DNA of 22,048 nt from a virus. The position numbers and the translations under genes are program-made. This document shows positions 1 to 22,048 of this stretch, in pieces (the stretch's first letter is position 1; each line of letters begins with the position of its first letter). Under the pieces are notes generated by a model, which worked only from the letters and a program-made list of their open reading frames with translations, did no database searches and was not told where the DNA came from. The stretch is from IMG/VR virus record IMGVR_UViG_3300046003_001035, positions 1-22,048 of that record; one strand, 5' to 3'.

Positions 1-6
1 GCAAAA

Positions 7-282
7 ATGGCAAGATGGGTAGCACCTGACAGGGGTGTAAAAGAAACTGTTATTGGCGGACAAAGTTATTTCACTGATCGCCAGGGTATTTACAATGTAG
101 AAAACAAGGCACATCAGAAGGCAATGAAGGCTGAAGGATTTTTTGAAGCATCACTTAATCCAATTTCTAGTGATGACCGCAAGCGCGGATTTAGTTGCGT
201 AGAATGTGGCTTTGAGGGCTGGTTTCGCAAGTGTGGGCGTTGCGGATACGAGTCACAAGAAACACCGCGAGATGGAGAATAA
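7..282 (+). CDS. Small zinc-ribbon protein of the head-tail gene block
   Basis: A 91-aa protein whose C-terminal third carries CVEC and CGRC pairs about 10 residues apart, a typical zinc-ribbon knuckle. The rest is polar, with no signal peptide or membrane segment. It sits 3 nt before the head-tail connector gene, in the place where phages of this architecture keep small genes between the capsid and connector genes, so a virion-associated or assembly role is plausible but unproven. The ATG at position 7 is the first in-frame start. Only six bases precede it, so a ribosome binding site cannot be judged and a start upstream of the window cannot be excluded. I do not recognise a named family. 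Confidence 0.7.
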   Translation: MARWVAPDRGVKETVIGGQSYFTDRQGIYNVENKAHQKAMKAEGFFEASLNPISSDDRKRGFSCVECGFEGWFRKCGRCGYESQETPRDGE

Positions 283-285
283 ATC

Positions 286-1179
286 ATGGCCGTAGGTATC
301 ACGCCCGACATTAGTAATGAGAACCCATACATTAGTGTGGCGGAATACAAAAACGCGCCAACGGCAATCAACTATGACATGTTGGTTGTGGGAGGTAACG
401 CCGCGGCACAAGACGCAGAACTTGCAGAAGTTATTTTGCGCGCTTCTTCATACATGAATGAGTACCTCAACCAAAATCTTGTGGCCAGTCAGTACACAGA
501 AACACAGCGCATACGCTATTCAGCGTCAGGCGGGTACTACGCACTACACCCATACAACGCGCCTATTGTTTCTCTTTCAGCATTTTATTACGGGGCAAAC
601 CCAAATCAATTAAATGAATTACAGGACTGCTCAATAGCATGGTTTGAAGGGCAACAAATCATTATTCCTGGCAATCAAATTGGTTGGAACTATACATCTC
701 AAGGCCCGCTTCAGTTTGGCGGATCTATTGGGCAAAGCAATTACACATTTACTAAATACACATACATTGCGGGATACGCCAACACGGAATTAGCGGTGGC
801 AACCCTTGCAGGAGATAGCACTTTAACCGTGGCAAGTGGTACAGGTATTTTGGCAGGTGAGCAATACCGCATTTTTGATGGTCAGAGAACTGAGCGCGTA
901 ACGGTTGCAAGCAACTATGTTTATGGATCAACAACAGTTCCTTTGGCTTCTCCTATGGTCTTTGCTCATGGCGTTGGGGCAACATTTAGCAACCTGCCAA
1001 CTGTTCTCAAGCAAGCCTGTATTTTAATTACAACGGCATTTATTAAAATGCGTGGTGATGCTTCTACAACTATGGCTTACACAACCTCACCTTCAGGCAA
1101 CATTCCTGGTTCAGTGCGCTACGGCAATGACCTGGCCGTTGCGCTAGACATGGTGAACAAGTACCGCAGGATCAGATAA
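286..1179 (+). CDS. Head-tail connector (gp6-like adaptor)
   Basis: A 297-aa protein whose first 70 residues look like the helical N-terminus of HK97 gp6-type head-tail adaptors: ISVAEYKNAP followed by a helix of the type EVILRASSYMNEYLNQ. The C-terminal part (about residues 235-297) returns to helical sequence, while the middle (about 80-230) is rich in T, S, G and Y and looks like an inserted beta domain, which makes the protein longer than a minimal adaptor. Such proteins form a ring under the portal and join head to tail. A GGAG sits upstream of the ATG. The stop shares a base with the next start (TAATG), indicating translational coupling. Position and composition support the call; I had no profile search. 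Confidence 0.7.
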   Translation: MAVGITPDISNENPYISVAEYKNAPTAINYDMLVVGGNAAAQDAELAEVILRASSYMNEYLNQNLVASQYTETQRIRYSASGGYYALHPYNAPIVSLSAFYYGANPNQLNELQDCSIAWFEGQQIIIPGNQIGWNYTSQGPLQFGGSIGQSNYTFTKYTYIAGYANTELAVATLAGDSTLTVASGTGILAGEQYRIFDGQRTERVTVASNYVYGSTTVPLASPMVFAHGVGATFSNLPTVLKQACILITTAFIKMRGDASTTMAYTTSPSGNIPGSVRYGNDLAVALDMVNKYRRIR

Positions 1180-1685
1180 TGCCTGCCGTACCTACTCTTA
1201 CAGGCCGCAACGCGGTACGCCAAACGCTATCTTTATTTTTAGCCAACCCGCGCATCACAAATGTCAATCAGGTTTTTACATCTTTCCCAAAAATCATCAA
1301 TTACCAGGTAAACGCTGAACCAGGTCAGGCCACAAGAGCGGCAATTGTTATTTACATTGCTGATGAGTATGAAACCCGTTTGGCTATTGGTGGAGCAACT
1401 GATGGTTGGAAGCGTGTGGACTACACCGTAATTGTTCAGATTTTCTGCATTTCTTTTCATAGAGAGGCAGAAGATGTTATGACTGACTTTGACACAATCG
1501 TTGATAACATCAAAGAACGCTTGAGATCAGATCATAACTTTGGCGATCCAACAGGTAATTTAGTTTGGCAAGGTGCAGAGCCAGTTATTCAGGCCCGCTA
1601 TGGAGAACCTTCTACTGAAAAAGAAGGCGTTACAGAAATCTTTGCTGAGATACAATTTCCAGTAACACAGATGATCCAGGCATAA
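1179..1685 (+). CDS. Tail terminator / neck protein candidate
   Basis: A 168-aa protein with the look of siphovirus tail-terminator or head-tail joining proteins: an N-terminal helix (NAVRQTLSLFLA), beta strands in the centre (YTVIVQIFCISF), a helix with DFDTIVDNIKERLRSDHNF, and a C-terminal strand ending FAEIQFPVTQM. Tail terminators cap the tail tube and fix its length before the head is joined. The gene follows the connector by a TAATG overlap and precedes the major tail protein, exactly where a terminator is expected. A separate HK97-gp10-like gene lies further down at 3552, so this one is more likely the terminator than the gp10-type neck protein. The call rests mostly on position and size. 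Confidence 0.6.
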   Translation: MPAVPTLTGRNAVRQTLSLFLANPRITNVNQVFTSFPKIINYQVNAEPGQATRAAIVIYIADEYETRLAIGGATDGWKRVDYTVIVQIFCISFHREAEDVMTDFDTIVDNIKERLRSDHNFGDPTGNLVWQGAEPVIQARYGEPSTEKEGVTEIFAEIQFPVTQMIQA

Positions 1686-1693
1686 GGAGCAAA

Positions 1694-1903
1694 ATGAAGT
1701 ACAAATACAATGGAACTGATGAACGCGTGTTCCCTAGTGTTGGGGTAACTGTAAAACCTGGTGATGAGTTTGACGCACCTGAAGGATTTGTTGCCGCAAA
1801 TGTAACACTTGCAGGCGCAAAGCCATCAGTCACAGAACCAACAGAACCAAAAGAAACAACAACCACTATGTCTGCCGCGTCAGACAAGAAACTAGGAGCG
1901 TGA
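1694..1903 (+). CDS. Small protein between tail terminator and tail tube genes
   Basis: A 69-aa protein. The first 45 residues look like a small beta-rich module (KYKYNGTDERVFPSVGVTVKPGDEF), followed by a T/E/P/K-rich, probably disordered tail with repeated TEPTEP/KETTTT sequence. The ATG is preceded by AAGGAG at good spacing. The gene sits immediately before the major tail protein, a slot where many siphoviruses carry a short accessory gene. There is no recognisable domain. It could be a tail-associated or assembly factor; function unknown. Confidence 0.7.
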   Translation: MKYKYNGTDERVFPSVGVTVKPGDEFDAPEGFVAANVTLAGAKPSVTEPTEPKETTTTMSAASDKKLGA

Positions 1904-1907
1904 AATA

Positions 1908-2894
1908 ATGTCTGTTCAACAGTCCGTACGCTCGTACTTAGGTATTGCTAAAGAAGCAACCCGCGGTACGGCAGTAGCACCAACCGACTTCATTCCAGTA
2001 ATGAAGGACGCATTAAAGCCAGTGGACATTGTTGATCCACTTTATGACACAGGCTTGCGTGGATCAAATGCTTTGAATTACAACTACATTCCAGGCCGCA
2101 CACGCTCAACCGTAGATTTTGGTGGCGCAGTATTTGCAGACACCGTGGGCTACGGCATTGCAGGCGTTTTGGGATCAGTAGCAACTACTGGCGCATCTGC
2201 ACCATACACTCACACAATCTCACTATTTAACAGCCTTGCATCAGGTGGAGATGTTCAGCCAATTTCTTACACAATGACTGATTTCTACGCCGTAGATGTT
2301 CGCTCATACCCTGGTTGCCAGTTTTCTGACTTCTCATTGAAGTTCAATGCAGACGGCATGCTTGAGTATGATGCAAAATCAACAGGTTGGGCATCTGAAG
2401 TTGTTTCAGATCCAACACCTACATTCTCAACAGTTCTTCCTACACCAGTGTGGCGCGGTACTGTTTCTGTTGGTGGATCTACCGTAGCAACTGCTATGAC
2501 TGGCAACATTGACATGAAGCGCCCTGCAACACCTATCTATGGCATCTCAGCAACACAAGATCCATACCAGGTTTTCTTAGGCCCACTAGAAGTTACAGGC
2601 AAGATTACATTTGTCATGGAAGATGACTCTGAATTGCTTAACTTCCTTAACAACACACAACCTGCACTTGTGTTTAACTGGGCTTACGGTTCAGGTGCAT
2701 CTGAAGTTCAGATCCAGGCAACTCTTACTAAGGGCGCTTACACCACTGGTGTGATTGAACGCGGTGAAGATTTTGTACAGGTATCTGTTGATTTCAATGC
2801 GCAAGCAAACACAACTGATGATGGTGCTTCAGGAGGTTTCTCACCTATTAAGTGGGTACTCAAGAACGCTAAGCCATCAGGCACATACGCATAA
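1908..2894 (+). CDS. Major tail (tube) protein
   Basis: A 328-aa protein that opens with QSVRSYLGIAKEATRGTAVAP, a start very characteristic of actinophage major tail proteins, and continues with alternating beta segments, abundant G, T, S and V, and few cysteines. Major tail proteins polymerise as hexameric rings around the tape measure to make the tail tube. The gene precedes the chaperone and tape-measure genes, as is standard, and is followed at once by a strong hairpin (2908-2951) that would isolate this highly expressed gene from those downstream. The ATG at 1908 lies 4 nt after the preceding stop, with an AGGAG at 1893-1897. Tail tube is much better supported than capsid, given the order of neighbouring genes. 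Confidence 0.85.
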   Translation: MSVQQSVRSYLGIAKEATRGTAVAPTDFIPVMKDALKPVDIVDPLYDTGLRGSNALNYNYIPGRTRSTVDFGGAVFADTVGYGIAGVLGSVATTGASAPYTHTISLFNSLASGGDVQPISYTMTDFYAVDVRSYPGCQFSDFSLKFNADGMLEYDAKSTGWASEVVSDPTPTFSTVLPTPVWRGTVSVGGSTVATAMTGNIDMKRPATPIYGISATQDPYQVFLGPLEVTGKITFVMEDDSELLNFLNNTQPALVFNWAYGSGASEVQIQATLTKGAYTTGVIERGEDFVQVSVDFNAQANTTDDGASGGFSPIKWVLKNAKPSGTYA

Positions 2895-2907
2895 CTAGAT
2901 CAGGGCG

Positions 2908-2965
2908 GCGGTGTGGTTGAGGGCGATTGCCTTCCCGCTCTCCCACACCGCTTGCTCTCCTTTTT
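2908..2965 (+). terminator. Hairpin terminator or attenuator after the tail tube gene
   Basis: GCGGTGTGG (2908-2916) pairs perfectly with CCACACCGC (2943-2951). After a two-base bulge, seven further pairs form (2919-2925 with 2936-2942, one of them G-T), leaving a loop of about 10 nt. The T5 run (2961-2965) starts 9 nt after the stem, with several Cs before it. The spacing is looser than in a textbook intrinsic terminator, so read-through, attenuation or 3'-end protection of the tail-tube mRNA are also possible. Confidence 0.65.
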
Positions 2966-2967
2966 AG

Positions 2968-2973
2968 TATGAT
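2968..2973 (+). promoter_or_regulatory. Possible -10 element before the chaperone/tape-measure operon
   Basis: TATGAT lies just after the T run of the hairpin and 28 nt before the chaperone ATG, leaving room for a short leader with a strong AGGAGG at 2992-2997. No good -35 hexamer is visible at 16-18 nt upstream, because that stretch is the 3' arm of the hairpin. Weak evidence for a promoter that would restart transcription after the terminator. Confidence 0.25.
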
Positions 2974-3001
2974 TTAGGAAGGCAAACTAACAGGAGGCAA
3001 C

Positions 3002-3358
3002 ATGTCTAAAGAAGTAACACTGCCATCAGGCGCAAAAGTAACTCTAAAAGATCCATCAACCCTGCGCGTAAAAGATCGCAAAAATGTTATGCGCAGTGCA
3101 GACAATGCAACGGGTGGAGATCTAACAAAAGCACTTGCATTAGGTGATGCACTTATTGCAATGCTTGTTGAGTCATGGTCATTTGATTTAATTCCGCCAT
3201 CAATCAAACTTGAGTCATTAGATGAATTAACAATGACAGATTATGACGCTTTGGTAGAACATACAAAAGACGCTCAAAAGTATTTGTTCCCTAATTTGGC
3301 TGAAACGCCACAGTCAGAGGCAGACCCAAAAGCGCTTGGCGAGAACTCCAACGCCTAA
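3002..3358 (+). CDS. Tail assembly chaperone, short form (G-like)
   Basis: A 118-aa protein (MSKEVTLPSGAKVTLKDPS start) with the small acidic, helix-rich profile of siphovirus tail assembly chaperones, located between tail tube and tape measure where this chaperone belongs. In lambda and many other phages, gpG and the frameshifted gpGT coat the tape measure and recruit tail tube subunits. A strong AGGAGG precedes the ATG. Near the 3' end, a C CCA AAA heptamer in the reading frame (3325-3331) provides a -1 slip into the downstream frame, listed as the fusion form. The in-frame stop at 3356-3358 gives the short product. Confidence 0.85.
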   Translation: MSKEVTLPSGAKVTLKDPSTLRVKDRKNVMRSADNATGGDLTKALALGDALIAMLVESWSFDLIPPSIKLESLDELTMTDYDALVEHTKDAQKYLFPNLAETPQSEADPKALGENSNA

Positions 3359-3552
3359 AATGGTTACTCAAGGGTGGGGAAAGGCATGAAGCCTTTTCCT
3401 ATCCTGATGAGTATTGGTATTACTACCAAATGGCAGAGCGGTTTGGTTGGACACCTGAGCAAGTAGATAATTTGCCCGCTGATAAAGCGGATTGGTTGTT
3501 AGCAATTGCGGCAACTATTGATCAGGTAAAAACAGAAGGGTTGAAAGAATAA
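3002..3552 (+). CDS. Tail assembly chaperone, -1 frameshift fusion (GT-like)
   Basis: The -1 frame is open from 3304 to a TAA at 3550-3552 and has no good start of its own. If the ribosome slips back one base on CCCAAAA (3325-3331), the product continues with SAWRELQRLKWLLKGG and then HEAFSYPDEYWYYYQMAERFG, for a total of 183 aa. The extension is aromatic-rich with a WTPEQVDNLPADKADWLLA segment, a typical T-domain pattern. The slippery site lies within the overlap of the two frames, as required. The fusion stop overlaps the next ATG (TAATG). The direction and position of the shift are read directly from the sequence; efficiency is unknown. Confidence 0.85.
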
Positions 3553-4022
3553 TGGCTGAAATTGTTATTACCAACCTTAAAGATGTTCTCGCCGCAATTG
3601 ATGGATCTGCAACAAAAATAGAACAAGGCGCACAACTAGGAATTATGCGCGTGGGTTTGGCTGTTGAACGCCAGGCAAAATTAAACTTTCAAGGCACACG
3701 CAGTTATGAAAAACGCACAAGTAAAAACGGCAGACCTTATTTAGTTATTACACCTCCAAAACATGTTGGTGGGTCAGGCCCTAATACGGTTACGGGTAAT
3801 CTAAAAAGATCTATTAAAACTACTTACCGTGTTGGCTTAGGTGTTTACACCGCTGAAGTTGGGCCAACAATGATTTATGCCCGTCAGGTAGAAAAGGGCG
3901 GTGGAAAATGGCCGCCAGGGGTAAAATACCCTTACTTAGAACCTGCGGCATTGATGCTATTGCGAAGTGGCAAAATCAACAGGATCTTTACAACCGCTGT
4001 TAGAGAGAAATTGGGGAGTTAA
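3552..4022 (+). CDS. HK97 gp10-like neck / minor tail protein
   Basis: A 156-aa protein with features of the HK97 gp10 family (neck or tail-completion proteins): an N-terminal strand and helix (IVITNLKDVLAAIDGSATKI), a basic central part, TGNLKRSIKTTYRV, then YARQVEKGGGKWP and a C-terminal helix after YPYLEPAALMLL. In most siphoviruses this gene lies between the connector and the tail terminator. Here it sits between the chaperone and tape-measure genes, coupled to the chaperone fusion by TAATG. The family resemblance (TG.L..SI, Y...VE.G, P.L.PAL patterns) is good. A role in joining head to tail is inferred from the family. Confidence 0.7.
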   Translation: MAEIVITNLKDVLAAIDGSATKIEQGAQLGIMRVGLAVERQAKLNFQGTRSYEKRTSKNGRPYLVITPPKHVGGSGPNTVTGNLKRSIKTTYRVGLGVYTAEVGPTMIYARQVEKGGGKWPPGVKYPYLEPAALMLLRSGKINRIFTTAVREKLGS

Positions 4023-4024
4023 TC

Positions 4025-7000
4025 ATGGCTGATCTAATTCCACCAATGCTTATTAAATTACAGGCAGATGTAACTCAACTTAAAGTTGGATTAGCCCAGG
4101 CAGAAAGTGCGCTTCAAGGCGTAGATAAATCTGTTGCCACTGCGTCAAACGGCATGACAAATTTTATAGGCAAAATGAAACAAGTTGGCGCATCAATTGG
4201 TATTGCTTTTGCTGGTACTCAGGTTTTGCAATTTGGTAGAGATGTTATTCAACAGGCAATGGAAGCAGAAGCCCAACAGCAACGCCTAGCGCAATTGATG
4301 AAAGTAACGGTTGGTGCAACTGATGAGCAGATAGCCTCACTTAATGCGCAGGCTGATGCGTTGGAAAAAGTTGGCGTAATTACAGGCGGCAACATTACGC
4401 AAACACAATCACAGTTGGCAACATTCAATTTGCAAACTGACACTATTAAAAAATTAACGCCTGCAATTCTTGATTATGTCACCGCTGAAAAAGGCGCTAA
4501 CGCAAGCGCTGATGAGTTTAAGCAGATGACAAATGGATTGGCACAAGCGCTTAACGGCAATTTTGGATCTCTTACAAGAGTAGGTTTTGTTCTTGACGAT
4601 CACACAAAAAAACTTATTTCATCAGGAACAGAAGCAGAACGCGCCGCGGCTATTGTTGATGTGTTGGACTCAACTTACAAAGGTTTTAATGAGTCATTAA
4701 GAGATACGCCTGAAGGTCAGATGCAAGGCTTGATTAACGATTTTAACAAATTAAAAGAAGATTTAGGTAAAGCGTTACTTCCTGCATTACGCGCATTTAT
4801 GAGTTTTCTTACTAGCACTGTAATTCCTACGCTTAGAACATTTGGCAAATTAATTGCAGACAATGCAGAGGCGCTTAAAATGTACGCGGGTATTGTTTTG
4901 GGTGGTGCGGCGGCGTTTTATGTAGTGCGCGGTGCAATGATTGCCACTAAAGCCGTAATGGTTGTTTATACAGCGGTCACTAAATCAATGGCCGCGGGTC
5001 ACACATTAGCGGCTATTGCAACATTAAATTTCCGTGGCGCAATGATGATGCTTAACATGGCAATTCGCGCAAATCCAATTGGTGCAATCATCACCGCATT
5101 AACTGTTTTGGGTGCGGCGTTTGTTTTTGCATGGAAGAAATCAGAGACATTTAGAGGCATTGTCATCAAGGGTGTTCAAATAGTTCTCACTGGTTTTGCC
5201 TATTTAGTTCAAGGTATTGGCAAATTTATTGGCATGCTTGCAAAAGTTCCTGGCATGGGTTGGGCTAAAGGCATTGCAGATGGTGCTAAAAAAGCATCAG
5301 ACTCAATTAAAGAAACAAGTAAAAATTTATCAGATCTTAAAAGTTCTGTTAAAAGCGGCTACGGTGAAGGTGCGTTTACTTATGGCAGTGGTACGGGTTC
5401 AGGCGGCGGCGGTGGCGGCGGCGGTGGAGGCGGCCTTGATGACAAAGCAAAAAAGAAACTTGAAGGCTACAAAAAAGATGTAGCAAAAATTTACAATGAC
5501 ATGAATAAGGTCATTGCTGAGGCTCAAGAGAAGGCTCAAGAAGCCCTTGAAGCCCGCAACGAAAAAATGTTTGATGCGCACAAAAAGTATGATGAACGCG
5601 TTGCTGATCTTAAAAAGCGTTTTAGAGAAGCCAATGATGAAGCAGATAAGCGTTTTGAAGATGCTAAGGCAGATGCGCTTAACCGCAGAAATAAGGCTGA
5701 AACAGAAGCAAACAAGCGTTTCAGAGAAGTCACAGATGCTATTGAAAAAGATTACGCTGACAAAAAAGCAGATCTTCTTAAAGCCAACAATGAAAAACTT
5801 GATGACATTCGCAAAAAAGCCGCTGATAAAACTCTTGATTTAATTCAAGCCGCCGCGGAAAAACAATCTAACATTCTTCAACAGTCAATTGATCGTTTGC
5901 GTAATGCTTTTGCGTCTAAAACCAAATTTGATTTAGGTGAAGTATTTAAGGGTGGCGCAGACACCGCTGACAAACTTCTTGCTGATCTTAAAGAAAAATT
6001 AGCGGCGGCAAAACAATTACAGGCTAACGCCGCCGCCCTTGCTGGTGCAGGTTACAGCCAGGTGTTTATTGAAGAAGTTGTAAAACAAGGCCCTGAAGCG
6101 GGTAACAAAATTGCTGAAGCACTTAAAGCCGCTTCTCCTGAAGCCACTAAAGAATTACAAGATTTATACAATCAAGTAGAAACTGTTTCAGAGCATGGGT
6201 TAGATGCGCTTGCTAAAACCATGAACGCAGGGGGCAAACTTGCTACTGAAGAATTAATGGTTTCTTTTAATAAAGTATCCGCTGATCTTAAACAATCATT
6301 AAGCGCAGTTAATACTGAAATGAATGAGGCGTTGGCTGATGCTAATAAAGCATACAGCGAAGCAATGACTGAGGCTGAAGTAGTACGCAAAGAAAAAATG
6401 GCTGATGCTAATAAGACTCTTTTAGAGGCTTTGGCTGATACTAAGGCCACTTATGATGAAGCCTTAGCAGAGGCTACAAAGGCACTTACAGAGGCTAGAG
6501 CAGACGCACAAAAGAACCTTAGTGAAGGACTGGCAGAGGCTCAGAAAACCCTTCAGGAAGCGCTTACAGAGGCTCAAAAAGCCTATGAAGATGCCATTGA
6601 TGAAATCAATAAAGCCACACAAGAAAAACTTGATGCGCTTATGGAAAAACTTAGAGAAGTTGCCGCGCTTATGGCCGAACTTGGTGCAAAAAATGCTTCA
6701 TTAAACGCGTTAAAAAATGCTCCAAATTATGATGAAATTGTGCCTGAGACATACGGGCCGCCAGTTCAAGTTTCACCTGGCGTAACAGTTATTCCAACAA
6801 GTGATGCAAGTGATGAAACAATTAATGCCGCCGCCGCCGCCGCTGTTAAACTTGTTGGTGGAAGTACAAATGTTACGGTCAATGGTGTAAACCTTACAGA
6901 TCCTAATGGAACGGCCTCCGCTCTTGTTTCTATTATTAAATACGGTCAGACAGTAAGGGTGGCAACTTCATTGGCTAATGGCTTAGACATAACTGGCATT

Positions 7001-7039
7001 AAAGCGGCTCAATACGGATTTCAAGGTGCGGCAAAATGA
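4025..7039 (+). CDS. Tape measure protein
   Basis: A 1004-aa protein, the longest in the window, directly after the chaperone and gp10-like genes. Tape measures set tail length and help move DNA through the host envelope. Visible layout: N-terminal helical part (1-280); several hydrophobic segments (about 285-410, e.g. IVLGGAAAFYVV and IGAIITALTVLGAAF) suited to membrane insertion; a glycine-only linker (about 459-470, encoded near 5399-5435); long charged coiled-coil stretches (about 475-640 and 755-900) with repeated EAxKA and ADANK units; and a C-terminal beta-rich part (about 905-1004). By the usual approximation of 1.5 angstrom per residue, it would correspond to a tail of roughly 150 nm. 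The stop overlaps the next start (ATGA). Confidence 0.93.
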   Translation: MADLIPPMLIKLQADVTQLKVGLAQAESALQGVDKSVATASNGMTNFIGKMKQVGASIGIAFAGTQVLQFGRDVIQQAMEAEAQQQRLAQLMKVTVGATDEQIASLNAQADALEKVGVITGGNITQTQSQLATFNLQTDTIKKLTPAILDYVTAEKGANASADEFKQMTNGLAQALNGNFGSLTRVGFVLDDHTKKLISSGTEAERAAAIVDVLDSTYKGFNESLRDTPEGQMQGLINDFNKLKEDLGKALLPALRAFMSFLTSTVIPTLRTFGKLIADNAEALKMYAGIVLGGAAAFYVVRGAMIATKAVMVVYTAVTKSMAAGHTLAAIATLNFRGAMMMLNMAIRANPIGAIITALTVLGAAFVFAWKKSETFRGIVIKGVQIVLTGFAYLVQGIGKFIGMLAKVPGMGWAKGIADGAKKASDSIKETSKNLSDLKSSVKSGYGEGAFTYGSGTGSGGGGGGGGGGGLDDKAKKKLEGYKKDVAKIYNDMNKVIAEAQEKAQEALEARNEKMFDAHKKYDERVADLKKRFREANDEADKRFEDAKADALNRRNKAETEANKRFREVTDAIEKDYADKKADLLKANNEKLDDIRKKAADKTLDLIQAAAEKQSNILQQSIDRLRNAFASKTKFDLGEVFKGGADTADKLLADLKEKLAAAKQLQANAAALAGAGYSQVFIEEVVKQGPEAGNKIAEALKAASPEATKELQDLYNQVETVSEHGLDALAKTMNAGGKLATEELMVSFNKVSADLKQSLSAVNTEMNEALADANKAYSEAMTEAEVVRKEKMADANKTLLEALADTKATYDEALAEATKALTEARADAQKNLSEGLAEAQKTLQEALTEAQKAYEDAIDEINKATQEKLDALMEKLREVAALMAELGAKNASLNALKNAPNYDEIVPETYGPPVQVSPGVTVIPTSDASDETINAAAAAAVKLVGGSTNVTVNGVNLTDPNGTASALVSIIKYGQTVRVATSLANGLDITGIKAAQYGFQGAAK

Positions 7040-7896
7040 CAACATTAAATCAAGTTTATTCATTTGCTTTTAACAATCAAGTTTTTGGAGGCGCAGGTTC
7101 TCCTTATCAAATTCTTAGCGTTGATGGCCTTGAGTCGTTGCCTAGTATCCGCAATCAAGATGATAACCGCGGATACCATGATGGCATGTTTACAGGGCGA
7201 GATTTTCTAAACGGAAGAACTATCTCTATTATTTTTAATACTTTTGGTGATAATAATGGATCTGCCCAAACAAATTACAACACTATTCAAAGCGTTCTTT
7301 TGCCACAAACATCAGGCACAACGCCGCTTTATTTTAAGTTCCCAAACATTCCTACAAGTGAACAATTTGTAAACGCTCGCGTACGCGGTTTGCGCACAAC
7401 AGTTGATCCCAATTACACCTACGGATACATTACATCTCAAGTTGAATTTTTTTGTCCTGATCCAAATTATTACAACAGCAATTTGCAAACCGCCAACATG
7501 CTTATTAGCGCGGCTTTAGGGCGCACTTACAACAAGACATTTAATTACACATACGGCGGCGGTTCTTCTAGCGTTACAACTACAATTTCTAACATTGGGT
7601 GGGCTACTACTTATCCAACAATTACTATTCAAGGCCCTATTACAAATCCTATTATTGGTAATACAACTACTGGCAATACACTTAATTTTACTGGAACTTA
7701 CAGCGCGTTAGACATTTTGGAAATTGATCTTTACAATCAATTGATTACGCTCAACGGCGCGCCTGCTCGTAATCTTTTAATTTCAGGCACTTGGTTTGAT
7801 GCGCCCCCTGGCAATTCAAATTTTTATTTTACAGGCTCAAGTACATTAGCAGGAACTACTCAGGCTACCGTTTCTTGGTATTCTGCGTACATCTAA
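7036..7896 (+). CDS. Distal tail (Dit-like) protein
   Basis: A 286-aa beta-rich protein right after the tape measure, coupled by ATGA. The N-terminal half resembles siphovirus distal tail proteins: a strand followed by a loop (LSVDGLESLPSIRN), then DGMFTGRDFLNGRTISIIF, and an F.CPDPNYYN segment around residues 138-147, a signature seen in many Dit-type proteins just before the second domain. The C-terminal part (160-286) is rich in T, N and G and looks like a second beta sandwich. Dit forms the hub ring at the end of the tail tube to which fibres attach. Family call from motif style and gene order. Confidence 0.75.
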   Translation: MTTLNQVYSFAFNNQVFGGAGSPYQILSVDGLESLPSIRNQDDNRGYHDGMFTGRDFLNGRTISIIFNTFGDNNGSAQTNYNTIQSVLLPQTSGTTPLYFKFPNIPTSEQFVNARVRGLRTTVDPNYTYGYITSQVEFFCPDPNYYNSNLQTANMLISAALGRTYNKTFNYTYGGGSSSVTTTISNIGWATTYPTITIQGPITNPIIGNTTTGNTLNFTGTYSALDILEIDLYNQLITLNGAPARNLLISGTWFDAPPGNSNFYFTGSSTLAGTTQATVSWYSAYI

Positions 7897-7906
7897 AGGA
7901 GAATAA

Positions 7907-8800
7907 ATGACATTACAAACGCCTCCATCATGGCTACAAGCAGGCTCATACCCTGCTCAGTATGACCGCCTAACAGCGCAAGCATTATGGGCTACTACTG
8001 GCACAATTGGCACTTCTTCTTTGGCCGTTAGCCCTAATTCTCCTGCGGGTATGTCAGTCCGCGTTGCTTCAGGCTGGGCGGCAATTATTGGTACAACTAC
8101 AACCAACATGGGCGTTTACACAATTTTTAATGACGCAACTGACACGCTAACAATTACAACAGCCGATCCAACAAACCCACGCATTGACCTTGTGTGTGCA
8201 ACAGTGCGTGATGCTTTTTATTCAGGCGCTAACAATGATGTAATTTTTCAAGTTGTTGCAGGAACTCCTGCGGGATCTCCTGTTGCTCCTTCACTTCCTG
8301 CTAACTCAATTTCACTTGCAACTATTGCTGTTGGTGCGGCTGTTACTCAAATTAATGCAGGTGACATTATAGACACACGCGTAGCCGCAACTACAAATCT
8401 TGCGGTAGGTGACATTACTTCTGTTACAGCAGGTGCGGGATTAAGCGGTGGCGGTTCAAGCGGCGCTGTAACTTTGGCCGCAAGCGTGGCTACAAATGCA
8501 CAAACTGGAACTACTTATACTTTGGCTTTATCTGATAATGGAAAACTTGTAACGCTTGCTAACGCTTCTCCTGTTACTGTTACAATTCCTCTAAATAGTT
8601 CAGTTGCATTACCTGTTGGCGCTGTTATTATGATGGCGGCTTACGGAGCAGGAGCAGTAACAATTTCAGGAGCAGGAGGTGTAACCGTGGTTTCAGGCGG
8701 AACAACACCTGCAAGTCCTGTAATACGCGCTCAGTATTCATCTGTTGGCGCAATACAAACTTCAGCAAACAATTGGTTAGTAGTGGGAGACTTAATTTAA
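7907..8800 (+). CDS. Tail fibre / baseplate protein
   Basis: A 297-aa protein with an AAGGAG ribosome binding site. The N-terminal part (WLQAGSYPAQYDRLTAQALW, then VRVASGWAAIIG and NPRIDLV) resembles the module that anchors fibres in actinophage baseplates. In the middle, residues around 166-192 contain GDITSVTAGAGLSGGG, a fibre motif found in many phage side-fibre proteins and probably part of a trimeric shaft. The C-terminal hundred residues are a small beta domain (NGKLVTLANASPVTVTIP) of a type often seen at fibre tips. Its likely role is linking the tail hub to the adhesin encoded next, with which it overlaps by TAATG. Confidence 0.7.
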   Translation: MTLQTPPSWLQAGSYPAQYDRLTAQALWATTGTIGTSSLAVSPNSPAGMSVRVASGWAAIIGTTTTNMGVYTIFNDATDTLTITTADPTNPRIDLVCATVRDAFYSGANNDVIFQVVAGTPAGSPVAPSLPANSISLATIAVGAAVTQINAGDIIDTRVAATTNLAVGDITSVTAGAGLSGGGSSGAVTLAASVATNAQTGTTYTLALSDNGKLVTLANASPVTVTIPLNSSVALPVGAVIMMAAYGAGAVTISGAGGVTVVSGGTTPASPVIRAQYSSVGAIQTSANNWLVVGDLI

Positions 8801-10221
8801 TGTCACTTATTGCAGTTATTTCAGGATCAGGTAGATCTGTTCCTTCCGCTCCTACAATTGGTACAGCAACAGATGTTGGCACTAGCCGCGCTTACAACAA
8901 TGGCGCGGCAACAGTAACATTTACTGCTCCTGCTTATACAGGGCGCGTTGCTATCACTTCTTATACGGTTACTTCATCTCCTGGTGGATTTACCGCTTCA
9001 GGTGCTTCATCACCTTTAACAGTCACGGGTTTGCAATCATCTACTTCATACACTTTTACCGTAACGGCCACAAATTCAATTGGTACATCTGCGGCATCAG
9101 CGGCTTCTAACAGCATTACTGCTACAACAGTTCCTCAAGCGCCTACAATTGGTACAGCAACAGCAACAACTACAACAGCGGCAACCGTTACTTATACAGC
9201 GGGCGCTACTGGCGGCAAGGCTGTTTCTGCTTATACTGCAACTTCATCTCCTGGTTCAATAACAGGTACAGGTGCATCACCTATTACAGTTTCAGGATTA
9301 ACAACTGGAACGGCGTACACATTTACTGTTACGGCTACAAATGCCAATGGTACTTCTATTGCGTCATCTGCATCTAACAGCGTTACACCTAATCTACCTT
9401 CTGCTACAAGTGCCGACATTTTGCGCGTTGCAGGCGGCGGTGGTGGCGGTATGTTCTTAGGTGGTGGCGGTGGTGGTGGAGGCCTTCTCAATTCCGCAGG
9501 TGCTTCAGTATCAGGAGGTACTACATACACAATTACTATTGGCGGTGGTGGTGCTGGAAGCATCTCAGGTGGTGTTTCAGGGTCAAATGGAGGCGATACT
9601 ACTTTTACAGGCTTAACTACTGTTAATGGTGGAGGTTTGGGCGGTTACAACATTCCCCTCAACACTGGGTCAGGTTATGCAGGAGGTTCAGGTGGTGGAG
9701 GTGGCGGCGTTGCTAATAACCCTAGAGCGGGTGGCGCTGGTAATACACCTGCAACAACTCCATCACAAGGAAGTACTGGCGGTTCAGGCGCACAACTAGG
9801 TGGAGGTGGAACTGCAACATACAGCGGCGGTGGTGGTGGTGGCCATACATCTAATGGTGGCGCTGGAACTGATCCTAATGGTGGCGCTGGCGGATCAGGT
9901 ACAAGTTATTACGGCACTGTGTACTCTCAAGGCGCTCCTGGTTGTTCAGGTAGTAACGGAACTGTTCAAACTGGTTTGAATGGCGCTGGTAACGGCGGTA
10001 GAGAAGATTTCACAAATGCAACTTCAGGCGCGGCTAATAGAGGTGGTGGCGGTGGAGGAAACCGCGGAACTTTAACGGCCGCTAATGGTGGTAGTGGAAT
10101 TTGCATAGTGCGTTACCTTGATACTTTCAAGGCGGCAACAACTACTGGTTCTCCAACAGTTACCGTTACTGGCGGCTATCGTTTTTATACTTTTACAGGA
10201 AGCGGGAGTATCACATTCTAA
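8800..10221 (+). CDS. Receptor-binding adhesin: two FN3 domains plus glycine-rich domain
   Basis: A 473-aa protein from the ATG at 8800, chosen because it overlaps the preceding stop (TAATG); an in-frame start at 8773 lies inside that gene. Residues about 16-112 and 113-203 are two fibronectin type III-like repeats (APTIGTAT start, SSP, TSYTFTVTATN end). Residues about 204-440 are extremely glycine-rich, with many G4-G8 runs separated by short loops, starting ILRVAGGGGGGMFLGG and ending GGSGICIVRY. A short C-terminal strand region ends with RFYTFTGSGSITF. This matches the glycine-rich domains of phage adhesins, some of which fold as polyglycine-II sandwiches (T-even gp38 type). It is probably the host-range determinant. 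Confidence 0.8.
   Translation: MSLIAVISGSGRSVPSAPTIGTATDVGTSRAYNNGAATVTFTAPAYTGRVAITSYTVTSSPGGFTASGASSPLTVTGLQSSTSYTFTVTATNSIGTSAASAASNSITATTVPQAPTIGTATATTTTAATVTYTAGATGGKAVSAYTATSSPGSITGTGASPITVSGLTTGTAYTFTVTATNANGTSIASSASNSVTPNLPSATSADILRVAGGGGGGMFLGGGGGGGGLLNSAGASVSGGTTYTITIGGGGAGSISGGVSGSNGGDTTFTGLTTVNGGGLGGYNIPLNTGSGYAGGSGGGGGGVANNPRAGGAGNTPATTPSQGSTGGSGAQLGGGGTATYSGGGGGGHTSNGGAGTDPNGGAGGSGTSYYGTVYSQGAPGCSGSNGTVQTGLNGAGNGGREDFTNATSGAANRGGGGGGNRGTLTAANGGSGICIVRYLDTFKAATTTGSPTVTVTGGYRFYTFTGSGSITF
8851..9162 (+). repeat. In-frame duplicated FN3 module
   Basis: The 20-base string CTACAATTGGTACAGCAACA begins at 8852 and again at 9143, 291 nt (97 codons) apart, at the same point of each FN3 domain. 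Further shared strings include the segments encoding TSSPG and YTFTVTATN. This indicates tandem duplication of a whole FN3 domain within the adhesin gene, or recent exchange between the copies. Confidence 0.7.
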
Positions 10222-10595
10222 TGGCACACTTTGCGCAACTAGATGACAACAATAAAGTATTAAATGTTATTGTTGTTAATAATGAAGAACTAATAGAAAA
10301 TGATGTTGAATTAGAAGCAAAAGGAATTGCATTTTGTCAATCACTTTTTGGTGAAAATACAAGATGGGTACAAACTTCATTTAACGGATCTTTCCGTAAA
10401 AACTTTGCTGGTGTTGATTACACATACGATCCAATTGCTGATCATTTTTATTCACCCTCTGTTTTTGCTTCATGGATACTAAATGAAAATACAGCGCGTT
10501 GGGAAGCACCCGTTCCTCAACCTAATGACGGTAAAAAGTATGTTTGGAATGAAGATAATTTAGAATGGACAGAATTTAATGTTAGCGGTCAATAA
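10221..10595 (+). CDS. Conserved structural-type protein of aquatic phages
   Basis: A 124-aa protein (MAHFAQLDDNNKVLNVIVVNNEE start; GIAFCQSLFGENTRWVQTS; FRKNFAGVDYTYD; ASWILNENTARWEAPVP; KYVWNEDNLEW). I recognise this pattern as a family frequent in marine cyanophages and other aquatic phages, usually in tail or fibre gene neighbourhoods, but I know of no assigned function. It is W, N and Y rich without membrane segments. It is coupled to the adhesin gene by TAATG and precedes the hub-like gene, so a virion role in the baseplate or fibre is likely. Family memory, not a search, supports this. Confidence 0.7.
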   Translation: MAHFAQLDDNNKVLNVIVVNNEELIENDVELEAKGIAFCQSLFGENTRWVQTSFNGSFRKNFAGVDYTYDPIADHFYSPSVFASWILNENTARWEAPVPQPNDGKKYVWNEDNLEWTEFNVSGQ

Positions 10596-10597
10596 AC

Positions 10598-11710
10598 ATG
10601 GCCACGACTTATCGTTATTTATTTGTTGATCTTTTAAGCAACACCATTATTGGTGAACTTCCCTTAACTGGCGTAGGTTTTACTCAACAATTAAATCAAC
10701 CAGGAACATTTCAAGGTCACTTGCTTTTGTCAGGCGTAAATGCAGATAAATACAATGTTGAACTTTCAACTATCCCTGCTCATTGCGGATTGTATGTAGA
10801 TCGTGATGGCGTGTTGGTATGGGGCGGAGTTATTTGGGGGCGTTCATACAACAGCACTTCACAAATTTTGTCTTTCAGTGCGCAAGAATGGATTTCATAC
10901 TTTGATCATAGACGCGTCACTCAAGATGTTGAATTTACAAATGTTGATCAATTGGTTATAGCCAAAACGCTCATTGAAGATGCTCAAAATGCAACTTACG
11001 GTGACATTGGAGTTGGCTATAACACCGCAGGGCAAACAACATCAGGTGTATTGGTAAGCCGTACTTATTACAATTATGAATTAAAAAATGTATTTCAAGC
11101 AATTCAAGATCTTAGCCGTCAGGGTGATGGTTTTGATTTCTCAATTGATGTTAATTATGATGGCATTACAGGCTTGCCTGTTAAAAACTTTAACACTTAC
11201 TACCCGCGAAGTGGTTTGGCGTATTCTTTTGGTGATCCAAATGTTCCTGTATTTACTTTCCCCGCAGGCAACATGGTGGAGTATGAGTATCCTGAAGATG
11301 GTTCAGTTGTAGCCAACACTGTTTATTCTTTGGGTGCTGGTTCTAATGAAGGAAAATTAATTGCGGTAGGGCAAGACACTTCAAAATTGCTTGCAGGTTG
11401 GGCATTATTAGAAACCACATCAAACTATTCAGACATTACAGATGTTACAGTTTTACAACAACTAGCCAACGCTCAATCTTTGGCTACTTCTTATCCACCC
11501 GTTGTTCTCAAAGTTGTTGTGCCTGCTTATGTAGATCCTGTATTTGGCACTTATGCGCTAGGTGATGATGCTCGCATTATTATTACAGATAGTCGTTTTC
11601 CTAATACGCTTGATGAAATTTACCGCATTGTTGGCCTTACTGTTCAGCCAGGTGAAGATGGCCCTGAACGCGTAACATTAACTCTTGCACAAGGAGCGGG
11701 AGAAGCGTAA
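10598..11710 (+). CDS. Minor tail / tail hub protein (Gp37-like)
   Basis: A 370-aa protein resembling the actinophage minor tail proteins of the ReqiPepy6 Gp37-like type, which form the tail-tip hub. The N-terminus is a beta domain (YRYLFVDLLSNTIIGELPLTGVGFTQQLNQPGTF) with VDRDGVLVWGGVIWGRSY at about residues 67-84. A hub-like middle follows (FSAQEWISYFDHRRV; FDFSIDVNYD), and a C-terminal beta part contains DEIYRIVGLTVQPGEDGPERVTLTL. The adhesin and aquatic-phage gene are inserted between Dit and this hub gene. The stop overlaps the next start (TAATG). Family assignment by pattern; role from the family. Confidence 0.75.
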   Translation: MATTYRYLFVDLLSNTIIGELPLTGVGFTQQLNQPGTFQGHLLLSGVNADKYNVELSTIPAHCGLYVDRDGVLVWGGVIWGRSYNSTSQILSFSAQEWISYFDHRRVTQDVEFTNVDQLVIAKTLIEDAQNATYGDIGVGYNTAGQTTSGVLVSRTYYNYELKNVFQAIQDLSRQGDGFDFSIDVNYDGITGLPVKNFNTYYPRSGLAYSFGDPNVPVFTFPAGNMVEYEYPEDGSVVANTVYSLGAGSNEGKLIAVGQDTSKLLAGWALLETTSNYSDITDVTVLQQLANAQSLATSYPPVVLKVVVPAYVDPVFGTYALGDDARIIITDSRFPNTLDEIYRIVGLTVQPGEDGPERVTLTLAQGAGEA

Positions 11711-11925
11711 TGGCATACTTAAATCAACCAATTGATTTACACAGAATGTTTGCGGACATTAACAACCGTTTGAACAAATTAGAAACGGCCACGCGTTTTA
11801 CATTTCCCAATGTAACTGTTGATCCAACTTACCCGCGCATTGGTGATGCGTGGCTAAACATTACAGACAATGAAGCAAAGATAGTAGATAGCACTGGCAC
11901 TGTTCGCGTCATTACCTGGACATAA
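11710..11925 (+). CDS. Small tail-associated protein with N-terminal coiled coil
   Basis: A 71-aa protein: a short helix with heptad-like spacing (HRMFADINNRLNKLETATR) followed by a beta-rich part (NVTVDPTYPRIGDAWLNI; STGTVRVITWT). A helix followed by a small beta tip is common in phage trimeric tail or fibre accessories. It is coupled to the hub gene by TAATG and is the last gene before the lysis cassette. No named family is recognised; the structural role is inferred. Confidence 0.7.
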   Translation: MAYLNQPIDLHRMFADINNRLNKLETATRFTFPNVTVDPTYPRIGDAWLNITDNEAKIVDSTGTVRVITWT

Positions 11926-11935
11926 CAGTTATACT
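11922..11935 (+). promoter_or_regulatory. Lysis-cassette promoter with palindrome; probably leaderless
   Basis: ATAACAGTTAT (11922-11932) is a perfect 11-bp palindrome overlapping TATACT (11930-11935), a good -10 hexamer. The first lysis-cassette ATG begins 8 nt after the -10, about where transcription should start, and there is no Shine-Dalgarno sequence before that ATG. Leaderless mRNAs are common in Actinobacteria. The -35 region is weak. The palindrome could be an operator controlling late lysis expression. Confidence 0.45.
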
Positions 11936-11943
11936 TTTTCACC

Positions 11944-12162
11944 ATGAACGCATTAGATTGGGCCGCATTAGCCGTTAGCATTAGCACTATTTTAGGTGGT
12001 TTTGTAGCGGCGGTTAGATGGCTTGTTAAACATTACCTTGCTGAATTGAAACCTAATGGTGGCAGTTCCCTGCGAGATGAGCAGAATAGACAAGGTGACA
12101 CAATCAAGCGTTTGGAGAGCCGCGTTGATGAAATTTATCGCTTGCTTCTTAATCGTTCTTAG
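11944..12162 (+). CDS. Membrane-anchored coiled-coil protein of the lysis cassette
   Basis: A 72-aa protein with one N-terminal membrane segment (about residues 6-28, WAALAVSISTILGGFVAAVRWLV) followed by a charged helical tail (EQNRQGDTIKRLESRVDEIYRLLLN) likely to form a coiled coil. Its size and shape fit the small single-TM proteins found in actinophage lysis regions (DUF2746-like) and, in layout, inner-membrane spanins. No ribosome binding site precedes the ATG. The next gene, a lipoprotein, begins inside its 3' end. It could be an accessory lysis factor, an antiholin or a spanin analogue; the data cannot separate these. Confidence 0.75.
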   Translation: MNALDWAALAVSISTILGGFVAAVRWLVKHYLAELKPNGGSSLRDEQNRQGDTIKRLESRVDEIYRLLLNRS

Positions 12163-12313
12163 CCTTACAGGGTGTGGGTATCAAGGTTATACACGCTACC
12201 CTTGTCAGGAATTTGTAAATTGGGAAAAAGCAGAATGTAACCCGCCGCAATGTGAAGGCATTGGGCAATGTACAAAGGACTTGCTACCTGATGTGGAGAC
12301 GCAAAATGGCTAG
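12128..12313 (+). CDS. Small cysteine-rich lipoprotein
   Basis: A 61-aa protein starting at the ATG at 12128, where GGAG (12114-12117) lies 10 nt upstream. In-frame starts further upstream would destroy the signal. It opens with MKFIACFLIVLSLTGCGYQG, a classic lipoprotein signal with lipobox LTGC, predicting lipid-modified Cys16 after cleavage. The mature part is short and contains YPCQEFVNWEKAECNPPQCEG plus a further Cys. It overlaps the preceding TM protein by 35 nt and the next holin gene by 8 nt. I have a general memory of similar YPCQ-containing lipoproteins in aquatic phages, without known function. A role in lysis or superinfection exclusion at the cell surface is inference. Confidence 0.75.
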   Translation: MKFIACFLIVLSLTGCGYQGYTRYPCQEFVNWEKAECNPPQCEGIGQCTKDLLPDVETQNG

Positions 12314-12587
12314 ACGCAAATTTACACCTGAAGAATTACATGCCCGTTTAATTGTCACAATAGGAATTTTGCTTGCTTTGGTGTTTTCAGGTTCAGTTTT
12401 TGCCATGCTGTACGCGCTGGTATTTGTAACGCAACCTATGGCACAAGCCCCTAATGATGCGGCTTTTATTGATCTTATTTCAACTTTAACTGTATTTCTT
12501 ACAGGTACGCTCTCAGGCATTTTGTCGGCTAATGGACTAAAATCTAAACCAAAGCCACAGGAAGGAAAAGAAGATGAGCCTAAATAA
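12306..12587 (+). CDS. Holin with two membrane segments
   Basis: A 93-aa protein from the ATG at 12306, chosen because it overlaps the lipoprotein stop and because the upstream in-frame extension lies wholly inside the lipoprotein gene. It has a basic N-terminus (MARRKF), two hydrophobic segments (about residues 14-40 and 51-74) separated by a short polar loop, and a charged C-terminal tail (KSKPKPQEGKEDEPK). This is the class II holin layout. The endolysin gene starts inside its last 14 nt, a standard holin-endolysin coupling. Holins permeabilise the membrane at a set time and let the endolysin out. Confidence 0.8.
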   Translation: MARRKFTPEELHARLIVTIGILLALVFSGSVFAMLYALVFVTQPMAQAPNDAAFIDLISTLTVFLTGTLSGILSANGLKSKPKPQEGKEDEPK

Positions 12588-13041
12588 AGTCATAGAACTT
12601 TGTGAAGCATCAGTTGGTTACACAGAAAGTCCAAACAATGACACTACATTTGGTAAATGGTTTGGCCTCAACAATCAACCCTGGTGTGCAATGTCTGCAT
12701 CAAAGATGTACTTTGACGCTGGAATTATTGGGTCAGTAGCCAACACTAAAAAGGGTTTTGCCTCATGTGATGCCTGGTTAAAGTACCTAACAAAGAACAA
12801 TCAACTTGTGCCTATCGGTCAGGCTAAGCGCGGAGATCTTGTGTTCTTTCAGTTTGATGAAGATGCTCAACCTGATCATGTGGGCATTGTTAAATTTCAC
12901 CACACTACACTCAAGTATTTGCAAGTATTTGAGGGCAATACATCTTCAGGTAAGGCTGGAAGCCAGTCAAACGGTGATGGCTTTTACCTCAAGAAGCGTG
13001 ACTACAAAACAATCATGGCGGTAGCCCGCCCAAAGGAGTAA
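12574..13041 (+). CDS. Endolysin with CHAP-type peptidase/amidase domain
   Basis: A 155-aa single-domain protein with the CHAP (NlpC/P60 clan) catalytic pattern: Cys38 in NQPWCAMSASKMYFDAG, the GDLVFF strand at residues 87-92, His102 in PDHVGIV, and Glu120 in FEGNTSS. CHAP enzymes cut amide bonds in peptidoglycan stems or cross-bridges. There is no signal peptide, so export would depend on the holin gene it overlaps. No separate cell-wall binding domain is visible, making it short for an actinophage endolysin. The GAAG region before the ATG gives a weak ribosome binding site, consistent with coupling. A second wall-degrading enzyme begins at 21770. Confidence 0.9.
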   Translation: MSLNKVIELCEASVGYTESPNNDTTFGKWFGLNNQPWCAMSASKMYFDAGIIGSVANTKKGFASCDAWLKYLTKNNQLVPIGQAKRGDLVFFQFDEDAQPDHVGIVKFHHTTLKYLQVFEGNTSSGKAGSQSNGDGFYLKKRDYKTIMAVARPKE

Positions 13042-13043
13042 CA

Positions 13044-13301
13044 ATGGAACAGAAGCACCTAGACATGTTGAAATCAGCAATCCGCCACTTTGCAATTACT
13101 GCGGCGGCACTTTATGCGGCAGGCGTTAAAGATCTAACAGCGCTTGCATTTGCAACAGCGGCGGCAGTTGTTGGCCCTGCAATCCGCGGCATTGACAAGA
13201 AAGACCCTGCATTTGGGTTGGTTGCAGATGTAGTGACCGCAGAAATTGACAAGTTGGCAAAGGCGAGCAAAAAGCCCGCGGCAAAAAAGAAAACGAAGTA
13301 G
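13044..13301 (+). CDS. Second holin-like small membrane protein
   Basis: An 85-aa protein with two moderately hydrophobic, alanine-rich helices (about residues 14-27, HFAITAAALYAAGV, and 31-48, LTALAFATAAAVVGPAIRG), then DKKDPAFGLVADV and a strongly basic end (KASKKPAAKKKTK). Similar proteins lie next to the endolysin in many actinophages and are called holins. It begins 2 nt after the endolysin stop, with AAGGAG before the ATG, and it closes the operon before a terminator. With the two-TM holin upstream, this cassette has two holin-like genes; one may be an antiholin or pinholin-type partner. Confidence 0.7.
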   Translation: MEQKHLDMLKSAIRHFAITAAALYAAGVKDLTALAFATAAAVVGPAIRGIDKKDPAFGLVADVVTAEIDKLAKASKKPAAKKKTK

Positions 13302-13307
13302 TGAACT

Positions 13308-13330
13308 GGCCCGCTAACGCGGGCCTTTTT
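13308..13330 (+). terminator. Intrinsic terminator of the late (lysis) operon
   Basis: A perfect 7-bp GC stem, GGCCCGC (13308-13314) with GCGGGCC (13319-13325), a TAAC loop, then T5 and a further T-rich ACTTT. It lies 7 nt after the stop of the second holin-like gene. This is the clearest rho-independent terminator in the window, separating late genes from the DNA-metabolism block. Confidence 0.92.
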
Positions 13331-13364
13331 ACTTTGCGGTACGCTTCTCGTAGGAGGTAAGGCA

Positions 13365-13616
13365 ATGGGATTAGAAAACGCGTTTAACGAAATTATTAGC
13401 AAGCGGGTAGCGGGGCGCCTATTGGGTAATCAATGCGCCTACAAGTCACTGTATGAGTCACTTAGCGAAAAAGATCAAAAAACATTAGATGATGCATGGG
13501 CAAAAAATTACCCTGTTAATTTAATTGTGCAGGCTTTGAGATCTGAAGGGCATAAATGCAGTTCTGACACAATCAGAATTCACAGGAATGGTTCTTGCAG
13601 GTGTACAAAAGAGTAG
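13365..13616 (+). CDS. Small HTH-like DNA-binding protein
   Basis: An 83-aa protein. Residues 33-78 read LSEKDQKTLDDAWAKNYPVNLIVQALRSEG then DTIRIHRNGSCRC, a helix-turn-helix-like arrangement ending in a basic loop and CXC. The pattern of residues (ALRSEG, SSDTI..HR.G.C.C) matches small putative DNA-binding proteins common in actinophages. A strong AGGAGG (13353-13358) precedes the ATG, and this is the first gene after the late terminator, so it may act early, as a regulator or a packaging/DNA-binding factor. The 3' end overlaps the next gene by 22 nt. Confidence 0.65.
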   Translation: MGLENAFNEIISKRVAGRLLGNQCAYKSLYESLSEKDQKTLDDAWAKNYPVNLIVQALRSEGHKCSSDTIRIHRNGSCRCTKE

Positions 13617-13858
13617 AGGAAGTTCTTGATGATCGCCAAAATGAATACGGTAGCGCTCGCAAGAATTTCACAGCCATAGGCCGCATGTGGGGTGCGCTTT
13701 TGGACATAGAGGACATTGATCCTGCAATTGTTGCGTTGATGTTTGATGCCGCAAAGTCAGTGCGGATTACTGCAAATTTAGAGCATGAAGATAGTTGGAT
13801 AGACAAAGAAGGCTACACACACCACGGCAAGGAGATTGTGTTTACAAATGAGCCTTGA
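13595..13858 (+). CDS. DUF6378-like protein
   Basis: An 87-aa protein with the sequence style of DUF6378: DDRQNEYGSARKNFTAIGRMWGALL, then PAIVALMFDAAKSVRITAN, and HEDSWIDKEGY near the end. The family is common in phages and has no proven function. The start is uncertain: TTG at 13595 follows an AGGA at good distance, and GTG at 13601 is in frame; both lie inside the preceding HTH-like gene. Its 3' end overlaps the nuclease-like gene by 11 nt, placing it in the DNA-metabolism operon. Confidence 0.75.
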   Translation: MQVYKRVEEVLDDRQNEYGSARKNFTAIGRMWGALLDIEDIDPAIVALMFDAAKSVRITANLEHEDSWIDKEGYTHHGKEIVFTNEP

Positions 13859-14879
13859 AAAAAGATTACAAGACATGCCTGATGGCATTGAGTCGCAAGA
13901 TGTGAAAGAACTACGCCAGGTAATTTTGCGATTACAAAAACAACTTAAGCAGTCTAAAGAACGCAGTGAGGATTTAGTAGAGGCAACACACCGCGGTGCT
14001 TATGATGCAATGATCTCATTGGGTGCAGTGCCACCTGTTTCTGCGCCACAAAAAGACACACGCAAAGTTAATGCTGAAGTGGCTTTGATCCATACAACGG
14101 ATTGGCAAGGCGCAAAAGTTACAACCAGTTACAACACTGAAATTATGCGTGATCGCGTTATGCAATTCTCTGAAAAAGTTGTGCATTTAACTGACTTACA
14201 ACGCCATCATCACCCTGTAAAAGAGTGTGTAGTGATGTTTGGCGGTGACATGGTTGAAGGTTTGTTCAATTATCCTGCGCAGTTATGGCAAATAGACGCT
14301 TCATTGTTTGGTCAGTTCACCAGTGTTTCACGGCTTTGTGTGGATTTTGTGCGCGAGATGTTAGCAAATTTTGAAAAAGTCACAGTTATTGCTGAGTGGG
14401 GAAATCATGGGCGCATTGGTGGCAAGCGCGCAGAAGTGCCTAAATCTGACAATGTGGATCGCATGGTTTATGAAATGAGCCGCCAAATCCTTGCGGGCGA
14501 AAAGCGTTTAACCTGGGAAGATTGTCCAGAGGACATTCAAGAAGTTGAAATTGGTAACTACCGCGCCCTGCTTATGCATGGTGATGAGTTAGGCCGTTCA
14601 GGATTTGCAAGCCCTGCGGCATGGATTGCAGGTGCTAACCGTTGGAAAGCGGGCGCACATGATTACGATTTCCACGACATTTTCTTAGGCCACTACCACC
14701 GACATGCACAAGAGCCAATTCAAAAGCACTACAACATTTATTGGACAGGATCAACGGAGTCAGATAACCGTTATGCCCGTGACTCAATGGCCGCTAGTGG
14801 AAAACCATCACAGCGTTTGCATTTTGTAGATCCAATTAAGGGCAGAACAACAGCCCAGTATCAAGTTTGGTTGGACTAA
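13848..14879 (+). CDS. Metallophosphoesterase (calcineurin-like; possible exonuclease)
   Basis: A 343-aa protein from the ATG at 13848; a TTG at 13836 is possible but poorly spaced from AAGGAG. Metallophosphoesterase motifs appear in order: TTDWQ (residues 83-87), GGD (132-134), GNHGR (185-189), MHGD (243-246) and GHYHRH (281-286). The first motif has Gln87 where the classic D-X-H has histidine. The first 60 residues form a charged coiled coil (KELRQVILRLQKQLKQSKERSE). The enzyme should be a two-metal phosphoesterase; the recombination context (annealing protein, Cas4-like nuclease, RusA) suggests a DNA exonuclease of the Mre11/SbcD type, without a visible SbcC partner. The stop overlaps, antiparallel, the end of the minus-strand gene. 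Confidence 0.85.
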   Translation: MSLEKRLQDMPDGIESQDVKELRQVILRLQKQLKQSKERSEDLVEATHRGAYDAMISLGAVPPVSAPQKDTRKVNAEVALIHTTDWQGAKVTTSYNTEIMRDRVMQFSEKVVHLTDLQRHHHPVKECVVMFGGDMVEGLFNYPAQLWQIDASLFGQFTSVSRLCVDFVREMLANFEKVTVIAEWGNHGRIGGKRAEVPKSDNVDRMVYEMSRQILAGEKRLTWEDCPEDIQEVEIGNYRALLMHGDELGRSGFASPAAWIAGANRWKAGAHDYDFHDIFLGHYHRHAQEPIQKHYNIYWTGSTESDNRYARDSMAASGKPSQRLHFVDPIKGRTTAQYQVWLD

Positions 14880-15082
14880 TCCTCATCATCATCTGAATAC
14901 TCAGATGTGATAAGGCGCATGTTAGAAACATCTACACCGTGTTCCTCTGCTTTATCCATTGCATCTTTGAATGTTGATAGGCAACGGTTGGTTAAATCGC
15001 TAACCATGTCAGGGTAAGTTGCTTCACTTCCTAATTCCACAAGAAGGCCGCCTAAGCGGATTGAGATTTGCGTGTAAGCCAT
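14876..15082 (-). CDS. Lone minus-strand small acidic protein
   Basis: A 68-aa protein, the only minus-strand gene I accept in the window. It reads MAYTQISIRLGGLLVELG, then a helical DLTNRCLSTFKDAMDKAEEHG, and ends with the acidic SEYSDDDED. Support: the minus strand has AGGGGG six bases before the ATG, the frame fills the otherwise empty space between two plus-strand genes, and composition is protein-like. Its stop overlaps the nuclease stop tail to tail. I recognise no named family. Being transcribed against the replication genes, it may be under separate control and could be an inhibitor or early factor; that is inference. Confidence 0.7.
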   Translation of the reverse strand: MAYTQISIRLGGLLVELGSEATYPDMVSDLTNRCLSTFKDAMDKAEEHGVDVSNMRLITSEYSDDDED

Positions 15083-15133
15083 GATTTCCCCCTGGCCTCA
15101 AGTATGGCATTTCCGACACGCTAGGAACATAAA

Positions 15134-15163
15134 TTACGCGGTCCTTGTATTTGTCGGTGGCAT
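15134..15163 (-). CDS. Possible nine-codon upstream ORF (leader peptide)
   Basis: On the minus strand, a perfect AAGGAGG (15174-15180) is followed 10 nt later by ATG and the nine codons MPPTNTRTA before TAA. It lies upstream of the lone minus-strand gene. It may be a leader peptide or simply a stray site, because the complementary CCTCCTT lies in the plus-strand promoter area. Low confidence as a coding region. Confidence 0.25.
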   Translation of the reverse strand: MPPTNTRTA

Positions 15164-15173
15164 GGTGTTCAAT
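15145..15173 (+). promoter_or_regulatory. Candidate promoter of the recombination/replication operon
   Basis: TTGTAT (15145-15150) and TTCAAT (15168-15173) are separated by exactly 17 nt. The predicted transcript start, near 15180, lies a few bases before the leader stem-loop at 15185. The -10 matches the consensus at four of six positions and the -35 at three. It lies in the divergent gap before the plus-strand gene at 15217. Confidence 0.35.
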
Positions 15174-15184
15174 CCTCCTTACAC

Positions 15185-15210
15185 GGGCTAGTTAGCCCCC
15201 AAAAGAAAGG
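15185..15210 (+). promoter_or_regulatory. 5' leader stem-loop, copy 1
   Basis: GGGCTA (15185-15190) and TAGCCC (15193-15198) form a compact hairpin, followed by CC AAAAGAAAGG and the ATG at 15217. The same plan (GGGC hairpin, then AAAGAAAG, then purine-rich ribosome binding site) recurs at 19932-19952 before the gene at 19963. A 5'-terminal hairpin could protect the early mRNA or be a protein-binding leader. The shared layout is seen directly; function is inferred. Confidence 0.5.
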
Positions 15211-15216
15211 TTACAC

Positions 15217-15807
15217 ATGGCAAGTTACAAAGGCCCATTAGATTACATTGATGTGGCAACACGCATTATTGAATTCCGCGAAAAATACCCAACAGGATCA
15301 TTGCAGTCATGGAAAGATCCGTATGTAATTGAAGTAAAAATGCCTGATGGCAGTATTAAAAGTTACATGGTTTACAGCGCCGCAGCATACCGCACACCTG
15401 ATGATCAATTACCAGGCGTAGGTTGGGCATACGAGCCAATTCCAGGGCCAACCAACTTCACCCGTGACTCTGAACTACAAAACGCTGAAACAGCCGCCTG
15501 GGGGCGCGCAATGGTTGCCGCTCTTGCAGTGGACACAAAAAAGGGCATTGCATCTTCTGAAGAAGTACGCAACCGCCAAACAAAAACAACTGAAGCACCA
15601 CAGGCAAAAGCACCTGCGGCAAAGCGTGAGTACACAGAAGAAGAAAAGGCAAGCGCATTTGCAGTTTTTAGTTTGATTGAAACTAAAACAACAGAGGAAG
15701 AACTCAGAAGCGCATGGCAATTAAATCTTGATTTGCTTGATGTTGTAATTGAAGGCGCAACTTTGCGTGATCACCTTTTGACACGCAGGGCGGCTCTCAA
15801 TGGATAA
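15217..15807 (+). CDS. Conserved phage protein, candidate ERF/Rad52-like annealing protein
   Basis: A 196-aa protein. The N-terminal domain (residues 1-115) has YIDVATRIIEFREKYPTGSL, a YMVYSAAAYRTPDD segment, and NAETAAWGRAMVAALA near residues 89-104. The last is reminiscent of the conserved helix in ERF/Rad52-type single-strand annealing proteins (ET..GRAL). A charged K/E/A/T-rich linker (about 119-142) precedes a helical C-terminus. Neighbouring recombination genes (phosphoesterase, Cas4-like nuclease, RusA) fit an annealing role, but I cannot show the fold. It is the first gene after a promoter and leader hairpin. The next gene overlaps it by 8 nt. Confidence 0.6.
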   Translation: MASYKGPLDYIDVATRIIEFREKYPTGSLQSWKDPYVIEVKMPDGSIKSYMVYSAAAYRTPDDQLPGVGWAYEPIPGPTNFTRDSELQNAETAAWGRAMVAALAVDTKKGIASSEEVRNRQTKTTEAPQAKAPAAKREYTEEEKASAFAVFSLIETKTTEEELRSAWQLNLDLLDVVIEGATLRDHLLTRRAALNG

Positions 15808-16105
15808 CAGCGTAATCATTGCAAACAATGCTCAGCGCACATCAATAGCCGCGGCAGAAAAAGTTTTGCCTAGAACTGGATCGCTTAAGCGCAAGGTGTA
15901 TGAATACATTTTGAAGCAAGGGTTGCGCGGTGCTACGGATTATGAGATTGAAAAAACATTACAGATAGAGGGCAACACAGTGCGCCCTACACGCATAAGC
16001 CTTGTTAAAGATGGTTACATCATTGACACAGGAACAGTAAGAAAAAACCACCACAACAATGACTGCATAGTTTGGCGCGCAGTAGAGGAAGGAATGATGC
16101 TATGA
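15800..16105 (+). CDS. Winged-helix DNA-binding protein
   Basis: A 101-aa protein with a clear winged-helix profile: a first helix (SLKRKVYEYILKQGLRGATDYEIEKTL), then recognition helix NTVRPTRISLVKDGYI and a wing with DTGTVRKN and CIVWRAVE. Similar phage wHTH proteins read the state of DNA or control phage gene expression. Its 5' end overlaps the putative annealing gene by 8 nt and its stop overlaps the next ATG (ATGA), so it is co-translated with the replication block. It could be a transcription regulator or a replication accessory factor. Confidence 0.75.
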   Translation: MDNSVIIANNAQRTSIAAAEKVLPRTGSLKRKVYEYILKQGLRGATDYEIEKTLQIEGNTVRPTRISLVKDGYIIDTGTVRKNHHNNDCIVWRAVEEGMML

Positions 16106-16356
16106 GTAACAAGGAAAATAAATTTGAACCATCAAACGGATTAAAGGTTGCAGTTCATTTCAACATAATTGCAATCCGCGCAGTAGCCCAGGAGTTAGAC
16201 ATTTTTCCTGAAGTATTGGCTGAAAAGTTAGACAGAGCGGGTTTTATGCTTACCCCTGATCCTTTCAACATGTCATCAGATGCGGGCAAGGTAATTGTGT
16301 TGCAGAACAAGCGCGAGAACTCAAACATCAGTTTGGTGAAAGAAAATGATGAGTGA
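16102..16356 (+). CDS. Small protein of the early operon, unknown
   Basis: An 84-aa protein from the ATG at 16102, chosen for the ATGA overlap with the winged-helix gene and a preceding AGGAAGGA; an earlier TTG is less likely. It has a lysine- and asparagine-rich N-terminus, a central helix (VHFNIIAIRAVAQELDIFPEVLAEKLDRAG), and a C-terminal strand (GKVIVLQNK). The central helix pair could be a small DNA- or protein-binding motif. I do not recognise a family. The 3' end overlaps the next gene by 11 nt. Confidence 0.75.
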   Translation: MSNKENKFEPSNGLKVAVHFNIIAIRAVAQELDIFPEVLAEKLDRAGFMLTPDPFNMSSDAGKVIVLQNKRENSNISLVKENDE

Positions 16357-16717
16357 AATTATTACACCCGCAATGGTGGAGCAAAAATTACGCGGGCTAT
16401 CAAAAGAAGTAGATGACGCTCACAAAAATCTTGTAGAAGTGGAAACGATTTATCACAGCGTAAAGGCAGAGTATGAAATTGCTATGGCTAAATCTCGTAT
16501 GACTTTTGCAACGCAATCATCACCAACGGGCAAGAACTACACAGTTGGAGAGCGTGAGGACATGGCGCTTATTCAAAATGAAGAATTGCACAAGGATTTG
16601 TCAATTGTTCAAGCCAAAGTTTTAGCAACACGCGCTAACACGAACAGGCTCAAAATGCAGGTGGACATTGCCCGCTCAGTAGGAACATCAGTGCGCACCA
16701 GTATGGATTTAACATGA
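16346..16717 (+). CDS. Coiled-coil protein conserved in actinophages, unknown function
   Basis: A 123-aa helical protein; two adjacent ATG codons (16346, 16349) make the start ambiguous by one codon. It contains LRGLSKEVDDAHKNLVEVETIY and YEIAMAKSRMTFATQS, a GKNYTVGEREDMALIQ motif, then a second helix ending LKMQVDIARSVGTSVRTSM. I recognise the TVGEREDMA and DIARSVGTSVR patterns as typical of a small actinophage protein found in early regions. No catalytic residues are evident. Two antiparallel helices with a basic loop would suit DNA or replisome binding, which is inference. Its stop overlaps the next ATG. Confidence 0.75.
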   Translation: MMSEIITPAMVEQKLRGLSKEVDDAHKNLVEVETIYHSVKAEYEIAMAKSRMTFATQSSPTGKNYTVGEREDMALIQNEELHKDLSIVQAKVLATRANTNRLKMQVDIARSVGTSVRTSMDLT

Positions 16718-16890
16718 TCACATTTATGATTGCGTTAATTATTGGTGTTGTGATTGGCTACTGGGCGTACCCGTTGTACATGATGATCAAGTTGTACAGA
16801 ATTAGAAAGCGAATTGTACAAATTGAAAAAGATTTTATGGAATTAAAAGATGACTTATACGGCAAGCAATGGAATGAGGACAATTTATGA
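16714..16890 (+). CDS. Small single-TM membrane protein
   Basis: A 58-aa frame overlapping both neighbours by ATGA. It reads MITFMIALIIGVVIGYWAYPLYMM, a membrane segment with short N-terminus, followed by a basic stretch (KLYRIRKRIVQ) and an acidic helix (IEKDFMELKDDLYG). Exact coupling at both ends makes it very likely real. Topology should put the charged tail in the cytoplasm by the positive-inside rule. Function unknown. It is paired with a secreted protein immediately downstream, so the two may act together at the host envelope. Confidence 0.75.
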   Translation: MITFMIALIIGVVIGYWAYPLYMMIKLYRIRKRIVQIEKDFMELKDDLYGKQWNEDNL

Positions 16891-17426
16891 AGAAGGCAAT
16901 TTTTATTTTTCTTTTGCTAGTAAACATTACGCCCGCACACGCAGATCAAGGCGGTTGGGTAATGGTAGATGCAGACGGCAAGATAATCAGCGGCACAATT
17001 GTTTGTACTCCTGATGTTTGCGGAGATGTAAACAGCCCGTATTCAAAAGCAACTTTGCAACCAGGTCAGCGTTATGTACAGATTACTAAGGCAGATACAA
17101 CAGGAAATGTTGCAGGCCCAAATGTTGTGACGCAAACAGCGCCAAATCAATTGGTTAGCACAAATGTAGATCCTGTAACAAATGTAGCAACTATTACAAC
17201 AAAAACATTTGAGCGCTTAGCACCTGGCGTAGATACGATAAAAGAAATTGAAACAACTTACTCAATGGAACAACCCGCGCCAGTTACAACGATAAAAACA
17301 CCAGTCATTGTTATTGCTGAACCTGAAGTAATCAAAGAAGATCCTGCGTTTTTGCAATGGCTAGATCTTATTCATCAGATGTTTTTAGATCTGTTTATTA
17401 ATTTTACATGGGCGTGGGATCTATGA
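16887..17426 (+). CDS. Secreted protein with signal peptide, in the replication block
   Basis: A 179-aa protein with a clear Sec signal: MKKAIFIFLLLVNITPAHA followed by DQ (cleavage after Ala19). The mature part contains GGWVMVDADGKIISG, two cysteines in VCTPDVCGD (40 and 45), KATLQPGQRYV, then a T/V/P-rich stretch and a hydrophobic C-terminus (about 155-179, LQWLDLIHQMFLDLFINFTW) that may anchor it. It sits between a small membrane protein and the Cas4-like nuclease, both joined by ATGA overlaps. I recall related VCTPDVCG proteins from aquatic phages but no function. A role at the cell surface, such as modifying the infected host envelope, is inference. Confidence 0.8.
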   Translation: MKKAIFIFLLLVNITPAHADQGGWVMVDADGKIISGTIVCTPDVCGDVNSPYSKATLQPGQRYVQITKADTTGNVAGPNVVTQTAPNQLVSTNVDPVTNVATITTKTFERLAPGVDTIKEIETTYSMEQPAPVTTIKTPVIVIAEPEVIKEDPAFLQWLDLIHQMFLDLFINFTWAWDL

Positions 17427-18094
17427 TCAATTTTCAAGAAATGATTACAAAAACCCTGGTTGCAAATGACAATTCAAGGGCTAGATCACAGCAAACAGCC
17501 ATTGGGCCGTCTGCAATTGGTGGGTGTCACCGCAGGCTTTGGCATGACATTGCGCAAACTGAGCCAACAAATGTTGGTGACAAATTAGGCGCAATACTGG
17601 GAACTTTTATTCACACTGGAATTGAAGATGCAATACGCCGCGAAGATCCATTTGGTGTTCAGTATGAGTTAGAAATTGCTGTTGAGGCTGATGGTGTTCC
17701 TGGTCATGTTGATTGCTACGACAAAATCAATTACACGGTTATTGATTGGAAAACAATTAAGAAGGGCAGTGGGCGTTATTTTGGTGGCAATAACAGGCAA
17801 CAAGTTTGGCAAATACATCTTTATGGTTATTTGCTGATCAAAAATGGTTACACCGTCAAAGATGTGGCGCTTGTTGGTATTCCGCGTGATGGAAAAATGT
17901 CAGACATTTTGGTTTATGCCGCGCCCTATGATGAAGCGATTGCATTACAAGCGTTGGATCATTTAGAAAAAACGCGTGAAATGGTTGCACAACAACTCAA
18001 ACCACGGCCTGAAAAACCTTTAGCCTTTTGCGCAGACTTCTGCCCCTACTATGATCCGACAGGAGAAGAAGGTTGCCCAAGTACACAGAAGTAA
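17423..18094 (+). CDS. Cas4/RecB-like PD-(D/E)XK exonuclease with Fe-S cysteines
   Basis: A 223-aa protein from the ATG at 17423 (ATGA overlap). It has the Cas4/AddB-type layout: Cys35 in IGGCHRRLWHD, helix GTFIHTGIEDAI (60-71), nuclease motif PGHVD (Asp97) and VIDWKT (Asp108, Lys110), QVWQIHLYGYLL (127-138), and three further cysteines at 203, 207 and 218 (FCADFC...EEGC). Four cysteines in this arrangement bind a 4Fe-4S cluster in the family. It probably acts as a single-strand exonuclease in phage recombination with the annealing protein at 15217. No CRISPR array or Cas1 is present. The WhiB gene starts inside its 3' end. Confidence 0.85.
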   Translation: MINFQEMITKTLVANDNSRARSQQTAIGPSAIGGCHRRLWHDIAQTEPTNVGDKLGAILGTFIHTGIEDAIRREDPFGVQYELEIAVEADGVPGHVDCYDKINYTVIDWKTIKKGSGRYFGGNNRQQVWQIHLYGYLLIKNGYTVKDVALVGIPRDGKMSDILVYAAPYDEAIALQALDHLEKTREMVAQQLKPRPEKPLAFCADFCPYYDPTGEEGCPSTQK

Positions 18095-18414
18095 ATTGGG
18101 AAGATGCAGAGTGTAAGCGTTTAGAAATACACACAGATTTGTTTTACGACATAGAAGAACAGCGATCTGTAAACGCTTATGATCACATCAATTCAGTGCG
18201 ATCCATTTGCGTCTCTTGCCCTATTTGGAAAGATTGTTTAGCCTACGCGTTCCAAAATGAAAATTACGGAATGTGGGGCGGCATGACAAGCCAGGAGCGG
18301 GCAAGCATTGATGAACCTTTGAAGTATCCAAATCAAAGGATTAGAGGTTTGCATGCACTAAAACAAATGGGAATTTCATTACAGATGATCAAAGAATGTA
18401 AGGGGGCAAAATGA
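18073..18414 (+). CDS. WhiB-family Fe-S transcription regulator
   Basis: A 113-aa protein with the four WhiB cysteines: Cys14 (DAEC), Cys46 and Cys49 (CVSC) and Cys55 (C-X2-C-X5-C), followed by the YGMWGG turn at residues 65-70 and a basic C-terminal part. WhiB proteins bind a 4Fe-4S cluster and act with the housekeeping sigma factor on transcription; phage versions can interfere with host WhiB regulation. The start is TTG at 18073 after AGGAGAAGAAGG; there is no suitable ATG ahead of Cys14. The family restricts the host to Actinobacteria. It may tie phage gene expression to host redox state or redirect host RNA polymerase (inference). Confidence 0.9.
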   Translation: MPKYTEVNWEDAECKRLEIHTDLFYDIEEQRSVNAYDHINSVRSICVSCPIWKDCLAYAFQNENYGMWGGMTSQERASIDEPLKYPNQRIRGLHALKQMGISLQMIKECKGAK

Positions 18415-19223
18415 CTTCACTGCCATACATGCAGTTGTATGTTTCTGATTACCTGGCAGACACAGCCCACCTCACAGCGCAACAGCATGGCGCATACATG
18501 CTTTTGTTAATGAATTACTGGCAACGCGGCAAAGCGCTGGACAATAGCAACGAGCGCTTGTCACATGTAGCCCGTCTCAGCCCTGAAGAATGGGCAGAGG
18601 CAAAGCCAACGCTAGAAGAATTTTTTATTGTTGAGGGTAATTTATGGACTCATGCCAGGGTAGAAGATGACCTTGAAAAGATCCGTGAGAAGTCTGCGAA
18701 GGCATCATTTGCAGGAAAAAGATCAGTTGTTGCGCGTGGAATGAGCGAGCGTTCAACAAACGCTGAACAATCGTTGAACCATAAAGAGGAAGATAAAGAG
18801 GAAGATAAAGATAAAGACACAAACAAAAAAGATTTGTTTGTGGATTTTTGGAATGTCTATCCTTTGAAGGTGGGAAAAGGTGCGGCACTTAAAGCATTTG
18901 AAAAAGCGATCCGTACAACTGATGCAGGCATAATCATTAAAGGCGCTCTGCGGTACAAATCAGACCCAAACAGAGTGCCAGGGTACACAGCACATGCCGC
19001 AACATGGTTAAACGCTCAGAGATGGCTTGATGACCCTTTGCCACCCCGTAATCTTTCTCCCGCAGAAATCAAGGAAAAAGAATTACAAGATGCAAGAGCA
19101 AAAGCAGAACGAGAAAGAGCGGAGAATGAAGCATGGTTCAAGGAACAGGAACTACAAAGAGAACGAGCCGTACCACCACCCGCAGAACTCAGAGAACTTT
19201 TGAGAAAGAGTTTTACAAAATAA
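18411..19223 (+). CDS. DUF1376 replication protein
   Basis: A 270-aa protein. Residues 1-110 are a DUF1376 domain (LPYMQLYVSDYLADTAHLTAQQHGAYMLLLMNYW; EEFFIVEGNLWTHARVEDDL), linked by an acidic-basic low-complexity stretch (EEDKEEDKDKDTNKKD) to a C-terminal domain with FWNVYPLKVGKGAALKAFEKA and HAATWLNAQRWLDDP, as in phage replication initiators and primosomal O-like proteins. A charged helix follows (ARAKAERERAENEAW). It probably loads a helicase or recognises the origin. No helicase gene is in the window, so the host's may be used. It is coupled to WhiB by ATGA. Confidence 0.8.
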   Translation: MTSLPYMQLYVSDYLADTAHLTAQQHGAYMLLLMNYWQRGKALDNSNERLSHVARLSPEEWAEAKPTLEEFFIVEGNLWTHARVEDDLEKIREKSAKASFAGKRSVVARGMSERSTNAEQSLNHKEEDKEEDKDKDTNKKDLFVDFWNVYPLKVGKGAALKAFEKAIRTTDAGIIIKGALRYKSDPNRVPGYTAHAATWLNAQRWLDDPLPPRNLSPAEIKEKELQDARAKAERERAENEAWFKEQELQRERAVPPPAELRELLRKSFTK

Positions 19224-19236
19224 CTCAAACATTAAC

Positions 19237-19267
19237 TGTAACTGTTACACTTGATGTAACCATTACA
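19237..19267 (+). repeat. Two palindromic boxes TGTAA-N3-TTACA, possible operator
   Basis: TGTAACTGTTACA (19237-19249) and TGTAACCATTACA (19255-19267) are each inverted repeats with five or six complementary bases per arm, with centres 18 bp apart. They fill the only gap between the replication gene and the small gene at 19277, and the second abuts the AGGAGG ribosome binding site. Tandem palindromes of this kind suit a dimeric regulator. Confidence 0.55.
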
Positions 19268-19276
19268 GGAGGAACT

Positions 19277-19465
19277 ATGACTAAGCAATTAGTTAATCCC
19301 GCAGTTGTGCAACCAGGTGATCATGTTTTAGTTAATAATCATGATCTTATGGTGAAATACATTCAAGGCCCTGATCATGTTGGTATTTATGATTTTCATG
19401 GCGTTAATGAAACTGGTGCAGATCAAATTGCATCAGCGCAGGATCTCATTACACTGCTCAGATGA
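19277..19465 (+). CDS. Small beta-rich protein before rusA, unknown
   Basis: A 62-aa protein from the ATG at 19277, chosen because of an ideal AGGAGG (19267-19272); a longer reading starting at 19133 lies within the previous gene and is unlikely. Sequence: VVQPGDHVLVNNHDLMVKYI, a small-barrel-like set of strands, then GPDHVGIYDFHG and a short helix (ADQIASAQDLITLL). I recognise no family. It is coupled to rusA by ATGA. Because the two palindromic boxes lie directly before it, expression may be separately controlled. Confidence 0.7.
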   Translation: MTKQLVNPAVVQPGDHVLVNNHDLMVKYIQGPDHVGIYDFHGVNETGADQIASAQDLITLLR

Positions 19466-19842
19466 TTACTTTTCAGGTTGATGGCCAACCAGTTCCGCAA
19501 GGATCTATGAAGGTCATCAATGGGCATGTTATTCATGCCAAAGGATCAGAACTGGCCGCGTGGCGTTCTGCCATTGCTTTGCGGGCTAGAGAGGCAGGGG
19601 CAAAGCCCCACCTTGAGCCAGTTGAGATAGACATGATTTTTACAATGATGCGCCCAAAGACCGTAAACCGCCCTGAGCCGTCCGTAGCCCCTGACCTGGA
19701 TAAATTGGTCAGAGCCGTCCTAGACGGCCTCACAGCCATTGCCTACCGTGATGATGGGCAGGTTGTACGCCTGACCGCGGCAAAGCAGTACGGGATCAAC
19801 CCTGGGTTGTGGGTTCAAATGTGGGCCAAAATGCCTGCGTAA
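19462..19842 (+). CDS. rusA: RusA-type Holliday junction resolvase
   Basis: A 126-aa protein of the RusA family: N-terminal strand and VPQGSMKVINGHVIH, then MMRPKTVNRPEP, and the catalytic segment PDLDKLVRAVLDGL (Asp78, Asp80, Asp88) with AYRDDGQVVRLTAAKQYG (Asp97, Asp98, Lys108) after it. RusA dimers cut four-way DNA junctions made during recombination and replication, clearing phage DNA for packaging. It closes the DNA-metabolism operon; its length fits the family. It is followed by a 120-nt regulatory gap. Confidence 0.92.
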   Translation: MITFQVDGQPVPQGSMKVINGHVIHAKGSELAAWRSAIALRAREAGAKPHLEPVEIDMIFTMMRPKTVNRPEPSVAPDLDKLVRAVLDGLTAIAYRDDGQVVRLTAAKQYGINPGLWVQMWAKMPA

Positions 19843-19844
19843 TT

Positions 19845-19858
19845 TGTGACCAGTCACA
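19845..19858 (+). promoter_or_regulatory. Palindrome TGTGAC-CA-GTCACA, possible operator
   Basis: A perfect 6-bp inverted repeat with 2-bp spacer, three bases after the rusA stop. It resembles a Crp/GlxR-type site but has N4 instead of N6 between TGTGA and TCACA, and it also resembles the TGTAAC boxes at 19237-19267. It is a likely protein-binding site for the small-gene operon downstream; the regulator is unknown. Confidence 0.4.
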
Positions 19859-19914
19859 CACAAACATTGACCAAATAATTAGCACTTTTTTTCCTAAACA
19901 TGTGCTTTGTAATG

Positions 19915-19920
19915 TATTAT
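19915..19920 (+). promoter_or_regulatory. Candidate -10 element of the small-gene operon
   Basis: TATTAT (19915-19920), preceded by an AT-rich stretch, would start transcription near 19927, a few bases before the leader stem-loop at 19932. There is no convincing -35 at 17 nt. Weak alone, but its placement relative to the hairpin matches the candidate promoter at 15145-15173. Confidence 0.35.
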
Positions 19921-19931
19921 TTCTTTTGTAA

Positions 19932-19952
19932 GGGCAAGTAGCCCAAAGAAAG
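19932..19952 (+). promoter_or_regulatory. 5' leader stem-loop, copy 2
   Basis: GGGC (19932-19935), AAGTA loop, GCCC (19941-19944), then AAAGAAAG and the purine-rich GAAGG before the ATG at 19963. Same layout as the leader at 15185-15210. The gap 19843-19962 otherwise holds only the palindrome, the -10 candidate and AT-rich sequence. Confidence 0.5.
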
Positions 19953-19962
19953 AAGGCGCAAA

Positions 19963-20214
19963 ATGTTATCAACACAAACAATGTTAGAAAACGCAACAGA
20001 CACATACAACGGTAAAACAGGTTGTGCTTGCGGTTGCGGCGGCAATTATGCTGGTGCTGACTCTGTTGCAGGTCAAAAGCGCATCAAAAGAATTATGAAC
20101 GCAAATCCTGAAAAAGTTATGTGCGCTAATTTTGGTAATGGCGAAGGTTGCCTTGAGATGTACAACGAAAACGGTACACGCGTACTCCGTGTTTATTTTA
20201 AGGTAGGTGCGTAA
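19963..20214 (+). CDS. Small cysteine-rich protein, first of the small-gene operon
   Basis: An 83-aa protein with TYNGKTGCACGCGGNYAG at residues 14-31 (three closely spaced cysteines), then RIKRIMNANPEKVMCANFGNGEGCLEMY and a strand LRVYFKV. The GCACGCGG motif is one I associate with small phage proteins of unknown function. Five cysteines in two groups suggest metal binding. The ATG follows AAGAAGG at suitable distance. It heads the last operon, behind its own candidate promoter and hairpin, and is therefore probably expressed early or strongly. Confidence 0.75.
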   Translation: MLSTQTMLENATDTYNGKTGCACGCGGNYAGADSVAGQKRIKRIMNANPEKVMCANFGNGEGCLEMYNENGTRVLRVYFKVGA

Positions 20215-20216
20215 TC

Positions 20217-20336
20217 ATGGCTCAGCCAACAACATCAATTTGCCCTGAGTGCAATCGCGAAGTTTGGAAAGTTTATACAGTTACCATTGACAAGCAAATG
20301 AAATTAGTTTGTTTGCGTTGCAAGTGGGGTGCGTAA
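20217..20336 (+). CDS. 39-aa zinc-ribbon microprotein
   Basis: A 39-aa frame: MAQPTTSICPECNREVWKVY, then a strand pair, and LVCLRCKWGA. CPEC and CLRC are spaced as in a treble-clef zinc ribbon. It begins 2 nt after the preceding stop and ends 2 nt before the next ATG, with AAGGTAGG upstream at 20200-20207. The tight packing and intact cysteine pairs argue that it is real. Confidence 0.65.
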   Translation: MAQPTTSICPECNREVWKVYTVTIDKQMKLVCLRCKWGA

Positions 20337-20338
20337 TT

Positions 20339-20527
20339 ATGCAACCAATAAAAATTGCAAAGCGTACAAAAATTCATTTGTTGTCAGATCAACTTACTTT
20401 TTGCAACATCAACGCAGTAGCAGAAGGAATAGTTACAAGATTTGATTGGGAATTTGATGCTGAATGTACGGCAATTTGCAAAAGTTGTTACCAGGTTGGA
20501 ATTCAAAAAATGGAGGCAAACAAATGA
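20339..20527 (+). CDS. 62-aa cysteine-containing protein
   Basis: A 62-aa protein from the ATG at 20339, chosen because it fits the gene spacing better than the in-frame start at 20309 inside the previous gene. It contains HLLSDQLTFCNINAVAEG, then DAECTAICKSCYQVGI: four cysteines, of which CTAICKSC is a compact metal-binding type. Its stop overlaps the next ATG (ATGA). Family unknown. Confidence 0.7.
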   Translation: MQPIKIAKRTKIHLLSDQLTFCNINAVAEGIVTRFDWEFDAECTAICKSCYQVGIQKMEANK

Positions 20528-20691
20528 CAGAAAGCACATCAAAACTAACAGTTGGTGAATTAACAGATCCAATGTGTCCAACATGCAATGTTGCCATGTA
20601 TGGAGTTAGCGCAATGACTTTTGGTAAAGATAAAAAGTTCAAGCATTACGCACAATGTCCACAATGCGATTACAAGACAAAGGCAAAGTAA
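20524..20691 (+). CDS. 55-aa zinc-ribbon protein
   Basis: A 55-aa protein: MTESTSKLTVGELTDP, then CPTC and CPQC about 23 residues apart around a beta hairpin (MYGVSAMTFGKDKKFKHYAQ), an archetypal two-knuckle zinc ribbon. The ATG at 20524 overlaps the previous stop and follows TGGAGG. Its stop overlaps the next start (TAATG). Such ribbons bind nucleic acid or other proteins; the target is unknown. Confidence 0.75.
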   Translation: MTESTSKLTVGELTDPMCPTCNVAMYGVSAMTFGKDKKFKHYAQCPQCDYKTKAK

Positions 20692-20918
20692 TGTTAATTA
20701 GAGTAGTTGCGCAAAATAACGCATCAGGCGGCCCACGCAGGGGTTGGGTTTATGTAGATCAAACTGGCGCTTATCTTTCATTTATTGATGAAGGTTATGA
20801 AGGTTCGCTTGCTATTGAGGAATTCAAAAAAGCAGGCGTTGCAGAAACCATAACTTTGAACATTACGCCTAAGCAATACAATGACCTTATTAAACGCGAA
20901 AGGACATGTTCAGCATGA
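20691..20918 (+). CDS. 75-aa protein of the small-gene operon, unknown
   Basis: A 75-aa protein from the ATG at 20691 (TAATG overlap). It reads MLIRVVAQNNASGGPRRGWVYVDQ, a likely beta hairpin, then FIDEGYEGSLAIEEFKKAG and ITPKQYNDLIKRERT. The alternation of strands and one helix suggests a small folded domain. There are no zinc-binding pairs, unlike its neighbours. I recognise no family. Its end overlaps the next ATG (ATGA). Confidence 0.7.
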   Translation: MLIRVVAQNNASGGPRRGWVYVDQTGAYLSFIDEGYEGSLAIEEFKKAGVAETITLNITPKQYNDLIKRERTCSA

Positions 20919-21085
20919 AGTTCAAAGTAGAGATGACGGTGGAGTTTAAGGATTTTGTAATTCCACCCAACAAAAGTCAGTCAATGATCAATGGCATGCA
21001 ACGCGAGCAGGTAGCGTTTGCATTACAAGATAAATTGGCGGACATGAACTTACAAATTCATAATGTCTATAAACAACGATCCTAG
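20915..21085 (+). CDS. 56-aa small protein, unknown
   Basis: A 56-aa frame starting with the ATGA overlap at 20915 and AAAGGA upstream. It reads MKFKVEMTVEFKDFVIPPNKSQ followed by a helix (REQVAFALQDKLADMNLQIHN). A strand-then-helix layout with balanced charges. No family recognised. The next gene begins inside its 3' end. Confidence 0.65.
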   Translation: MKFKVEMTVEFKDFVIPPNKSQSMINGMQREQVAFALQDKLADMNLQIHNVYKQRS

Positions 21086-21227
21086 TTGCATTTGGTGCGG
21101 AACTCATGGATCACCCGCTAATTTTGTAATTGTCCACCAACAAGAAGATGGCAGTTTGTTATGTGAGTGCGAGTGGTGCGCAGGTCACGAATACTTTAGA
21201 AGGAAGGCAAGCAATGGCAAGAAGTAG
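21063..21227 (+). CDS. 54-aa zinc-binding-type protein
   Basis: A 54-aa frame with CIWCGTHG near the start and CECEWCAGHEYFRRK near the end, a plausible zinc-binding Cys/His set (Cys9, Cys12, Cys34, Cys36, Cys39, His42). It overlaps both neighbours (23 nt and 14 nt). There is no clear ribosome binding site, so translation may depend on coupling. The motif content makes it more likely real than chance. Confidence 0.6.
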   Translation: MSINNDPSCIWCGTHGSPANFVIVHQQEDGSLLCECEWCAGHEYFRRKASNGKK

Positions 21228-21369
21228 AATTACACGCAGAGGCAAGATTGTTTTAGGTATTTTGTTTGTGGTTGCTGTTTGTTGGGCATACGACATAACA
21301 ACGCCTGATCAATGCAAGGTGGCAATTGAGAACATGTCAGAGTGGTGCAAAGATTTGAGATACCCATGA
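21214..21369 (+). CDS. 51-aa single-TM protein
   Basis: A 51-aa protein from the ATG at 21214, preceded by AAGGAAGG at good spacing; the in-frame start at 21130 lies inside the previous gene and is rejected. Basic N-terminus (MARSRITRRGK), one membrane segment (IVLGILFVVAVCWAY), then TTPDQCKVAIENMSEWCKDLRYP with two cysteines. The TPDQC...WCKDL..P end is a pattern I associate with small actinophage membrane proteins. Topology should place the cysteine-bearing end outside. Coupled to the next gene by ATGA. Confidence 0.75.
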   Translation: MARSRITRRGKIVLGILFVVAVCWAYDITTPDQCKVAIENMSEWCKDLRYP

Positions 21370-21572
21370 CACCTGAAGAAGTAATTAAAAATCATTTAGA
21401 ACCGTTACAAGATGTTCTTACAACCTGGATTGAAGGGCCGTATGTAGCAAAGATGTTGGCTGAACCTGAAACGCGTGAGCGTTACATGGGTTTTGTGGAA
21501 GGCATCAGATTAAGCAGGGCTAATGTAATTCAAGCAATTATCAATTTAACGCCACAGGAGGAAGAAGAATGA
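21366..21572 (+). CDS. 68-aa acidic helical protein
   Basis: A 68-aa protein from the ATG at 21366 (ATGA overlap with the TM protein). Mostly helical: MTPEEVIKNHLEPLQDVLTTW, YVAKMLAEPETRERYMGFVEGIRLSRANVIQAII, and an acidic end (PQEEEE). No cysteines and no membrane segment. The 3' end contains an AGGAGG that serves the next tiny gene. Function unknown. Confidence 0.7.
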   Translation: MTPEEVIKNHLEPLQDVLTTWIEGPYVAKMLAEPETRERYMGFVEGIRLSRANVIQAIINLTPQEEEE

Positions 21573-21652
21573 TCTTTATTGCAAGCGTAACTATTGCAAC
21601 CCTTTTGGGCGTTGTAATCTCTGAAATTTGCTATAAAATAGAGCAGTCCTAA
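21569..21652 (+). CDS. 27-aa membrane microprotein
   Basis: A 27-aa frame: MIFIASVTIATLLGVVISEICYKIEQS, a single hydrophobic helix with short polar end. AGGAGG (21556-21561) lies 7 nt before the ATG, and the start overlaps the previous stop (ATGA). Good translation signals for so small a frame, but size keeps confidence moderate. Confidence 0.5.
   Translation: MIFIASVTIATLLGVVISEICYKIEQS
21612..21639 (+). promoter_or_regulatory. Possible promoter for the last genes
   Basis: TTGTAA (21612-21617) and TAAAAT (21634-21639, within TATAAAAT) are 16 nt apart, inside the 27-aa frame and before the cysteine microprotein and the transglycosylase. Each hexamer is a fair match to sigma-70 elements. It could give the secreted enzyme its own transcript. 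Confidence 0.3.
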
Positions 21653-21676
21653 AAATAACCTGAGAGGGGTAAAGAA

Positions 21677-21766
21677 ATGGACAGTTTAGTTAATCGTTGT
21701 TTGTGCGGTAGTTGGGTTTACGGTAACGCCGCTTGCGAAGTGTGTAGAAAGTTGGCGAAAGGCTAA
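21677..21766 (+). CDS. 29-aa cysteine microprotein
   Basis: A 29-aa frame: MDSLVNRCLCGSWVYGNAAC then EVCRKLAKG. CLC and CEVC pairs suggest a minimal zinc knuckle. GAGGGG (21663-21668) precedes the ATG by 8 nt. The stop is 3 nt before the CTG proposed as start of the next gene, and it may couple the two. Confidence 0.55.
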   Translation: MDSLVNRCLCGSWVYGNAACEVCRKLAKG

Positions 21767-21769
21767 AGC

Positions 21770-22048
21770 CTGAAGCGTCTAACACAAATCCTTTTAAGCG
21801 CCGCATTAGCGGTAGGAATTGTGTTTGCTTCACCTGCGGCGGCTCAAGCACCTAAATTACAGTTGCATCAAATGCCGCCAAAAGTTATTGCGCTTGAAAT
21901 GGTGAAGAAAAATTACCCTGATCATAAAAAGCAATTTGCCTGCCTGGAACAATTGCTTTACAAGGAGAGTGGGTGGAGGGTCAATGCGCTTAATCGTTCA
22001 TCAGGCGCATTTGGGCTTTTTCAGTTTTTGCCGTCCACATGGAAAAAT
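21770..22048 (+). CDS. Secreted lytic transglycosylase, 3'-truncated by window end; CTG start
   Basis: The open frame runs from the TAA at 21764 to the window end (93 codons visible). The best start is CTG at 21770: it follows AAAGG by about 8 nt and yields a perfect Sec signal (KRLTQILLSAALAVGIVFAS, then PAAAQA). Any later GTG or ATG would remove most of the signal. The mature part contains YKESGWRVNA with candidate catalytic Glu66, then SSGAFGLFQFLPSTW, the hallmark of the SLT/goose-lysozyme-like transglycosylase fold. It should cut glycan strands outside the membrane. It may help lysis, DNA entry or wall remodelling, in addition to the CHAP endolysin. Confidence 0.8.
   Translation, partial: MKRLTQILLSAALAVGIVFASPAAAQAPKLQLHQMPPKVIALEMVKKNYPDHKKQFACLEQLLYKESGWRVNALNRSSGAFGLFQFLPSTWKN

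Follow-up and report, generated by a model that had tools for sequence, protein, structure and literature searches.

The window, by which we mean the whole stretch of DNA analysed, comprises 22,048 bases of a freshwater phage and corresponds to a virus record in IMG/VR. Pfam and PHROG searches place a tail tube protein, a tape measure, the distal tail protein (Dit) and a 297-aa structural protein 5' of the adhesin gene under study, and a phrog_7759 protein, a minor tail protein and an endolysin 3' of it. The ATG of the adhesin gene overlaps the stop codon of the preceding gene (TAATG); its own stop codon occupies 10219-10221, and base 10221 is also the first base of the phrog_7759 ORF. An actinobacterial host is suggested by relatives of the minor tail protein, each at <60% identity, in 65 records of phages (43 of Streptomyces, 11 of Arthrobacter, 7 of Microbacterium and 4 of others); the host genome scan gave no relative of the minor tail protein. 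The features discussed below are as follows.

7036-7896, plus strand: distal tail protein (Dit), matched by SPP1_Dit at E 2.9e-9
7907-8800, plus strand: structural protein of 297 aa, a possible adhesin anchor (phrog_3398, phrog_8780)
8800-10221, plus strand: FN3-FN3-glycine-rich adhesin of 473 aa (ORF and Pfam)
8842-9135, plus strand: FN3 domain 1, residues 15-112 (Pfam fn3; boundaries approximate)
9136-9393, plus strand: FN3 domain 2, residues 113-198 (Pfam fn3)
9418-10119, plus strand: predicted TNF-like/glycine-rich head (GRD), residues 207-440 (PF21722, AlphaFold2 model, VIA matches)
10132-10218, plus strand: C-terminal β-hairpin, residues 445-473 (hairpin motif and profile searches), which we propose to correspond to the hairpin located before the GRD in non-permuted relatives
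10221-10595, plus strand: phrog_7759 protein of 124 aa, the proposed cognate chaperone of the head (PHROG match and model)
10598-11710, plus strand: conserved minor tail protein that bounds the slot on the right (phrog_1885; relatives in Streptomyces, Arthrobacter and Microbacterium phages)

The FN3-FN3-glycine-rich ORF is confirmed to be real. The Pfam family fn3 (PF00041) matches the adhesin twice with an E-value of 6.5e-16 (58.8 bits over two stretches against a cut-off of 25), and Gly_rich_2 (PF21722) matches residues 193-439 with an E-value of 4.5e-15 (56.7 bits for the whole protein against a curated cut-off of 24.3). The FN3 domains are duplicates of each other, with 67% nucleotide identity between 8839-9119 and 9130-9386. 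The GRD contains 89 Gly in 234 residues, with G runs of 4-8, and the densest 100 residues of the adhesin hold 44 Gly, whereas 2000 shuffled versions of this protein, scored identically, average 32.0 and never exceed 41. The initial annotation had described two duplicated FN3 domains followed by about 230 residues of G runs, and this description stands. Tandem Repeats Finder reported no DNA tandem array within the adhesin gene, both of its rows lying elsewhere (5402-5434 and 18781-18811), and the low complexity is therefore a property of the protein and not of a head-to-tail DNA repeat. A tblastn search with the adhesin against the phage collection returned no match, for which BLAST low-complexity masking is a possible cause.

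An AlphaFold2 monomer model of residues 201-473 was built from an alignment of 40 of the 46 C-type heads, the window's among them (three duplicates or over-long sequences and three mis-started ones were left out), and has a mean pLDDT of 91.2 and a pTM of 0.90. The best VIA match of this model is the Pam3 fibre (PDB identifier 7ypx_A) with a Z score of 13.7 and an RMSD of 2.6 Å over 168 aa, followed by the Bxb1 tail tip (9d93_Qa; Z 13.3, 170 aa, 3.3 Å); the next family, ALK/LTK, scores Z 4.9-5.9 and other chains ≤4.0. Since the score of 13.7 lies well above the 5.9 of ALK/LTK, the predicted head has a fold of the TNF-like/glycine-rich fibre-head type represented by Pam3 gp24. Foldseek searches against the PDB gave modest matches in which the Bxb1 tail tip ranks first (E 5.7e-4) and the Pam3 fibre reaches E 1.3e-3, with TM scores of 0.32-0.39; ALK/LTK is found at ranks 5-8 and is non-significant. 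A tip adhesin with a lattice of glycine strands, as had been proposed, is thus supported by prediction of a related fold, and polyglycine-II geometry in the head would follow from the fold match. In BFVD, 147 viral models match the head at E ≤0.001, and most of the 50 matches listed carry the name glycine-rich domain protein while three are labelled fibronectin type III, so that the domain, and probably also its combination with FN3, is already in the databases.

The 124-aa downstream protein was modelled with a pLDDT of 93.1 and a pTM of 0.77. An alignment of the partner family comprises the window's protein and 38 others out of 40, from which two close to identical with that of the window were omitted. 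All 39 members scanned match phrog_7759, a family of unknown function, and no Pfam family was found in them below E 0.018. Using VIA, the top match of the partner is to residues 3-57 of Pam3 gp25 (7ypx_a; Z 6.0, 55 aa, 1.8 Å), which is below the safe level of the tool, and the second is to Mu Tfa (5yvq_B; Z 2.9); Z 2 was reached by only 3 of the 116 aligned chains. Residues 1-79 of the model (10221-10457) align with the fibre-binding domain of gp25. Foldseek found no match to the partner model at E ≤0.001, and the C-terminal helical (trimerisation) domain of gp25 has no equivalent in the model, which shows no helix of at least 4 residues after residue 43. We note that the top two of the three partner matches are tail-fibre chaperones and that the first of these partners the protein that best matches the head. 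The phrog_7759 protein might instead remain on the virion as a cap or a second receptor-binding component and not be a released chaperone. According to PMC9608196, the chaperones of Ur-lambda and Mu are present in mature phages, and the modelled partner has a strand-rich tail in place of the helical domain of gp25; the best match, gp25, is nevertheless undetected in Pam3 virions according to the same paper, and we regard a lasting place on the virion as possible but rather unlikely.

Relatives of phrog_7759 occur in 35 public phage records, from which 16 regions were taken such that near-duplicates were avoided. All 16 regions have a Gly-rich ORF in the stretch; it lies directly upstream (≤64 nt) of the phrog_7759 relative in 11 of them, and the nearest upstream Gly-rich ORF is 0.9-2.8 kb off in 5. 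As a control we took the remaining plus-strand ORFs of 80-175 aa from these regions; none of the 54 directly follows a Gly-rich ORF. The family adjoins glycine-rich proteins in phages of Pelagibacter, Synechococcus, the Roseobacter group, Methylophilales and the actinobacterial Pontimonas. A folding role for such neighbours would give this phage protein family a function that can be tested.

The adhesin and its partner lie in a slot whose contents are exchanged. In 30 loci the upstream gene is uncut and the minor tail protein shares at least 85% identity with that of the window. Every slot in these loci encodes a Gly-rich protein, with 33-53 Gly in its densest stretch of 100 residues; the N-terminal modules of the adhesin, the head and the neighbours vary across these slots, and Dit, where present, is 74-100% identical. 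The DNA of 16 chosen loci was compared with the window, of which L082 and L083 are near-identical to it, leaving 14 diverged loci. On the left, the main match stops at 9341-9390, close to where FN3-2 ends, in five of the 14 (L085, L101, L095, L097, L108) and at 9110-9155, near the end of FN3-1, in another five (L087, L104, L099, L088, L125). It ends earlier in three, at 8870 in L106 and within the 7907-8800 gene in L084 (8472) and L110 (8400), and L103 has no left-hand match; additional, shorter FN3 matches are seen in several of the diverged loci. On the right, the long match begins at 10597-10598 in 12 of the 14, the exceptions being L103 (from 10220) and L125 (from 10139, in the C-terminal hairpin of the adhesin), and short patches of 72-77% identity occur between 10087 and 10557 in L099, L088 and L110. 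The initial annotation had suggested that the low-complexity DNA favours recombination between variants; we reject recombination within the G-run DNA, as in these 14 loci the left-hand ends fall in the FN3 region or earlier, ten of them near the ends of FN3-2 or FN3-1, and none inside the GRD. The C-terminal part of the 7907-8800 protein is kept in 19 of 19 slots with an FN3 adhesin and missing in 8 of the 11 slots without FN3, as judged by eye in sets that include several near-identical members. Because this part tracks the presence of FN3 across the slots, it suggests itself as the docking site of the adhesin.

Head and partner vary together. We collected 75 distinct adjacent head/partner pairs, near-duplicates included (L082/L083, L088/L090), and 42 of the 75 share the one-base gene overlap seen in the window. 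Under class rules that were set, and once revised, after the pairs had been inspected, permuted short-hairpin heads have an F-type partner in 25 of 25 pairs and permuted long-hairpin heads a Y-type partner in 13 of 13; non-permuted heads have a W-type partner in 17, an F-type partner in 7 and an unclear one in 1, YWS-ending heads have an F-type partner in 3, and other pairs make up 9. The first rule left two C-long heads with an F-type partner (L074, L098) and the revised rule none. With three head classes and clear partner types, the classes match in 55 of 62 pairs, a value reached by 0 of 10,000 permutations (maximum 36), kinship being ignored. This one-letter code for the partner class does not carry over to all public phages and fails in CRP-207 and ctn9Y15. 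For 42 pairs with window-like FN3, Mantel tests (kinship ignored) gave a correlation of head with partner (first 85 residues) of r 0.51 (p 0.0005), against r 0.08 (p 0.20) for head with FN3 and r 0.13 (p 0.11) for FN3 with partner, where the FN3-based choice of proteins narrows the FN3 range and may lower the FN3 correlations. Over all protein pairs, the head class is common to 232 of 861. It is common to 7 of the 25 pairs in which FN3 is at least 85% identical and to all 94 in which the partners reach 65% identity or more, pairs of heads at least 90% identical being excluded from the latter two counts.

Such a match could also arise from co-inheritance of adjacent genes without physical interaction, given that the two genes are neighbours and that the tests take no account of kinship. 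FN3, however, is equally near to the head and in the same gene, yet is uncoupled from it (with the FN3 range narrowed by selection); in some loci (L033, L022, L052) two or three pairs that belong to different classes coexist and all of them match, L033 holding three head/partner pairs, one per class; and the best structural match of the partner is a chaperone of this type of head. Co-inheritance alone is therefore improbable in our judgement, and we retain the reading of the partner as the cognate chaperone.

The last 29 residues of the window's adhesin constitute a hairpin motif that is found before the GRD in other proteins. Profile searches over 127 proteins (ten proteins without a GGxG run and L082, which is the same as the window, being omitted) place the hairpin before the GRD in 67, after it in 45, in both places in 0 and in neither in 15 (Fisher p 1e-21, uncorrected for kinship and with profiles drawn from the same proteins). 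In 52 slot proteins that were found without the adhesin, the corresponding numbers are 31, 18, 0 and 3. These tallies supersede a stricter regular-expression count (C-terminal 46, before 12, neither 70); five sequences with a misplaced start were removed from the non-permuted hairpin seed, and the alignment of non-permuted heads comprises 49 of 52 heads. Using hhalign, the two hairpin profiles match each other with a probability of 94% over 26 columns, as against 0.5-1.6% for three FN3 controls. Pam3 is the best PDB match by sequence for the profile of non-permuted relatives, with an E-value of 2e-4 that is summed over two glycine-rich stretches of strong composition bias, each non-significant alone (E 0.2 and 3.1); the window-type head profile reaches Pam3 only at E 0.32, and tblastn with a fragment of the Pam3 fibre gave no match in the phage collection. 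Pam3 aligns with the non-permuted head profile from the second hairpin strand onward, and VIA pairs residues 1-245 of the window's model with Pam3 residues 95-280, the latter being the chain end. From these two alignments Pam3 looks non-permuted and the window permuted. The window departs from the order of the Pam3 gp24 type, in which the hairpin precedes the GRD, and because its hairpin is C-terminal its head is not a plain member of that type. The head of the window looks circularly permuted, and the hairpin may occupy the same place in both topologies. An argument for permutation from Pfam match starts was discarded, since the match starts at 14 in the trimmed window head and at 7 in L104 but at 4 in the whole window protein.

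Alternatively, the C-terminal hairpin could be an independent add-on, such as a trimerisation tag or a chaperone-binding tail, and not a relocated TNF-like strand pair; the similarity of the hairpin profiles rests on 26 columns. Against this, the positions before and after the GRD are mutually exclusive in both tallies (with profiles from the same proteins), the FN3 controls fall far short of the 94% of the hairpin comparison, and two proteins, L076 and L084, have a motif close to that of the window before the GRD (E 3e-8 and 3e-5). An add-on thus seems to us a poor explanation, and we favour relocation of the hairpin, which would make this an apparent natural circular permutation between alleles of one locus. 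In the open-access PMC literature we found no paper that joins circular permutation with a glycine-rich tail fibre and none on a glycine-rich domain with fibronectin in freshwater phage tails.

Variation in the adhesin is concentrated in the head. In 23 relatives with both FN3 domains and the head type of the window, FN3 is 57-92% identical to that of the window and the GRD 32-46%. The column entropy is 0.84 and 0.70 bits in the FN3 domains, 1.57 in the GRD overall, 1.23 in its strand-like segments and 2.18 at the tips, where the tip-loop columns were picked by eye after inspection of the alignment and the glycine columns are conserved partly by definition. One locus set had been ranked by an FN3-dominated match and is biased towards FN3 conservation; the set found via the minor tail protein alone is free of this bias and agrees, as in L085, where Dit and the minor tail protein are each 94% identical and the adhesin match is limited to residues 1-211. 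The fold of the head is confidently predicted and variability in the loops exceeds that elsewhere in the gene, so neither outcome that the initial annotation had named as speaking against it occurred. Nine close pairs were found, of which three are GRD proteins by their ends and the rest other Gly-rich proteins; the three GRD pairs have dN/dS values of 0.23 (L131/L132), 0.28 (L002/L017) and 0.36 (L011/L033), few data that lend no support to positive selection on the loops. With such values the variation looks like module replacement rather than hypermutation of loops. The average purifying selection in these three pairs would also suit a GRD that is a structural spacer without a receptor role; a mere spacer is very unlikely, however, as the alleles are exchanged beside conserved genes, variability is concentrated at the tips and comparable loops of PP01 gp38 are reported to contact OmpC.

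Based on these observations, we propose, with a probability of roughly 0.77, that the locus encodes an FN3-stalked, permuted receptor-binding head that is exchanged together with its cognate phrog_7759 chaperone. The 8800-10221 product would be the receptor-binding protein of the tail tip. Its two FN3 domains would form a stalk to the tail, possibly via the 7907-8800 protein, and carry a TNF-like β-sandwich from which an extended lattice of glycine strands projects, the variable loops at the strand tips being the probable receptor contacts. The head is likely a circular permutant with its closing hairpin at the C-terminus rather than the N-terminus. The 10221-10595 product would be its folding chaperone, through a domain that resembles the part of Pam3 gp25 binding the fibre, and head and chaperone would be swapped as a unit among related phages, the crossovers falling for the most part within FN3 at the left border and at the minor-tail gene at the right border. 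The domain content, the exchange in the slot, the correlation of head and partner and the position of the hairpin are observed and both folds are predicted, while receptor binding, chaperoning, trimerisation, docking and a common place for the hairpin in the two topologies are what we infer. The adhesin belongs to a known kind but its topology is unusual, and its cognate partner is well supported; the cognate downstream gene, the permuted topology and the cassette slot go beyond the initial annotation. Somewhat less securely, we favour a broader view in which a single tail-tip slot of one phage clade alternates between native and permuted TNF-like/glycine-rich heads, each class with its own phrog_7759 class, and phrog_7759 is a widespread chaperone family of Gly_rich_2 adhesins. 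Exchange of head and partner as a unit would account for a switch of receptor specificity in aquatic phages whose tail is otherwise retained.

The T-even gp38 adhesins (S16, PP01), which the initial annotation took as its model, likewise display receptor loops on a lattice of glycine strands, but their base is a β-helix and not TNF-like according to PMC9608196. In favour of a gp38-type adhesin here are the common concept of variable loops on a glycine lattice and the resemblance of Pam3 gp24 to S16 gp38 (2.7 Å over 52 residues) reported in that paper. We nevertheless hold it to be barely credible: the structural matches are TNF-like heads, Pfam gives Gly_rich_2 and no gp38 family at E ≤1, and S16 gp38 (6F45) does not appear among the Foldseek and VIA matches listed for the head, though that absence is no proof. 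Pfam, Foldseek and VIA instead favour Pam3 gp24 and Bxb1 as the closest relatives. The glycine-rich domain of the ALK/LTK receptors shares the TNF-like and polyglycine arrangement with weak scores, but belongs to an animal receptor, and we claim no descent. PF21722 matches 40 of 40 members of alignment A1 and 49 of 49 of A3, and its profile match ends at residue 439, so that the C-terminal hairpin of the window (445-473) lies beyond it. The Bxb1 tail tip (chain Q of 9D93), from an actinobacterial siphovirus, has the same head fold (VIA Z 13.3) and was compared by chain; gp29, the most Gly-rich Bxb1 product within bases 1-28000 of 50550, was considered and set aside as the chain numbering does not fit. 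Such domains are called "polyglycine-rich" or "brush" domains in PMC13243795 and PMC13252515. Bxb1 infects Mycobacterium and its tail tip is the second-best VIA match, so that this architecture, called notable in the initial annotation, is not exceptional in a siphovirus of an actinobacterial host. Closest of all is Pam3 gp24/gp25 (PDB identifiers 7YPX and 7YFW), which combines a TNF-like domain, glycine-rich strands and a variable distal tip (PMC9608196), together with a chaperone whose N-terminal domain resembles the 124-aa protein downstream of our adhesin. Pam3, however, is a myovirus whose fibre has an α-helical N-terminal shaft where the window has an FN3 stalk; its aligned residues reach the chain end and so leave it without a C-terminal hairpin, and its gp25 carries a helical domain that the 124-aa protein lacks.

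Comparison of the slots, the exchangeable regions that extend up to the minor tail gene, reveals that the C-terminal part of the protein encoded at window 7907-8800 is present where the adhesin bears FN3 domains and is mostly missing where the adhesin lacks them. This co-occurrence suggests that the 7907-8800 protein may be the docking partner of the adhesin.

A single slot can also hold three permuted Gly-rich genes, in which the closing hairpin lies C-terminal to the glycine-rich domain, as observed in two loci (L110:2903-6018 and L137:563-3525); in both, the partner gene (phrog_7759, the proposed cognate head chaperone) is located between the second and the third of these genes. In six slots, a recurrent gene encoding 232-234 aa, with an end motif like YKKFWWxRKEY, separates the partner gene from the minor tail gene; the window has no such gene at this place.

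Positions of the 232-234 aa gene
L087:6293-6991
L094:4289-4987
L099:6293-6991
L104:6297-7001
L106:6300-7001
L110:6084-6785

In another locus, the partner gene is followed by two additional genes (L102:5458-6698), one of which, by eye, appears to begin like a P-loop kinase (MIIQIIGLPGAGKTALATAL).

Elsewhere in the window, a G-rich 12-base tandem repeat within the tape measure gene (5402-5434) codes for a glycine run, and a partial ORF truncated by the window end (21821-22048) resembles, by eye only, a transglycosylase (ESGW...GLFQFLPSTW).

The gene for the mycobacteriophage Bxb1 tail-tip chain matched by the adhesin head (PDB 9D93 chain Q) could not be identified within bases 1-28000 of that genome. 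Among the 16 public-phage regions with phrog_7759 relatives, 2OG-Fe(II) oxygenase genes are annotated near the Gly-rich and phrog_7759 genes in five (L166, L168, L170, L173 and L178), as is a leprecan-like gene in L168 and L173, and the products of these genes might modify the fibres.
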